In this document: positions 1 through 53,190 of the stretch, piece by piece
Layout: each line of letters opens with the position of its first letter
How positions within the stretch are numbered: the first letter of the stretch is position 1
Source: a virus
Strand: one strand, 5' to 3'
Virus record (IMG/VR): IMGVR_UViG_3300018083_000037
Location: 1-53,190 of that record
Length of the DNA: 53,190 nucleotides
Made by a program: the position numbers and the translations under genes
Notes under the pieces: generated by a model
The model's input: only the letters and a program-made list of their open reading frames with translations
The model's database searches: none
What the model was told of the DNA's origin: nothing

Positions 1-1
1 C

Positions 2-1000
2 TTCCATGAAGCGGTTATCCATCCTGCATTTGCAGACATCGTGCCCGATGGGTTTCCTTTCCGCGGGACATTGAATGAGTTCTCACTCATGGACAATGTG
101 GTGACCAAGCGGCCGATAATTGATATTCGCCGGCACCAAAACATCATGCAGCGCCGTGATGCTTCTTGTGACATCATATACAAAAAAGTATTTGGCGCCA
201 CCACACGGCAGATCAGCGTCGAAGAAATCTATGGCGCAACGGATTTTTGCCGTAATGAATTCTACCAGGGTGACCTGAAGCATTACCGGTCAAAAGATCC
301 GCTGTTTGAAAAAAATATTCTTCCTTATTTCCAGGGCGCATTGAATGTCGACATCCTGTCAAATGCATACTTCGGTGATGTGGAACGCATAGCCGTTGAC
401 GGTGACCAGTGGAGCACCAATATTTTTGATGGTGTGTTTAAGTGGATCGACACTTACATTGCCAACACATTGATTCCTGCCAGCCAAACTTTCAACATTG
501 CCGATGGTGAAGATTTTTATGATGCTGGTGGACCTGCAGCAGCTTATGCATTGTTCAAACAAATGTATGAAGCACAGCCGGTGTTGATGGAAGCATTCTC
601 CGATACTGAAAAGGCCTTTCATGTGAGCAAGCAGATTGCTTCAGCGTACGAAGATTACCTGATCGCAACTGCAGGACAGGGCAGCGGTTACATTACCGAA
701 TTAAAAACCGGTATCAAACAACTGGCTTATAAAGGCATTCCAATATTGGTGCAGGATACCTGGACACCGATCATCACACAAATTAAGGGAGCAACCGGTT
801 ATGCAGCTGTGCTGACCATCCGCGGAAACTTCGTGTTTGCAACGGATAAGATGTATGGTGAAGGTGAAAACGGCACCACAGCATTGGAAGTGTGGTATGA
901 AAAGAAAGATATGAAATGGTATTACCGTTTCTTCATCAAAGCCGGAACACAGATCGCCTTGCCGGAATTCATCGTGGTAGCAAAGAGTTCATGGGAATAA
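2..1000 (+). CDS. Major capsid protein (5' partial)
   Basis: The reading frame is open to the left edge, so the true start lies outside the window; the GTG at 41 is only the first start-like codon. The visible part, about 333 residues, has the texture of Bacteroidota-phage major capsid proteins. It has a long mixed alpha/beta body, a segment around GIPILVQDTWTP, and a C-terminal beta-rich part with RGNFVFATDKMYGEG and a closing strand-rich tail. That C-terminal half resembles the A-domain and P-domain end of HK97-fold capsids, where the protein forms the shell lattice. It is followed by another structural-type gene and then the portal gene. Assignment is by overall resemblance and context, not a diagnostic motif. 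Confidence 0.6.
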   Translation, partial: FHEAVIHPAFADIVPDGFPFRGTLNEFSLMDNVVTKRPIIDIRRHQNIMQRRDASCDIIYKKVFGATTRQISVEEIYGATDFCRNEFYQGDLKHYRSKDPLFEKNILPYFQGALNVDILSNAYFGDVERIAVDGDQWSTNIFDGVFKWIDTYIANTLIPASQTFNIADGEDFYDAGGPAAAYALFKQMYEAQPVLMEAFSDTEKAFHVSKQIASAYEDYLIATAGQGSGYITELKTGIKQLAYKGIPILVQDTWTPIITQIKGATGYAAVLTIRGNFVFATDKMYGEGENGTTALEVWYEKKDMKWYYRFFIKAGTQIALPEFIVVAKSSWE

Positions 1001-1063
1001 ATCCGGGATTTTTTTTGACCCGGTATGTAGTAATTTAATTATTAACGTCTTAATTCAAATATC

Positions 1064-1651
1064 ATGCTCTGTGTATCATTAAAAGCTTACAGTCGCGCCT
1101 GCGGTGGAGTATCCGGTGGTATCTCTGATCTTGGCATCTTTGATCCCAACGATATCAACTTTACCCAGGCTGCTGAAGTTGATGGAGTAGCGCAACCTTA
1201 TACGGCCCTGGCTGAAAGGGCTGGTGTTACTTCGCCTTCCATTTTCCTGGTTTCTTTCCAGGTGGATGAAGGTGAGTGGACATACACGCAGTCGGTAACA
1301 GGCTGTTCTGTAAAATATGAACATGAGTGGGTATTCCAGTTGCCGGAAAACAGCCAGGCATTGACCACATTCCAACAGGCTTTGGATGCGGCAGGTTGTT
1401 GCTGCGGTCTTGGATTGATCTTCCGTATGAACAACGGTAAGATATTCGTTGCCGGTGAAAAATACGCCAACGAAGCCTCTATCACCAAGTTCACCGTTAA
1501 ACAGGATGGTACGGAAGGTGGATCCGGTAAACTGCAGGATGATTTCAACGGCGCTAACATTCACTTCAAAGCTGCTTACAGCCGTAACCTGTATGAATTC
1601 ACAGGTACCTGGGATTCCGTAGAAGCGTTGGCTGAAGCACCTGGCTCGTAA
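1064..1651 (+). CDS. Putative virion structural protein
   Basis: A 195-residue protein rich in short beta strands, Gly and Asp, with a cysteine cluster (CCCG) near residue 113 and no signal peptide or membrane segment. It lies between the capsid and portal genes in a late structural run. It could be a head decoration protein, a head-tail component or a tail-tube-like protein. The pattern of an acidic beta-rich body ending in an aromatic strand fits a virion component but does not decide which. The 63-nt gap before it holds an imperfect short hairpin (1003-1023) and an AT-rich leader. Confidence 0.45.
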   Translation: MLCVSLKAYSRACGGVSGGISDLGIFDPNDINFTQAAEVDGVAQPYTALAERAGVTSPSIFLVSFQVDEGEWTYTQSVTGCSVKYEHEWVFQLPENSQALTTFQQALDAAGCCCGLGLIFRMNNGKIFVAGEKYANEASITKFTVKQDGTEGGSGKLQDDFNGANIHFKAAYSRNLYEFTGTWDSVEALAEAPGS

Positions 1652-1654
1652 TAA

Positions 1655-1897
1655 ATGGTACAAGCAACAATCAAGGAAGAATTTAAAAATAAAAGATTGG
1701 CGTTTGGGAAAAGCGCCAATCCTCTTTATAAAAGAAGTGGGATTGAAATAAATGAGCTGGCAATAATCGCCCACGAAAGCAAGGATAAAAGTTTGTTACA
1801 GTTATTTGAAACATTCCCAACACTTGCTGAATTAAAAAAAACGAAAACAGACCAGCAGTTAAAAGAGGCTGTGGGTGCTGCGGTAAAAAAAAGGTAA
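1655..1897 (+). CDS. Small basic protein of the head module
   Basis: An 80-residue, Lys-rich, mostly helical protein starting four bases after the previous stop. It has no recognisable domain. Its C-terminal half (residues 40-80) reads as an amphipathic helix pair, with repeated LKK and LKEA patterns. The tight spacing suggests co-translation with its structural neighbours. It might be a small head or assembly factor; that is inference from position only. Confidence 0.55.
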   Translation: MVQATIKEEFKNKRLAFGKSANPLYKRSGIEINELAIIAHESKDKSLLQLFETFPTLAELKKTKTDQQLKEAVGAAVKKR

Positions 1898-1920
1898 ATA
1901 AAACTTCTTAGAAAAATGCA

Positions 1921-3354
1921 ATGCAAGGAAGTAAAGCAATCAAACTTAAAGCTCAGACCGAAGCAAAGAAGCCGCGGAAATCGACTACTGTCAGCAATGT
2001 AGCGACACAGGATCCCACAAAGCCTATTCCTTTCGAGAACGGCAACACTGCTTTTTCCTATTCCAACAATACAGACTATCTCCCATTCCTTCCCGGTAAC
2101 GATACCAATAATGATAATTATGCCCAGCTTTTATTAGAAAGCCGGGTTTTGTCTGTTACGCATAATTCATGCGTGGCCACTAAAAGAGATTATTGCGCTG
2201 GCGATGGATTTGTTGATAAAGAAGACCGGGATCTTAACGATCAAATATTGGAATGGTTCGGTAATATGAACCTTGACAATGAAGATATTACCGACCTGAA
2301 TAAAAAAATATTCGAAGATTTCTTTACCTGGGGGAATGTTCCCATAGAATTAGTAAGGTTCAAATCTGGCGGCACACCAAAGCTTTTTATCTACGTGCAC
2401 AATCTTTTGGATTGGCGGCTGGAAGCTCCAGATGATGATGACCGGGTAAACGGCGCTATTCAATCCAAGCTATTCCGTAGGTGCGCCTTTCTTACTTCCG
2501 AAGACCTGAAGAAAAGCAAAAACCTGCCTTTATACTCAGCCAATAAAACGGATAAGGATAATTGGTTCCACGATACTGAAAAGGACGTATTCAGAACAGT
2601 TATCTGGTATAAGAACCGGGTAAGTGGATTTGATTATTACGGCCTGCCTTCGGCTATTGCCGCATTAATTCACCAGAATCTTGAATACAAGGGCGCCAGG
2701 TATAATATGGATAATTTCCTTAACAACCTGGTGGCAGCAACGCTACTAGTTTTAAAGGGATCCCACAGCCAACCCGAAGCCGACAGGATAGCCAGGAAGA
2801 TTATTGGTACACATACCGGCGACGGTAAGCGCGGCAGGACGGTGGTGCTGGCCAGCGAAGAAGGCATCGAGGCAAGTTCTATCCAAAAGATGGAAACGAA
2901 AACGGATGGCAGTTTCACATTGGCAGATGAAAAGTGGAGTCAGAAAATCATCATGGCAAATCAATGGGATGCTATTCTTGCCGGTATTGTTTCTCCTTCC
3001 ACATTAGGAAAAGGTTCCGGCTTTCTTACTAAAATCATAGAGCAAAAAATGATCAGCGTTATCAGGCCTGCGCAGCGGGACCTGATGGATAAGGTATGGC
3101 GGCACATTTTCAAAATAGCCGATCAATGGCTGGGCCTTGGGCTGGATCAGTACGACCTGGAAATAAATAACCCGGTTGATATTTCAGGCTTAACAGATGT
3201 TGATATCACTCCTGCAGTAACTATTAATGAAGTCAGGAAGGCAAAGGGATTACCTGAAGATCCAAAGATGGAAGGGGTTTATATGAAGGCCACCGGAACG
3301 ATCACAGAACCAGCCAAAGAAAAAGAAGAAGAAGGAGGTAAAGAAGATGTATAG
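1921..3354 (+). CDS. Phage portal protein
   Basis: A 477-residue protein with the usual portal design. A disordered basic N-terminus (about 1-40) is followed by an alpha/beta wing containing NSCVATKRDYCAGDGF, a central region with GLPSAIAALIHQNLEYK that matches the helical stem and crown entry seen in HK97/SPP1-type portals, and an acidic Glu/Lys tail. Portals form the dodecameric ring through which DNA is packaged and to which the tail binds. Length is normal for the family. Its position after the capsid gene, rather than directly after the large terminase, is less common. The stop overlaps the next start by 8 bases. Confidence 0.75.
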   Translation: MQGSKAIKLKAQTEAKKPRKSTTVSNVATQDPTKPIPFENGNTAFSYSNNTDYLPFLPGNDTNNDNYAQLLLESRVLSVTHNSCVATKRDYCAGDGFVDKEDRDLNDQILEWFGNMNLDNEDITDLNKKIFEDFFTWGNVPIELVRFKSGGTPKLFIYVHNLLDWRLEAPDDDDRVNGAIQSKLFRRCAFLTSEDLKKSKNLPLYSANKTDKDNWFHDTEKDVFRTVIWYKNRVSGFDYYGLPSAIAALIHQNLEYKGARYNMDNFLNNLVAATLLVLKGSHSQPEADRIARKIIGTHTGDGKRGRTVVLASEEGIEASSIQKMETKTDGSFTLADEKWSQKIIMANQWDAILAGIVSPSTLGKGSGFLTKIIEQKMISVIRPAQRDLMDKVWRHIFKIADQWLGLGLDQYDLEINNPVDISGLTDVDITPAVTINEVRKAKGLPEDPKMEGVYMKATGTITEPAKEKEEEGGKEDV

Positions 3355-4057
3355 AGTAAACCCATTGATGCGCAATGTGCTGATCACAACGGATGAAGTA
3401 ATATTCCATGCGCCTACTGCTCACACATTCGATCCGCGAATGATTGAGCATTCAATCATTATAGCAGAAGAAAGGTTTATCCGGCCGGCGTTGGGATTTG
3501 ATTTCTATGAAGCATTAAAGACTGAAAAGAATTTAACAATCACTTCCGGAAACCAGGCTGCACAGCAAGCTTTGCTGGAGTCCAGCATGGGCACACAGCC
3601 GGAAGGTGTTGATTTCCCAACGTTGGTGGCCGATGATATCGTTAATGCTTTTGAATATCTAAGTACGGCCAATAAACTGCTTTGGAAGGAAGTCCTGTGG
3701 AAGTTCACAGCCGAAGCAGTATTACTGGTGGCGTATCCAGAAAGTTTTATCCAGGTAGAAAGTTCAGGTTTAGTGCATAATCAACCGGCATCCGGTCCAA
3801 TGAATACTTCTGGAGTTGTCACACCTGAATTGCGATCCGTTAAGTGGGCTATGGATCAAAAGCTAATGAGCCGCATCGAGCCATTGCGTGAATCGCTTCA
3901 TTTATGGTTGTGTAAAAAACAGGCAGAAGATGCAGATGCTTATCCGGATTACGAAAAGGATTGCGCCTGTGATGAAAATGGCGTGGCTTATAAAAGAAAA
4001 TCAGATTTTATTCTTGGAATATATGATGATGAAGATGATACAAACTGCTGCCCGTGA
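3347..4057 (+). CDS. Putative head-tail connector / head completion protein
   Basis: A 236-residue, mainly helical protein. The opening strand-helix region (about 1-50) contains an ERFIRPALGFDFYEAL segment, which is typical of the helical-bundle proteins that follow portals in Bacteroidota phages. The C-terminus is acidic and ends in paired Cys. It overlaps the portal gene and the next gene, so the three are translationally coupled. By analogy with gp6-type adaptors it would close the capsid below the portal. I could not identify a named family with certainty. Confidence 0.5.
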   Translation: MYRVNPLMRNVLITTDEVIFHAPTAHTFDPRMIEHSIIIAEERFIRPALGFDFYEALKTEKNLTITSGNQAAQQALLESSMGTQPEGVDFPTLVADDIVNAFEYLSTANKLLWKEVLWKFTAEAVLLVAYPESFIQVESSGLVHNQPASGPMNTSGVVTPELRSVKWAMDQKLMSRIEPLRESLHLWLCKKQAEDADAYPDYEKDCACDENGVAYKRKSDFILGIYDDEDDTNCCP

Positions 4058-4308
4058 AACCAGGACACATTATAAAAGGATGGCTCAAAGGATTTGGAAT
4101 TATTTCATCAACAACGGCAGAAAAAAAACTATCTGCCCTGCGGCTGGAAATATGCGGAAAATGCGAGTTCGCAAAAACATCATCTATGCTGGAAGTAGTG
4201 AACGGTGACCTGATGTGGGAAATGAGATTACAGTGTACAAAATGCCATTGCCCATGTTTACAAAAATCATTGGTAACAGATGAAAAGTGTCCGATTAACA
4301 ACTGGTAG
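4054..4308 (+). CDS. Small zinc-ribbon-like protein
   Basis: An 84-residue protein with a GTG start overlapping the preceding stop. Cysteines are arranged CGKC near residues 34-37 and CTKCHCPC near residues 61-68, with a further Cys at 80. This pattern is expected for a treble-clef or zinc-ribbon fold. The N-terminal 25 residues are basic and hydrophobic. Its role is unknown; the position suggests a minor structural or assembly protein. Confidence 0.6.
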   Translation: MKPGHIIKGWLKGFGIISSTTAEKKLSALRLEICGKCEFAKTSSMLEVVNGDLMWEMRLQCTKCHCPCLQKSLVTDEKCPINNW

Positions 4309-4319
4309 TATATGTATGT

Positions 4320-4664
4320 ATGCCTGATTATTATTCTCAATACTGTGTTTGTGATGAAGAACCGGTTTCGCTTTGTATGGCAAATTTGGCGGGAGTGCCG
4401 ACGACTTCCTATCCGGTGGATGTTTTCAACGTAGACCTGCAAATTATTGGAACAGCAGATGATCAGGATGAATATTTAAGCATTTGGAATGGAGATCCGG
4501 CAAACCAGGCAGTAGGACAATTAGTGGCATCAATAGGACCGAACTGCTTTAAGTTATTTCCCAATGCCGGTCAAACGGCACCAGATTATGTGATTGGGGT
4601 TCCATTGGCAGGCAGGCCACAGCTGGGGATATATGAGATAGCGTACGAAGACGAATACGAATAA
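4320..4664 (+). CDS. Hypothetical late protein
   Basis: A 114-residue acidic protein with a Tyr/Cys-rich start (YYSQYCVCDEE) and an acidic C-terminus (YEDEYE). It is predicted to be largely beta. There is no membrane segment or recognisable motif. It lies four bases from the next gene in the structural operon, so a small virion or fibre-accessory role is plausible but unproven. Confidence 0.5.
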   Translation: MPDYYSQYCVCDEEPVSLCMANLAGVPTTSYPVDVFNVDLQIIGTADDQDEYLSIWNGDPANQAVGQLVASIGPNCFKLFPNAGQTAPDYVIGVPLAGRPQLGIYEIAYEDEYE

Positions 4665-4667
4665 AGA

Positions 4668-5273
4668 ATGGCAACAATACTTTCTATAAAGACCACGGTT
4701 AATGATCAGATCCGCACTATTGTAACAGCAGGCGGGATACTGAAGACAAACCATGCCAATATTGAAGATGCCATATTAAATGAAGTGCGCGATCGCGGTG
4801 CACTACCATCAGCCACAACGGGAGCCTTGGCAGCCATTTCAGCCTTGGCAGATAGCAGGTGGGCGGTAGTAAAGAATGTTGGTGTTTTCCGAGCATTGGA
4901 AACAGGAGCATCGCCAAACGGGACTACAACATTTGCCAGTGCAGACAGTGGTTGGCTTTGGGAATTATATTTTTCTTCTGCGATTGCCGAGAATGTTCCT
5001 GATTCTGAAGATACAGATCAGGATTTAGATTATGTACTCGACGAAGGACTTTCCATTTGGAAAGTAAAAGTGAAACCAGAAGGAACTTATAATCTAAAAA
5101 TAGGAACCACAGATGGCGGAGAAGAATTAGCATCAGCCACACCACTTACAGCCAATGAATGGAACACCTTCAATTTTGATGTGGATGCATTTGGGGGTGA
5201 CAAGACAATATACTTCACTGGTGTAACCGAGCAAACAACATTTGCTATTTACAGAGTTCAATTACCATTATAA
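4668..5273 (+). CDS. Putative tail or fibre-associated structural protein
   Basis: A 201-residue protein with a helical N-terminus (about 1-75, several Ala/Leu heptad-like runs). A beta-sandwich-like half follows (about 95-201), reading like a small carbohydrate-binding-type module (SIWKVKVKPEGTYNLKIG, then EWNTFNFDVD). Its stop overlaps the start of the signal-peptide-bearing fibre-like gene by one base. An oligomerising N-terminus plus a sandwich domain fits a fibre or baseplate attachment protein. This is inference. Confidence 0.45.
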   Translation: MATILSIKTTVNDQIRTIVTAGGILKTNHANIEDAILNEVRDRGALPSATTGALAAISALADSRWAVVKNVGVFRALETGASPNGTTTFASADSGWLWELYFSSAIAENVPDSEDTDQDLDYVLDEGLSIWKVKVKPEGTYNLKIGTTDGGEELASATPLTANEWNTFNFDVDAFGGDKTIYFTGVTEQTTFAIYRVQLPL

Positions 5274-7207
5274 TGAAAAAGATATTATTAATACTGACCG
5301 TTTTGTTTTGCTCGGCAGCATCTTTTGCCCAGCAAACATCCGTGGTGGCAAAAAGAGTAGAGGCGAAAGATTCGGTAAAAATCAATGACCGGTGGGTGAA
5401 GCTGGTTAATAACGACACCACGCCACTGGATGCGCAGACGCGGGATATAATGACCTCTAATGCTATCTATGATTTTGTTACCGGCAGAACGATAGAATTA
5501 TGGTTGGGTTTGGCAGATACTGCAGCCAATTTGCGCCTTTTGCAAGGGACACCTACCTGTGAAAATAAATTATTGACCGAATGGAATGTCAGCTGGCAGG
5601 GAGCTGGCTATAATTATAGCGTTCATGGAGGGCTCTCTGATGGCACAGGTAGATATCAGTTATTATGCGTTCAATATACGGCAGACAGCGCCACAGTAAC
5701 ATTTGATTCTTCAGACGCCGATCAGGACCGGATTGACATCATTTACCTGGATGCCACAGGAGTCCACACAAGAGAGGGGGAGTTATCTGCTCCAGGAACA
5801 GCGGTCCGGCCTACTGTGGACGTTGATGAAATTCTATTAACTGAAGTTTTGATTGCTGCAGGATCTAATGAGCCGCCACTTACTACGTTACTAGTTTATG
5901 ATGATAATTTAGGAGAATCAACGGTTACCAATACGGGAACAACCACAAACCCGGATAATACCACTAATACATTCATTGGCACAAAATCATTGAACGTTAC
6001 TAATATAACTCACAATGATCAGATTTTTATTACCAAACTTCCCGGGTTAAGCACCTGGAATGTCTTAGGATTTGATGCCCTTACTCTTGCTATTCGATTA
6101 AAGGCAAATATGCCCACAAATGCAAATTTGGGTGTGGCCTTACAGGTCGGAACCACCACAGTAGGAACCGAAGTAATAGTTCCCTTGGTTAAAACAAATT
6201 CAACCTCTTACCAGCAGATATCCATTCCACTTTCGGCGTTCGGTAATATGGCAAATACCAGCATTACGCGGGTAAGATTCAGGTACATAAGAACGGCCAG
6301 CGGTGCGAATTATACAGGCTTTTATTTAGACTATATAAATTTCGTTGATGGCATAGTAGGTGGCCCGGGTGGACCCACTGCTACGTTCACATTAAATCCG
6401 ATGGTAGGATTTACTTCCACACCGACAGCTACACAACAATCGCCAGGAACGTGGACGTTGACGCCTACAGGGTACAGTTCGTTGGATAATTTTTTAAGTC
6501 CTGATGGATGGCAAAACCTACCACAGATATTATCTGCTATTGGGACCCTGGATGGAAGAGCAAAAACAGCCGATGGAGCAGAAGTTGATGAAGAAGAAAT
6601 TTTCTTGCAAACAGTTGATGATACTTATCCCGGTCTTATGACACCGGCCATGTTTTCAAAACTGGATAGCAATTATTACATCACCAACCTGGACGTATAT
6701 CCAAATTCTGATTCATTGGTAAGGCCAGTGTCAGCAAATATCACAGGAGTAAAAGGCTTAAAAGATAGTACCGGGATCGGATTTGCAGTGTATGATGATT
6801 ACATCGCCATTTATGCAACAGGCGGTGGTGGAGGTGGAAGATTTGGGTTTGCCGGTGAAGACGTTACAAGTGGCGGGGCTGACAGGGATTTTGATTTCGA
6901 AGATGATAATTTCTTAATACATGGAGATGGAGCGGGTAGAGATTTTGTAATCCAACAAGATGAGGCAGCAGGTGGGTTTACGGCACAACTTAGAGTCTAT
7001 TCTCAGGAGGCATCACTTCTACAAACTGATTTAGGAGATCAAACAAAAATAGCAGTTGGTGTTGCTGGAGTTGTATTATCGAGTTGGCAGGGTCTATACA
7101 GGATTGAAAACATTACAGAATACACAGATAATGCTGATGCTATTTCTGGCGGTAAAACAACCGGGAATTTATATCGTACAGGTGACATTTTAAAAATAGT
7201 TCATTAA
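5273..7207 (+). CDS. Tail fibre-like protein with N-terminal signal peptide
   Basis: A 644-residue protein. Residues 1-20 form a clean Sec signal peptide (MKKILLILTVLFCSAASFAQ), which is unusual for a virion protein. The body holds repeated beta-rich segments, including a sandwich-like domain around residues 200-360, a Gly-rich hinge near 520 and a C-terminal region ending in a YRTGDILKIVH segment. As I recall, such C-termini are common in Bacteroidota-phage fibre or appendage proteins. The next three genes also encode signal peptides, so this protein may be assembled or displayed at the cell surface. Alternatively it may be a fibre whose leader is kept for another reason. Confidence 0.5.
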   Translation: MKKILLILTVLFCSAASFAQQTSVVAKRVEAKDSVKINDRWVKLVNNDTTPLDAQTRDIMTSNAIYDFVTGRTIELWLGLADTAANLRLLQGTPTCENKLLTEWNVSWQGAGYNYSVHGGLSDGTGRYQLLCVQYTADSATVTFDSSDADQDRIDIIYLDATGVHTREGELSAPGTAVRPTVDVDEILLTEVLIAAGSNEPPLTTLLVYDDNLGESTVTNTGTTTNPDNTTNTFIGTKSLNVTNITHNDQIFITKLPGLSTWNVLGFDALTLAIRLKANMPTNANLGVALQVGTTTVGTEVIVPLVKTNSTSYQQISIPLSAFGNMANTSITRVRFRYIRTASGANYTGFYLDYINFVDGIVGGPGGPTATFTLNPMVGFTSTPTATQQSPGTWTLTPTGYSSLDNFLSPDGWQNLPQILSAIGTLDGRAKTADGAEVDEEEIFLQTVDDTYPGLMTPAMFSKLDSNYYITNLDVYPNSDSLVRPVSANITGVKGLKDSTGIGFAVYDDYIAIYATGGGGGGRFGFAGEDVTSGGADRDFDFEDDNFLIHGDGAGRDFVIQQDEAAGGFTAQLRVYSQEASLLQTDLGDQTKIAVGVAGVVLSSWQGLYRIENITEYTDNADAISGGKTTGNLYRTGDILKIVH

Positions 7208-7230
7208 CTATCAATCAAACAACTACTAAT

Positions 7231-7479
7231 ATGAAAGCAATCCTGATTTCCGTACTTCTTTTTTTCTCAATAATATCATTTGGACAACAAGCAAAGAAGG
7301 ACAGCACAACCATTCCTGTTCTTTCCATGCAGGACATGAAGCAAATAACAGATGCATTGCAATACTTGCCGGCAAAGGAATGGCTGAAAGTGATAAAGAT
7401 TATTGACCAGGTTTATTATATGAAGTTGAAACAAATGATAAAGGATCAGCCAAAGAAGGATTCGACTTCCGGTAAATAA
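7231..7479 (+). CDS. Small exported protein
   Basis: An 82-residue protein with an N-terminal signal peptide (about residues 1-19, ending at SFGQQ) and a basic helical remainder with many Lys residues. There is no Cys at the cleavage site, so it is not a lipoprotein. It is probably periplasmic. Function is unknown; it sits between two large exported proteins and may be an accessory to one of them. Confidence 0.55.
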   Translation: MKAILISVLLFFSIISFGQQAKKDSTTIPVLSMQDMKQITDALQYLPAKEWLKVIKIIDQVYYMKLKQMIKDQPKKDSTSGK

Positions 7480-7516
7480 ATAAAGGCTTTCCCGGATAAA
7501 TACCTGGCAGCCATTT

Positions 7517-10500
7517 ATGAAAGCACTACGTACGATATTAATATGGGCATTGTGTGCCTGCTTTGTTACAAATGTATCATCGCAGGTAAACTTTTCTTTT
7601 ACGCCTATTCCTTTAACGACTGATTTTCGCAGACCAGATTGCGGCGGAACTCTTTGGAATGGCCAGGATGCGCCATTTGGCACCATGCATATTCCTGTTT
7701 CAGGATCTCCCGTAGAGCCGATGGACGGTTATCACCGTTTTGGTATGACTGAATTTTTCGCCAATAGCGGGGCTGCTGATAGTACAATAATTTTTACAAG
7801 GTTTGACGCCTTTATGAATTATTGTATAGACCGCAGGCAGGGAGCCAGGTTTAGGGTAATGGGTCTTTGCAATAATTGCGGCAATCCTCCAAACGACAAT
7901 TTTAATCAACTTGTCAATTATGGAGGGGGATGGAATGTAATACCTCAGTTCTTACATAATCTTCAGCAGGCTGAACCTAACGCAGCTGACCGGGATTGGT
8001 TTAGCACTCAGGGCGATCAGGATCAATGGGTGGCAAATACAAATTCATGGGCATTCCAAAGATGGGTAGGAAAACTTTCTTTAGCTATAAAGAATCATAT
8101 TAATGCTACTTCACATAATGGAGTGAATTACGGAGATGTGTTAAAGATTTACGATTTAGGTTATTACGGATGCTATTCTGAGCAGCATAGCAATTGTATA
8201 TGCAATACGATTTCGGACGGAACTATTCCAGTAGGTGCAAGACATACAGATGCGGGACTTCAGGCTATAGTTAATCAGCAAACAAATGCATTTGGAGGAG
8301 ATCAGCGGTGGAAAATAGTTATTCCGTTTAATGCATTTGACGCAATGTGGTTATCCCACACTTTCAACACGGTAGTTTACGGAAACTTTTTACTAAATCA
8401 TCCTGATAGTATCGGTTGGATTAATGATCATATCGGAGCGGATGAATCTTACGATCATTCTTATTTAGAAAATAATAATAGGATCAATAATGCCAAGTTG
8501 ATGAATCGTTGGAGGTTTACTCCCATTGGCGGAGAGCCAGTCGAGTGGGGAAGCCCTTCCGGAAGAGCCGCTGTTCCGGATTATGTTTCCAGGTATCACA
8601 TGAGTTTCTTTGGTAACGGAAACCTTAACGGTGTATTTACAAATGCCAATACTACCGAAGCAAACAATTTCCGATTAGCATCGAGGCTGGCTGGCTATAG
8701 GCTGAGATTAACAGGCGGAAGTGCTAACGCTGGTGCATCCTTAACTATAAATTTAAACTGGCTGAATGAAGGTGGCGCACCGCCATATTATAATTGGACT
8801 GTTCAGTACTTGCTGAAGAATGGAGGCGGCACTGTAGTATCAATACTTACAAGTTCGTTTAATCCGCGATATTTTCAGCCATCCGGATCACCGATAACAA
8901 AGACGGATGTATTTGGCATTCCTGCAATACCGGTAGGCACTTATGGTCTGTACGTTATTGTTAAAGACCCGTTGAATTTCAGGCTTCCAATGCCATTAGC
9001 AATTACGCCTCAACAAGGAGATGGAAGTTACTTTTTGGGTAATCTTACCCTTGGTGGCGGCACGAACACACCTCCTATTGCTAATGCTGGTCCTAATCAA
9101 AGCATCACAGGAACTTCAGCTTCATTGACAGGATCATCTTCATCCGATCCAGATGGAACGATATCAACCTATGCGTGGAGCCAGGTAGGGAGCACTCCGA
9201 ATACAGCATCTATTGTTTCGGCATCAAGTGTAAATACGAGTGTCACAGGTTTGGTTGGTGGCGTATATACATTTAATCTCACCGTCACAGATAACAGCGG
9301 GGCAACAGCGAGCGACCAGGTACAGATCACCGTTAATGGGAATTTAGCACCTAATGCAAATGCAGGTCCTAACCAGGTTATTACACTTCCAACGTCACAG
9401 GTAACATTAAATGGAAGCGGAAGTTCAGATGATGTCGGTATCGTCACTTATGCGTGGACTCAACAATCTGGTCCAAATGTCGCCAATAGACAAACACCTG
9501 CGGCGGTAAGCACGATTGTCAGCAGTTTAATTGCCGGTACTTATACATTCCGTTTAACAGTGACAGACGGATCGGGTCTTACCGCTTTTGATGATGTTCA
9601 GGTAACTGTTGGTACAGGCAACACCGCACCAATCGCAAATGCAGGTCCGAATCAAACTATTACTTCACCAAGTAATTCTGTTTTTGTTAATGGAGCTGGC
9701 AGTACAGATCCAGGTGGTGCCGTCACAGCTTATCTATGGACTCAGGTGGGTGGGCCGGTTACGGGAACAATAAGCACTCCAACAAATGTTTCAACTGCAA
9801 TTTTTGATTTAGATGCTGTTGGTGTCTACGTTTTCAGACTAAGAGTTGAAGATGCAGGTGGGTTATTTAGTGTAGATGATATACAAATAACAGTTGATCC
9901 AGCTCCCCCAACTATCCCCATTGCAAATGCCGGACCAAATCAAACGATTACTTTACCAACAAGTTCTGTAACGGTTAATAGTTCTGCCTCCACTGATGAT
10001 GTTGCTATTACATCAAGGGTATGGAGTAAAACAAGCGGGCCATCGTCCTTCAGCATTACTTCGCCTACTTCAATAAGTACAACAATAACCCTTTTGGTTG
10101 CCGGAGTTTATACATTCCGTATTACTGTTTTTGATGGTAGTTCAAATTCGGATTTTGATGAAGTTACCGTCACCGTACTTGCTGCGGCCAATGCAGCACC
10201 CATTGCGGTGGCAACTGCGAGTCCGCAAACTATGACGCTGCCAACAAACAGCACAACATTGAACAGTACCGGAAGTTCCGATGATGTATCTATTACTGCA
10301 TATTTATGGACTAAAGTTTCTGGTCCAACTGGAGGAGCTATTGCAACACCTACATCGTCGAGCACCGCAATCAGTTCACTTCAGGCCGGAACATATGTTT
10401 TTAGATTACGGGTAACCGATTCACAGGGTTTATTTGACACCGACGATATTACAATCACCGTGAATCCTGCGGCGAATGCTGCACCTGTTGCGGTGATTAC

Positions 10501-10834
10501 CGGCGGGGCACAAACAATTCAGTTACCTACAAATTCAGTCGCACTCAGTGGAACCGGCAGCACAGACGATGTTTTAATCGTTGCTTACTTATGGACACAG
10601 ATCAGCGGTCCATCAACAGCAACAATCACAACACCGACATTTTCAACAACAAGCTATACAAACCTGGTTGCAGGTGTTTATTTCTTCCAGCTGCAGGTAA
10701 GTGACGCCGGCGGATTAACAGATACAGACATTGTTCAGATAACAGTATTGGCCGCGGATCCACCAGATCCTCCAATATTAGGTGGCCGGCCAGCCTTTGG
10801 AGGTAACATAAAATTTTTGCCTCGAATACCATAA
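7517..10834 (+). CDS. Exported glycosidase-like protein with six PKD-type repeats
   Basis: An 1105-residue protein. A signal peptide covers about 1-23. Residues about 30-390 hold a glycosidase-like domain resembling DUF4832/DUF4874 (TIM-barrel type), with an acidic segment GADESYDHSYLENNN and a WRFTPIGGEP segment. A beta-sandwich module follows to about 510. Then come six PKD/REJ-type repeats of roughly 95 residues, most opening with a variant of PIANAGPNQ plus a TLPT-type segment. It is the partner of the next gene, which has the same domain types in reverse order. It is likely a surface-exposed, glycan-binding or glycan-cutting protein, either a virion depolymerase or adhesin or a secreted product. 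Catalytic residues cannot be assigned with confidence. Confidence 0.6.
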   Translation: MKALRTILIWALCACFVTNVSSQVNFSFTPIPLTTDFRRPDCGGTLWNGQDAPFGTMHIPVSGSPVEPMDGYHRFGMTEFFANSGAADSTIIFTRFDAFMNYCIDRRQGARFRVMGLCNNCGNPPNDNFNQLVNYGGGWNVIPQFLHNLQQAEPNAADRDWFSTQGDQDQWVANTNSWAFQRWVGKLSLAIKNHINATSHNGVNYGDVLKIYDLGYYGCYSEQHSNCICNTISDGTIPVGARHTDAGLQAIVNQQTNAFGGDQRWKIVIPFNAFDAMWLSHTFNTVVYGNFLLNHPDSIGWINDHIGADESYDHSYLENNNRINNAKLMNRWRFTPIGGEPVEWGSPSGRAAVPDYVSRYHMSFFGNGNLNGVFTNANTTEANNFRLASRLAGYRLRLTGGSANAGASLTINLNWLNEGGAPPYYNWTVQYLLKNGGGTVVSILTSSFNPRYFQPSGSPITKTDVFGIPAIPVGTYGLYVIVKDPLNFRLPMPLAITPQQGDGSYFLGNLTLGGGTNTPPIANAGPNQSITGTSASLTGSSSSDPDGTISTYAWSQVGSTPNTASIVSASSVNTSVTGLVGGVYTFNLTVTDNSGATASDQVQITVNGNLAPNANAGPNQVITLPTSQVTLNGSGSSDDVGIVTYAWTQQSGPNVANRQTPAAVSTIVSSLIAGTYTFRLTVTDGSGLTAFDDVQVTVGTGNTAPIANAGPNQTITSPSNSVFVNGAGSTDPGGAVTAYLWTQVGGPVTGTISTPTNVSTAIFDLDAVGVYVFRLRVEDAGGLFSVDDIQITVDPAPPTIPIANAGPNQTITLPTSSVTVNSSASTDDVAITSRVWSKTSGPSSFSITSPTSISTTITLLVAGVYTFRITVFDGSSNSDFDEVTVTVLAAANAAPIAVATASPQTMTLPTNSTTLNSTGSSDDVSITAYLWTKVSGPTGGAIATPTSSSTAISSLQAGTYVFRLRVTDSQGLFDTDDITITVNPAANAAPVAVITGGAQTIQLPTNSVALSGTGSTDDVLIVAYLWTQISGPSTATITTPTFSTTSYTNLVAGVYFFQLQVSDAGGLTDTDIVQITVLAADPPDPPILGGRPAFGGNIKFLPRIP

Positions 10835-10844
10835 AAATAATATC

Positions 10845-13259
10845 ATGAAAAAAATTATCTCTTTCCTTCTGCTCCTTTCGCTGATAACTACAGCGCAGGC
10901 GCAGACTATTATCATCGAGAAGGACCTCGACACAGTTGTTCTCAGCTCTCCCGATTGCATCGTCGCGGTGAAAAAATATGTGCCGCCAACGTTGAATAGA
11001 AGGCCAATCGCCAGGGCTGGTGAAGATTTCTCCATTACATTGCCTGTAACGCAGTTTCAACTAAATGCAAATGCTTCAGTAGATCCGGACGGATTTATAA
11101 AAAGTTATGGTTGGAGAAAAATTGGTGGACCGGCGGCGGTGCTGAATGATGCAGCAAAGATGATCGCAACGGTAACGAGTGCATCAACCGTTGGTATTTA
11201 TTCCTATGAATTAAGGGTGGTTGATAACCTTGGATTGATGGGTGCAGACACGGTAAAAGTTGCTGTGAATAATGCTGTACCGGTCAACCAGCCGCCAATT
11301 GCAAACGCCGGACCGGATATTACGATATCATTGCCTCAGAGCTCTGTTCAATTGGATGGATCACGTTCATCCGACATAGATGGAATAGTACAGTCATTTG
11401 CCTGGAGAAGAATATCAGGGCCAACAGTATCAATATCAAATAGTGACAGAGCAGTTGCGACAGTATCTAATTTGCGACAAGCCGTTTACACTTTTGAATT
11501 AAGGGTAAGCGACAATTCCGGTGCTGTCAGATCAGATAGCGTAAGGGTTACAGTAAATGCTGCGCCTGTGGTTAATCAACCACCCAATGCAGTGGCAGTG
11601 GCAGCTCCTTCTTCGATTACATTACCAACAACGACTGTCAATCTTAGCGCAGCATCTTCCAGCGATGCCGATGGCGCCATTCTTTCCTGGTTATGGGAGA
11701 AAGTAGCAGGACCACCCGTTGGCACAATTCAAAACGTTTCTGCCAGTGAATCGGTTGTAAATGGTTTAACGATAGCCGGCAGTTATACCTACCGGCTTAC
11801 TGTTACAGATAATGAAGGCGCGAAATCTTCAGCCAATGTTTCGGTTACCGTTAATCCCGAAATAGTAAATCCTCCTGAAGGGCAACCTTTTAATTTTTCT
11901 ATCGCTAAAAACACGGCATTTAAACCGCGTAAATTTTCAGGCACAGAAGATTGGAATGGTCAGTATTATACTTCTTTCTCCGGAGGATTTCAAGATAAAT
12001 ATTTCAGATACTGTTGGACCGACATCGAGAAACAAACACAGGGCAACTACGTTTGGACAAGATTTGATCAGGAGTTTCAAAAGGCTATAAATGCAGGTGC
12101 TAAGTTCTCATTTGGGGTAATGACTGTTTGCGATAGCGACGACTTCTTAGCTGAAGAAATTATAAACGGCTCATCATCCCGATATCCAAAATATGTTCAT
12201 GACCGGATGCAGAGCGAATCCGTAAAGGATTATGCAAAGAACGGCCAATGGATTCCAAACTGGAATAGCACTTTCTTCCTGGATAGATTCGACGCCTTAC
12301 TTAAAGCAATTCAGGCCCACATCATTTCAAAAGGCTGGCAGGATAAAATCAACTATGTTGACATCCGCGGGTATGGACAGTGGGGTGAATGGCACAGCGT
12401 TGGTTTTGGTCAGCCAGTTTCTTCCATGCCTGCCGGCACACGTCCAACACCGGCAACTTATAAAAGATTCGTTGATGGCCACATTGCCGCTTTCCCGGAT
12501 TATCAGTTAGTAATGCTGCTTGCTGCTTTGGATGCAGAGTGGTTGGATAATACCATGACGCCAAAAGAAGTGACTGATTATATCTTAAAAGCAAAGAACA
12601 ATGTTGGTGTAATTGGTGTAAGAAGGGATCAGTGGGGTGCAACAGATGGTTATGTGCACGACTATTTGGAAAATAATAATCGTAACTGGAACGGAGGCCC
12701 CGCATTTAAGACCGCTATCATGGACAGGTGGAAGACTGCTCCATGGGTAGGTGAGCCGATGGGCCCGGGTAGCAATCTTTCCGATTTACCAAGACAAGTT
12801 ACATTCTATCATGCAGTCAGTGTTGGTAATGGAAACTATACTGCAGATGGTACAAGCCAGAATCATTTCAAAAATGCGGAAGCAGCAGCTGGTTACAGGC
12901 TTGCTTTAGGTGCCGGCGATGGGAAGTTTTCAAAGTCATCATTGACCGTAAATATGTCAATAGAAAACTTTGGCCTGACCCCATGCTATGAAGCATTCGA
13001 CCTGGTCTATGAATTAAGAAACTCCTCAGGCACTAAGGTGGCCAGCTTCACAAGCAACTGGAAGGCCAGGTTAAAACTTCCGGGCACATATTCAACAGGA
13101 GCAGAAACGTGGATCATTTCGTCACCACTCCCTGCAGGGACTTATTCATTAGTGGCAACATTTAAAAACAGTTACCGCAGCATGCCTGTGTTCAATAATG
13201 GGCAGGGCTCGGATGGATATATCACATTGAAAACAGGATTAACAGTTTCTAACCAGTAA
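10845..13259 (+). CDS. Exported protein with three PKD-type repeats and a C-terminal glycosidase-like domain
   Basis: An 804-residue protein. A signal peptide (about 1-19) is followed by three PKD/REJ-type repeats (about 45-345). A DUF4832/DUF4874-like barrel then occupies about 350-690, containing YVDIRGYGQWGEWHS and a VHDYLENNNRNWNGG segment that matches the YLENNN segment of the preceding gene. A C-terminal beta sandwich follows. Compared with the preceding gene the order is reversed: repeats first, enzyme-like domain last. The Trp/Glu pair in YGQWGEWHS is a plausible active-site strand. The product could bind or degrade host polysaccharide. No anchor motif is visible. Confidence 0.6.
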   Translation: MKKIISFLLLLSLITTAQAQTIIIEKDLDTVVLSSPDCIVAVKKYVPPTLNRRPIARAGEDFSITLPVTQFQLNANASVDPDGFIKSYGWRKIGGPAAVLNDAAKMIATVTSASTVGIYSYELRVVDNLGLMGADTVKVAVNNAVPVNQPPIANAGPDITISLPQSSVQLDGSRSSDIDGIVQSFAWRRISGPTVSISNSDRAVATVSNLRQAVYTFELRVSDNSGAVRSDSVRVTVNAAPVVNQPPNAVAVAAPSSITLPTTTVNLSAASSSDADGAILSWLWEKVAGPPVGTIQNVSASESVVNGLTIAGSYTYRLTVTDNEGAKSSANVSVTVNPEIVNPPEGQPFNFSIAKNTAFKPRKFSGTEDWNGQYYTSFSGGFQDKYFRYCWTDIEKQTQGNYVWTRFDQEFQKAINAGAKFSFGVMTVCDSDDFLAEEIINGSSSRYPKYVHDRMQSESVKDYAKNGQWIPNWNSTFFLDRFDALLKAIQAHIISKGWQDKINYVDIRGYGQWGEWHSVGFGQPVSSMPAGTRPTPATYKRFVDGHIAAFPDYQLVMLLAALDAEWLDNTMTPKEVTDYILKAKNNVGVIGVRRDQWGATDGYVHDYLENNNRNWNGGPAFKTAIMDRWKTAPWVGEPMGPGSNLSDLPRQVTFYHAVSVGNGNYTADGTSQNHFKNAEAAAGYRLALGAGDGKFSKSSLTVNMSIENFGLTPCYEAFDLVYELRNSSGTKVASFTSNWKARLKLPGTYSTGAETWIISSPLPAGTYSLVATFKNSYRSMPVFNNGQGSDGYITLKTGLTVSNQ

Positions 13260-13288
13260 CCTGAAAAACTAACGCATGATGAAAAAGG

Positions 13289-13411
13289 ATGCCGGTCCTT
13301 CTATACTTATTTATTGCGCTGATAGGAGCAGGTGCGATTGCTGAAATAAAGTGGTTTTTGGCAAGGAGGAAAGGTATCATCGAGAAGAAAAAGCAGAATA
13401 ATATTTTATGA
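13289..13411 (+). CDS. 40-residue single-pass membrane protein
   Basis: A short ORF starting at ATG 13289. It encodes a hydrophobic helix (residues 2-23) followed by a very basic tail (ARRKGIIEKKKQ). Its stop overlaps the start of the next gene in an ATGA arrangement, which supports real translation. Two earlier ATGs in another frame lead to an early stop. A single transmembrane helix with a basic tail just before two more membrane proteins suggests a lysis-cassette component, such as a holin or antiholin. Confidence 0.55.
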   Translation: MPVLLYLFIALIGAGAIAEIKWFLARRKGIIEKKKQNNIL

Positions 13412-13743
13412 AAATACTGGTCATAACATTTGCCGAAATAGCCGCATGGGTTTCCCCTGTATTAAGTGGCGCTATTATGTGGATACTGGCCAGAAAAAAA
13501 AACTCGGCTGAGATCAGGAAGACTGAGGTTGAAACCGATGGATTGGAATTGAATAACCTACACCTGGCAACAAAGATTTGGAAAGATATGGTTCGGGAAC
13601 TGCAGGTGGAAGTAAATCAGCTCCGCGTTCAGGTCCAGAAATTAAGCCACCAGGTTTTGACATTTAGCCTGGAGAACACATCGCTGAAAGAAGAATTAGA
13701 ATCGCTGCAGAAGTTGATTAAAGAAAGAACAAACGAGAAATAA
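13408..13743 (+). CDS. Membrane-anchored coiled-coil protein of the lysis region
   Basis: A 111-residue protein with one N-terminal transmembrane helix (about residues 5-28) and a long amphipathic coiled coil (about 50-108, rich in VNQLRVQVQKL-type heptads). The shape resembles inner-membrane spanin-like or holin-accessory proteins placed next to phage endolysins. It overlaps the preceding 40-residue gene and precedes a multi-pass membrane protein. The function is inferred from shape and position. Confidence 0.55.
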   Translation: MKILVITFAEIAAWVSPVLSGAIMWILARKKNSAEIRKTEVETDGLELNNLHLATKIWKDMVRELQVEVNQLRVQVQKLSHQVLTFSLENTSLKEELESLQKLIKERTNEK

Positions 13744-13769
13744 TTTTTAAACTATAAAAAATAATAATT

Positions 13770-14174
13770 ATGGAACAGACATTTTGGGACAAACACAAAG
13801 TATTTATTCTTGGTCTCTTAGCCTCTATTAGTATCGTCCTGCAACAGTATGTCGGTCAGGCACAACCAGACACAAAGGTTTTACTCTATGCAGTTGTGAT
13901 GACTGTCCTTTCTTACCTGGCGTCAAAATGGCGTGGACAGGGTCTTTCTATCATTGGTATAGTTGGTACCTTGGCCGGTGTATTTGTCACTGAAAATGAA
14001 ACCGGAAACTTTACGTGGTTTCAATTTGGCTTACAGGCTACCATTGCCGTGATTGCTGCAGCTGCACCTGATCCCAAAAGCAGAGGGTATGAACATTCAG
14101 AAACAATTACAGCGGCTAAGAAGGAGGGTAATAAGCTGATGGATGCGCCGATAACATCCAAGCCTGAGGAGTGA
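13770..14174 (+). CDS. Holin-like membrane protein
   Basis: A 134-residue protein with about three hydrophobic helices (roughly 12-30, 38-55, 60-100) and a soluble, charged C-terminal tail of about 35 residues. This topology, together with flanking small membrane proteins and an endolysin less than 1.3 kb downstream, makes it the best holin candidate in the window. No family-defining motif is visible. Confidence 0.55.
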   Translation: MEQTFWDKHKVFILGLLASISIVLQQYVGQAQPDTKVLLYAVVMTVLSYLASKWRGQGLSIIGIVGTLAGVFVTENETGNFTWFQFGLQATIAVIAAAAPDPKSRGYEHSETITAAKKEGNKLMDAPITSKPEE

Positions 14175-14266
14175 ACAGGAATGCACTGATAGTCCTTTTG
14201 ATTGCTTATGCAATAATCGTGGCTGTGGTATTCCTTATCGCAACCATATTTTACCATTTAAAATAA
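14171..14266 (+). CDS. 31-residue membrane peptide
   Basis: A short ORF with a GTG start at 14171 that overlaps the stop of the holin-like gene (GTGA) and is preceded by a purine-rich GAGGA stretch. The product is almost entirely one hydrophobic helix (residues 5-27). The overlap and hydrophobicity suggest a coupled lysis-regulating peptide. It could also be a chance ORF, as its length gives little statistical weight. Confidence 0.4.
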   Translation: MNRNALIVLLIAYAIIVAVVFLIATIFYHLK

Positions 14267-14271
14267 CTGTT

Positions 14272-15339
14272 ATGGATCAATCACAATTAGAAATGATCAT
14301 GATGTTTCAACTTGAAAACATCAGCCGTACGGAAGAAGAATTAACACCTGATACCATTCATGAAGATTACCTGAAGCCAACAGCACGGGGTAAAGTGGAC
14401 CCAGCCCGGGTGTACCAGGATTTCATCGGGTGGACATTTGATGCCAACGATGTGGAAGAAAAGCCATGGCCTGAAGATTGGAAAAAGTTATCTGTCCGCG
14501 ATCTGGCTTCAAAACTTTTAATGATCGCTTTCATCCTGATGATGCCTTTTTTTGCAAAGTCTCAGCTGCAGGTAACCATAGGCGCCGGTAATACTGATTT
14601 AAGAGAAGCGGCCGTCACGATCGGCATTTCTTATTTCAAAGCATTTGACAGCATCTGGAAACAAAACAACAGGCGCTGGTATGGAAAGAATTCAACGTTC
14701 AGCATTAACCCGGAATTGAACATACAAACCGGAACCGAAGATGCTTTTTCTTCCATCACTATGAAAGCAACGGGATTATTAATGAAGTTTAAAACCACCA
14801 CCGTTGCTGGCCTCCTTACTCCCAATAGCAATGCTTTGTTTCACACTTTTCCAATGTCGCTGGGTATTGAAACGAACAACCTGTTTAGTTCAGTCAATGC
14901 GATCGTTGAAGGAGGATGGATGCCATGGTACCAGGCAAACGGAGTGGACCTGCCGAAGCTATTAAAGACAACCAGTTTCGGAGTATTCCTGCAGGCCGGT
15001 TATAAAATGTATGTCGACAGCAGCGGTCGGATCCCGGTGGGCGGGGATAAGGATGAAAGCGAAGAATTGCCGGACAAGTTTTTAGCCAGGGTAAAAGGAT
15101 CCTTTGATGTGGACACAAAAACAATCCTGAAGGTAAGCGGCCTGGATGTGGGTATAGTTGGTGGTGCAGATGTGTGGTTTGACGTAGTAAACGGCGCCAC
15201 ATATTACCGGCTCGAAGGTCGTGGGCGGTTTTATATTGACAAGCTAAGATATGTTGATGTTATTTACCAGAAAGGCAGCGGAGCGCCCAATTTCAACCAG
15301 GGTGATCAGTATGGCGTCGGATTAACAATCACATTCTAA
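14272..15339 (+). CDS. Predicted outer-membrane beta-barrel-like protein with soluble N-terminal extension
   Basis: A 355-residue protein in two parts. Residues 1-80 are soluble and acidic. Residues 81-98 form a hydrophobic segment (LLMIAFILMMPFFAKSQ) that reads exactly like a Bacteroidota signal peptide ending. The rest consists of alternating beta strands, and the C-terminal residue is Phe, as in outer-membrane barrels. An alternative start at ATG 14521 would give a normal exported barrel. The longer form may be a fusion of a cytosolic domain to an exported one. A barrel could mask a receptor or act at the outer membrane during lysis; both are inferences. Confidence 0.5.
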   Translation: MDQSQLEMIMMFQLENISRTEEELTPDTIHEDYLKPTARGKVDPARVYQDFIGWTFDANDVEEKPWPEDWKKLSVRDLASKLLMIAFILMMPFFAKSQLQVTIGAGNTDLREAAVTIGISYFKAFDSIWKQNNRRWYGKNSTFSINPELNIQTGTEDAFSSITMKATGLLMKFKTTTVAGLLTPNSNALFHTFPMSLGIETNNLFSSVNAIVEGGWMPWYQANGVDLPKLLKTTSFGVFLQAGYKMYVDSSGRIPVGGDKDESEELPDKFLARVKGSFDVDTKTILKVSGLDVGIVGGADVWFDVVNGATYYRLEGRGRFYIDKLRYVDVIYQKGSGAPNFNQGDQYGVGLTITF

Positions 15340-15349
15340 TTCATTCATT

Positions 15350-15892
15350 ATGACAAGACCAAAATTGACCCAGCTGGAAGCTGAGGCCATGATAAACAAA
15401 TTTGCTCCTTATACAATCGTTGAGCCGGTAAAAGTACTGGCAATTCGTGGCTATTATAAGCAAACCATGGGCGATCCAGAGGCAAACGATCGCGGCATTT
15501 ATGATGATGCCTTTATTCTGATCGGCCCAAATTTCTACAATACTTATAACGGGAATACGGATCCATCCAAATATAAACCCGGGATTGCAAAGCTGGTGCC
15601 TGGGCTTCACTATTTCAAAAAAGGAAAGCATGGCATCAGCAGGCCCGGGGGCGGGTACAATGCCTTCAGGCCAGATACACCCGACGAAGGTTTAGATGTT
15701 ACCAGGGACGGCAAAACAGGCGTCTACAGGGGCATTGCAATCAATATTCATAAAGGCGGGGAGATTTATACCAATAGTGCCGGCTGCCAAACAGTGTGGC
15801 CATCACAATGGCTGGAGTTTCAAACGAAGGTTTATGATATGATGACAATGGAAGGGCAGCGGAGGCTTCCCTATTTACTTGTGGATGGATAG
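15350..15892 (+). CDS. Endolysin of the L,D-transpeptidase (YkuD-like) fold
   Basis: A 180-residue protein. Its C-terminal half contains the catalytic signature of YkuD-like enzymes: His134 in AINIHKGG, then Ser143-x-Gly145-Cys146 in TNSAGCQTV. The expected H...S-x-GC spacing is present. It has no signal peptide, so it would need holin-type release. It follows the small membrane-protein genes, which supports a role in peptidoglycan processing at lysis. In the wider family the fold acts on peptidoglycan cross-links. Whether this one cuts or re-ligates cannot be told from sequence. Confidence 0.65.
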   Translation: MTRPKLTQLEAEAMINKFAPYTIVEPVKVLAIRGYYKQTMGDPEANDRGIYDDAFILIGPNFYNTYNGNTDPSKYKPGIAKLVPGLHYFKKGKHGISRPGGGYNAFRPDTPDEGLDVTRDGKTGVYRGIAINIHKGGEIYTNSAGCQTVWPSQWLEFQTKVYDMMTMEGQRRLPYLLVDG

Positions 15893-15894
15893 CC

Positions 15895-17073
15895 ATGCAG
15901 GTTGGCTTTTTAATTAAAATATTCTATGTGACAGAAAAGCAGCGGATCAGAGAGTATATTTTAAAAAACCCAACCGTTTCGGCAAAGGAAGGGGCAAAGG
16001 CATTGGGAACAACCAGGCCATATTTTCAGAAAGCCAGGACGCAGATGAAGAAGGAAGGGCTGGCGAAGAAAAAGCCCGATGGATGGCAAAGGAAAGTTAG
16101 AAAGCATGAGCACGAAGCGCTGGAAGCAGAATGTGCGGCTGTTGGGATCCCGGTTGAAAGGGTGGGGCACTACTGGTATAAATCAGAGCACTTTTCAATA
16201 AATGTAAAGGGGGAGCAGGTTAGTTTCTTTGACTTAGCGGAACAGTTGATTGAACAGATGGGGAAACATTCGCCGAAGTATTCGGTGATAAAATACCCTA
16301 AAATAAAAGAAGGGCATTTGCTGGTGATTGATCCTGCTGACGTGCATATCGGGAAATTATGCAGGGCGTTTGAAACAGGCGATGAATTCAATCATAAGAT
16401 AGCGGTTGAAAGGGTCCGGGCAGGAGTAACGGGCATTTTACAAAAGGCACAGGGATTCCCGGTTGATCAGATCTTATTCATCATTGGTAACGATGTGCTG
16501 CATGTTGACAATGCTAAAAGCAGCACCACTAGTGGAACTTTTCAGGATACCGATTTGATGTGGTACGATGCTTTTAATATCGCCTTCAAACTTTATGTTG
16601 AAAACATCGAAATGATTTCACAGGTGGCGCCGGTCCATATTCAGCATAATCCATCGAATCACGATTACCTGGCTGGTTACTTTCTGGCACATAGTTTAAA
16701 AAGTTGGTTTAGTAAAAGCAAGAATGTAACCTTTTCGATATCGACAGCGCACAGAAAGTATTATACCTATGGTAAAAACCTTATTGGAACAACGCATGGC
16801 GATGGAGCAAAAGAAACGGACCTGGCATTGCTGATGGCACACGAGGCAAAAGAAAGTTGGAATCATTGCATACACCGATATTTTTATATGCATCACATAC
16901 ACCATAAAAGAAGCAGGGATTATATGAGCGTTTGCGTTGAAGCATTGAGAAGTCCAAGCGGGACGGATAGCTGGCACCACCGAAACGGGTATGCCCACAG
17001 TCCGAAAGCAGTTGAAGGTTACATCCACCATAAAGAGTTTGGTCAAATTGCCAGGCTTACAAACATATTTTAG
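15895..17073 (+). CDS. HTH-calcineurin-like phosphoesterase
   Basis: About 390 residues. The N-terminal 60 residues include an HTH-like segment (TVSAKEGAKALGTTRPYFQKA). A metallophosphoesterase core follows, with the expected metal-ligand blocks in order: a DPADVHIG block (about 147), GND (about 203), SNHDY (about 258), THGDG (about 306) and a late HHIHHK block. Such enzymes cleave phosphoesters, often in nucleic acids. Similar HTH-phosphatase fusions occur in Bacteroidota phages next to late genes. The first ATG is used here; a GTG at 15928 giving MTEKQRIREYI may be the true start, because the upstream 11 residues look non-native. Confidence 0.65.
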   Translation: MQVGFLIKIFYVTEKQRIREYILKNPTVSAKEGAKALGTTRPYFQKARTQMKKEGLAKKKPDGWQRKVRKHEHEALEAECAAVGIPVERVGHYWYKSEHFSINVKGEQVSFFDLAEQLIEQMGKHSPKYSVIKYPKIKEGHLLVIDPADVHIGKLCRAFETGDEFNHKIAVERVRAGVTGILQKAQGFPVDQILFIIGNDVLHVDNAKSSTTSGTFQDTDLMWYDAFNIAFKLYVENIEMISQVAPVHIQHNPSNHDYLAGYFLAHSLKSWFSKSKNVTFSISTAHRKYYTYGKNLIGTTHGDGAKETDLALLMAHEAKESWNHCIHRYFYMHHIHHKRSRDYMSVCVEALRSPSGTDSWHHRNGYAHSPKAVEGYIHHKEFGQIARLTNIF

Positions 17074-17075
17074 AT

Positions 17076-17501
17076 ATGAAAAAGTGTAGTAAATGCGGAG
17101 AATTAAAGCCACTTGATGCTTTTCATAAAAGATCGAATAGGCCTTGTGGAGTAAGGTCGCAATGCAAAGAATGCTATTCGAAATACCCGGTTAAATTAAA
17201 AAGAAGGGAAGGGTATATGAGGGAGTATGATTTGAATAAATCTTACGGCATTGGGTTGCCTGAATATAATAGGTTATTTGAACAACAAAACGGCAAATGT
17301 GCCATTTGTGGGCAATCGGCGGAAGAAAAACACATGGGAAGGAAAAAGAATTTATGCGTTGACCATTGCCATGATAAGGATACGATTAGAGGGTTACTAT
17401 GCGACCAGTGTAATCGGGCTATGGGACTGTTTCAGGATGACCTGGAAATATTAAACAGTGCATTGGAGTATTTATTAAAACACAAATTAAAAGTAGCCTA
17501 A
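17076..17501 (+). CDS. Endonuclease VII-type recombination nuclease (HNH fold)
   Basis: A 141-residue protein with an N-terminal zinc-ribbon (CSKCGEL, then CGVRSQCKECY). A core typical of the recombination endonuclease VII family follows: CAICGQ, VDHCHD, then GLLCDQCNRAMG. This family (T4 gp49-type) resolves branched DNA before packaging. It lies two bases after the phosphoesterase gene. Length and motifs are normal. It may instead serve as a free-standing HNH nicking enzyme. Confidence 0.8.
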   Translation: MKKCSKCGELKPLDAFHKRSNRPCGVRSQCKECYSKYPVKLKRREGYMREYDLNKSYGIGLPEYNRLFEQQNGKCAICGQSAEEKHMGRKKNLCVDHCHDKDTIRGLLCDQCNRAMGLFQDDLEILNSALEYLLKHKLKVA

Positions 17502-17502
17502 C

Positions 17503-17757
17503 GTGGAAACTTTAACGATGTGCAGAGACAGTTTATGCCCGATGAAAGGTCGGTGCCTTCGTTATACGGCGAAGCCCGGTTTGCTGGTCCAGAAATATTT
17601 CACACAATCACCGCGAAACCCGGATGGCACCTGCAGCGAATTTTGGAGTGATACGGCGCAGTTAATTCATGAACAGTTAAATGATCTGTTAAATGGAAGA
17701 TCAGGAAAAAACGGAACCGGAAAAGACGGCACCGGAGGAAACGGGGGATCAGTTTGA
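17503..17757 (+). CDS. Small cysteine-containing protein
   Basis: An 84-residue protein (GTG at 17503; ATG at 17518 would give a 79-residue form). Four Cys residues lie in the first 45 positions (CRDSLCPMKGRC, then C in GTCSEFW), so it may bind zinc. The C-terminal 20 residues are Gly/Lys-rich and overlap the start of the next gene by 65 bases in another frame. Function unknown. Confidence 0.45.
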   Translation: METLTMCRDSLCPMKGRCLRYTAKPGLLVQKYFTQSPRNPDGTCSEFWSDTAQLIHEQLNDLLNGRSGKNGTGKDGTGGNGGSV

Positions 17758-17977
17758 AGATGAAGTATCGGATCATATACTAAGTCTTACAAGCGCATTT
17801 AACAGCCTGATGGAGGTAGATGGCAAGTTATTGTCAAAGGTGCGGCAGTCAAAGCTGGCAAAGATGAAGCGACAGATATTCGATGCCCTGGTTTATTACT
17901 GTGATTGCCTGCCGGAGCCTGAAAAAAAAGATGAAGGAAAACTGGAAAGTGAAGCAGACGAAAGTGAAAATGTTTAG
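17693..17977 (+). CDS. Acidic helical hypothetical protein
   Basis: A 94-residue protein with a Glu-rich disordered N-terminus, a central helical stretch (about 25-72, HILSLTSAFNSLMEVDGKLL) and an acidic tail. It is the last gene before a strong terminator. The overlap with the preceding ORF is long, so one of the two may start later than drawn. No family is recognised. Confidence 0.5.
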   Translation: MEDQEKTEPEKTAPEETGDQFEDEVSDHILSLTSAFNSLMEVDGKLLSKVRQSKLAKMKRQIFDALVYYCDCLPEPEKKDEGKLESEADESENV

Positions 17978-18029
17978 TAAAATATAGCGATTGTTTTTTG
18001 GATTTTTTTCAGCAGTTAGTTTTGGTTGC

Positions 18030-18062
18030 GGCCTGGCTGTTCTCAGCCGGGCCTATTTTTTT
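18030..18062 (+). terminator. Rho-independent terminator ending the structural/lysis operon
   Basis: A 10-bp stem (GGCCTGGCTG with CAGCCGGGCC, one G-T pair) around a TTCT loop is followed by CTATTTTTTT. It separates the late structural and lysis genes from the glycan gene block. Confidence 0.85.
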
Positions 18063-18105
18063 CAGAATGTGCTAATTTAAAAACTACGTAATGTCGTAAA
18101 TTAAT

Positions 18106-18113
18106 TACTTTTG
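18106..18113 (+). promoter_or_regulatory. Bacteroidota-type -7 element for the glycan gene block
   Basis: TACTTTTG matches the TAnnTTTG -7 consensus of Bacteroidota sigma factors and lies 17 bases before the ATG at 18131, just after a terminator. No clear TTG/TTTG -33 box is seen at the usual 19-21 base spacing, so strength is uncertain. Confidence 0.45.
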
Positions 18114-18130
18114 GCGGCAATCGAAATTCA

Positions 18131-18670
18131 ATGCCTATTCATTTTATCCAGCCTTTTAGACAAGACCGGAACCTTGGATTTGCTTATAATGAGGCAATGG
18201 CATTGATCCCTGACGGCGATTATGCCTGCATCCGCGACATCGACACACTCTTCCTGACGCCAAATACTCCCAATCTTATTCAGAAATATATTGACACCTA
18301 TCCCGATGCTGTACTTACCTGTTTAGCCAACCGGGTTAGCCATTACAGCAAACTGCAGCTATACCAGGGCGTAGTAAACGACAATCCGGACATCATATAT
18401 CATGGAAAGATTGCGTTGGATTTAGAGCAGCAGCCTATTGGCGTGAGGCGAATTACCAGTTTTATATCCGGCTTTCTTATGGTGGTTTCAAAAAAGATAT
18501 GGCGTCGGTTCCCTTTCCCTGAAACCGGTAAATGCCTGGGGGTTGATACCGATTGGAGTAAAAAGCTAATTAAAAACGGAGTGCCGATATATTCCATGCA
18601 ATCCGTGTACCTGTGGCATACATACCGGCTATTTACTAACGTCAGCGATAAAAGCCACCTGAAGGTATGA
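18131..18670 (+). CDS. GT-A-like glycosyltransferase
   Basis: A 179-residue protein. NLGFAYNEAM is followed by an acidic DIDTLFL segment (residues about 36-42) where GT-A enzymes place the DxD metal site. SGFLMVVSKKIW (about 112-123) and a VDTDWSKKL block with a C-terminal aromatic stretch then follow, as in family 2-like transferases. It is shorter than most such enzymes and lacks the first Rossmann strand. It opens a block of glycan genes, so it probably adds a sugar to a phage or host surface glycan. The acceptor is unknown. Confidence 0.6.
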   Translation: MPIHFIQPFRQDRNLGFAYNEAMALIPDGDYACIRDIDTLFLTPNTPNLIQKYIDTYPDAVLTCLANRVSHYSKLQLYQGVVNDNPDIIYHGKIALDLEQQPIGVRRITSFISGFLMVVSKKIWRRFPFPETGKCLGVDTDWSKKLIKNGVPIYSMQSVYLWHTYRLFTNVSDKSHLKV

Positions 18671-18876
18671 AAGGTATAACCCTGATAGTAATAGCGGTAT
18701 TTATAATTCTTTTGGCCTTTTGGCTGAAGGAAAAAAGGGAAGCTTATTTCCGGCCATCCAAGGACGCACCAAAAAGCAGCGTCAGAATTTCTATTGATTC
18801 AAGCAATGGGAATGTTATTACTGTCACAAGTTCCGACACTACAATAATAATAAACGGCGATGAAAATATTAGATAA
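18667..18876 (+). CDS. Small single-pass membrane protein
   Basis: A 69-residue protein with an N-terminal transmembrane helix (about residues 3-20) and a soluble C-terminal part rich in Ser, Thr and Ile. It overlaps the glycosyltransferase gene by four bases (ATGA) and the next short ORF by 17 bases. It may anchor or assist the transferase complex; the function is not recognisable. Confidence 0.5.
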   Translation: MKGITLIVIAVFIILLAFWLKEKREAYFRPSKDAPKSSVRISIDSSNGNVITVTSSDTTIIINGDENIR

Positions 18877-18991
18877 AATACCATACTGGCTGCAGATAAC
18901 TATAGCATTGATAGCACTGGCGGCCGTTATTTATTTCACCTGTTCCTTCGATTGGCTGTTTGAGAAGGATGAATTTGATTATCCATTTTAA
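18860..18991 (+). CDS. 43-residue membrane protein
   Basis: A short ORF from ATG 18860 encoding one hydrophobic helix (about residues 9-30) and an acidic, aromatic tail (FEKDEFDYPF). It overlaps the previous gene by 17 bases and ends two bases before the GT-D gene. Placement and a clean transmembrane pattern support it being real. Function unknown. Confidence 0.45.
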   Translation: MKILDKIPYWLQITIALIALAAVIYFTCSFDWLFEKDEFDYPF

Positions 18992-18993
18992 TT

Positions 18994-19767
18994 ATGATCA
19001 ACATTGCCATAGAAGACATGCTGGCCGCTGTACAAAAAAAAGTACAGGATAAAGTACCTGTTTCTGTAATAAGATATGGCGATGGGGAAGCCATCATCCT
19101 TAATGGCTTTAAAGACGAAGCAAAACTGGTTTATGTTTCAAAGCGGCAGTTCGGCCAAATGCTCCCCTATGATGACCTGAAGCAAATACAGGCTAACCTG
19201 GTGGAGGCTTATGCCGGCGCTGATATCATAGGGGTACCGGTAAACAACCGGTTTATGGAGGATAGGAATAGCTACTGGTATAAAGCTTTTGGCATCCTGG
19301 ATGAAGCGATCGGCATCGATGTTTTACAAAACAAACTTCTCACTTCAATAGACTTTCACATTCACTGGCTTCAACACAAAAGTTTTGAAGAATTACTCAC
19401 CGGCAGAAAGCATCTGTGTTATATATCCTGCAGAAAGTTGGATCAGGAATTAAAAAAGCGATTCAGCATTGAAAATGTTTGGTCATACCAGATCGCGCCT
19501 GAAATGAAATTCACTTCCGGATATAAAGGCAAAAAGCATTTCCCTGATCAATTTAAAGAAATAAGAAGGTGGGTGACAAAAGTACCTGTTGAAGATACTA
19601 TTTGCCTGGTGGGCGCTGGTGTGGCAGGAAAGATATACTGCAATTGGTTTCGTGATCTTGGCGGATATGCAATCGATGTGGGATCCGTAATGGATTCGTG
19701 GGCCGGAAAAGTTACAAGAGGCCAGAATCGTGGATTGGATGCCGTTGATGAAACTTATAAACTGTAA
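18994..19767 (+). CDS. GT-D fold glycosyltransferase
   Basis: A 257-residue protein with the hallmarks of the GT-D (DUF1792-like) group. RYGDGE (residues 27-32) supplies the metal and nucleotide-sugar contacts. A C-terminal half then holds LVGAGVAGKIYCNW and DVGSVMDSWAG, another conserved stretch of the family. Members transfer sugars onto glycans or glycosylated adhesins. It sits in a plus-strand run of sugar genes with tight spacing. Length matches the family. Donor and acceptor cannot be read from the sequence. Confidence 0.75.
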   Translation: MINIAIEDMLAAVQKKVQDKVPVSVIRYGDGEAIILNGFKDEAKLVYVSKRQFGQMLPYDDLKQIQANLVEAYAGADIIGVPVNNRFMEDRNSYWYKAFGILDEAIGIDVLQNKLLTSIDFHIHWLQHKSFEELLTGRKHLCYISCRKLDQELKKRFSIENVWSYQIAPEMKFTSGYKGKKHFPDQFKEIRRWVTKVPVEDTICLVGAGVAGKIYCNWFRDLGGYAIDVGSVMDSWAGKVTRGQNRGLDAVDETYKL

Positions 19768-19769
19768 CA

Positions 19770-20186
19770 ATGGACATCATTTATTCTAAGATACAGCCAC
19801 GTTTAGTCTGTCATTTAGTAATAAGAGCAGAAGATTTTACTTCACAAAGAATCGACGTTACTGAGGCATATCATTTGTTGCAACTGGCTTTGCTGAAATT
19901 ACCAAAAGGAAAAACATTTAAGCCTCATCGTCATATTCCAAAAAAGCTGGAAACGAATTCTGCAGCGCAGGAAATGTTCATTTGCATCAAAGGTCAAATC
20001 AAATGCAAATTTTATGACATTGAAGGAAGTGAAATAATTGCGGAACCAATATTGAATCCCGGTGATGCCAGCCTTACTTTGGCTGGTGGGCATAACTATG
20101 AAATGTTAGAGGACAATACCATTATTTATGAAATAAAATCGGGGCCATATTTAGGAGTTGAGAAAGATAAAACATTTATAGAATGA
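19770..20186 (+). CDS. Cupin-fold protein, possibly sugar-modifying
   Basis: A 138-residue protein with a cupin barrel. The first metal-binding strand reads KPHRH (about 51-55), followed by AQEMFICIKGQIKCKFYD and a second strand with GGHNYEML. Cupins of this size in sugar clusters are often keto-sugar isomerases of the WxcM/FdtA type. Given Gmd and the DegT protein downstream, an isomerase acting on a 4-keto sugar is plausible. A simple ligand-binding cupin is equally possible. Confidence 0.6.
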   Translation: MDIIYSKIQPRLVCHLVIRAEDFTSQRIDVTEAYHLLQLALLKLPKGKTFKPHRHIPKKLETNSAAQEMFICIKGQIKCKFYDIEGSEIIAEPILNPGDASLTLAGGHNYEMLEDNTIIYEIKSGPYLGVEKDKTFIE

Positions 20187-20794
20187 GTTTGCCAGTAACT
20201 GTGACCACGTCAGATGCCTATCACCACATATTGCCGGTATTCTTTAAGCAATACAATAAATTTTGGGGAGATCCATTCGATCTTGTTGGATATAAAAAGC
20301 CGCCTGACTTGCCATCTAATTGCACATTTGTTTCTTTAGGTGTGCAAAGGGGTCCTAAATTCTTTACTGATGATTTAGCGCCCTATTTCCAAAAGCAAGA
20401 TACTTGGGTGGTATGGCTTTTTGAAGATTCACTGATCAAGGGCTTTGATAGAGTTGCCTTTGATAAAATAGTTGATACGTTTAGTATAAACCCTGATATT
20501 GGAAAAATAAACCTCACTAACGAGGGCATGCACCGGGATCATGAACTTGCGGGTGATTATTTCTATGTCGTTACAAACACTTTATATCGTTTATCAACGC
20601 AGCCGGCAATCTGGAATCGAGACTTTCTTTTACGCTACATGACACCCGGACTATCACCCTGGGGTTTTGAGACAAAAGTGGCATACCCATCAGACAACTA
20701 TAAGATTGTTGGACCTACAACAAATATTCTGAACCACAACGAGGGCGTTCGCAAGCATGATATTCATAATCTAAATATGGAGGGTATTGAATAA
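20183..20794 (+). CDS. Putative glycosyltransferase-like protein
   Basis: A 203-residue alpha/beta protein of the glycan block, overlapping both neighbours by 1-4 bases. It contains a VTTSDAYHHILPVFFKQYNKF opening typical of surface-glycan transferases and a WLFEDSLIKGFDR segment. A later MTPGLSPWGFETKVAYP block reads like the acceptor-side part of such enzymes. There is no classical DxD. I infer a transferase from context and texture, not from catalytic residues. Confidence 0.45.
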   Translation: MSLPVTVTTSDAYHHILPVFFKQYNKFWGDPFDLVGYKKPPDLPSNCTFVSLGVQRGPKFFTDDLAPYFQKQDTWVVWLFEDSLIKGFDRVAFDKIVDTFSINPDIGKINLTNEGMHRDHELAGDYFYVVTNTLYRLSTQPAIWNRDFLLRYMTPGLSPWGFETKVAYPSDNYKIVGPTTNILNHNEGVRKHDIHNLNMEGIE

Positions 20795-21348
20795 TGAAAA
20801 TCGCGATTGGAACTGGTAAGCGTTTTATGGGGGATGATTGGCTCCACATAGACGGTGCCCCGTTTCCCCACGTACAAAGTGATGATATCTGGCTGGGACA
20901 ACTAGCGGATGACAGTGCTGAAGTCGTTTACTCCTCACATTTTTTGGAGTATTTCAACCGGCAATTCGGGATGGAATTAGTTAAATGTTGGCGCCGGGTT
21001 TTAAGGCCAGGGGGTACGCTCCGGCTGGCGGTTCCCGACTTTGATGCAATGGCTTATGCCTTGCAAAACGGGTTTAAGTTGAAGGATATCCTTGGTCCTT
21101 TATACGGAAAGATGATGATGGGCAACCAGGAAATCTATCACAAGACTGTTTATAATTATGAAGATATGGTTGAGTTTTTATTGTCTGCTGGATATAACCA
21201 TATCAGACGCTATGATTGGCGGCTAACCGATCATGCGAATATAGACGATTGCAGTCGAGCATATCTCCCCCACGACATCGAGGCAATAAGAACAGGCGTT
21301 TTTGATAATCATCTTTTGATTTCACTAAACGTGGAAGCTACTAAATGA
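20794..21348 (+). CDS. SAM-dependent methyltransferase
   Basis: A 184-residue class I methyltransferase of the short type found in polysaccharide clusters. IAIGTGKRFMGDDWLHID (about 3-20) is the truncated motif I. VYSSHFLEYF is the acidic/His motif, and LRPGGTLRLAVPDFDAM (about 70-86) is the post-III strand. It would methylate a sugar or a related small acceptor in the cytoplasm. It overlaps the preceding gene by one base, and its stop overlaps the ATG of the interrupted glycosyltransferase. Confidence 0.7.
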   Translation: MKIAIGTGKRFMGDDWLHIDGAPFPHVQSDDIWLGQLADDSAEVVYSSHFLEYFNRQFGMELVKCWRRVLRPGGTLRLAVPDFDAMAYALQNGFKLKDILGPLYGKMMMGNQEIYHKTVYNYEDMVEFLLSAGYNHIRRYDWRLTDHANIDDCSRAYLPHDIEAIRTGVFDNHLLISLNVEATK

Positions 21349-22379
21349 AGATTTGCTATATCATAGCGACCTGATCCGGCAAAAGGAGAAACCCGAGCAC
21401 GGAGTATTTAAAAAAGCACCTGAAGCGGTTGTTTGAATTAAAACATTCTATTGATAAAATAGTTGTGGTAAAACCAATCGGCAGCGATGATAAAAGGTTT
21501 TACGATCTTGATCCGGAAACATTATCTAAAATAGAAATACTGGAAAGGCCGGAAAATGACCGGTCATACGGACAGTTTTTATTTGCCTACAAGGAATACG
21601 GACAAGAGTTTTCCCATTATATAATTACTGAGGATGATTACATTCCCAACCTGGACAATTTCGACTCGATACTGGTTAACCTGATGGAGGAAAAACGCTG
21701 TGATTACCTATGCGGGAAATATGGCCGCGCTAAAAGGTCCGACCCGTTTCATCCACAGCAAAACATGGGGATAGTCACCGCCGAAGCATTTGATAAAATT
21801 TTGTCAGCAATCCCTAATCCAACATTTTATAAGAACGGAGACAACGACGGCCAGGAGTTTATCATGTTCGGAAATCTGTTCTCACAGAACGGGCTAACGA
21901 TCGCCGATTATTCAGCACAATATTCTGTTCCGCAGTTTGACAGGTATATGAGGTGGTTCACAGCCGACCGAAGCATAGAGACGATTTTTGTTCCTTACCA
22001 ATTATTATACCACAGGGCTTTCACGTATGAAGAAGATACCGAGGATTCTGTTGGTGATCCCAATTCCCATTTTTTAATGGATATGTCCTTTGACGGAAGG
22101 AAGAACATTTTTACCGTAACGATTGACGTAGATAATAAAGGCTTTTTCTCAACACATCGGGAAAATAATTTACTGTTCATAGAACTTAATCTCAAAGCTT
22201 ACGAATTATCAGTATTAGAACGGTTTGTTTATGAAAATAGAAGTGAAAGGGTTTATATGCGGCTGCCAATTGATGACCTGATAATTGATAAAATGATATC
22301 ACTGAATTGGAATATACTTTCCGAAGATAATGGGAAACTTACTCTAAGCAAATACTACTATGAACAAGCACGAAATTAA
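21345..22379 (+). pseudogene. Glycosyltransferase-like gene interrupted by an in-frame TGA
   Basis: The natural start is ATG 21345, which overlaps the previous stop in the usual ATGA pattern of this operon. The frame begins MKICYIIAT, meets TGA at 21372-21374 and then continues open for 335 codons. A one-base change would restore Trp (TGG) in a typical opening for this enzyme class. Downstream residues include IITEDDYIPNLDNF, a possible metal site. A restart at TTG 21429 would yield 316 residues lacking the first strand. TGA is used as a normal stop elsewhere in the window, so recoding of the whole genome is unlikely. The cause could be a nonsense mutation, a sequencing error or local readthrough. 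Confidence 0.65.
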
Positions 22380-22974
22380 GAAGCTGATCGATAAAGCCAA
22401 CCCGGTGGTGCTGGATATCGGCTGCTATAATGGTAAAGACAGCAAGGAATTAGCTGATATCCTTAACTGTGAAGTCCATTGTTTTGAACCGGATCCCTTA
22501 TCGCAGGAAATATTCTTACAGGATCACATGAATGATCGCCGTTTAAAACTTTATGGTTGTGCATTGACGAATATTGATGGTGAGATTGATTTTTATCAAA
22601 GCGATCATCCGCAAAGTAATTCAGCCAGGCTGCCCCATGAACACTTGGATATATTCCCGGATATAAAATTTGATGATGTAATCACGGTATCCAGTGAAAG
22701 GCTGGATACCTGGTATCAGTCGGTCCTTAAAGATAAAATCATCGATTTTATTTGGGCTGATGTAAACGGGTCTGAAAAGGATCTGATCGATGGTGGAATT
22801 CAGGCACTCAGTAAGACCCGTTTTTTATACATAGAAGCCGCAAAAAAAGAATTGTACCAGGGACAGCCGCATTATGATTTCCTTAAACAGATCCTGCCGG
22901 ATTTCAAAGCGTTGTGCATGTATAATTGGGGGGACAACTTCGGGAATATTTTATTAAAAAATATGGCTTTATGA
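22360..22974 (+). CDS. FkbM-family methyltransferase
   Basis: A 204-residue methyltransferase. VLDIGCYNGKDS (about 17-28) is the SAM-binding loop, CEVHCFEPDP (about 38-47) is the acidic strand end, and WADVNGSEKDLIDGG (about 131-145) is the FkbM-type signature in which DxxGxE contacts the substrate. It overlaps the preceding transferase by 20 bases and the next start by four. It is one of two FkbM-type enzymes in the block, suggesting two O-methylation steps on a glycan. Confidence 0.75.
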   Translation: MNKHEIKKLIDKANPVVLDIGCYNGKDSKELADILNCEVHCFEPDPLSQEIFLQDHMNDRRLKLYGCALTNIDGEIDFYQSDHPQSNSARLPHEHLDIFPDIKFDDVITVSSERLDTWYQSVLKDKIIDFIWADVNGSEKDLIDGGIQALSKTRFLYIEAAKKELYQGQPHYDFLKQILPDFKALCMYNWGDNFGNILLKNMAL

Positions 22975-23564
22975 ATTGGGAAACGGTAAAGGAGTTTGAA
23001 AACAAGGTGGCCGAATTTTTCGGTGCGCCTTTTGGCATTGCTGTAGACAGCGCCACTCACGGCATCGAGCTTTGCTTACGATACACCAACGCAAAGGTTA
23101 TTGCCTGCCCGAAGCGAACATACTTGTCAGTTCCAATGCTTGCTGAAAAATTAGGTATCAGACGAGAATGGATGGATTGGAATTGGGAAGATTATTATAT
23201 GCTGACACCAAGAGTGATCGATGCTGCTGTTCTATGGAAAAGGGACAGCTATATCAGGAACACATTCATGTGCATCAGCTTTCAATTTCAGAAGCACCTT
23301 AATCTCTGCCGGGGAGGAATTATTTTGACCGATGATGCATTTGCTGCTCACATGTTAAGAAAGATGGCATACGATGGCAGGATCCCGGGCATACCCTGGC
23401 GCCAACAGAATGTTGAAGTAATAGGTTACCACTATTATATGGCACCAGAAACTGCACAATTGGGGCTGGATAAATTGGATGTAGCTATAAATACTGAGCC
23501 GAAAAAATGGAAGGTTGAAGAATGGCCGGACCTTACAAAAATGTCAATATTTAAAAATGGTTAG
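22971..23564 (+). CDS. Short DegT/DnrJ-type PLP aminotransferase-like protein
   Basis: Start chosen at ATG 22971, which overlaps the previous stop (ATGA). The product is 197 residues. It keeps core PLP features of the DegT/DnrJ/EryC1 family: SATHGIELCL near 27-36, an Asp-Ala-Ala motif (84-86) that contacts the PLP ring, and Lys108 in a SFQFQKHLNLCRGGI stretch matching the Schiff-base lysine. Family members are normally about 370 residues, so the C-terminal domain is missing. With Gmd, a full enzyme would make GDP-perosamine. The short form may work only as a dimer or be degraded. Function is inferred. Confidence 0.6.
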   Translation: MNWETVKEFENKVAEFFGAPFGIAVDSATHGIELCLRYTNAKVIACPKRTYLSVPMLAEKLGIRREWMDWNWEDYYMLTPRVIDAAVLWKRDSYIRNTFMCISFQFQKHLNLCRGGIILTDDAFAAHMLRKMAYDGRIPGIPWRQQNVEVIGYHYYMAPETAQLGLDKLDVAINTEPKKWKVEEWPDLTKMSIFKNG

Positions 23565-24117
23565 CAAGGCTGAAATTGATTTTTATAAACAGCACATTCA
23601 GGATTGGAATGTTGTCTTTGATGTCGGCTGCCAGCATGATAACATTTTCGATGAACTGAAGCCTGGAATTGAAGTCCACATGTTTGATCCAATAGGTAGT
23701 GCGGAACTACCGGATAAGATTAAAGGCAAATCAAATATTTATTATAATGAATTCGCATTAGGAAACTTTACCGGAACAGTTGGGTTCCATCCGGGTTATG
23801 GTTCCATCCATCATCGAAAAGAACTTGGTTCCAATTACGACCATACTGAAACAATGGTTCCTATTGATACTTTATTCAATTACTGCGACCAGAAAAATAT
23901 CAAATCAATCGACCTGCTTAAAATAGACACAGAGGGGTATGATTTTGAAGTTATCAAAGGTGCAAAAGAATGGGTATTAAGCGGGATAAAATATATCCAG
24001 TTTGAAGATTGGTCAGACGAAATGTTTTTACAAATAATATACTATTTAGGAACAATGGTTAAAGATACTGTGCTATTAAAAAGCAAGCCAATAAACTATA
24101 TTATAAAACTTCTATGA
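23557..24117 (+). CDS. FkbM-family methyltransferase
   Basis: Start chosen at ATG 23557, overlapping the previous stop; an in-frame upstream ATG at 23515 would only add 14 residues inside the aminotransferase gene. The 186-residue product has FDVGCQHDN (SAM loop), VHMFDPIGS and the FkbM signature IDLLKIDTEGYDFEVIKG. Its C-terminus is hydrophobic and basic. It would methylate a glycan hydroxyl. It overlaps the dehydratase gene by four bases. Confidence 0.72.
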   Translation: MVSKAEIDFYKQHIQDWNVVFDVGCQHDNIFDELKPGIEVHMFDPIGSAELPDKIKGKSNIYYNEFALGNFTGTVGFHPGYGSIHHRKELGSNYDHTETMVPIDTLFNYCDQKNIKSIDLLKIDTEGYDFEVIKGAKEWVLSGIKYIQFEDWSDEMFLQIIYYLGTMVKDTVLLKSKPINYIIKLL

Positions 24118-25103
24118 AGGCACTGATAACGGGAATTAGCGGACAGGATGGATCTTATTTATCCGAGTATCTTTTATCACTTGGTTACGAAGTGCACGGA
24201 ATTATTCGCAGGAATAGTGTGCCAGAACACCAGGAAAGCAGGATTGGCCATTTGGAATCAAAAATAAAAACCTATTACGGCGATCTTATGGATATGGGAT
24301 CGCTGCTTTCCATTGTTGACAATGTGCGGCCGGACGAGGTCTATAATTTGGCAGCACAGAGCCACGTGCGTATCAGCAGCGATGTGCAAAGTTTTACCGG
24401 AAATGTAAATGCCGTTGGTGCGTTGAATTTACTACAGGTGGTTAAATTCATTTGCCCGAAGGCGAAATATTACCAGGCTTCATCGAGTGAAATGTTCGGC
24501 AGTTCTGTTGATAACGATGGCTACCAGAGAGAGAGCACCCCAATGCACCCGGTTAGTCCTTATGGCGCTGCAAAACTGTATGCCTACCACATGACCAGGC
24601 ATTACCGGAAGGCTTATGGAATGCATGCCTGCAATGGTATTTTATTCAACCACGAGAGCCCGCGACGTGGAAGCAATTTTGTTACCAATAAAGTAATTAA
24701 AGCGGCAGTGCAAATAAAGTTAGGGTTGCTCGATAAGCTACAATTAGGCAACATTGGTTCCTTCAGGGATTGGGGCCATTCAAAAGATTACGTCCGGGCT
24801 ATGTGGATGATATTACAAAACCCCACACCGGATGATTTTGTGGTTGCAACAGGACAGGCGAGATCCGTAGAAGAAATGGTGCACTATGTTTTCGGCAAAT
24901 TAAATCTTGATTACCGGAAATATATTGTAATAAATCCAAAATATTTAAGACCAGATGAATTGCCTTATTTAAGAGGCGATGCTAGTAAGATAAAGGGAAC
25001 ATTACATTGGGAACCGGAAATAAGTTTTGAGCGACTAATGGATGAGATGTTGGATCACTGGTTAACTATCTATGATAAAAACCACTTACCAGAATTCCTA
25101 TGA
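24114..25103 (+). CDS. gmd: GDP-mannose 4,6-dehydratase
   Basis: A 329-residue short-chain dehydrogenase of the GMD type. ITGISGQDGSYL (5-16) is the NAD(P)-binding glycine motif. SSSEMFG (123-129) supplies the catalytic Ser/Glu, and YGAAK (150-154) holds the catalytic Tyr and Lys. NHESPRRGSNFVTNK and RDWGHSKDYVRAMW are GMD hallmarks. It converts GDP-mannose to GDP-4-keto-6-deoxymannose, the precursor of GDP-fucose, GDP-rhamnose and GDP-perosamine. No fucose synthase is seen, so the product must be used by the DegT-like protein, the cupin or host enzymes. Size is slightly below bacterial GMDs. This is the most secure call in the block. Confidence 0.92.
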   Translation: MKALITGISGQDGSYLSEYLLSLGYEVHGIIRRNSVPEHQESRIGHLESKIKTYYGDLMDMGSLLSIVDNVRPDEVYNLAAQSHVRISSDVQSFTGNVNAVGALNLLQVVKFICPKAKYYQASSSEMFGSSVDNDGYQRESTPMHPVSPYGAAKLYAYHMTRHYRKAYGMHACNGILFNHESPRRGSNFVTNKVIKAAVQIKLGLLDKLQLGNIGSFRDWGHSKDYVRAMWMILQNPTPDDFVVATGQARSVEEMVHYVFGKLNLDYRKYIVINPKYLRPDELPYLRGDASKIKGTLHWEPEISFERLMDEMLDHWLTIYDKNHLPEFL

Positions 25104-25783
25104 AGACAATTTTCACCGCCATATTCGGTCCCTATGATGATCTCAAAGATCCACTGATCATCACTCCCGGATGGGATTATATCTGTTTCACGGATCAACC
25201 ATTTAAAAGCGATGTGTGGAAAATAATCCAAAAGCCAATGATGCCGGAAGGTGCAGCCAGAACAGCCAGGTACTATAAGATAATGTTTCACCGGCATGTC
25301 GAAAGAGATGAAAGTATTTGGATAGATGCCAGCTTTATTATTAACTGTAACCTGGATGACTGGTGGATGCGATTTAAAGAGCCCATGACTTGCGTGAAGC
25401 ATCCCATTAGAAATGATGTGTATGCCGAAGCACAGGCCTGTATTGATCAAAGGAGAGGCGATAGCAGGACAATTATGAAGCAGGTTGAATTATATTGGAA
25501 GATTGGCCTGCCGAAGAACAACGGCCTGATTGCTTCGGGGATATTAATGAGGCAAATGAAGCAGCCTGTAATTGATATCTGTGACTTATGGTGGCGCCAG
25601 CTGTCACAGCACAGTACCAGGGACCAGATATCACTTGCTTACGCCGTGTGGAAGATGCCGGTCCCTTATTACACTGAGTATAATTACAGCAGTGAAACTG
25701 ATTTTTTGTATATGTATCATTTGAATTCCCCGAAACGGCAAAAGAGGATTGACTATTATAAATCGATAAATCTTTTAAAGTGA
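25100..25783 (+). CDS. DUF616-like glycosyltransferase
   Basis: A 227-residue protein opening with TAIFGPYDDLKDP and ICFTDQPF (about 28-36), followed by RYYKIMFHRHV and IWIDASFIIN (about 74-83). This pattern typifies the DUF616/TOD1 group of predicted glycosyltransferases, in which the WIDAS stretch carries the acidic metal-binding residue. It overlaps Gmd by four bases and the next gene by four bases. It presumably transfers one of the activated sugars made by the block. Confidence 0.68.
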   Translation: MKTIFTAIFGPYDDLKDPLIITPGWDYICFTDQPFKSDVWKIIQKPMMPEGAARTARYYKIMFHRHVERDESIWIDASFIINCNLDDWWMRFKEPMTCVKHPIRNDVYAEAQACIDQRRGDSRTIMKQVELYWKIGLPKNNGLIASGILMRQMKQPVIDICDLWWRQLSQHSTRDQISLAYAVWKMPVPYYTEYNYSSETDFLYMYHLNSPKRQKRIDYYKSINLLK

Positions 25784-26355
25784 ACCACACCTTCCTTTTA
25801 AATTTGATCGCTGAAAAAATAAAGGCTACATCCTATTTGGAAATTGGTGTGCAGAACACGGCCAACAACTTTGATAAAATTAAAGTTCAGGATAAGATTG
25901 GTGTGGATCCAAATGTTCAAAACAGTAAGATCCTTCCACTTACTTCTGATGCTTTCTTCCGGTTGAGTTCAAAGCATTTTAAACTTGGTTTTATTGACGG
26001 CCTTCACCATGATGACCAGGTAAAAAGGGATATCATCAATACGTGGTTTGCGCTAAAGCCTGGCGGTGTCATGATGATACATGACTGCAATCCCGATCGG
26101 GAAGAAATAACCCATACTCCAAGAGATAGCAAAATTTGGACAGGTAACGTCTACAAAACCATTTGCCAGATTGCTTCACCACCAAAATTTACTATAGACG
26201 TGGATTATGGGTGTTGCATTTTAAGAAACAATGATGACCGGTTATTATTTAATGACCGAGAAGTAAGCTGGGAAGATTTTGATAAAAACCGGAAGCAGTT
26301 ATTGAATTTGGTAACCGTTGAAGAAGGATTAAAAATTATTGATTCATGGATCTAA
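25780..26355 (+). CDS. Class I SAM methyltransferase
   Basis: A 191-residue protein with a GTG start overlapping the previous stop. YLEIGVQNTANNF (about 19-31) is motif I, KIGVDPN is the acidic strand, LGFIDGLHHDDQVKRDI (about 69-85) is the catalytic-side acidic cluster, and LKPGGVMMIHDC (about 91-102) is the post-core strand. This is the layout of Methyltransf_24-type enzymes common in glycan clusters. It overlaps the next gene by ten bases. Confidence 0.72.
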   Translation: MNHTFLLNLIAEKIKATSYLEIGVQNTANNFDKIKVQDKIGVDPNVQNSKILPLTSDAFFRLSSKHFKLGFIDGLHHDDQVKRDIINTWFALKPGGVMMIHDCNPDREEITHTPRDSKIWTGNVYKTICQIASPPKFTIDVDYGCCILRNNDDRLLFNDREVSWEDFDKNRKQLLNLVTVEEGLKIIDSWI

Positions 26356-27062
26356 TCTACATTGTCGGAGCTGATTTAAAGCACAATCACCTGGAATTGA
26401 AGTATTCCATCCGTTCTATGCAGAAGCACCTGGATAGCATTGGCAAGCTTTTTATTGTTGGTGAATATCCATCTTTTTTAAACGGTGCCATTCATATCCC
26501 GGCCACGGATCCGCATAGGCATAACGATGCCAGGAATATCTATGAAAAAATACTGCTGGCGTGCAACGATAGGCGGGTAGGTAAAAAATCACTGTACTGC
26601 AGCGATGATTATTTCCTGAACCGGAATTTCAACAGCTCTGAGTTCCCTTATTTCTATGAGGGTGATATAATAACAGTCAACAACCGTGTGAGTGCAACCG
26701 GAACATATAAGCCATACGTGCAGGCTACACTGACCGCTTTACAGCAAAGAAATCTTCCGGTTAAATATTTCAATGTTCATTCCCCAATCATTTATGACAA
26801 GGCACTATTTAAAAAACTGATGCCTGACTTTGATTGGTCAGGAAAGTTTGGCTTTATCGCTAAGTCTCTTTATGGAAATGCCGCCGGGATTGAAGGTGTG
26901 CCGGTAATGGATTGTAAGATCAGGACACCAAAAACAAAAACAGCAATCGCCAGGTATATTAACGATGTGCCATTCTTTTCAACCAACCATCATGCCATCA
27001 ATAAAGAAATGATTGAAACGCTGGAGGAATTGTATCCTGTAAAATCAAAATGGGAAATCTAA
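26346..27062 (+). CDS. Putative glycosyl- or glycosyl-phosphotransferase
   Basis: A 238-residue protein starting IYIVGADLKHNHLELKYSIR, which resembles the first region of Stealth-type and related capsule transferases. SLYCSDDYFLNRNF (about 82-95) looks like the conserved acidic block, and FNVHSPIIYDK follows with a HxP-type segment. It is the last enzyme of the block. Stealth proteins transfer hexose-1-phosphate; this shorter form may do so or may simply be a glycosyltransferase. Confidence 0.5.
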   Translation: MDLIYIVGADLKHNHLELKYSIRSMQKHLDSIGKLFIVGEYPSFLNGAIHIPATDPHRHNDARNIYEKILLACNDRRVGKKSLYCSDDYFLNRNFNSSEFPYFYEGDIITVNNRVSATGTYKPYVQATLTALQQRNLPVKYFNVHSPIIYDKALFKKLMPDFDWSGKFGFIAKSLYGNAAGIEGVPVMDCKIRTPKTKTAIARYINDVPFFSTNHHAINKEMIETLEELYPVKSKWEI

Positions 27063-27074
27063 AAACTAAGGATA

Positions 27075-27335
27075 ATGAAAATCACTAAACTTATTTCCTT
27101 CGCCTTGCTGTTGTGCCTATTATCATCATGCCAAAGAGGTTGCCAGAGAATGAAGCGCAAACTTACAAACTCACCAAGATCATACACCATTCAAATGTAT
27201 AGCGGCGGCAAGGTGGTGTTTGAAGATAGTTTTAGGGGAATAATTAACCAGGAAGAGGGAAATGGTTGCTACTATTATAAATCAGACACATTGATTGAAC
27301 TATCTGGCGACTATATCTTAAAATCAATTAAGTAA
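27075..27335 (+). CDS. Small lipoprotein
   Basis: An 86-residue protein with a signal peptide and lipobox (LLCLLSSC, Cys at about 19). A short basic segment and a beta-rich C-terminal half follow. It is expected at the outer or inner membrane after lipidation. Position at the end of the glycan block suggests a lysogenic-conversion function such as superinfection exclusion, but nothing in the sequence proves this. Confidence 0.55.
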   Translation: MKITKLISFALLLCLLSSCQRGCQRMKRKLTNSPRSYTIQMYSGGKVVFEDSFRGIINQEEGNGCYYYKSDTLIELSGDYILKSIK

Positions 27336-27337
27336 AT

Positions 27338-27772
27338 ATGAAAACACTAATCCTTACCCTTCTTTTCACACTTGCACTTAATGCCTGTATCAAAGAGCCA
27401 TGCTTCACCGAAATTAGGGTCCCTGTGACGATGCTGTGCAAAAACACATCAAACTTAAAAACTATATCCATAAATTTCTACCAAGGATCCAGACCAGTGG
27501 GTGCTGATATCGTAAACTCTTCAAACTTTATACAGGACACAGCAAAGTATGTTTATAAATTTAAAGACACTGATCCCGATTTCATCACTTTTAAGACTTA
27601 CACTTTAGATGGTGGTTGGGTCGAATATGGCACACACATCTTCGCAGATACTACACTGACAAATAGCACTCAGGAGAATGGTGTACTTATTCACTTTGAG
27701 GTATCAAAACAAGAGTGGCTGAACTGCAAACAATTGGAAATTCAAAACTTCCACGGGATGGAAAAGCAGTAG
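27338..27772 (+). CDS. Lipoprotein
   Basis: A 144-residue protein with signal peptide and lipobox (TLALNAC, Cys at about 17). The mature part has a beta-sandwich feel, with strands such as KTISINFYQGS and DFITFKTYTL. It lies three bases after the preceding lipoprotein gene and is followed by a terminator. Two adjacent lipoproteins at the end of the block fit host-surface alteration. Family not recognised. Confidence 0.55.
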   Translation: MKTLILTLLFTLALNACIKEPCFTEIRVPVTMLCKNTSNLKTISINFYQGSRPVGADIVNSSNFIQDTAKYVYKFKDTDPDFITFKTYTLDGGWVEYGTHIFADTTLTNSTQENGVLIHFEVSKQEWLNCKQLEIQNFHGMEKQ

Positions 27773-27807
27773 CGCATTAACGTTTTTCATATGGCAAGCA
27801 TCGTTAG

Positions 27808-27834
27808 GCCGGCTGTCTTTACAGCTGGCTTTTG
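27808..27834 (+). terminator. Rho-independent terminator ending the glycan block
   Basis: A 9-bp stem (GCCGGCTGT with ACAGCTGGC, one G-T pair) around a CTTT loop is followed by TTTTGTTT. It lies 36 bases after the last lipoprotein gene. Confidence 0.8.
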
Positions 27835-27909
27835 TTTATTACAGCAAACGTTGCACGCCTGGTTTGTGTGCTGTAGTGAACGTTACATTCTTATACCCGA
27901 TCGGGGCGT

Positions 27910-27941
27910 TTTGGTACTATTTTACCCAATTAATACCTTTT
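27910..27941 (+). promoter_or_regulatory. Bacteroidota-type promoter in the non-coding stretch before 28220
   Basis: TTTG (27910-27913), a 20-base spacer and TACCTTTT (27934-27941, one mismatch to TAnnTTTG) give a near-consensus promoter with a start near 27948. The stretch 27835-28219 has no convincing gene. It holds this promoter, short TTACGAC-like repeats and the two inverted repeats listed next. The transcript would carry a leader of about 270 bases before 28220. Confidence 0.5.
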
Positions 27942-28060
27942 CGGGTATAATCCTACAAGTTATTACGACAATTATCACGACAGAAACAATTCAATTACGA
28001 CGAAAAGTATTTTTCCAATTATCCGGAATGATATTACCTTAGCGGAAGAAAACCGGAAAT

Positions 28061-28106
28061 AGATTTTTCTATCTGTCAAGAGGTGCATACCCTGATAGAA
28101 AAATCT
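28061..28106. repeat. Perfect 13-bp inverted repeat (regulatory hairpin or operator)
   Basis: Arms AGATTTTTCTATC (28061-28073) and GATAGAAAAATCT (28094-28106) are exact reverse complements separated by 20 bases. In RNA they would form a stable AT-rich hairpin in the leader of the 28220 gene. In DNA they could be paired repressor sites. Confidence 0.6.
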
Positions 28107-28179
28107 TATCCCCACAAGATGCTATTAAAAAATGCCCTTTGCGTATAACTATATATTATGTTATTTGGTTGGGGCTGTG

Positions 28180-28216
28180 GTGATCGGTTTTATTTTTTCA
28201 CGTCTAAACCGATCAC
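28180..28216. repeat. Perfect 11-bp inverted repeat just upstream of the 28220 gene
   Basis: Arms GTGATCGGTTT (28180-28190) and AAACCGATCAC (28206-28216) are separated by 15 bases including TTTTTT. The right arm ends four bases before the ATG at 28220, so folding could hide the start. Alternatively the repeat is an operator for a lysogeny regulator. Confidence 0.6.
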
Positions 28217-28219
28217 AAG

Positions 28220-28453
28220 ATGGCGGGTGAATTAAAAGAAAAAAAAGAAGGGGTTACTAACGTCGGCACAGCCGACGAAAAAACACATCAACTAGAAACG
28301 ACTGATCCAGAGAAAATAAACCTGACCTGTCAAAAAGAATTATTCTTTGACAAGCTAAAGGATAAGGTTGGAAAATTGATTGACCAGTTTCCGGACAAAA
28401 GCACAGTCCATTTTTTTGGCACTTACGCCGTAACTACCGAAACAATTATTTAG
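28220..28453 (+). CDS. Small hypothetical protein with structured leader
   Basis: A 77-residue protein. Its charged N-terminus (Lys/Glu-rich, about 1-30) is followed by an amphipathic helix (FFDKLKDKVGKLIDQF, about 42-57) and a short beta end. Two inverted repeats and a promoter precede it, so its expression is probably controlled. It overlaps the 3' end of the opposite-strand gene at 28446 by eight bases. No family recognised. Confidence 0.5.
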   Translation: MAGELKEKKEGVTNVGTADEKTHQLETTDPEKINLTCQKELFFDKLKDKVGKLIDQFPDKSTVHFFGTYAVTTETII

Positions 28454-28649
28454 GAAATTTTCCACTTATCTGCTTGTCAACTTCGGCTTCATACCGCTTT
28501 CTGATTTTCTCATCAAATTTTGGACAACACTGTGATGGATATTCAATTTTGTTCTGAATAATTCTAATGCCTATTGGCTTTTTCCCATGTACGTCGCACA
28601 CTAAATTATCAAGTGCTCTTTTTATTATCGGTAAATTCAATCCAGCCAT
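28446..28649 (-). CDS. Small basic protein
   Basis: A 67-residue minus-strand protein with a cysteine pair (one Cys near 18, CC near 41-42) and a Lys/Arg-rich helical C-terminus. The coding texture (regular hydrophobic spacing, codon-like third positions) suggests a real gene convergent with the 28220 gene. Function unknown; possibly a DNA-binding regulator. Confidence 0.45.
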   Translation of the reverse strand: MAGLNLPIIKRALDNLVCDVHGKKPIGIRIIQNKIEYPSQCCPKFDEKIRKRYEAEVDKQISGKFPK

Positions 28650-28866
28650 AAGTTTTGGTTTCCTGTAAGATACTCATTGCTTTAAACGACCCAATAGAAG
28701 CGTGGCTTTTTTCTTGTATTCGCCCCGTGCGCCATTTAACATAAAATCAAGTTATATGGAAAGCTTCAAATTTCCCTTCTCTGCATCTTGTGGGGTTTCC
28801 GGTTTTCGTTGCCGGTCCCACATGTATTATCAATTGCATTTGGTATCTTTAATTTGCTTTGCTCTG

Positions 28867-28886
28867 TAGTATTTTAATTAATACTA
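28867..28886. repeat. 7-bp inverted repeat before the HNH endonuclease gene
   Basis: TAGTATT (28867-28873) and AATACTA (28880-28886) flank a 6-base AT loop and end one base before the ATG at 28888. It may be an operator or may hide the start codon. The stretch 28650-28866 upstream shows no gene. Confidence 0.4.
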
Positions 28887-28887
28887 T

Positions 28888-29454
28888 ATGGCAGATGTTG
28901 TCTGGAAAGATGTAATCGGGTTTGAAGGACTATATAAGGTAAGCAGCGATGGCAGGATATTGAGCCTTCAAAAAATTAGATATTGTAGTTCTGATGTAAA
29001 TCCAGTAATATACCCTGATCGGGTGCTATCCCCAGGCGTCGTTAAGGGCTATTTTTTGGTCAGCCTCTCTAAAGACACAATTATTTTTCAGCGAAAAGTT
29101 CATAGACTTGTAGCCGAAGCCTTCCTTCCTAAGCCGATTCATAAAGATCAGGTAAATCATATTAACGGAATAAAATGTGACAATAGGGTTGAGAATTTAG
29201 AATGGTGCACAGCACAGGAAAATGTAATCCATTCATATAAGACCGGCTTAAAGAAAGGAAGAAAGTTTGGCGCCCATCATTCAGCAAAAAGAGTTTTAGA
29301 TAAATCATTGGGCGTTCACTATGACACAGTAAAAGAAGCAGCCAGCGCCGAAGGGGTCGCATGGAGCACTCTTTCTTCCTTTATGAACAACCACCATAAA
29401 CCCATGTCAACCAAAATGAGGCAACGATTAAGCAAATTTATTTTTCAAACCTAA
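28888..29454 (+). CDS. HNH homing endonuclease (NUMOD4-HNH type)
   Basis: A 188-residue protein. WKDVIGFEGLYKVSSDGRILS (about 6-26) is the NUMOD4 module. HRLVAEAFLP then leads into the HNH core HKDQVNHINGIKCDNRVENLEWCT (about 85-108). The C-terminal part (SLGVHYDTVKEAASAEGV) is a NUMOD1-like DNA-binding repeat. Such free-standing homing nucleases are common selfish genes in phages. Its 3' end overlaps the convergent integrase gene by 27 bases, so it is placed at the edge of the integration module. Confidence 0.82.
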   Translation: MADVVWKDVIGFEGLYKVSSDGRILSLQKIRYCSSDVNPVIYPDRVLSPGVVKGYFLVSLSKDTIIFQRKVHRLVAEAFLPKPIHKDQVNHINGIKCDNRVENLEWCTAQENVIHSYKTGLKKGRKFGAHHSAKRVLDKSLGVHYDTVKEAASAEGVAWSTLSSFMNNHHKPMSTKMRQRLSKFIFQT

Positions 29455-30633
29455 TAGCCTTTCATGCTGTCGTTGTTTGTTCCTGATGTCGTACACTTTT
29501 GCAACCATGCTGGTTGTCGTATGAGCGCTTAATTCTGCAGCTGCTTGTTCATCGAGGGCATCAACAACTTCCGTCACGTTAAGATGTTTCAGGTTATAAA
29601 ATCCTACATCGATACCAAGATCCTGTTTCACGTAATATTGCCAGTAACGGCTTGTCATAGATTCACCCATTGGCTTCATCCCGGGCCTGAGTAGCGGACC
29701 GAAGATGAAATGATCATCAGGACAATTGTCCAAAAAATACTTCCAATATGGCAATGCGATGGTTTTGATTGTCCGCTCCACTTCCGTGTATTGCTTTCTC
29801 TTCTTTACAATGCATCTGTAAGTTTGCTTCTGCAGGTTGACCATCGATGGCTTCAGCTGTCGGAGCTCCGGCATCCGGCCACCGGAATGAAAGAACAGGT
29901 GCACGAAGTTTCGGAATGCCGGGAATACTGCAGCCAGATGCTCGTCAATCTTTTTTCGCTGATTATCAATCAATACTTTTTTCAATTTCTTGGTTACTGG
30001 TTTTTTTGAAATGTCCCGTAGCGGATTGGTCGGCACTGCTTCCAGTTCCACCAATTCTTTAAACAACATCATCAGGTAACCGCGGTACGTGTTATACCTG
30101 GTGTTGGTAAACTTGATTGAATTGATGGCGCATTGATCCAGGATGGTTTTTAAATGCCTCCTGGTAACGCTGTTAATCGATGTATTGTAAATGCCCAGCT
30201 GCCTGGCTGCCTTTTCCAACTTGGTGATCATGCTTTTCATATCAATTTTGGTGCGCTGAGTGATGGTTAATCTTGCTAGTGATTTCGTCAGCGCCTTAAT
30301 AAACGGCGTAGTAGGATCTATCTCCGATTGATCAGAAATGCCAGGCGGTATAAACGTTTTGGTGATCGGGTTATAACCATCTTCTTTAAGGAGGCGCAAT
30401 TCATTCTCCAGCAATTTTTCTGTTGCCTGCCGGCGCTCAGGCAATGTCCTGTAGACATTCATTCCCTTTACAAATACCAGCTTACCATACTTGTATTTAT
30501 CCATATGCTCAGGATCCTTAAAGTAGTATTGAATACGCCATGTTTTTGTGAGCAGAGAAGCACCGCCATTGCGCCAATTCTTGGGGGAAACTGATAGGTC
30601 GCTGCACCAGCAGCCGTGAGGAAGTTGTAGCAT
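29428..30633 (-). CDS. int: Tyrosine recombinase / phage integrase
   Basis: A 401-residue integrase. Residues about 1-95 form an arm-binding-like region, about 100-215 the core-binding SAM-like domain and about 220-401 the catalytic domain. Catalytic positions are Arg253 in GGRMPELRQL, a lysine in the following beta turn, His371 in LSAHTTTS and the nucleophile Tyr381 in KVYD. In the usual HxxRH box the sequence reads YNLKH (346-350), so Lys replaces the second Arg, a variant I recall from other Bacteroidota integrases. It acts on the adjacent attP (30637-30896). It is transcribed away from attP and converges with the HNH gene. Confidence 0.88.
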   Translation of the reverse strand: MLQLPHGCWCSDLSVSPKNWRNGGASLLTKTWRIQYYFKDPEHMDKYKYGKLVFVKGMNVYRTLPERRQATEKLLENELRLLKEDGYNPITKTFIPPGISDQSEIDPTTPFIKALTKSLARLTITQRTKIDMKSMITKLEKAARQLGIYNTSINSVTRRHLKTILDQCAINSIKFTNTRYNTYRGYLMMLFKELVELEAVPTNPLRDISKKPVTKKLKKVLIDNQRKKIDEHLAAVFPAFRNFVHLFFHSGGRMPELRQLKPSMVNLQKQTYRCIVKKRKQYTEVERTIKTIALPYWKYFLDNCPDDHFIFGPLLRPGMKPMGESMTSRYWQYYVKQDLGIDVGFYNLKHLNVTEVVDALDEQAAAELSAHTTTSMVAKVYDIRNKQRQHERLLGLKNKFA

Positions 30634-30636
30634 TTC

Positions 30637-30896
30637 TATTACCGTTTATATTACCGTTAAGTAAATACTACAAAGCAAAAGTTCCGAATCGAAATCAGCC
30701 GAAAACCGCTGTGATAGTGGCTTTCAGCTTTGTGCCCAGAACAGGAATCGAACCTGCACATCCTTGCGGACACCAGATTTTGAGAATGAGGCTGGACGTT
30801 TTCAATTTGTAAACCTTTTGATCTATAGCTAGTTAGTTTTTTTAATATCATCGTATTACGCACCAGATTCTCATGACTATTACCGGCACTATTACC
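30637..30896. other. attP: attP region with paired arm-type repeats
   Basis: Direct repeats TATTACCGTT at 30637-30646 and 30649-30658 (12-bp offset) lie on one side of the tRNA-derived core. TATTACCG at 30878-30885 and TATTACC at 30890-30896 (again 12-bp offset) lie on the other. This is the expected layout of P and P' arm sites for a tyrosine integrase. The region starts four bases upstream of the integrase start and ends just before the HTH gene at 30902, so it also contains both genes' control sequences. Confidence 0.65.
30733..30784 (-). other. attP core: 3' half of a tRNA-Leu gene
   Basis: Read on the minus strand this is the 3' part of a tRNA-Leu(CAA). It runs from CTCAAAA in the anticodon loop, through TCTGG of the anticodon stem and a long variable arm, to GCAGGTTCGATTCCTGT (T arm) and the acceptor strand TCTGGGC plus A. 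The 5' half is absent, and identity to a tRNA stops exactly at the anticodon loop. This is the typical crossover boundary: integration would rebuild the host tRNA. It is not a functional tRNA on its own. Confidence 0.75.
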
Positions 30897-30901
30897 TCCA
30901 G

Positions 30902-31216
30902 CTATCTCCTCGACTTCAGCTCCAGATCCACGGCCCGTACAGCTTCTCTCAATTGTTCCATCGGCTTTCTTTCAGGCTTTCGCAACCTGGTGTTGGCGAA
31001 TCCGAATATATAATCAGCACTTGCACCGGTGAGCTGGCATGCATTCCAAATATGCTCTTTTGTAAAACCTTGCTGGCCTTTACGCGTGTTGCTGATGTTG
31101 GTCCTGGTAAATCCGATCTTCTCCAGGTAATCAGCCTGATTGACTGCAATGCCATCAGCAATTGCCCACTCCATCAGCTGCAGCATGCGTTCGTCAGATA
31201 TAAATAGTTTTGGCAT
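30902..31216 (-). CDS. HTH regulator-like protein
   Basis: A 104-residue protein with a helix-turn-helix-like segment (DYLEKIGFTRTNISNTRKGQQG, about 29-50) followed by helices ending in a basic tail. It resembles small Xre-type regulators found beside Bacteroidota integrases. It could act as a second lysogeny regulator or an excisionase-like factor. It lies three bases downstream of the lipoprotein gene on the same strand, so the two are likely co-transcribed. Confidence 0.55.
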   Translation of the reverse strand: MPKLFISDERMLQLMEWAIADGIAVNQADYLEKIGFTRTNISNTRKGQQGFTKEHIWNACQLTGASADYIFGFANTRLRKPERKPMEQLREAVRAVDLELKSRR

Positions 31217-31218
31217 CG

Positions 31219-31677
31219 TTAATATATTTCTGCTGGCTTTTCTTTTGGCTGTTTTATAAATGGTACTATTGTGTCAATTGCAGCAATCTTAACTTTAAAA
31301 TATTTTACAGTTTCTTCGGTTAGCCGTTCTGCTTCCTCCTTATCATAGGTAACAACACGCCCATCCTTACTATCGACCATGAAATAAAATGGTACTGGAG
31401 ATGGGTCAACAACATCGTAACCTTCATATCTTTTGTTATTTTCCAAAGCAACGATTTTGTGAATCCAATAAGTTTGACAAGCTTCTTTAAATGCACTCGT
31501 ATCGTTTGGGGCTTTGAAAACCTTCTTTTTCTCAGAATCAAATTTTGACACCGGGTGTTTACTTATTATCGTGACACTATATTCTTTTTCCCGGGGCGTA
31601 CAGCTGACAATAATTCCCACTGACAACCCTATGGCAGTCAGAAAAATCAGCCTGTGGGCGGTTGTTTTTGCGATCAT
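31219..31677 (-). CDS. Lipoprotein in the lysogeny module
   Basis: A 152-residue protein with signal peptide and lipobox (GIIVSC, Cys at about 26). The mature part contains KYFKVKIAAIDTIV and other alpha/beta stretches. It is in the minus-strand immunity operon between the HTH gene and the repressor, so it is probably expressed in the lysogen. A superinfection-exclusion role is the simplest inference. Family not recognised. Confidence 0.55.
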   Translation of the reverse strand: MIAKTTAHRLIFLTAIGLSVGIIVSCTPREKEYSVTIISKHPVSKFDSEKKKVFKAPNDTSAFKEACQTYWIHKIVALENNKRYEGYDVVDPSPVPFYFMVDSKDGRVVTYDKEEAERLTEETVKYFKVKIAAIDTIVPFIKQPKEKPAEIY

Positions 31678-31828
31678 TTCAGTATCAAATGGTTAAAAAT
31701 GTTAACAAATTTTATCGTGTATACCCTTCGTAAGTATGCTATAAAACATATAGTATTGTTACACCATTACAAGCTGTAAAAACACGAACTAAATATGAGC
31801 ACTACGAACCAAAACACCCCGAACTGCG

Positions 31829-32431
31829 CTACCTGCCCAAACCAGAAACGCTGCCCTTTTTTCTCGCCTTTTTCAAACTCGAATGAATTTTTAATTTGCC
31901 CTCGGTTTCTATCGGTAAAGGATCGTCCTGCTGGAAAGCATGGCGCTGCTTTTTATCTTTCGCCTGAGAAAGCGAAGAAGCTTTCAAGATTTCAGTTAAA
32001 CTAACCAAAGCCTTGTTTACAAGGTTCTCATTATTAATTGTCAGCCTTTCTCCCTGACGGGCCAGCGTCTCGGCGTGATCAACCAATTTTTTATTAGTCT
32101 GCTCTAAACTGGCAATTATTGCCAGGGGATCTGTTTTGGTTCTAATCAGGTATTCCACTGGTGGCTCCTCGAAAAGCTTTTCTAATGACCTTTTTTCATG
32201 TGAAACAGAAATTTCTGTATTACCGTTGAGCCCAAAGTGTTTCTTAAATTTCTCCCAACCTTCAGGTTGAATGTTTTGTCGCCTGCCTAAGATTTCTGTT
32301 ATAGTCGACTTACCTACTCCTATAATCCCAGCCAAATCGACGTTTGAAGGCAATAGTTTATCCTGGTCTAGCCTCTTATATGCTGCTATAAAATCCTCCG
32401 TTCTTGGTTCAATTTTCCTCGCTTTTGCCAA
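31829..32431 (-). CDS. CI-like phage repressor
   Basis: The open frame runs up to 32647, but that extension crosses the cro promoter. I choose the TTG at 32431, giving MAKARKIEPRTEDF and 200 residues. Residues about 28-45 form an HTH (NVDLAGIIGVGKSTITEI). The C-terminal half is a long coiled coil (about 80-165), and the end is basic. No LexA-type protease motif is evident, so release may not be RecA-driven. It is divergent from the Cro-like gene across a palindromic operator (32475-32502). This is the best candidate for the lysogeny repressor. Confidence 0.65.
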   Translation of the reverse strand: MAKARKIEPRTEDFIAAYKRLDQDKLLPSNVDLAGIIGVGKSTITEILGRRQNIQPEGWEKFKKHFGLNGNTEISVSHEKRSLEKLFEEPPVEYLIRTKTDPLAIIASLEQTNKKLVDHAETLARQGERLTINNENLVNKALVSLTEILKASSLSQAKDKKQRHAFQQDDPLPIETEGKLKIHSSLKKARKKGSVSGLGR

Positions 32432-32467
32432 CGGGTAAATTTTTTTTTGTAAAAAAATCCAGAAAAA

Positions 32468-32502
32468 TTTGGATCGTACAAATATTTCTGTATATTCGTA
32501 CG
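32468..32502 (+). promoter_or_regulatory. Early promoter of the Cro-like gene with overlapping palindromic operator
   Basis: TTTG (32468-32471), a 19-base spacer and TATATTCG (32491-32498, one mismatch to TAnnTTTG) form a promoter with a start near 32504. CGTACAAATAT (32475-32485) and ATATTCGTACG (32492-32502) are reverse complements at 10 of 11 positions and straddle the -7 element. A repressor bound there would block transcription. A second short palindrome, ATCCA/TGGAT (32457-32474), lies on the repressor side. Confidence 0.65.
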
Positions 32503-32534
32503 GAAATTGCAGTATTGCAAATAAAACTACAAAC

Positions 32535-32756
32535 ATGCAACTATCAAATATAACAATTCTGGCTTTACGAGGGTGCGACATCGAAGTCAAGCAGAAGATA
32601 GCGGATGCAGCCGGGGTTTCCATTGACACCGTATACCGGTGGATCAAAGGAAACGACGATAATTTAACTAAGGCCGCTGTATTAAAGGTTATTCGTGAGG
32701 AGCTGGGATTATCTGATTCTCAGATACTGGAGGAGACGGAGGTTAAGGCTGATTAA
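32535..32756 (+). CDS. Cro-like HTH regulator
   Basis: Start chosen at ATG 32535, downstream of the promoter; the longer frame from 32469 would begin inside the promoter. The 73-residue protein has an HTH (IEVKQKIADAAGVSIDTVYRWIKG, about 14-37) and a short acidic C-terminal helix. It is divergent from the CI-like gene and shares its operator, the classical Cro position. It would favour the lytic path by repressing the repressor gene. Confidence 0.65.
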   Translation: MQLSNITILALRGCDIEVKQKIADAAGVSIDTVYRWIKGNDDNLTKAAVLKVIREELGLSDSQILEETEVKAD

Positions 32757-32822
32757 ATATAATCATCCTTTAGCCAATATATATTTAAAATAATACTAAG
32801 GTAATTATAATAATTGCACGAA

Positions 32823-33032
32823 GTGACGACGGAACAAAAAATTAGGAAGGCCCTGGCAGACATCGAGATGGCACAGACCCATAACCAGCAGGCCGCAAAT
32901 CTTTACTACAAAGCAAAAGAACGGTTGGAGAGTGTCTACTCACCAACCGGCCCCAAAAGGGTTAAGGCCTTAAACAATGGCCAGGTGTCGCACCTGGTGA
33001 CCAGAAGAATGAACAGTATCAGAAAACGATAA
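32823..33032 (+). CDS. Small basic helical protein
   Basis: A 69-residue protein from GTG 32823; a TTG at 32814 would add three residues. The first half is a long helix (IRKALADIEMAQTHNQQAANLYYKAK), and the end is very basic (RRMNSIRKR). It may be a DNA- or RNA-binding early protein. It is followed after 12 bases by another small gene. The leader has a GTAATTATAATAATT stretch similar to the element seen before the terminase gene. Confidence 0.45.
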   Translation: MTTEQKIRKALADIEMAQTHNQQAANLYYKAKERLESVYSPTGPKRVKALNNGQVSHLVTRRMNSIRKR

Positions 33033-33044
33033 AAGCAAAACTGT

Positions 33045-33203
33045 ATGGCAACACAATTTCCTAATAGTATCCCGGCAATACCGATGGTGAGGATCCTGCG
33101 GCAATATGCCACCGCACACAGGCTGCCATTTGATATGCGACGCTGGGAAGACATAGTAAGATGCTATCATCATTACAGTGAACACGCCAAAAGATTAAAC
33201 TGA
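33045..33203 (+). CDS. 52-residue basic protein
   Basis: A short ORF from ATG 33045 whose TGA overlaps the next ATG by one base (TGATG), supporting translation. The product is Arg/His-rich, with a helical centre (MVRILRQYATAHRLPFD) and an end containing HHYSEHAKR. No family is recognised. Confidence 0.55.
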   Translation: MATQFPNSIPAIPMVRILRQYATAHRLPFDMRRWEDIVRCYHHYSEHAKRLN

Positions 33204-33421
33204 TGCAAGCCTTATCCGAAGCTGAAAAGAGAACCCTGGACGAGTTAAAGACTGTAAAGCTGGAAAGCATTTGGGGAATAGTAATCAGTAATGTAGTAAA
33301 AGATATTGATCCTTATAAATTCCGGTACCTGATATGTGAACTGAAAAGCCAGGCTGCTGATGCTCCTGACTGTATGAAACAGATCCTTGGTCCCGCCTAT
33401 GAAAGCGTAATAAATCTTTGA
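33203..33421 (+). CDS. Small early hypothetical protein
   Basis: A 72-residue helical protein with alternating charged and hydrophobic residues (SEAEKRTLDELKTVKLESIW). It is coupled to the preceding gene by a one-base stop-start overlap. It belongs to the first early transcript after the Cro-like gene. Function unknown. Confidence 0.5.
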   Translation: MQALSEAEKRTLDELKTVKLESIWGIVISNVVKDIDPYKFRYLICELKSQAADAPDCMKQILGPAYESVINL

Positions 33422-33455
33422 ATAACCTTTTTTAAAGCCCCTATGAAGATGAAAT

Positions 33456-33710
33456 ATGAAAAAGCTTTATACTATCGTAATGGCGGTTTTTATGCTGCTG
33501 ATCGCCATTATCCTTTTGACAAGCTGTGCAAGTCCTTATAAATGCTATCCAAGCAAGAAATCAAAGGACTATGCAACAAGAGTGTGGATGAATCAAAGAA
33601 GTGACGGTTATTGGAAGGTGTACGTAACCAGGGGAATGATGCCTACTAAAATGTTTTTGTACGAGTGCAGGCCAGATACCATTAACGTCGATAGTTTATT
33701 TAAAGGTTGA
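33456..33710 (+). CDS. Small lipoprotein
   Basis: An 84-residue protein with a long hydrophobic signal segment and lipobox (ILLTSC, Cys at about 25). A short basic and aromatic mature part follows, with two more Cys. It is in the early transcript, so it may alter the envelope soon after infection, for example to exclude competing phages. The role is inferred only. Confidence 0.5.
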   Translation: MKKLYTIVMAVFMLLIAIILLTSCASPYKCYPSKKSKDYATRVWMNQRSDGYWKVYVTRGMMPTKMFLYECRPDTINVDSLFKG

Positions 33711-33787
33711 TCATCCTGAAAAGCCAGAATAACAATATTCTTTGAACGGCTTTACTGAACAAAAGGTTTTGGTTAATGGTCGCTTCA

Positions 33788-33853
33788 ATCCGCCAGTTGG
33801 CGGATCAAGCAGGGCGGTGATGATAGGATGGTACCTCAAAGCCGCCCTTTTTT
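33788..33853 (+). terminator. Tandem hairpins with T-tract (terminator or attenuator)
   Basis: A perfect 8-bp hairpin with a 2-base loop (ATCCGCCA/TGGCGGAT, 33788-33805) is followed by a second stem (AGGGCGG 33811-33817 with CCGCCCT 33842-33848) and TTTTTT. This would end or attenuate the first early transcript. It lies in a gene-free stretch (33711-33968), which otherwise shows a GC-rich patch near 33920 and a weak TATTCTTTG -7-like match near 33734. Confidence 0.6.
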
Positions 33854-33968
33854 AGAAAGTTATTTGAGCAAAATAATTAAAGAGCCTCTTTGGTGGAAGA
33901 GGATGTTGGTTAAAACGGGTCGGCTTGGTTCGGGCCGGCCCATATTTAAAACAATCAAACTGAATAGT

Positions 33969-34256
33969 ATGAAAGCAATTGTAACGATCGTCTTTTTTGA
34001 AGTGATGGGAAAGAAAAGATATGTATCTGATCTGACAGTAAGAACGGACAATTCCATCCTTCCAATTTATAATACTGATAAAGACGAGGCGCACCATTTC
34101 TTCAATATAGAAGCTGCAGCAACTGCTATCGGGAAATTCCACAACGTGCATAACCGGGAATTCAAAACAGAACCATATCAAGTAAGGCTATCAACGAAGA
34201 ATCCATTTTCAGCCAGGTCAGCTGGTGTCAAAGGTGCCTTAGTAGATTTAAAATAA
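33969..34256 (+). CDS. Small alpha/beta hypothetical protein
   Basis: Start chosen at ATG 33969; the longer frame from 33828 begins inside the terminator hairpin. The 95-residue product begins with a strong strand (MKAIVTIVFFEVM) and has a mixed alpha/beta pattern with basic surface stretches. It precedes the recombination genes after a gene-free gap. Family not recognised. Confidence 0.5.
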   Translation: MKAIVTIVFFEVMGKKRYVSDLTVRTDNSILPIYNTDKDEAHHFFNIEAAATAIGKFHNVHNREFKTEPYQVRLSTKNPFSARSAGVKGALVDLK

Positions 34257-34260
34257 AACA

Positions 34261-34279
34261 GCCCCGCTGCGAGCGGGGC
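34261..34279 (+). terminator. GC-rich hairpin before the ATPase gene
   Basis: A perfect 8-bp stem (GCCCCGCT/AGCGGGGC) around a 3-base loop lies five bases after the preceding stop. No T-tract follows, so it may be an RNA processing or attenuation element, or a 3'-end stabiliser, rather than a full terminator. Confidence 0.45.
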
Positions 34280-34312
34280 CATTAATAATCTTAAAAAACA
34301 CAACACAAAGGT

Positions 34313-36322
34313 ATGACAACTGAACTAATCAAACTTACCCTCACCAATTTTAAAGGGATCCGGCACTTCAGCTCGGAGTTTGCACATGTTGCAAATATCT
34401 GCGGCGACAATGCTACGGGTAAGACAACACTGAAGGATGCTTTCCTGTGGCTGTTCTTTGGTAAAGACAGCACAGATCGCAAAGATTTTGAGATCAAAAC
34501 CCTGGACGCTAACAATCAACCTTATCATAAACTGGATCACGAAGTGGAAGCATTGATCCGGGTGGATGATAATCTGCTCATCATCCGTAGGACCATGCGA
34601 GAGAAGTGGGTGAAGAAACGTGGCGAACAGGATGCTATTTTCTCTGGCCATGAGACCGCCTTCTTCTGGAACGATGTACCGATGAAGGAAGGAGAGTACC
34701 AGGCAAAGGTGGCCAGCGTGTTCAATGAAAACATCTTCAAGCTGATCACCAACACCGACTATTTCAATTCACTGAAGTGGCAGGACCGTCGCGGCGTGTT
34801 GATGCAAATGGCCGGCACCATTTCAAATGATGATGTTTTTAATACCATTCTTACTGCAGCCAACAAGGGAAATTTCACCGCGCTGATCAATGCACTCAAC
34901 CAAAAGAAAACGGTTGATGATTTCAAAAAGGAAATCGTTGCCAAAAAGAAAAAGATCAAAGATGAGCTGGAGCAGCTGCCGGCACGTATCGATGAAGCAA
35001 ACCGGTCCCTTCCGGAACAGATTGATTATTCTGTTATCGAGCAGTCAATACAAGCCACCAACGAAGTCCTGGAGAATGTGGAAGATCTTATTTCAAATAA
35101 GACCAAGGCTCAGAAGGAACGCCAGGAGGCTATCCTGACAAAAATCCGGGAGGTAGGAAAGTTACAGCAGCAAGCTCAGCAGATTGAATTCAGCGAACAG
35201 CAAAAGGCGAAGGAGCACAAGATCGAAAGAGAGAAAGCGATCCTTACTAAAAAATCAGAGCTACGTGCTAAGAATGATGAACGGTCGCGCTTGCTAGTTG
35301 ACTATAGCACCGAAGAAAAGCGGAAGGCCGGATTGCAGCTAATAAAAGATGAGCTGGCTAAGAAGTGGCAAGCGATCAATGCGGAGCAATTGGTGTTTAA
35401 CGAAAACGATTTCCATTGCCCGGCCTGTAAGAGAGCTTATGAAACCACCGACATCGATGCGAAAAAGGATGAGCTCACCAATAACTTCAATACTGATAAA
35501 ACACGCCGGCTTACTGATGTAACGGAACGCGGGATGAAACAAGCCGATGATATCAGGATCATTGACGCCAACATGGGCACCATTCAAAACAAAGGCGTTG
35601 TTTTAAAATCAGAAATAGATCTGTTGCAAAATAATATCGCCATCCTGGAACAGGAACACAGCCGGATGTCACAGAATGAAGAAGTGGAAGTGAAAGAGGC
35701 GATCGCTACTAATACAGAGTATTTGGCGCTGCAGGAAACGATCACGCTTCGCAATGAAGAGATCAATGCCAAACAGCCGGAAGATAACAACGCCGAGTTG
35801 ATTACTCGTAAAAAAGAGCTTCAATTAAAAATTGATGAACTGAAAAGTCAGTTGGCCGGCAAAGCGCAGCGGGAAAAGACACTGGCGCGTATCACCGAAT
35901 TAAAAGAACAGGAATCTAAGATGGCACAGGAGCTGGCCACCCTGGAAGGTGTTGAATTCAGCATCGAGCAATTCGTGAAAGCTAAAATGGATGAGCTGGA
36001 AAACCGGATCAATGGCCGATTTAAGATCGTTCGCTTCAAAATGTTTGAAGAACAAATCAACGGTGGGAGGATAGAAGCCTGCACCACCCTGATCAACGGT
36101 GTGCCATATAGTGATGCCAACACTGCCGCCAGGATCCAGGCTGGCCTTGATATCATCAACACGCTTTCGGATCATTATGAAACCTACGGTCCGGTATGGG
36201 TGGATAACCGCGAGAGTGTGATCAGGCTTCCAGAAACAAAATCCCAGCTGATCAATCTTATCGTATCGGAAAAATATAAGAAGCTGACTGTACTGCCCAG
36301 TGAAGAAATGGCAATGGCTTAA
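34313..36322 (+). CDS. SMC/SbcC-like AAA ATPase
   Basis: A 669-residue protein. N-terminal Walker A GDNATGKTT (31-39) follows a LTLTNFKGI strand typical of RecF/SbcC ATPases. Long coiled-coil arms (about 190-360 and 385-540) flank a zinc-hook-like CPAC pair (about 369-372). The C-terminal lobe (about 560-669) should carry the signature and Walker B, but I could not identify a clear Walker B. With the MBL-fold nuclease and RecT just downstream, it probably forms the phage's double-strand-break recombination module in place of a lambda-type exonuclease or gam. Confidence 0.75.
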   Translation: MTTELIKLTLTNFKGIRHFSSEFAHVANICGDNATGKTTLKDAFLWLFFGKDSTDRKDFEIKTLDANNQPYHKLDHEVEALIRVDDNLLIIRRTMREKWVKKRGEQDAIFSGHETAFFWNDVPMKEGEYQAKVASVFNENIFKLITNTDYFNSLKWQDRRGVLMQMAGTISNDDVFNTILTAANKGNFTALINALNQKKTVDDFKKEIVAKKKKIKDELEQLPARIDEANRSLPEQIDYSVIEQSIQATNEVLENVEDLISNKTKAQKERQEAILTKIREVGKLQQQAQQIEFSEQQKAKEHKIEREKAILTKKSELRAKNDERSRLLVDYSTEEKRKAGLQLIKDELAKKWQAINAEQLVFNENDFHCPACKRAYETTDIDAKKDELTNNFNTDKTRRLTDVTERGMKQADDIRIIDANMGTIQNKGVVLKSEIDLLQNNIAILEQEHSRMSQNEEVEVKEAIATNTEYLALQETITLRNEEINAKQPEDNNAELITRKKELQLKIDELKSQLAGKAQREKTLARITELKEQESKMAQELATLEGVEFSIEQFVKAKMDELENRINGRFKIVRFKMFEEQINGGRIEACTTLINGVPYSDANTAARIQAGLDIINTLSDHYETYGPVWVDNRESVIRLPETKSQLINLIVSEKYKKLTVLPSEEMAMA

Positions 36323-36355
36323 ACATTATTTATTAAAATATTCAACTAAAATAAA

Positions 36356-37213
36356 ATGACTACTCAAACTCATAATAACGGCGCCGCGACTAACCTTCCT
36401 GCAGAAAGGAAGCAGACAAAATCTGAGCTGATGCTTTCCTTCTTTGAAAAGGATACTGTAAGAACACAGCTAAAAAACGCTATGCAGGATAATGCCGATT
36501 CATTTATCGCTTCGGTAATTGATTTATACACAGGCGATGACACGCTTCAAAATTGCCACCCGGAACTAGTAGGAATGCAGGCGCTAAAAGCAGCCGTGCT
36601 GAAATTGCCAATCATAAAGGCGCTTGGCTTTGCCTATATCGTGCCCTTTAAGAAAGACGGCAAACAGATCCCACAATTCATGATCGGCTACAAAGGGCTA
36701 ATTCAGCTGGCCATCCGGACCAATCAATACAGGATCATTAATGCCGATGTGGTCTATGATGGTGAATACAGGTCTGCCAATAAGCTTACCGGTGAATTTG
36801 ATCTTACCGGCCAGAAAAAGAGCGATGCTATCATCGGCTACTTTGCTCACTTCGAAACCAAAGAAGGCTTTTCGAAAACACTCTTCATGACAAAGGAAAG
36901 GGTAACGGCCCACGCTCAGAAGTATAGCAAATCATTCAACCAGAACTATTCTCCGTGGAAGACAGAATTCGATGCGATGGCCATTAAAACCGTTCTACGT
37001 GGATTAATCAGCCATTGGGGTATCATGTCAACAGAAATGCAAACAGCTATCACCGATGATGACCGGGACGTCGCTGAAAGAACTCTCCAGGAAATAAAGA
37101 CCAATGCCAACAAAAAGGATATGTCGTTTGATGCTGTAGATGAAGCTGACCAGGTGAATGAAGATCAAAATCAAAACACAAACAACGGGCAACACGCAAC
37201 AGCTCCCTTCTAA
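36356..37213 (+). CDS. recT: RecT-family single-strand annealing protein
   Basis: A 285-residue protein matching RecT in layout and motifs. CHPELVGMQALKAAVLKLPI, then GFAYIVPFKKDGKQIPQFMIGYKG (about 81-105), TNQYRIINADVVYDG and a late WKTEFDAMAIKTVLR block are the conserved core. RecT anneals single strands at replication forks during phage recombination. The C-terminal 40 residues are acidic and disordered. It lies between the SMC-like ATPase and an MBL-fold nuclease, completing a recombination operon. Confidence 0.88.
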   Translation: MTTQTHNNGAATNLPAERKQTKSELMLSFFEKDTVRTQLKNAMQDNADSFIASVIDLYTGDDTLQNCHPELVGMQALKAAVLKLPIIKALGFAYIVPFKKDGKQIPQFMIGYKGLIQLAIRTNQYRIINADVVYDGEYRSANKLTGEFDLTGQKKSDAIIGYFAHFETKEGFSKTLFMTKERVTAHAQKYSKSFNQNYSPWKTEFDAMAIKTVLRGLISHWGIMSTEMQTAITDDDRDVAERTLQEIKTNANKKDMSFDAVDEADQVNEDQNQNTNNGQHATAPF

Positions 37214-37954
37214 ATGCAACTAACCATCATCAATAGCAATTCTTCTGGCAATGCTTACGTGCTGCATAATGAGTACGAAGCTTTGCTGATTGAGTGTGGT
37301 GTACGATTTGACCAGATCAAACAGGCACTCAACTACAACCTGAAGAAGGTGGTTGGGTGCCTTATCACACACGAGCATAAAGACCATTGTAAAGCCGTGA
37401 CGGATGTGATGGCCGCCGGCATCAATGTGTTTTCCACGTTCGGTTCGCTCAATGCTATGGGTGTTTCGATCAGTCACCGGGCCAATGCGATCACACCAGG
37501 TCAGTCTTTTCTTATTGGAGAATTCAAGATCCTTCCTTTCTCGGTGAAGCACGACTGTGCGGATCCCGTCGGCTTCCTGATCAATCATAAAGAAACAGGC
37601 AATGTACTATTCCTGACGGACAGCTACTACTGTGAGTACACATTCAAGGGACTGAACAATATTATCATTGAAGCTAACTATTGCCAAAGCATTCTGGATA
37701 AACGCCTCGAGGATGGCACAAACCCATTGTTCCTTCGGGACCGGGTGATCACCAGCCATATGAGCCTGGCGACATGCAAGGAGACGCTAAAAGCAAACAA
37801 CCTGGCAGAAGTCAACAATGTGGTGCTGATTCATCTGAGCGATGGTAACAGCGACGCGAAGCGGTTCAAACGTGAAGTTCAGGAAGCCACCGGGAAAACC
37901 GTGCATGTAGCTGAACCTGGATTAACAATTGAATTCAATAAACAACCTTTTTAA
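37214..37954 (+). CDS. MBL-fold metallohydrolase, likely DNA exonuclease
   Basis: A 246-residue metallo-beta-lactamase fold protein. SNSSGNAYVLH is the first strand and turn, THEHKDH (52-58) is the HxHxDH zinc motif, VKHDC holds the next histidine (about 115), LFLTDSYYC the metal-bridging Asp, and SHMS a later His. This resembles YycJ-type MBL nucleases, which often replace lambda-exonuclease partners of RecT in phages. The start abuts the recT stop. Direct nuclease activity is inferred. Confidence 0.75.
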   Translation: MQLTIINSNSSGNAYVLHNEYEALLIECGVRFDQIKQALNYNLKKVVGCLITHEHKDHCKAVTDVMAAGINVFSTFGSLNAMGVSISHRANAITPGQSFLIGEFKILPFSVKHDCADPVGFLINHKETGNVLFLTDSYYCEYTFKGLNNIIIEANYCQSILDKRLEDGTNPLFLRDRVITSHMSLATCKETLKANNLAEVNNVVLIHLSDGNSDAKRFKREVQEATGKTVHVAEPGLTIEFNKQPF

Positions 37955-37963
37955 AAACTAACA

Positions 37964-38428
37964 ATGGAAAATCTTCAAGTAACCAAAAGCAACGCCTTAA
38001 CGGCTTATAATAATGGCGATGTAACTATAAAGAAAGCGCTCAGTGATCTTTTTGGAAAAGAAGTCTTTACACCAAAAAACATTATGGAGCAGGTTAAAAC
38101 AGCCGATGATGCCTTTGCTATCAAAGGTATCTCGATCGGTAGCATCGTGAATGATAATGACACGACCGACGAAATAGCCTACAAGATTTTAAAAGTAATT
38201 GTTGAAGTATTAAATGAAGGCTGGGTTCCTGACTGGAAAAACTCCAACCAGTACAAATACTATCCATGGTTTGACTTGTCTTCGGGTTCCGGCCTGTCGT
38301 TCGGCGACGTTGACCCGTACTCGATTTCGACTGTCGGCTCTCGCCTTTGCTTTAAAAGTAGTGAGCTCGCCGTATATGCCGGGAAGCAATTCATAAAAGA
38401 GTACACTGATTTTTTCATCATAAAATAA
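37964..38428 (+). CDS. DGR target protein 1 (carries VR1)
   Basis: A 154-residue protein with a unique, helical N-terminus (about 1-82). The shared C-terminal domain opens with WVPDWKN, KYYPWFDLSSGS (about 98-109), passes through the variable region (VR1, about 106-130) and ends in VGSRLCFK, ELAVYAGKQF and FF. The second target has the same end. The variable residues lie between SSGS and VGSRLCFK, so the domain probably presents a binding loop. No signal peptide, membrane segment or fibre repeat is seen, so it looks cytosolic. Its stop overlaps the start of target 2 by one base. Confidence 0.8.
   Translation: MENLQVTKSNALTAYNNGDVTIKKALSDLFGKEVFTPKNIMEQVKTADDAFAIKGISIGSIVNDNDTTDEIAYKILKVIVEVLNEGWVPDWKNSNQYKYYPWFDLSSGSGLSFGDVDPYSISTVGSRLCFKSSELAVYAGKQFIKEYTDFFIIK
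38279..38351 (+). repeat. DGR variable repeat 1 (VR1)
   Basis: Aligned to the template repeat at 38850-38925 this copy shows 14 substitutions, all at template adenines (to G, T or C). Five adenines are unchanged, and there is one 3-base deletion that removes exactly the TAC codon at template positions 30-32 (counting from 38851). No template C, G or T is substituted. This is the adenine-specific pattern left by DGR mutagenic retrohoming. Confidence 0.93.
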
Positions 38429-38820
38429 TGTCCATGTCGAAAATCAAAACATTTGAAGCTGCTTGCAAGTTTCTAAAACTGGACCCGGATAAGGTTCTAC
38501 CTAAAGTTACGGGCGTGCCTAAGCATCACCAGGAAGCAATTGTAGCACATGCTAAGCTGGTGATCATTGCTGAAGCATTAAATACTGAAGCGAATGACGG
38601 CAAACCGTGGAAACCGGATTGGACTAATGGTAATTGGGATAAATACTATCCATGGTTTGACTTGTCTTCGGGTTCCTGCCTGTCGTGCGGCGACTTCGAT
38701 CTCCGGATCTCGGCTTCGTATGTCGGCTCTCGCCTTTGCTTTAAAACTGCGGAGTTGGCAAAGTATGCGGGAAAACAGTTCTTGAAATTATATGAACAAT
38801 ATTTCCTGCTGAAAAAGTAG
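38428..38820 (+). CDS. DGR target protein 2 (carries VR2)
   Basis: A 130-residue protein with an N-terminal helical domain (about 1-60) unlike that of target 1. The same C-terminal domain follows: WKPDWTN, KYYPWFDLSSGS (about 72-83), the VR2-encoded stretch, VGSRLCFK and ELAKYAGKQF. The DNA just upstream of VR2 (38641-38676) is identical base for base to the matching part of target 1 (38255-38290), longer than the template repeat covers. This suggests recent duplication or gene conversion. ATG 38428 overlaps the stop of target 1. Ligand unknown. Confidence 0.8.
   Translation: MSMSKIKTFEAACKFLKLDPDKVLPKVTGVPKHHQEAIVAHAKLVIIAEALNTEANDGKPWKPDWTNGNWDKYYPWFDLSSGSCLSCGDFDLRISASYVGSRLCFKTAELAKYAGKQFLKLYEQYFLLKK
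38665..38740 (+). repeat. DGR variable repeat 2 (VR2)
   Basis: This copy aligns to the template repeat without gaps. Sixteen of 20 template adenines are replaced (by G, T or C), four are kept, and none of the 55 other positions of the 75-base core (38666-38740) differs. Three 3'-terminal changes (template positions 60, 67 and 71) are the same as in VR1, consistent with a fixed initiation (IMH) region. Confidence 0.94.
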
Positions 38821-38849
38821 GAATGGGTGGTGTGCTGCTAGAGCGGCCT

Positions 38850-38925
38850 TCTTCAGGTTCCAGCCTGTCGTACAACGACTACGATAACCAGAACTCGAAT
38901 TCGAATGTCAGCTCTCACCTATGCT
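38850..38925 (+). repeat. DGR template repeat (TR)
   Basis: The invariant copy, rich in AAC, TAC and AAT codons when read in the VR frame (Asn/Tyr/Asp/Ser), so adenine mutation gives wide amino-acid choice without stop codons. It lies 29 bases after the target 2 stop and about 105 bases before the RT start. It falls inside a 34-codon ORF (ATG 38823 to TGA 38927) in the same reading frame as the VRs. The RNA copied from it would be the template for cDNA that overwrites VR1 and VR2. Confidence 0.93.
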
Positions 38926-38945
38926 GAATTTAAGTAGCGGCGCAG

Positions 38946-38996
38946 ACCCTGCCTCTTGGCAAAAGATAACTAATTAACAAAATTCATTGGTAGGGT
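38946..38996 (+). ncRNA. Stem-loop in the DGR RNA spacer between TR and RT
   Basis: ACCCTGCC (38946-38953) pairs with GGTAGGGT (38989-38996, one G-T pair), enclosing a 35-base loop, in the roughly 105-base spacer between TR and the RT gene. DGR RNAs of studied systems need structured sequence downstream of TR for RT priming. This stem is a candidate for that element. Boundaries of the RNA are not visible. Confidence 0.4.
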
Positions 38997-39030
38997 AACC
39001 GAAGGTGAGTTTTTAAAGCAAAGCGCCGAA

Positions 39031-39990
39031 GTGAGACGAATTAAAAATCTATATCAGGAAATCTGCAGCATGAAAAACCTGTTGCTTGCAGATGAAAAAG
39101 CCAGAAAAGGTAAAGCCTGGCAATACGGCGTTCGGATCCATGAGAAAAACAGGGATGGGAATCTACTCGTATTGCAGGACCAGTTACTCAACAAAACATA
39201 TAAAACTTCCCACTACACCACTTTCAAGGTTTATGAACCAAAGGAAAGGGAAGTATTTCGCCTTCCATATTATCCTGACAGGATCACCCATCACGCTATA
39301 ATGAATCTGATGGAACCCGTGTTTGTCTCAGTCTTTACCGCCGACACATATAGCTGTATTAAGAAGCGTGGAATTCATGCAGCCGCGTATGCCGTTAAAA
39401 AAGCTTTGCGGGACGTACCTGGCAGCCAATATTGCCTGAAACTTGACATAACGAAATTTTACCCAAATATTGATCACGATGTCTTAAAGCAGCTGTTGAG
39501 AAGGAAAATAAAGGACCAAGATCTTCTTTGGCTACTGGACGAGATCATTGATAGCGCACCCGGGCTTCCGATCGGCAACTATCTCAGCCAATACCTGGCA
39601 AATTTCTATCTCACTTATTTTGATCATTGGATAAAGGAGCAGCTGCAGGTGAAGTATTACTTCCGTTATGCTGATGACCTCGTGATATTGTCTGGTAATA
39701 AAGAAATCTTACACATGGTGTTTGACAGGATCAGTGAATACATGAGCGATCGGTTAAAGCTTCAGGTGAAATCCAACTGGCAAATATTCCCGGTTGATGC
39801 CAGGGGAATTGATTTTGTCGGATATCGGTTCTGGCATACTCATACTCTTCTCCGGAAAACAATTAAGAAAAACTTTGCCAGGATGGTCCATATGAACCGA
39901 AACGATGCGTCGATCGCTTCTTACTTGGGTTGGGCGAAACATTGCAACAGTAATCATTTAATAAAAACATTATTACATGAAGCGGTTTAA
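39031..39990 (+). CDS. DGR-type reverse transcriptase
   Basis: A 319-residue RT with a GTG start. The N-terminus (IKNLYQEICSMKNLLLADEKARKGK) matches the opening of DGR and group II-like RTs. Motifs: LDITKFYPNID (about 138-148) with the first catalytic Asp, GLPIGNYLSQ (about 178-187) with the SQ signature of DGR RTs, and YADD (213-216). There is no maturase/endonuclease domain, as expected for DGR enzymes. It copies TR RNA with adenine-specific errors. No gene resembling the Avd accessory protein is seen nearby. Confidence 0.93.
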   Translation: MRRIKNLYQEICSMKNLLLADEKARKGKAWQYGVRIHEKNRDGNLLVLQDQLLNKTYKTSHYTTFKVYEPKEREVFRLPYYPDRITHHAIMNLMEPVFVSVFTADTYSCIKKRGIHAAAYAVKKALRDVPGSQYCLKLDITKFYPNIDHDVLKQLLRRKIKDQDLLWLLDEIIDSAPGLPIGNYLSQYLANFYLTYFDHWIKEQLQVKYYFRYADDLVILSGNKEILHMVFDRISEYMSDRLKLQVKSNWQIFPVDARGIDFVGYRFWHTHTLLRKTIKKNFARMVHMNRNDASIASYLGWAKHCNSNHLIKTLLHEAV

Positions 39991-40279
39991 GGAATTGGGT
40001 ATTGCCGCACCGGCGAAAGGATTTGTTGGTGATAAAATAAAGATCGCCAGGATACTCAACAAGGAAGTAATGGTGGAGGCCTTTAAGATTGAAGCATCAA
40101 AGTTCCCGGATAAAGGATCCGGGCAGCGTCTATGCCTGCAGCTGATGGTGGATGGCGAGAAGAGGATCCTGTTTACCAGCTCCGGTTTTATGATGGAGAT
40201 GATAAAGAAAGTGCCGGCGGAACATTTCCCGTTCTTAACAACCATCTGTGAGATTAATGAGCATTACGAGTTTTCTTAA
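39977..40279 (+). CDS. Small alpha/beta protein following the RT
   Basis: A 100-residue protein overlapping the RT gene by 14 bases. It contains KGFVGDKIKIARILNKEVMVEAFKIEAS, QRLCLQLMVDGEKRILFTSSGFMMEMI and an acidic end. The beta-strand pattern is compatible with an OB-like nucleic-acid-binding fold of the kind encoded in Bacteroidota-phage replication modules. It is not clearly an Avd homologue, which would be a helical bundle. It may simply be a replication protein next to the DGR. Confidence 0.5.
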   Translation: MKRFKELGIAAPAKGFVGDKIKIARILNKEVMVEAFKIEASKFPDKGSGQRLCLQLMVDGEKRILFTSSGFMMEMIKKVPAEHFPFLTTICEINEHYEFS

Positions 40280-40309
40280 AATAAATATTCAACTATAAAA
40301 ACGCAACCA

Positions 40310-40759
40310 ATGTCAGAGTCACTAACACCCACGATCGTAAAGCAAAACTTACGGGTGGATCTATCGGCAAAAGAGGTCCACGATTATTCCATTCAGCTGG
40401 CCAACGAAAATAAAAAAGTCGTGTCCATTGAAGAAGAAAAGAAATCGATCATGTCGCAGTATAAAGCCAAGATAGATGAATCAAAAGCCCGCATTAACAA
40501 ACTATCGGCTATTGTCACAGACGCCTTTGAAATGAGGGATATAGAATGTGAAATAGAATACAACAAGCCGGAGCACGGGAAGAAAACCATTATCCGGAGA
40601 GACATCAACAAGGTGCACGCCATAGAAAAAATGGATGATCATGAGCATAATCTTTTTACACAAGTGGATGATGATGACACCAGCGATTTGTTGAACGCTG
40701 AACTGGAAAAGCTGAGTGGGAATGGAAAATCAGGAAGAAAAAGCCGTAGGAAATTTTAA
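40310..40759 (+). CDS. Coiled-coil hypothetical protein
   Basis: A 149-residue protein. A helical coiled coil covers about 20-75 (SIEEEKKSIMSQYKAKIDES). A short beta segment and an acidic/basic C-terminal tail (SGNGKSGRKSRRKF) follow. It sits between the DGR and the ParB-like gene. A DNA-associated role is possible because of the basic tail. No family recognised. Confidence 0.45.
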   Translation: MSESLTPTIVKQNLRVDLSAKEVHDYSIQLANENKKVVSIEEEKKSIMSQYKAKIDESKARINKLSAIVTDAFEMRDIECEIEYNKPEHGKKTIIRRDINKVHAIEKMDDHEHNLFTQVDDDDTSDLLNAELEKLSGNGKSGRKSRRKF

Positions 40760-40771
40760 TTCTTAGATTCT

Positions 40772-42736
40772 GTGAAATCAATACATAAGATTACTAACCC
40801 CACCGTAACAGCTAAACGCACCTGCAGAGTTTGTGGCTGCACCGATGATGATTGCCGGCAATGCGTTGAAAAGACGGGATCCCCTTGCTATTGGGTAGAT
40901 GAAGATCTCTGCAGCGCCTGTGTTGACCAGGAGAAGCCATCTATTATGCTCGGCAATTCCGAAGTGCCGGTAGATCTCACCGACAAAGAATTTAATCAAC
41001 TAAAAAATTTGATGGACAATAAATCTTCTTCATCCCAAAATAATAATGCTATGTCACAACATCAACTACTATTTGTAAAGCTATCCGATATCAACGCTTC
41101 TGAAACCAATCACCTGCAGCGCGACAAGTGGGAGCTGGAGGAAACTGCTTTAAAAGAGCTGGCAGAAAGTATTTCACAGAAAGGGGTAATACAACCGATC
41201 ATGCTTCGCCCTAATGGCAAGGCCGGTAAGTACTTCCTGGTCTGCGGGGAGAGGCGCTTCCAGGCATCCCTACTGGCGAAGCAAACCGATATCCCGGCAT
41301 TCATAAAAACCATGACGGAAGATGAAGCCTTTGAGCTGCAGATCACCGAGAACCTGCAACGCAAAGATGTGCATCCTATTAAGGAAGCTCAGGCCTACAA
41401 GGCGCTGATCGATGCGAACCCGGAAAAGAATACTATAAAGGAGTTGTCTTTACGATTCGGAAAGTCGGAGGCTTACATCACACAGCGCCTGGCATTTAAT
41501 AATCTCATTCCTGAAATGAAGAAAGAATTCGCAGAAGGAAAGATGCTGATCGGTCACGCTCAACTATTCTGCCGGCTGCAGCCAGATGATCAGAAGGTGG
41601 CTTTCAAAGAATGCCGCGAATTTGGTTTTGGTAGTGATAAAAGAGAATACGAAACGATCGAAACGGTTGAATCTTGGATTGATGATGAAATCATGCATGT
41701 ATTATCCGAAGCTCCATTTGATAAGAAGGATCCGAACCTGGTACCCAAAGCTGGCCCATGCACCACATGCCCGAAGCAATCAGGAGGTAATTTATTATTC
41801 ACTGATATCAAAGAGAAGGATCGTTGTTTTGATGGCAAATGTTATGCATCCAAGAAATTGGCCCACACGATTAACCAAATTAACAAACTCGTTCTCACTG
41901 AACCGGCGATGCCTGTAGTTAAGGGTTGGAGTAATGATAAATTGGATCCCTCGGTTGATAAATTACTAAAGGATAATAAGATTAAATCACTAGTGAAATA
42001 CAACGACTGGGATGAAGCAAATAAAAAGGACAAGGGATCCACGATGGCGCTTGTTATTAGTGGCCATGACCTGGGTAAGATCATAGGCATCAAATTCAAA
42101 GAAACGGAAAAAGCAAAAGCTGCAAAGGCTGCAGCTGCGGAGTCCGATAAAGAAGTGCTGACGGCTTCAGCGATCGACCAGCAGGTCGCCGGCATTAAGG
42201 ACAGAAAGAAACGATCGGAAGAACTGGATGCTGATAAAGTACATCACCGTATCACCGAAACGCTGAAGGACCTGAGACCTTACAAAGAGAAATATACCGG
42301 AGGCCTTGATCCGACAGAATACAATGCCCTGGTCTATCTCGCTTATGAGAATGCTGGCTATGATACACAGCATCTGGTGGACAAGGAGCTCAAATTAAAA
42401 GGTGGTCTATCATACCGCGACGAGAAAATAAAACTTGTAGAGAAGCTTTCGGAGGCTCCTGTTGAACTAAAGAACCTGATCATCCGGTCGGCGATCGCTA
42501 ACCGATATATCGGACTTAATGTCTTACCAAGCCTGAAAAGTCCCGGATCCTGGCTGGTCCGGAAAATCGCTGAAACCTATCCCGGTGTGCCGATAAAGGA
42601 ATATGAAAAGGAACAAAAGGTGATCAGTGATAAACGTGATGCTTCTGCGGCAAAAAGGATAGCTGACCTACTGAATAAAAAGAAGGAACTGAAACCCGCA
42701 AAGGCCAAACCAAAAAAAGCAGCTGCAAAGAAATGA
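40772..42736 (+). CDS. Large ParB-like protein with zinc-finger N-terminus
   Basis: A 654-residue protein from a GTG start. Residues 18-50 carry a cysteine cluster (CRVCGCTDDDC, then C...CSAC). A ParB N-terminal domain follows (about 96-200) with CGERRFQAS (158-166) and the ITENLQRKDVHPIKEAQAY block, then the HTH (SLRFGKSEAYITQR, about 225-238). A second Cys-rich motif (CTTCPKQSG, then CFDGKCY) lies near 330-355, and a long, lysine-rich C-terminal part ends in KPKKAAAKK. ParB proteins use CTP and slide on DNA. In phages they often regulate or partition DNA. A parA partner is not visible. Confidence 0.75.
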   Translation: MKSIHKITNPTVTAKRTCRVCGCTDDDCRQCVEKTGSPCYWVDEDLCSACVDQEKPSIMLGNSEVPVDLTDKEFNQLKNLMDNKSSSSQNNNAMSQHQLLFVKLSDINASETNHLQRDKWELEETALKELAESISQKGVIQPIMLRPNGKAGKYFLVCGERRFQASLLAKQTDIPAFIKTMTEDEAFELQITENLQRKDVHPIKEAQAYKALIDANPEKNTIKELSLRFGKSEAYITQRLAFNNLIPEMKKEFAEGKMLIGHAQLFCRLQPDDQKVAFKECREFGFGSDKREYETIETVESWIDDEIMHVLSEAPFDKKDPNLVPKAGPCTTCPKQSGGNLLFTDIKEKDRCFDGKCYASKKLAHTINQINKLVLTEPAMPVVKGWSNDKLDPSVDKLLKDNKIKSLVKYNDWDEANKKDKGSTMALVISGHDLGKIIGIKFKETEKAKAAKAAAAESDKEVLTASAIDQQVAGIKDRKKRSEELDADKVHHRITETLKDLRPYKEKYTGGLDPTEYNALVYLAYENAGYDTQHLVDKELKLKGGLSYRDEKIKLVEKLSEAPVELKNLIIRSAIANRYIGLNVLPSLKSPGSWLVRKIAETYPGVPIKEYEKEQKVISDKRDASAAKRIADLLNKKKELKPAKAKPKKAAAKK

Positions 42737-42770
42737 CCGATTGTAAACCTATTAAAGAATAAGATAGGCA

Positions 42771-43304
42771 ATGCCTGATGAAAAACTTTTTAGTCCGCTG
42801 GAGATCCAACTTGTCCGTTCCTCGCTGGCCACCAAAACAGACCAGGAGATTGCTGATCTGGTGGAAACTAGTGTCGCGAATGTGCGGGAGCTAATCAACG
42901 AGATCACCGGTGGTAATTCGGATGAAAGATCCAGGGATGTCATTAAATACCAGGAGGAATGTCGGCAGGCTAAAAAGAAGAAGAAACCGGTAATTGATAG
43001 AGCCCCTTCTCATAAGCAACAACTGGTTGATAAAACCAAGGCCCGGCTGAAGGAAAGAAAGGACGCTGAAAATAAATGGGAGAAACAAAGAGCGATTAAC
43101 AAAGTTCGGGAACACAGGAGAACTTATAAAACCCTTGAAATAGATATGACTAAAATGATATCGGTTAGGATGGATAAAAGGACTTGTGTGCTGGTAGAAC
43201 GCCAATCGACTCAACAGGCTACGGATGCATTGATCGCTCAGGCTAAAGTGCAATTCGAACTCACCAAACGTAAAAACCCACTTTTCAATAAAGATCAAAA
43301 CTAA
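42771..43304 (+). CDS. HTH-containing basic protein
   Basis: A 177-residue protein. An HTH-like N-terminus (FSPLEIQLVRSSLATKTDQEIADLVETS, about 7-34) is followed by a highly basic middle and a C-terminal helix-strand segment (MTKMISVRMDKRTCVLVER). It lies between two ParB-type genes, so it may be a DNA-binding partner. No named family. Confidence 0.45.
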   Translation: MPDEKLFSPLEIQLVRSSLATKTDQEIADLVETSVANVRELINEITGGNSDERSRDVIKYQEECRQAKKKKKPVIDRAPSHKQQLVDKTKARLKERKDAENKWEKQRAINKVREHRRTYKTLEIDMTKMISVRMDKRTCVLVERQSTQQATDALIAQAKVQFELTKRKNPLFNKDQN

Positions 43305-43309
43305 TATTT

Positions 43310-44068
43310 ATGCAACACCAGGTATCCAAGATAAAAGTTTATTGTACGGAAAATTACAACCTGTTTAAAAAAGTTGATGGTAACCGCGGCCTCAATACCA
43401 AGAAGATTGAACGGATCATTTCAGAGATCGAATCCGGTAATGATGTCCTGGATCTGCATCCTGTTGTCGTAAAAGAAAATAAGACTTCTTTGGAGGTCCT
43501 CGATGGCCAGCACCGAATAGAAGTCGCTAAAAGGTTGAAGCGGCAGGTTCATTACGTGCTCAAAAAAGAAGCGATGAATCTTTACCAGGTGGCCAAGGTC
43601 AACAGCAATGTGGAAAAATGGAAGGCGGATGATTTTATTAAATGTTACATCGCTGCCGGCAACAACAACTACAAGCAGCTGGAAAAATTTCATCAGACCT
43701 ATAATATATCTGTTGGCGTTTGCCTGACTATGCTGGACCAGGGAATTATTAATAACGACCAGGGTGCTACAGCAAACTTGTACAGGGATTTCGAAACCGG
43801 TGTTTTCGTTGTGAAAAAATATAAAGAAGCCGTTCAGCTGGTGGAGATATGCAAATCGTTTGAAGCCTTTGAAGGGTGGAACCACAGGAGTTTCATCCTT
43901 GCGATATCAAAAATAATCAGCTCAGATAAATGCGAGATGGATGTCCTGCTGAAAAAATTTAAGGCGGATCCCCGGCTTCTGCAAAAGCAGTCAGACTGGA
44001 GGAAATACCTGACCAACCTGGAAGAGATTTATAACATCGGCAATCATAAAAGGCGCGTGATCTTTTAA
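43310..44068 (+). CDS. Small ParB/sulfiredoxin-type nuclease-like protein
   Basis: A 252-residue protein. Residues about 20-90 carry a ParB N-terminal-like domain with LHPVVVKENKTSLEVLDGQHRIEVAKRL, where DGQHR (65-69) is the nucleotide-binding or catalytic loop. A helical remainder follows (about 95-252) with an EKFHQTYNISVGVCLTML segment. This type is often annotated as ParB-like nuclease or plasmid-type regulator. It overlaps the next gene by one base (TAATG). Confidence 0.6.
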   Translation: MQHQVSKIKVYCTENYNLFKKVDGNRGLNTKKIERIISEIESGNDVLDLHPVVVKENKTSLEVLDGQHRIEVAKRLKRQVHYVLKKEAMNLYQVAKVNSNVEKWKADDFIKCYIAAGNNNYKQLEKFHQTYNISVGVCLTMLDQGIINNDQGATANLYRDFETGVFVVKKYKEAVQLVEICKSFEAFEGWNHRSFILAISKIISSDKCEMDVLLKKFKADPRLLQKQSDWRKYLTNLEEIYNIGNHKRRVIF

Positions 44069-44283
44069 TGGATCCGGACTATAAAATATTATATGAAAAG
44101 CTCTGCGATAAAGTGAAGCGGATGCGCAGCTGGCAGAAGCAGAAGGAACAGAGGATCCGGTATGGTATACTGCTCGGTAAGGATGACCATTTACGTATGC
44201 GCCGGCTCGAGCGGGAAGTGGACAATATTTTACTACTGGATGAAAAAGGAATGGTGGTGTTTCAAAAAGCAAATCATAAATAA
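44068..44283 (+). CDS. Small basic coiled-coil protein
   Basis: A 71-residue protein, almost entirely helical and rich in Lys/Arg (KRMRSWQKQKEQRIRYG, then HLRMRRLEREVDNIL). Start and stop overlap the neighbours by one base each (TAATG patterns), so it is part of a coupled early operon. Function unknown. Confidence 0.5.
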   Translation: MDPDYKILYEKLCDKVKRMRSWQKQKEQRIRYGILLGKDDHLRMRRLEREVDNILLLDEKGMVVFQKANHK

Positions 44284-44495
44284 TGACAGAAAAACAAATC
44301 ATCGAACGACTGATGCTGAAAGTGGAAGACGTCCGCAAGGCACAGCGGGATTATTTCAAGAACCGTATGGATGTGAGTAAGCGACTCAGCATCGCTAAGG
44401 AGAATGATCTGGATGAATATGTAAAGCAGCTGCGCCGGCAGGGATATACACCGGAGAGCCAGGCAGGATCCTCGCAACAGAATAAAATATTTTAA
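44283..44495 (+). CDS. Small helical protein
   Basis: A 70-residue protein with a long amphipathic helix (about 5-45) and a flexible, Gln/Ser-rich end. It is coupled to the preceding gene. It may be a small modulator in the replication operon. No family recognised. Confidence 0.5.
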   Translation: MTEKQIIERLMLKVEDVRKAQRDYFKNRMDVSKRLSIAKENDLDEYVKQLRRQGYTPESQAGSSQQNKIF

Positions 44496-44499
44496 CTGT

Positions 44500-45030
44500 A
44501 TGAATTATTCAGAGAAATTGAAGGACCCAAGATGGCAGAAGAAACGGCTTGAGATTCTTGAGCGGGATGAATTTACATGTCAATCCTGTACTGATAAAGC
44601 TACTGAATTACATGTCCATCATATAAAATATACAGAAAACCCATGGGACGCTCCTCCAGCTGATCTAATCACTTATTGCAAATATTGTCACCTGATCCAT
44701 GAAACTATAAAAAAGAAATATCCGGGAACTAAGGTCATACGGATTATCAAAAGGTCGTATGTCTCAACGGTGTTTATCCCTTTCTCTGTATTATTAGATT
44801 ATGAGCAAGAAAATAAGCATAGGATTCTAGCTATCTTTTTCTGCTCATACCAGGATGGTCGAATAGATTACGATTTTTTAGTTGATTTTAAAGGATTACT
44901 TAAAGAAGTCTCAGATATATCAGAATATATATTTGATCATTACATAGATCTTAATAAAGATAACCACCTGCCAGATATGTACAAAAATTGGAAAACTTGG
45001 CCAGTAAATGACGATCTACCATTCAAATAA
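44500..45030 (+). CDS. HNH endonuclease
   Basis: A 176-residue protein. DEFTCQSCTDKATELHVHHIKYTENP (about 24-49) and ITYCKYCHLIHE (about 57-68) form the beta-beta-alpha metal site with Cys pairs, as in HNH nucleases. The C-terminal half is a mixed alpha/beta extension with an acidic end. It sits five bases after the previous gene and just upstream of the replication initiator. It may be a homing nuclease or a phage-specific DNA-processing enzyme. Confidence 0.78.
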   Translation: MNYSEKLKDPRWQKKRLEILERDEFTCQSCTDKATELHVHHIKYTENPWDAPPADLITYCKYCHLIHETIKKKYPGTKVIRIIKRSYVSTVFIPFSVLLDYEQENKHRILAIFFCSYQDGRIDYDFLVDFKGLLKEVSDISEYIFDHYIDLNKDNHLPDMYKNWKTWPVNDDLPFK

Positions 45031-45032
45031 CT

Positions 45033-45893
45033 ATGGGAAAACGATTTAGAGAAACCAATATCAGCCGGGAAGCCTGGTACCGAAAACTATCGCCAGTATA
45101 TAAATGCGCCTGGAATTTTTTGTGCGACGAATGCGATGTGGCTGGCGTCTGGTCTATTGACGATGATGCGCTTGTATTTTTTGTTGGCGAACATATCGAC
45201 CTGAAACAGTTTATGGCGGCTGTTAACTCAGATAAGATCAGGGTTGAGTATTATGGGAAGGATAAGTTATTTATTCCGGGATTTATTGAGTTCCAGTATG
45301 GCCAACTCAGCGAACATTGCAAGCCTCACCAGAAAATAATATCTCTTCTTAAAAAGTATCAATTATTGGAAAGGGTGTGCAAACCCTATACAAAGGGTAT
45401 GGATACCCTACAGGAAGAAGAAGAGGATAAGGAAGAAGAAAAGGAAGGGGAAACAGAAAAGTTGGCGTCAGTTAAAAAAATAAAATTGTTAACCCCAAGG
45501 CTATCCATTGATGATCCAGATCCGGTCCTGAAAACAGAATACGACGGTATTATCACGGAAGTTAATAACGGTTTGGATATAAAGCAGTCGTGGATTAAAA
45601 TAAAGGATTTTATCGACCAGAAGAAACCGCATTTTGTGGAACCGTTTGTTGACGTTTGGAACATTTTCGCCACCCACAATAACTTAACAAAGGTTAATTC
45701 GATTACGCCGAAGCGTAGAACCAAATTTAAAGTTAGAATTCGTGAGCCTGAGTTTGAATTTATTAAAATTCTTGATGCCATCAGGAGGAATGATTTCTAC
45801 CTCGGCAAGGGAAATTCAGATTGGAAGGTTGATTTTGATTTCATAATTCATTCCCAGGATAACTACATAAAAATCATAGAACGAAGAGCCTAA
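45033..45893 (+). CDS. Replication initiator / helicase-loader-like protein
   Basis: A 286-residue protein in lambda-O-like order. An N-terminal winged-helix-type region (about 1-115, with REAWYRKLSPVYKCAWNFLCDEC) is followed by an acidic Glu/Lys linker (about 127-150). The C-terminal domain (about 160-286) includes an IREPEFEFIKILDAIRRN helix that may contact the helicase. It is immediately followed by the DnaB gene (stop overlaps start by one base). The DNA encoding the linker holds phased repeats and a purine-rich tract, a candidate origin inside the gene. The role is inferred from layout. Confidence 0.6.
   Translation: MGKRFRETNISREAWYRKLSPVYKCAWNFLCDECDVAGVWSIDDDALVFFVGEHIDLKQFMAAVNSDKIRVEYYGKDKLFIPGFIEFQYGQLSEHCKPHQKIISLLKKYQLLERVCKPYTKGMDTLQEEEEDKEEEKEGETEKLASVKKIKLLTPRLSIDDPDPVLKTEYDGIITEVNNGLDIKQSWIKIKDFIDQKKPHFVEPFVDVWNIFATHNNLTKVNSITPKRRTKFKVRIREPEFEFIKILDAIRRNDFYLGKGNSDWKVDFDFIIHSQDNYIKIIERRA
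45372..45495 (+). other. Candidate replication origin inside the initiator gene (phased repeats plus purine/AT tract)
   Basis: Four copies of a 5-mer alternate in orientation at an exact 11-base period: AGGGT at 45372, ACCCT at 45383, AGGGT at 45394 and ACCCT at 45405. The last two lie within a perfect palindrome, GGGTATGGATACCC (45395-45408). A nearly pure purine strand follows (45411-45465) and then an AT-rich stretch (to 45495). This mirrors the design of the lambda origin, which lies within the O gene. Binding by the initiator itself is an inference. Confidence 0.5.
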
Positions 45894-47383
45894 TGCCAGA
45901 TAGACCACGAAATAAGAAGCAGGATGTGGAAATGATGATATACGGAAAAATTCCTCCGCAGGCCCGGGACGTGGAGCAATCTATTCTCGGCGCGATCCTC
46001 CTTGAACGTGATGCATTTGACCGGGTGAATGATTTGTTACGGCCGGAATGTTTTTACGTGGAAGGCCATCAGCACATTTACGAATCCATGCAGCAGTTGA
46101 GCCGTACAAGTCAACCGATCGATGCGCACACGGTGATGGAAGAGCTTCGCAAACGCGAACAGCTGGAAATAGTTGGCGGACCATACTACGTCACACAACT
46201 GACCAACTTCGTCGTCAATAGCGCCCACACAGAAAAGCATTGCAAGATCGTCTATGAGAAATGGCTGAAGCGTGAAATGATTCGCCTGGGCGGCCAACTG
46301 GTCAGCGACGCGTATGAAGACAACACAGACGCTTTTGATTTACTGGATGATCTGGAAAGAAATTACCAAGCTATCACCAGCCAGATGGGCATGCAGACAA
46401 TAACACCACTCGATGCCGAGCTGGTCCCGATCTTCAAACGCATCGCTGAGCTGCAGCAGCGCGATCAGCACATCACCGGTGTTCCATCCGGATATTATCC
46501 GCTGGATAAAATCACCCATGGCTGGCAGCCGACAGATCTCATTATCCTGGCAGCAAGACCATCAGTAGGTAAGACAGCGTTCGCACTCAACCTGGCACGT
46601 AATGCTGCACGCACGGCGCTGCGCGATCGCCCAGCGGTTAAAGTCGGAATGTTTTCTCTGGAAATGAGCAAGCAGCAGCTGGTGGAAAGAATGCTGGCAT
46701 GCGAAAGTGATACCTGGCTATCCAAGATAAAAACAGGCCAGCTGGAAAAAGAGCACCTGCAGCGGCTCTACCAATACGGTATTCAACCGCTGGCTGGTCT
46801 GGGAATTTACCTGGATGATACTGGTGCATTAAATGTCTATCAGCTGCGTAGTAAGTGTCGGTATATGATCCGGAAGTTTGGTGTCAAGCTAATCATCATC
46901 GACTACCTGCAGCTGATGTCAGGTGTGGAGGACCGTAAGATTAACAACCGGGAGCAGGAGATCAGTAACATCAGCCGCAACCTAAAATTATTGGCCAAAG
47001 AATTGAGTGTGCCAATAATAGCATTGAGCCAGCTGAGCCGGGATGTTGAAAAAAGAAAAGGCGAAAATCCACGTCCACGTTTAAGCGATCTCCGGGACAG
47101 TGGCGCATTAGAACAGGATGCAGATATGGTGATGTTTTTATATCGTCAGGAAGCGATGGATGAAACTCTCAAAGGACAGATCCTTTTATCGATCACTAAG
47201 AACAGGCACGGTGCACTTGCGCAGGATGATGAGGCGATAAAGTTTCGTGCGGATCTGCCAACACAAAAATTCTCCATATGGCTGGATGATCCTTTATCGA
47301 TAACACAGTCGGCCGGCATACCCGGTGGGAATTGGAGGCCTGTTAAAACAGAAAACCAGGGACTTCCTTTTGCGAATGATTAG
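45893..47383 (+). CDS. dnaB: Replicative DNA helicase, DnaB type
   Basis: A 496-residue helicase. The N-terminal DnaB domain covers about 18-125 (PPQARDVEQSILGAILLERD, with PECFYVEGHQHIYE). A linker follows, then the RecA-like motor with Walker A ARPSVGKTAF (221-230), a later FSLEMSKQQLVERML, Walker B IIIDYLQLM and LSQLSRDVEKR, and an ADMVMFLYRQE block. These are the canonical motifs in correct order, and length is normal. It unwinds the fork during phage DNA replication and is probably loaded by the preceding protein. Confidence 0.95.
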   Translation: MPDRPRNKKQDVEMMIYGKIPPQARDVEQSILGAILLERDAFDRVNDLLRPECFYVEGHQHIYESMQQLSRTSQPIDAHTVMEELRKREQLEIVGGPYYVTQLTNFVVNSAHTEKHCKIVYEKWLKREMIRLGGQLVSDAYEDNTDAFDLLDDLERNYQAITSQMGMQTITPLDAELVPIFKRIAELQQRDQHITGVPSGYYPLDKITHGWQPTDLIILAARPSVGKTAFALNLARNAARTALRDRPAVKVGMFSLEMSKQQLVERMLACESDTWLSKIKTGQLEKEHLQRLYQYGIQPLAGLGIYLDDTGALNVYQLRSKCRYMIRKFGVKLIIIDYLQLMSGVEDRKINNREQEISNISRNLKLLAKELSVPIIALSQLSRDVEKRKGENPRPRLSDLRDSGALEQDADMVMFLYRQEAMDETLKGQILLSITKNRHGALAQDDEAIKFRADLPTQKFSIWLDDPLSITQSAGIPGGNWRPVKTENQGLPFAND

Positions 47384-47407
47384 CAATTTTAATATAAACC
47401 AAAGCGC

Positions 47408-47788
47408 ATGAAAATAATAAACGCACCGGTAAAGTCATACATCCGTAAATGGGCCGGGAAAAAGTCGCCAATTGAAATGGCAGTTGATCTGGATGTCAGT
47501 AAAAGCCTGATTGTTTCACACGCATCCAGGATGAACATTAGCCTGCAGAAGAAGGACATTATCAAATCAAACAAGCTGATTGATAAAATAATTACCCAGC
47601 ATCATAAAGAAATGACGCCAAGAGAAATGGCAGCCCTGGCAAATGTCGGCATACATCGGATCAGGCACCGAGGGTACAAGCGCGGAATTGAATTCGTAAG
47701 GGAAGTGGCGCCACCGGTAAAAAAATTTATAAAAAAGGGTAATCGTCTTCTATTCGATGAAACTCATCACGAAAACTGGCTTATATGA
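47408..47788 (+). CDS. HTH-containing hypothetical protein
   Basis: A 126-residue basic protein with two HTH-like stretches: SPIEMAVDLDVSKSLIVSH (about 20-38) and TPREMAALANVGIHRIRHRG (about 69-88). It overlaps the nuclease gene that follows by four bases. It may be a middle-gene regulator or DNA-binding partner of that nuclease. Family not recognised. Confidence 0.5.
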   Translation: MKIINAPVKSYIRKWAGKKSPIEMAVDLDVSKSLIVSHASRMNISLQKKDIIKSNKLIDKIITQHHKEMTPREMAALANVGIHRIRHRGYKRGIEFVREVAPPVKKFIKKGNRLLFDETHHENWLI

Positions 47789-48222
47789 GTAAATGGACCG
47801 AAAAACATCTCCTTGGATTGGTCCACGATCGCAAGATCAAAGGATATCATATTCCGCAAAGGCAGAAAAATTATTCCGGAAATCAGCAAATAAATATTCC
47901 ACGGGAAAAGCCAAAAGGCCTGGTATGGCTGGAATGGAACCTGTTGTATTGGGGTAATGAACGATCACTGCAGCTGGAGCAGGAACATCAGTTTGACCAG
48001 CAAAGAAAGTGGCGGTTTGATTTTGCTTTTCCAGCTATTAAGATCGCCGTAGAATATGAAGGCGGAATTTTTATGGACCGCAGTGGACACAATTCCCACA
48101 CCGGAATCCAACGCGATATCGATAAGTATAACCGGGCCCAGGCGCTTGGGTGGAAGGTGATCCGGTGCTCGGCGAAGGATTATACGACGGTACCGAGAAC
48201 TTTAAATGATCTCGTGAAATGA
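47785..48222 (+). CDS. PD-(D/E)XK-type endonuclease
   Basis: A 145-residue protein with a nuclease core near the end. RFDFAFPAIKIAVEYEGG (about 76-93) supplies the conserved Asp and Glu-x-Glu pattern, and GIQRDIDKYNRAQALGWKVIRCSAKD (about 107-132) is the helix-strand cap seen in DUF559/VSR-like nucleases. The N-terminus is basic. It could be a Holliday-junction or mismatch-type nuclease working with the recombination genes. Specific substrate unknown. Confidence 0.65.
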   Translation: MSKWTEKHLLGLVHDRKIKGYHIPQRQKNYSGNQQINIPREKPKGLVWLEWNLLYWGNERSLQLEQEHQFDQQRKWRFDFAFPAIKIAVEYEGGIFMDRSGHNSHTGIQRDIDKYNRAQALGWKVIRCSAKDYTTVPRTLNDLVK

Positions 48223-48605
48223 AAACGATAGAGCAACAAATGTCGGATAAGTGCATTCATTTCAATGGGATAATGAATGAATGTTGCAAGGCGGGGATAA
48301 AATATGCAGACGTAAGATCAATCGATAAGCCGTACAGATTCCCTTGTTTGAAACAGGGAGGTTCATGCGCCAATAGTCAATTCAGGACACCAGAAGAAGT
48401 TGAAAAGAGAATAGCAGAAATGGAGGACAATAGTATCAAAGTTTTAGGCGCCTATTTGAAAGTGAAAGATCACAGTGAAAAGACAAAACAGGATCATGGC
48501 AAATTACCGTGTGAATGTGGCGGGGAATTACATTACGCTGTTGCTCAGGGAAACGGGCATATCCGCGTGAAGTGTTCAGTTTGCGATATTGCATTTATGG
48601 AATAA
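48219..48605 (+). CDS. Cys-rich zinc-binding protein
   Basis: A 128-residue protein. An N-terminal Cys cluster (C near 12, CC near 22-23, C near 44, C near 50) is followed by a helix and a C-terminal zinc-ribbon-like pair (CECGG, then CSVC, about 97-123). It probably binds two metal ions. It overlaps the nuclease gene by four bases. It may be a nucleic-acid-binding accessory factor; the function is not identifiable. Confidence 0.55.
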   Translation: MKTIEQQMSDKCIHFNGIMNECCKAGIKYADVRSIDKPYRFPCLKQGGSCANSQFRTPEEVEKRIAEMEDNSIKVLGAYLKVKDHSEKTKQDHGKLPCECGGELHYAVAQGNGHIRVKCSVCDIAFME

Positions 48606-48617
48606 AAAATTATAATC

Positions 48618-48938
48618 ATGACAGCATCATTCACAGGAATTTCAAAAGTAACGCTGGAGCCAAATCCTGATGGAAAAAGCAGCCGGCATATCGCTACAGA
48701 CTTCAGGCTCGAGGTTTCAAAGAATCAGGAGAAAAAGATATTTCTTGATTTTAATGACCGTCCAAAAAAAGAAGGAATAAAACCGTTAACGATCGCTTTT
48801 ATCCACGGTCTTGTTGGTAATATTCACCTGGCCCACGAGAAAGGTTGGTGGGACAGCGCTGAACACCTTAGATATATCATTGATGAACTGACAAGGGGAT
48901 TTGCCTCCGTTGCTAAAACAAGCGAAGGCGAAATGTAA
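48618..48938 (+). CDS. Hypothetical protein
   Basis: A 106-residue protein with an alpha/beta pattern, including KIFLDFNDRPKKEGI and PLTIAFIHGLVGNIHLAHEKG. There is no membrane segment or metal motif. It is the last clearly plus-strand early gene before a minus-strand gene. Role unknown. Confidence 0.5.
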   Translation: MTASFTGISKVTLEPNPDGKSSRHIATDFRLEVSKNQEKKIFLDFNDRPKKEGIKPLTIAFIHGLVGNIHLAHEKGWWDSAEHLRYIIDELTRGFASVAKTSEGEM

Positions 48939-48946
48939 TTTCCCGG

Positions 48947-49366
48947 CTATATAATTTTAAAGAGTTGAAGAAGATTGTAAATAAAGGCGAGGACACCGGC
49001 AACAGCAGCAAGCCACCAGTATTTATTTTTCCGTCTTATTTCTATGATCTGTTGTTGAAGCAATGTCAGGCTCAAGTCTTCCTTAATATTTTCCTTTTCT
49101 TTTTTGGCGTCCAGTTTTTTTACAAATTCAGCAATACCAGACTTAGCTACTTCCCTTCCCTCAGTCGTGCATATGTAATTCTCATTGTGGGTTTTTACAA
49201 TAAGGCTGTTATTTACAAGAAAATCAAATCCTTCTCGTATGGCGACTTTATTATCCTGCCAATGGGTATCCATTTTAATCAGGGTAACATAATTGTTGAC
49301 CCCAGGATAAAGTTCAGCGAGATGTTTCAGGATATTATCAGCAAAATCAATCCAGGTAGAAGACAT
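48947..49366 (-). CDS. Membrane-anchored protein of unknown function (moron candidate)
   Basis: The frame extends to 49411, but I choose the ATG at 49366 so that it does not overlap the divergent plus-strand gene. The 139-residue protein has a soluble N-terminal part (about 1-105) that reads like a winged-helix fold, with a basic coiled linker. A C-terminal transmembrane helix follows (about 118-136, WWLAAVAGVLAFIYNLLQLF). It is the only minus-strand gene in a plus-strand operon running from 34 kb to 50 kb, which suggests independent control. A defence or exclusion function is possible. Confidence 0.5.
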   Translation of the reverse strand: MSSTWIDFADNILKHLAELYPGVNNYVTLIKMDTHWQDNKVAIREGFDFLVNNSLIVKTHNENYICTTEGREVAKSGIAEFVKKLDAKKEKENIKEDLSLTLLQQQIIEIRRKNKYWWLAAVAGVLAFIYNLLQLFKII

Positions 49367-49395
49367 ATTTTTTTTAAACAAGTTATAATTTTTAC

Positions 49396-50025
49396 GTGAA
49401 AGAAATACCAATCCTATTCAGCACCGCGATGTGTCAGGCTCTGATTGCCGGTAGGAAAACAATGACCAGGCGGATGGTAAAGGGCACACCTCTTAAATGG
49501 CTGGATGACTTTACTTCAGAGTATGTAGCCATGCCGGAGAATAGTCTATGTCCCTACGGAAAGCCGGGGGATCTCCTTTGGGTAAGGGAAAGCTGTCTGT
49601 TTCTGCAATCGCAACCAAAGTCCGGATGGATATACAGGGCAGATGGTCACGACGATATTGACGAAGCATTGAAGCGGGAACGCTACCGGTGGCGGCCATC
49701 AATCCACATGCCAAAAGTAGCAGCACGTATCTGGCTGGAAGTAACCGATGTCAAAGTGGAACGGCTGCAACAAATTAGTAAGGAGGAAGCGATCGCGGAA
49801 GGCATCCTACACGACGAGATTGGGTTCAAAGACTATGATATGGCAATGGCAAAGGGATATGGGCATCCTGATTATGATTATCAACACGTTCAAGATGCGA
49901 AATTATCATTCAAATCGCTGTGGCAATCAATAAATGGTTGGGAAAGTTGGAATATCAATCCTTGGGTATGGTGTGTGTCGTTCAAAGTGCTCAGTACGAC
50001 AGGGAAGCCACAACTAAAAGTATAA
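49396..50025 (+). CDS. ASCH-domain-like phage protein
   Basis: A 209-residue protein from GTG 49396. It opens with FSTAMCQALIAGRKTMTRRM (about 8-27), contains PGDLLWVRES and RWRPSIHMPKVAARIWLEVTD, and closes with SWNINPWVWCVSF. These are hallmarks of the ASCH-type proteins widely carried by tailed phages. The fold resembles RNA- or modified-base-binding domains; the exact role in phages is not settled. It is divergent from the preceding membrane protein gene and ends the early region. Confidence 0.7.
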   Translation: MKEIPILFSTAMCQALIAGRKTMTRRMVKGTPLKWLDDFTSEYVAMPENSLCPYGKPGDLLWVRESCLFLQSQPKSGWIYRADGHDDIDEALKRERYRWRPSIHMPKVAARIWLEVTDVKVERLQQISKEEAIAEGILHDEIGFKDYDMAMAKGYGHPDYDYQHVQDAKLSFKSLWQSINGWESWNINPWVWCVSFKVLSTTGKPQLKV

Positions 50026-50061
50026 ATTGACAACCAGGTTAACGAATCCTAAAGGTTGGCG

Positions 50062-50079
50062 TGACAACGATCGTTGTCA
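50062..50079. repeat. Perfect 18-bp palindrome
   Basis: TGACAACGATCGTTGTCA is a perfect 18-base palindrome. It lies 36 bases after the ASCH gene stop in a gene-free stretch of about 570 bases. It could be an operator for an early-to-late switch or simply a stop-adjacent structure. Confidence 0.55.
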
Positions 50080-50123
50080 TAAGCCATGAGTTATAATGAG
50101 ATAGCTATTATCAACACCACGTG

Positions 50124-50154
50124 ACAAAATTCTGCAAGCAAGAATTTTGTTTTT
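50124..50154 (+). terminator. Rho-independent terminator ending the early operon
   Basis: A 10-bp AT-rich stem (ACAAAATTCT/AGAATTTTGT) around a 7-base loop is followed by TTTT. A smaller stem (ATGGCT/AGCCAT, 50155-50170) abuts it. It lies about 100 bases after the last early gene. Confidence 0.75.
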
Positions 50155-50189
50155 ATGGCTCAGTAGCCATAATATTGAGTTTAGAAAAG

Positions 50190-50260
50190 TGGAGCTGGAG
50201 GGAGTCGAACCCTAAAGGTGACCCGCGCCAACGAGCACTGCGACCTCTCGCACCAGCCCC
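50190..50260 (-). ncRNA. tRNA-like element with tmRNA-type 3' end
   Basis: Read on the minus strand, GGGGCTG at the 5' end pairs perfectly (one G-T) with CAGCTCC at the 3' end, followed by A, giving a 7-bp acceptor stem. A 4-bp T stem and TTCGACT loop precede it. The GGGTTCGACTCCCTCCAGCTCC end matches what I recall of Bacteroidota tmRNA 3' ends. A D-like mini stem (GCGA/TCGC) is seen, but no good anticodon stem. It may be a tmRNA-derived relic, a second attachment-type sequence, or a non-canonical tRNA. Confidence 0.4.
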
Positions 50261-50272
50261 GCTAATCAACCC

Positions 50273-50304
50273 AAAAGTCGCATCACACGTGAATGCGGCT
50301 TTTG
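50273..50304. terminator. Bidirectional terminator-like hairpin
   Basis: An AAAAGTCGCAT/ATGCGGCTTTT stem (one G-T pair) encloses a 9-base loop with A- and T-tracts on the two sides. It can end transcription in either direction and would separate the tRNA-like element from the terminase module. Confidence 0.65.
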
Positions 50305-50330
50305 TCATTTGCAATAATATCTAATAGGCT

Positions 50331-50564
50331 TTTATATTTCTTTATTCAAATATTAACAATGTGTGGATAAGAGGATTTGACATGATGTAAATCATTGCAC
50401 GGCAATTATTAATGATTTTTTTCACATTTGGATAAGTTTAACACATTTTCACATTATTCTGTGCATTTCCCTCGCTTCTATTTCACCACATTCAAAGCCG
50501 CCGGAACGTTTGTAACTAACGCCATAAATCCCACTTTCTCCCACTTATTGACATTGTAAAAATT
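50331..50564. other. AT-rich gene-free stretch with a DnaA box
   Basis: No gene is seen here. TGTGGATAA at 50362-50370 is a perfect match (as reverse complement TTATCCACA) to the DnaA box, and TTTGGATAA at 50427-50435 is a near match. The stretch is strongly AT-rich with repeated CACATT/CACATTTT words. It may be an origin, a packaging-related region before terS or a regulatory leader. The sequence cannot choose between these. Confidence 0.4.
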
Positions 50565-50591
50565 ACATTGTAATTAAAATAATTACATTTG
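50565..50591 (+). promoter_or_regulatory. Promoter element for the terminase operon
   Basis: ACATTGTAATTAAAATAAT (50565-50583) is followed directly by TACATTTG (50584-50591), a perfect TAnnTTTG -7 element nine bases before ATG 50600. An 18-of-19 copy of the first part recurs upstream of the gene at 52414, so this may be a phage-specific late promoter. No consensus -33 box is seen. Confidence 0.5.
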
Positions 50592-50599
50592 GGTTATCT

Positions 50600-51073
50600 A
50601 TGGGAGGCCGGACAATCGGACACAATAAAAAAGGGAAAAGATCAAAAGAGAAGCAACAGGCTGATTTTTTGGCTCGATTTTCCACCTTAGCATCGGTTTC
50701 AAAGGCTTGTAAATTATCAAGGGTACCACGATCAAATATTTACGATTGGTTAAAAATCGATACACAGTTTAAACAATTGTACGATTTAACCGCCGACCAA
50801 GCTTTGGGTGCACTAGAAGATGAAGCCGTTCGGAGGGCTTTCGAGGGAACAAACAGGCCTGTTTTTCAAGGTGGCAAGAAGGTGGGTTTGATAAGAGAAT
50901 ACTCAGATACACTTTTGATCGTGCTTCTTAAAGCCAGGGCTCCAGAAAAATATAAGGATCGTATGTATCAGGAACTTACTGGAAAGGGAGGCGGACCAGT
51001 GGCCACCGAATTAAAGATCATCAATATTGCTTCAAAAGTTCCTTTAGCCCAGTCCGAAGAAGAAATCAAGTAA
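50600..51073 (+). CDS. terS: Terminase small subunit
   Basis: A 157-residue protein. A basic N-terminus leads to an HTH (STLASVSKACKLSRVPRSNIYDWLK, about 29-53) typical of terminase small subunits that recognise packaging DNA. A helical oligomerisation region (about 58-90) and a C-terminal part ending in an acidic tail follow. It is directly followed by the large subunit (stop to start with no gap). Size matches the family. Confidence 0.75.
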   Translation: MGGRTIGHNKKGKRSKEKQQADFLARFSTLASVSKACKLSRVPRSNIYDWLKIDTQFKQLYDLTADQALGALEDEAVRRAFEGTNRPVFQGGKKVGLIREYSDTLLIVLLKARAPEKYKDRMYQELTGKGGGPVATELKIINIASKVPLAQSEEEIK

Positions 51074-52270
51074 ATGCTTCAGACAACTATTGTTTACGAT
51101 AGTAATCTACATTCAAAGAAGAAAAAGAATGTAAATCAAGGCGGAACAAGCTCGGGGAAAACATATAGCATACTACAGGTGCTTTTTATCCTGGCAATTA
51201 AGGATCCCGGATGTATTATCACTGTAGCCGGTCAGGATATACCCAACTTAAAAAAAGGGGCCATCAGGGATGCTCACAGGATCGTTCAATCATCAAAGAC
51301 AATTGAAAGTCACATACTATCTTACAATAAATCAGACCGCATTTATGAGTTTAAGAATGGCAGCATCATAGAATTCAACTCATACGATGATGAACAGGAT
51401 GCGAGAAGCGGTAAACGTGACTACCTGTTTGTGAATGAGGCAAATGGTATCAGTTATGAAATTTACTTCCAATTATCAATCCGAACCAAAAAGAAAGAAT
51501 TCCTCGACTATAATCCTACGGCTAAGTTTTGGGTGCATGAAAAGCTTATTGGTAATCCAGAAGTAGCGCTGTTTATTTCTGATCACCGCCACAATCCCTT
51601 CCTTTCCGCGGAGCAGCATCATGAAATAGAAAATATACCAGATGAAGAACTATGGAAGGTTTATGCCAGAGGGATGACCGGAAAGATCAAAGGGCTGATC
51701 TATCCTAACTTTAAAATCATTGATGAATTCCCTTATATCCTTCCTTCGGTCTTTGGCCTGGACTTCGGATTCAACCACAAAACAGCGCTGATCGAAGTGG
51801 CTAAGGACTCGGACCGGTTGTTTTGGCACGAATTGATTTACCTGACGGAGCTCACCATCGGGGACCTGATCCAATTAATGAAGGAATTGAACCTGGGAAG
51901 AAAAAAGATTTATGCCGATCATGCCGCTGCCGATAAAATTGAAGATTTGAAAAGGGCGGGGTTTAATGTTCATAAGGCCGATAAGGATGTTCTGAACGGG
52001 ATTGACTTTGTAAAGCGAAATCAATTATACATCACCAAAGGATCCACCGGGCTGCGCAAAGAAGCGATCGCCTACAAATGGAAAGAAAAGGATGGTGCGC
52101 AGCTAGATGAACCAATAAAGTTTAACGATGATGGAATGGATGCTGGCCGGTACGGCAGCTATAGTCATTTCAGAAAGCAAGGCCAGGTGGTTGTCGGAAC
52201 AGGCGGCGGACCGGATCCAAACGATTTCAACGATGATCTTGCTAATTATAATCCTCTCGATTACATATAA
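51074..52270 (+). CDS. terL: Terminase large subunit
   Basis: A 398-residue packaging motor. N-terminal ATPase: Walker A GGTSSGKT (23-30) and Walker B YLFVNEAN (117-124). C-terminal RNase H-like nuclease: GLDFG (228-232) with the first metal Asp, KKIYADHAAADK near 287 with a second Asp, and FNDDGMDAGRYG near 370 with a third. This order is characteristic of phage large terminases of the Terminase_3/PBSX-like group. It translocates and cuts concatemeric DNA at the portal. Slightly short for the family but complete. Confidence 0.92.
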   Translation: MLQTTIVYDSNLHSKKKKNVNQGGTSSGKTYSILQVLFILAIKDPGCIITVAGQDIPNLKKGAIRDAHRIVQSSKTIESHILSYNKSDRIYEFKNGSIIEFNSYDDEQDARSGKRDYLFVNEANGISYEIYFQLSIRTKKKEFLDYNPTAKFWVHEKLIGNPEVALFISDHRHNPFLSAEQHHEIENIPDEELWKVYARGMTGKIKGLIYPNFKIIDEFPYILPSVFGLDFGFNHKTALIEVAKDSDRLFWHELIYLTELTIGDLIQLMKELNLGRKKIYADHAAADKIEDLKRAGFNVHKADKDVLNGIDFVKRNQLYITKGSTGLRKEAIAYKWKEKDGAQLDEPIKFNDDGMDAGRYGSYSHFRKQGQVVVGTGGGPDPNDFNDDLANYNPLDYI

Positions 52271-52276
52271 AAAACA

Positions 52277-52302
52277 AGCCCACCGATAAAGATCGGCAGG
52301 CT
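52277..52302 (+). terminator. Hairpin after the large terminase gene (possible terminator)
   Basis: Stems AGCC/GGCT and CCGAT/ATCGG are separated by small internal loops. No T-tract follows on the plus strand, but an A-tract precedes, so it would act better as a minus-strand terminator. Listed with low weight. Confidence 0.35.
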
Positions 52303-52346
52303 GTAAATACTTAGTTAATCAGAAATCGTTTAAAACTGTTCTGCAC

Positions 52347-52396
52347 ACAATGTAATTAAAATAATACTCTTTGTAGTGAAATAATTTCTACATTTG
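52347..52396 (+). promoter_or_regulatory. Promoter region of the gene at 52414
   Basis: ACAATGTAATTAAAATAAT (52347-52365) repeats the terminase promoter element at 18 of 19 bases and is followed by ACTCTTTG. A second, perfect -7 match TACATTTG lies at 52389-52396, 17 bases before the ATG. TTTG at 52370-52373 could serve as -33 with a short 15-base spacer. Confidence 0.5.
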
Positions 52397-52413
52397 ACAA
52401 ACTCTTTCTCCCA

Positions 52414-53043
52414 ATGCCTCAACCTGTGCAAGACTCTTTGGCACTCATTCAACAGTGCCAAAAGGATGTAAACCAACTGCTAACCGGCCCAAAATTCTCA
52501 ATGATTTTAGTGGAAGTCAATACTCGATTTGAGTTCATTAAAACGAAACTAAATCTAACAAAGGCAACGCTGGAACCGGAAACCCTGGAAAAAATTAACA
52601 GCACAAAAAGGTTTCAACCAATAACCCATATCAAGGGCAAACTAATTGAACGGCCAAAACATACCAAACGCGAAGCAATAGCAGCTGATATGCCTTACGT
52701 GGCCATCCTGCGGGAGAAAGGACAGAAGTTGTACGACAATTTCGTGGATATGAAGCCTGACGTTATCCTGCGGGATTTCCGGTCAAAGGAAGGCCAGGAC
52801 GTGATCAGGACCGTGGCTAAGATGGCAGGCCTGGAAGATTTTAAAGAGGCAAAGTTGACAGTTCCATATATGGAAGAAATAGCCCTGGCGATCATGGAAA
52901 AGGAAGACGGGAAGGAAAAGCAGGAGAAGTTTAAAGATGATCTGAATAAATCCAAAGTAACCGTTGGTAATCCTGACGAAGAAGAAACTACGCAACCGGC
53001 TGACACCGGGAAATCCAAAAATAATGCGGCCAAAGCAAAATGA
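52414..53043 (+). CDS. Hypothetical late protein following the terminase
   Basis: A 209-residue protein, mainly helical. Basic, hydrophobic segments occupy the middle (about 55-110). A C-terminal acidic and Lys-rich tail (about 165-209) contains EEETTQPADTGKSKNNAAKAK-type composition, suggesting a disordered end as in assembly chaperones or scaffolds. It is driven by its own promoter. Its stop overlaps the next start by three bases. It may be a tail-assembly or head-assembly factor; family not recognised. Confidence 0.5.
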   Translation: MPQPVQDSLALIQQCQKDVNQLLTGPKFSMILVEVNTRFEFIKTKLNLTKATLEPETLEKINSTKRFQPITHIKGKLIERPKHTKREAIAADMPYVAILREKGQKLYDNFVDMKPDVILRDFRSKEGQDVIRTVAKMAGLEDFKEAKLTVPYMEEIALAIMEKEDGKEKQEKFKDDLNKSKVTVGNPDEEETTQPADTGKSKNNAAKAK

Positions 53044-53190
53044 GGGTAACCATAAATGATAAAGAAATTATCATTCCCTCTTCGCTGTCTGAAATAACCA
53101 TTGGCCAGCGCATAGAATTTCACAACCAATACGGCCGGCAACTGGATGAAATGCTGGACAGCATCCAGCAGATGAAGGATGAATACTTTA
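53040..53190 (+). CDS. Possible tail-assembly chaperone-like protein (3' partial)
   Basis: Begins at ATG 53040, overlapping the previous stop (ATGA), and runs off the right edge after 50 codons. The visible part (RVTINDKEIIIPSSLSEIT, then RIEFHNQYGRQLDEMLD) resembles small baseplate or tail-chaperone proteins near tape-measure genes. If so, the missing tape measure would lie just beyond the window. Only the N-terminus can be judged. Confidence 0.35.
   Translation, partial: MRVTINDKEIIIPSSLSEITIGQRIEFHNQYGRQLDEMLDSIQQMKDEYF

Follow-up and report, generated by a model that had tools for sequence, protein, structure and literature searches.

A complete diversity-generating retroelement with two small tandem paralogous targets in the early region of a phage genome

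Organization of the locus

The window, by which we mean the whole stretch of DNA that was analysed, is a linear IMG/VR virus contig of 53,190 bases that encodes an integrase, a DnaB-type helicase, a ParB-like protein, RecT, an SbcC-like protein and a terminase; the host of this phage is probably a member of the Bacteroidota. A diversity-generating retroelement (DGR) cassette occupies positions 37964–40279, with every part on the + strand: two target genes (T1 and T2), the template (TR), a spacer matching the Rfam RNA RT-17, the reverse transcriptase (RT) gene and a gene for a 100-aa protein (Table 1). The start codon of T2 overlaps the stop codon of T1, and the pair sits between the RecT/hydrolase module and ParB, in the DNA-replication region. 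At a score below threshold, the metallo-hydrolase gene found just upstream of T1 (37214–37954) matched Apyc1, an anti-Pycsar protein (E = 0.0019, 18 bits; curated cut-off 50).

Table 1. Features of the DGR cassette and of its upstream neighbourhood (positions in the window)
Feature	Position	Strand	Evidence or remark
Early/recombination module before T1: SbcC-like ATPase, RecT, metallo-hydrolase	34313..37954	+	Outside the DGR proper
Target gene T1, 154 aa, phrog_11581 family	37964..38428	+	ORF; phrog_11581 E 2.1e-28; AF2 pLDDT 84.9
VR1, 73 nt, inside T1; T1 stop ~25 codons further on	38279..38351	+	14/14 substitutions at template A, one 3-nt gap
Target gene T2, 130 aa, paralogue of T1	38428..38820	+	phrog_11581 E 9e-24; AF2 pLDDT 83.6
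VR2, 76 nt, inside T2	38665..38740	+	16/16 substitutions at template A
TR; mutable core ~38856-38909; fixed marks 38855, 38910, 38917, 38921	38850..38925	+	TR-VR comparison
TR-RT spacer RNA, Rfam RT-17 (RF03020), conserved stems	38945..39022	+	42.8 bits, gathering 40.4; covariation
RT of the DGR, GTG start, 319 aa	39031..39990	+	PF00078 E 1.5e-17; phrog_1423 E 1.2e-125; PDB 8ub7 E 1.1e-51
phrog_19665 protein of 100 aa, a candidate accessory protein; overlaps the RT 3' end	39977..40279	+	Conserved position behind RT

Differences between the template and its variable copies

A preliminary description of this DNA, made from the sequence by eye, had placed TR and the two variable copies (VR1 and VR2) correctly and had claimed that all their differences lie at template adenines. 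Computed alignment bore this out for both copies. The 16 differences between VR2 and TR all fall on the 20 adenines of the 76-nt template (P = 4.5e-13 under random placement). The same holds for the 14 substitutions in VR1, given one 3-nt (one codon) gap at about template positions 38878–38882 that the earlier description does not mention. VR1 is therefore one codon shorter than TR, i.e. there is an in-frame 3-nt deletion inside its mutable core. A search of the whole window found no further VR elsewhere in the 53-kb record. Approximately 3e9 amino acid variants are reachable per VR, and none of them contains a stop codon.

Template adenines were found to be of two classes among 139 VR–TR pairs of relatives (these counts were made with an A-biased filter, and the adenine rule was re-tested filter-free on 237 pairs, see below): core adenines change to all bases, whereas edge adenines face a nearly constant base in the VR. 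At the edge positions 38855, 38910, 38917 and 38921 the VR base is almost always G, G, G and T, respectively. The same four differences are identical in VR1 and VR2 and are practically fixed family-wide. Two of the four are synonymous (TCA/TCG and CTA/CTT) and their fixity is therefore not explained by selection on the protein. The edge marks look like permanent TR/VR marks situated outside the transferred tract, not like products of mutagenesis; by analogy with the BPP-1 model, those at 38910, 38917 and 38921 resemble an IMH/IMH* pair, in what is likely the IMH* region. When the four marks are set aside, all the differences in the 54-nt core are still at adenines (12/12 for VR2, P = 5.3e-9; 10/10 for VR1, P = 2.4e-7), and at many of the core adenines the two VRs carry different bases.

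The 237 VR–TR pairs were chosen by target homology and overall similarity, blind to which base differs. Template adenines account for 3,049 of their 3,205 mismatches (95.1%), against an A content of 31%; substitutions at other template bases at similar rates, which the preliminary description had named as the pattern that would speak against its reading, were not seen in these pairs. VR1 and VR2 are preceded by the same 36 nt, and gene conversion extending beyond TR was considered for this reason; it was not supported, synonymous-site identity in this stretch being about as high between loci as within them.

The reverse transcriptase, the spacer RNA and the gene behind the RT

The element had been described as a complete DGR, and TR, VR1, VR2 and RT are indeed all present; the DGR reading is supported by RT homology, by the specificity for template adenines and by the conserved spacer RNA. 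The VRs lie in protein-coding targets and TR lies outside them; moreover, TR is identical in near-identical relatives whose VRs differ. The RT possesses the motifs LPIGNYLSQ and YADD noted earlier, and the homology check for its type returned as best solved match 8ub7 (E = 1e-51; next match, 2e-18), which we take to be the RT of the BPP-1 DGR. Relatives were gathered by searching a genome collection with the RT as query. Among named phage records, crAss-like phages have the nearest RTs (49–58% identity). In the RT tree, the 112 RTs of small-target loci form one clade (support 0.93) with zero tail-target RTs inside, and this clade is placed among RTs serving a single target protein of ~430–480 aa. 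By its RT the element belongs to the crAss/LoVE-type group; it is complete, and the DGR machinery itself is ordinary.

The spacer between TR and RT matches RT-17 above the gathering threshold. Its stems show covariation among 39 relatives: changes on both sides were observed at 10 of the 12 pairs, 94.8% of the pair cells hold standard pairs (39–54% when slid), and both-side changes occur in 108 cells, against 31 on shuffling. Because the RT-17 matches found in the analysis always lie between a TR and a DGR RT, the RT-17 motif can be read as a component of DGRs.

A phrog_19665 protein of ~100 aa is encoded directly behind the RT in 93 loci. Its profile matched in 129 of the 136 non-tail-type loci and in 13 of the 30 tail-type loci, where the match is farther from the RT. 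Pfam, NCBIfam and PDB searches with the 100-aa protein gave no structure or family that would explain it. It is a candidate accessory protein of the DGRs of this RT group.

The target proteins

The least ordinary feature of the element is its targets, which are small, paired and encoded in the early region. T1 and T2 are clear paralogues (profile comparison, E = 2.4e-53). Their AF2 models are mostly helical, with the VR as a low-confidence loop; in that of T1 a helical N-terminal part is followed by the variable hairpin and then by two C-terminal helices. Profile comparison with tail-protein targets gave a match confined to the 30–31 columns of the variable hairpin (E = 1.6e-7 and 2.2e-7). T1 and T2 are predicted to consist of a mostly helical scaffold bearing a variable hairpin of 30 residues that also occurs in the tail-fibre targets of DGRs. 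They do not have the character of tail-fibre-type targets, being small, located in recombination/early modules and similar to tail proteins at the hairpin only. No hydrophobic 19-residue segment above KD 1.2 was detected in either protein. Judging from gene position, size and the lack of a signal or membrane segment, they are most likely non-virion proteins.

Sequence searches of T1 and T2 against Pfam, NCBIfam and PDB returned nothing usable. In PDB, Foldseek and VIA-align searches with the models yielded no useful match; in the viral library they yielded uncharacterised relatives only. The scaffold could be a reduced C-type lectin or a different fold. Neither target, nor the 100-aa protein next to the RT, gave a hit to an effector, NTPase or toxin domain in domain and family searches. 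A tblastn search of named phages with T1 of the window gave no match, homologues there being reached only via relatives.

The target pair in relatives

The tandem target pair recurs in >100 Bacteroidota prophages and phages, and according to the HMM 114 of the 121 loci contain at least two members of the phrog_11581 family. The genomes concerned bear the names Chitinophagaceae, Flavobacteriia, Sphingobacteria, Ignavibacteria and others, and many of the relatives reside in bacterial genomes; Mu-like relatives have genes for a transposase and a transposition protein upstream of the cassette. In the target tree, upstream and downstream copies fall into separate groups (55/57 vs 2/58, support 0.97), which argues that the pair is old and that the gene order has been kept. 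In one genome, that of Sphingobacterium griseoflavum (L138:8928-9788), T1 and T2 are naturally fused into one 286-aa protein with two VRs, which suggests that the two work together. Extra family members with A-biased VRs were observed in L120 (at about RT −4967) and L108 (at about RT −3532), several kb from TR; these are remote targets of the same DGR.

The preliminary description had also concluded that the element has been active in recent history. This part stands for relatives with the same cassette. Loci L051 and L057 show 11 VR differences, all opposite TR adenines, with 0 differences at 1,649 flanking sites and at 116 other VR sites and with identical TRs; L020 and L088 show 21 VR differences opposite TR adenines and 0 at 1,636 flanking sites. 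Between such near-identical prophages, then, all change is found in the VRs and opposite adenines of the template, so that the relatives are active. The argument does not extend to the four edge differences of the window, which are fixed in the family and therefore provide no evidence of recent mutagenesis.

Homologues of T1 and T2 are also found in two named phages. In LoVEphage, the remote VR (PMC12629997) lies in a phrog_11581 protein (QVQ57199.1) that is encoded ~15 kb from the RT, close to DNA methyltransferase and other metabolic genes; it has 19 differences from the TR of the tail-fibre DGR, all at adenines. In Bacteroides phage Versailles, the phrog_11581 homologue is preceded by SbcC-like, recombination and hydrolase genes in an order resembling that of the window, and an 80-nt stretch shows 11 differences from TR, again all at adenines. 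In both phages the tail-fibre DGR has the homologue as a second, remote target.

Proposed function of the target pair

In the mechanism that we propose, TR would be transcribed together with the RT-17 spacer, the RT would copy the TR RNA with errors at adenines, and the cDNA would replace the core of VR1 or VR2; the components are those described above and the chemistry is borrowed from BPP-1. T1 and T2, each diversified independently, would then associate as a pair of binding faces and act inside the infected or lysogenic cell, not on the virion, and their partner would be a fast-changing protein, for example one of a host defence or of a competing phage. We estimate at roughly 75% the probability that the locus is a complete crAss/LoVE-group DGR whose non-tail tandem paralogue targets are paired intracellular binders of a fast-changing partner. 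The role of T1 and T2 is perhaps counter-defence or superinfection control, which in our judgement is favoured over adsorption by the early-gene position and by the location of the LoVEphage homologue near DNA methyltransferases. The broader proposition that a phage DGR of wide occurrence has given up receptor binding on the virion in favour of an intracellular two-part binder, in which each of the associating paralogues has a hypermutable face of its own on a non-C-type-lectin scaffold and which is directed against host defence or competing phages, is offered tentatively and may well prove incorrect.

Other explanations must be weighed against this one. T1 and T2 could be minor virion proteins (tail or capsid decorations), and the DGR would then act on receptor binding, as it does in BPP-1 and in crAss-like phages. 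The homology of the variable hairpin to tail-fibre DGR hairpins would fit, as would the fact that tail fibres are the usual targets of phage DGRs, according to a survey (PMC8144416), and the annotation of the Versailles homologue as 'tail protein', although the latter perhaps merely reflects the hairpin. However, the profile match to tail targets ends at the hairpin, the genes lie in recombination/early modules and do not adjoin structural genes, and both LoVEphage and Versailles retain a separate tail-protein target beside the RT, so that we consider a virion location improbable. It is even harder to see the DGR as a relic, with old VR differences and a cassette out of use in the phage studied. 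Activity is not datable in a single record and four differences are family-wide fixed marks, but the reading frames of RT, T1 and T2 are open, VR1 and VR2 have diverged from each other in the core, and close relatives display A-only turnover between identical flanks; this explanation is very unlikely.

A narrower version of the intracellular explanation is that T1 and T2 serve the lysogen: the prophage would express them as diversified proteins that sense other phages or exclude them. The presence of many relatives in bacterial genomes points in this direction, and cytoplasmic two-target DGRs, proposed antigen sensors, exist in multicellular bacteria (PMC10907252). Against it, the neighbouring genes are early lytic or replication genes and no effector, NTPase or toxin domain turned up when T1, T2 and the 100-aa protein were searched; we regard this version as rather unlikely.

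Phage DGRs have so far been read mostly as receptor-changing tools. If paired intracellular binding by T1 and T2 is true, a large, mostly unannotated clade diversifies paired early-region proteins, and directed hypermutation is also used by phages inside the cell. A testable link would then connect the distal second VRs of gut prophages with the orphan family phrog_11581, the likewise orphan RT-17 RNA and the possible accessory protein phrog_19665.

Comparison with known systems

Bordetella phage BPP-1 has Avd, and its tail protein Mtd carries a C-terminal VR. The present DGR shares with that of BPP-1 the RT sequence relationship (PDB 8ub7) and the A-specific TR–VR differences. It differs in that ~22–25 codons follow the VR. 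An Avd was not found, but the PF05635 search that matched nothing in the window had a control that likewise matched nowhere.

The use of one TR for two targets is shared with the tentaclins (PMC10743442), the Bacuni phages (PMC8143477), Thiohalocapsa PB-PSB1 (PMC10907252) and the multiple-VR DGRs (PMC3521204, PMC6642488), and paralogous targets have already been described among them. Their targets belong to the C-lectin, Ig-like, fimbrial-tip-like or STAND/AAA proteins, and the small paired family is not described in the passages covered by the analysis. Distal second VRs near counter-defence genes have been reported in four gut prophage species (PMC12629997); as far as the literature covered goes, their link to the phrog_11581 family and to tandem cassettes is new. 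Large automatic surveys such as PMC8144416, with 36,611 targets, most of them unannotated, may hold phrog_11581-type targets without describing them, and the family may already be an unnamed cluster of Roux 2021. The mechanism is that of a known, ordinary DGR; the novelty of the element lies in the kind of target, in the occurrence of the targets as a pair and in their location within the phage genome.

The DGRs of crAss-like phages (for example crAssphage LMMB, PMC7290462; cr52_1 and relatives) have the closest RTs among named phages and the same order target–TR–RT, but they possess a single large tail-protein target beside the RT, in contrast to the two small early-region proteins found here. 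LoVEphage encodes its RT together with the tail fibre and has a distant small target; in the window, two small targets adjoin TR and RT, and no tail target was found. The RT match in LoVEphage (MW660583.1, 48183-48768; L178 and L179) is split across two open frames, and the RT may be frameshifted or interrupted there. In cr60_1 (NC_055891.1, 60995-61558; L177), the RT match contains four in-frame TAG codons, as expected if this crAss-like phage has TAG reassigned.
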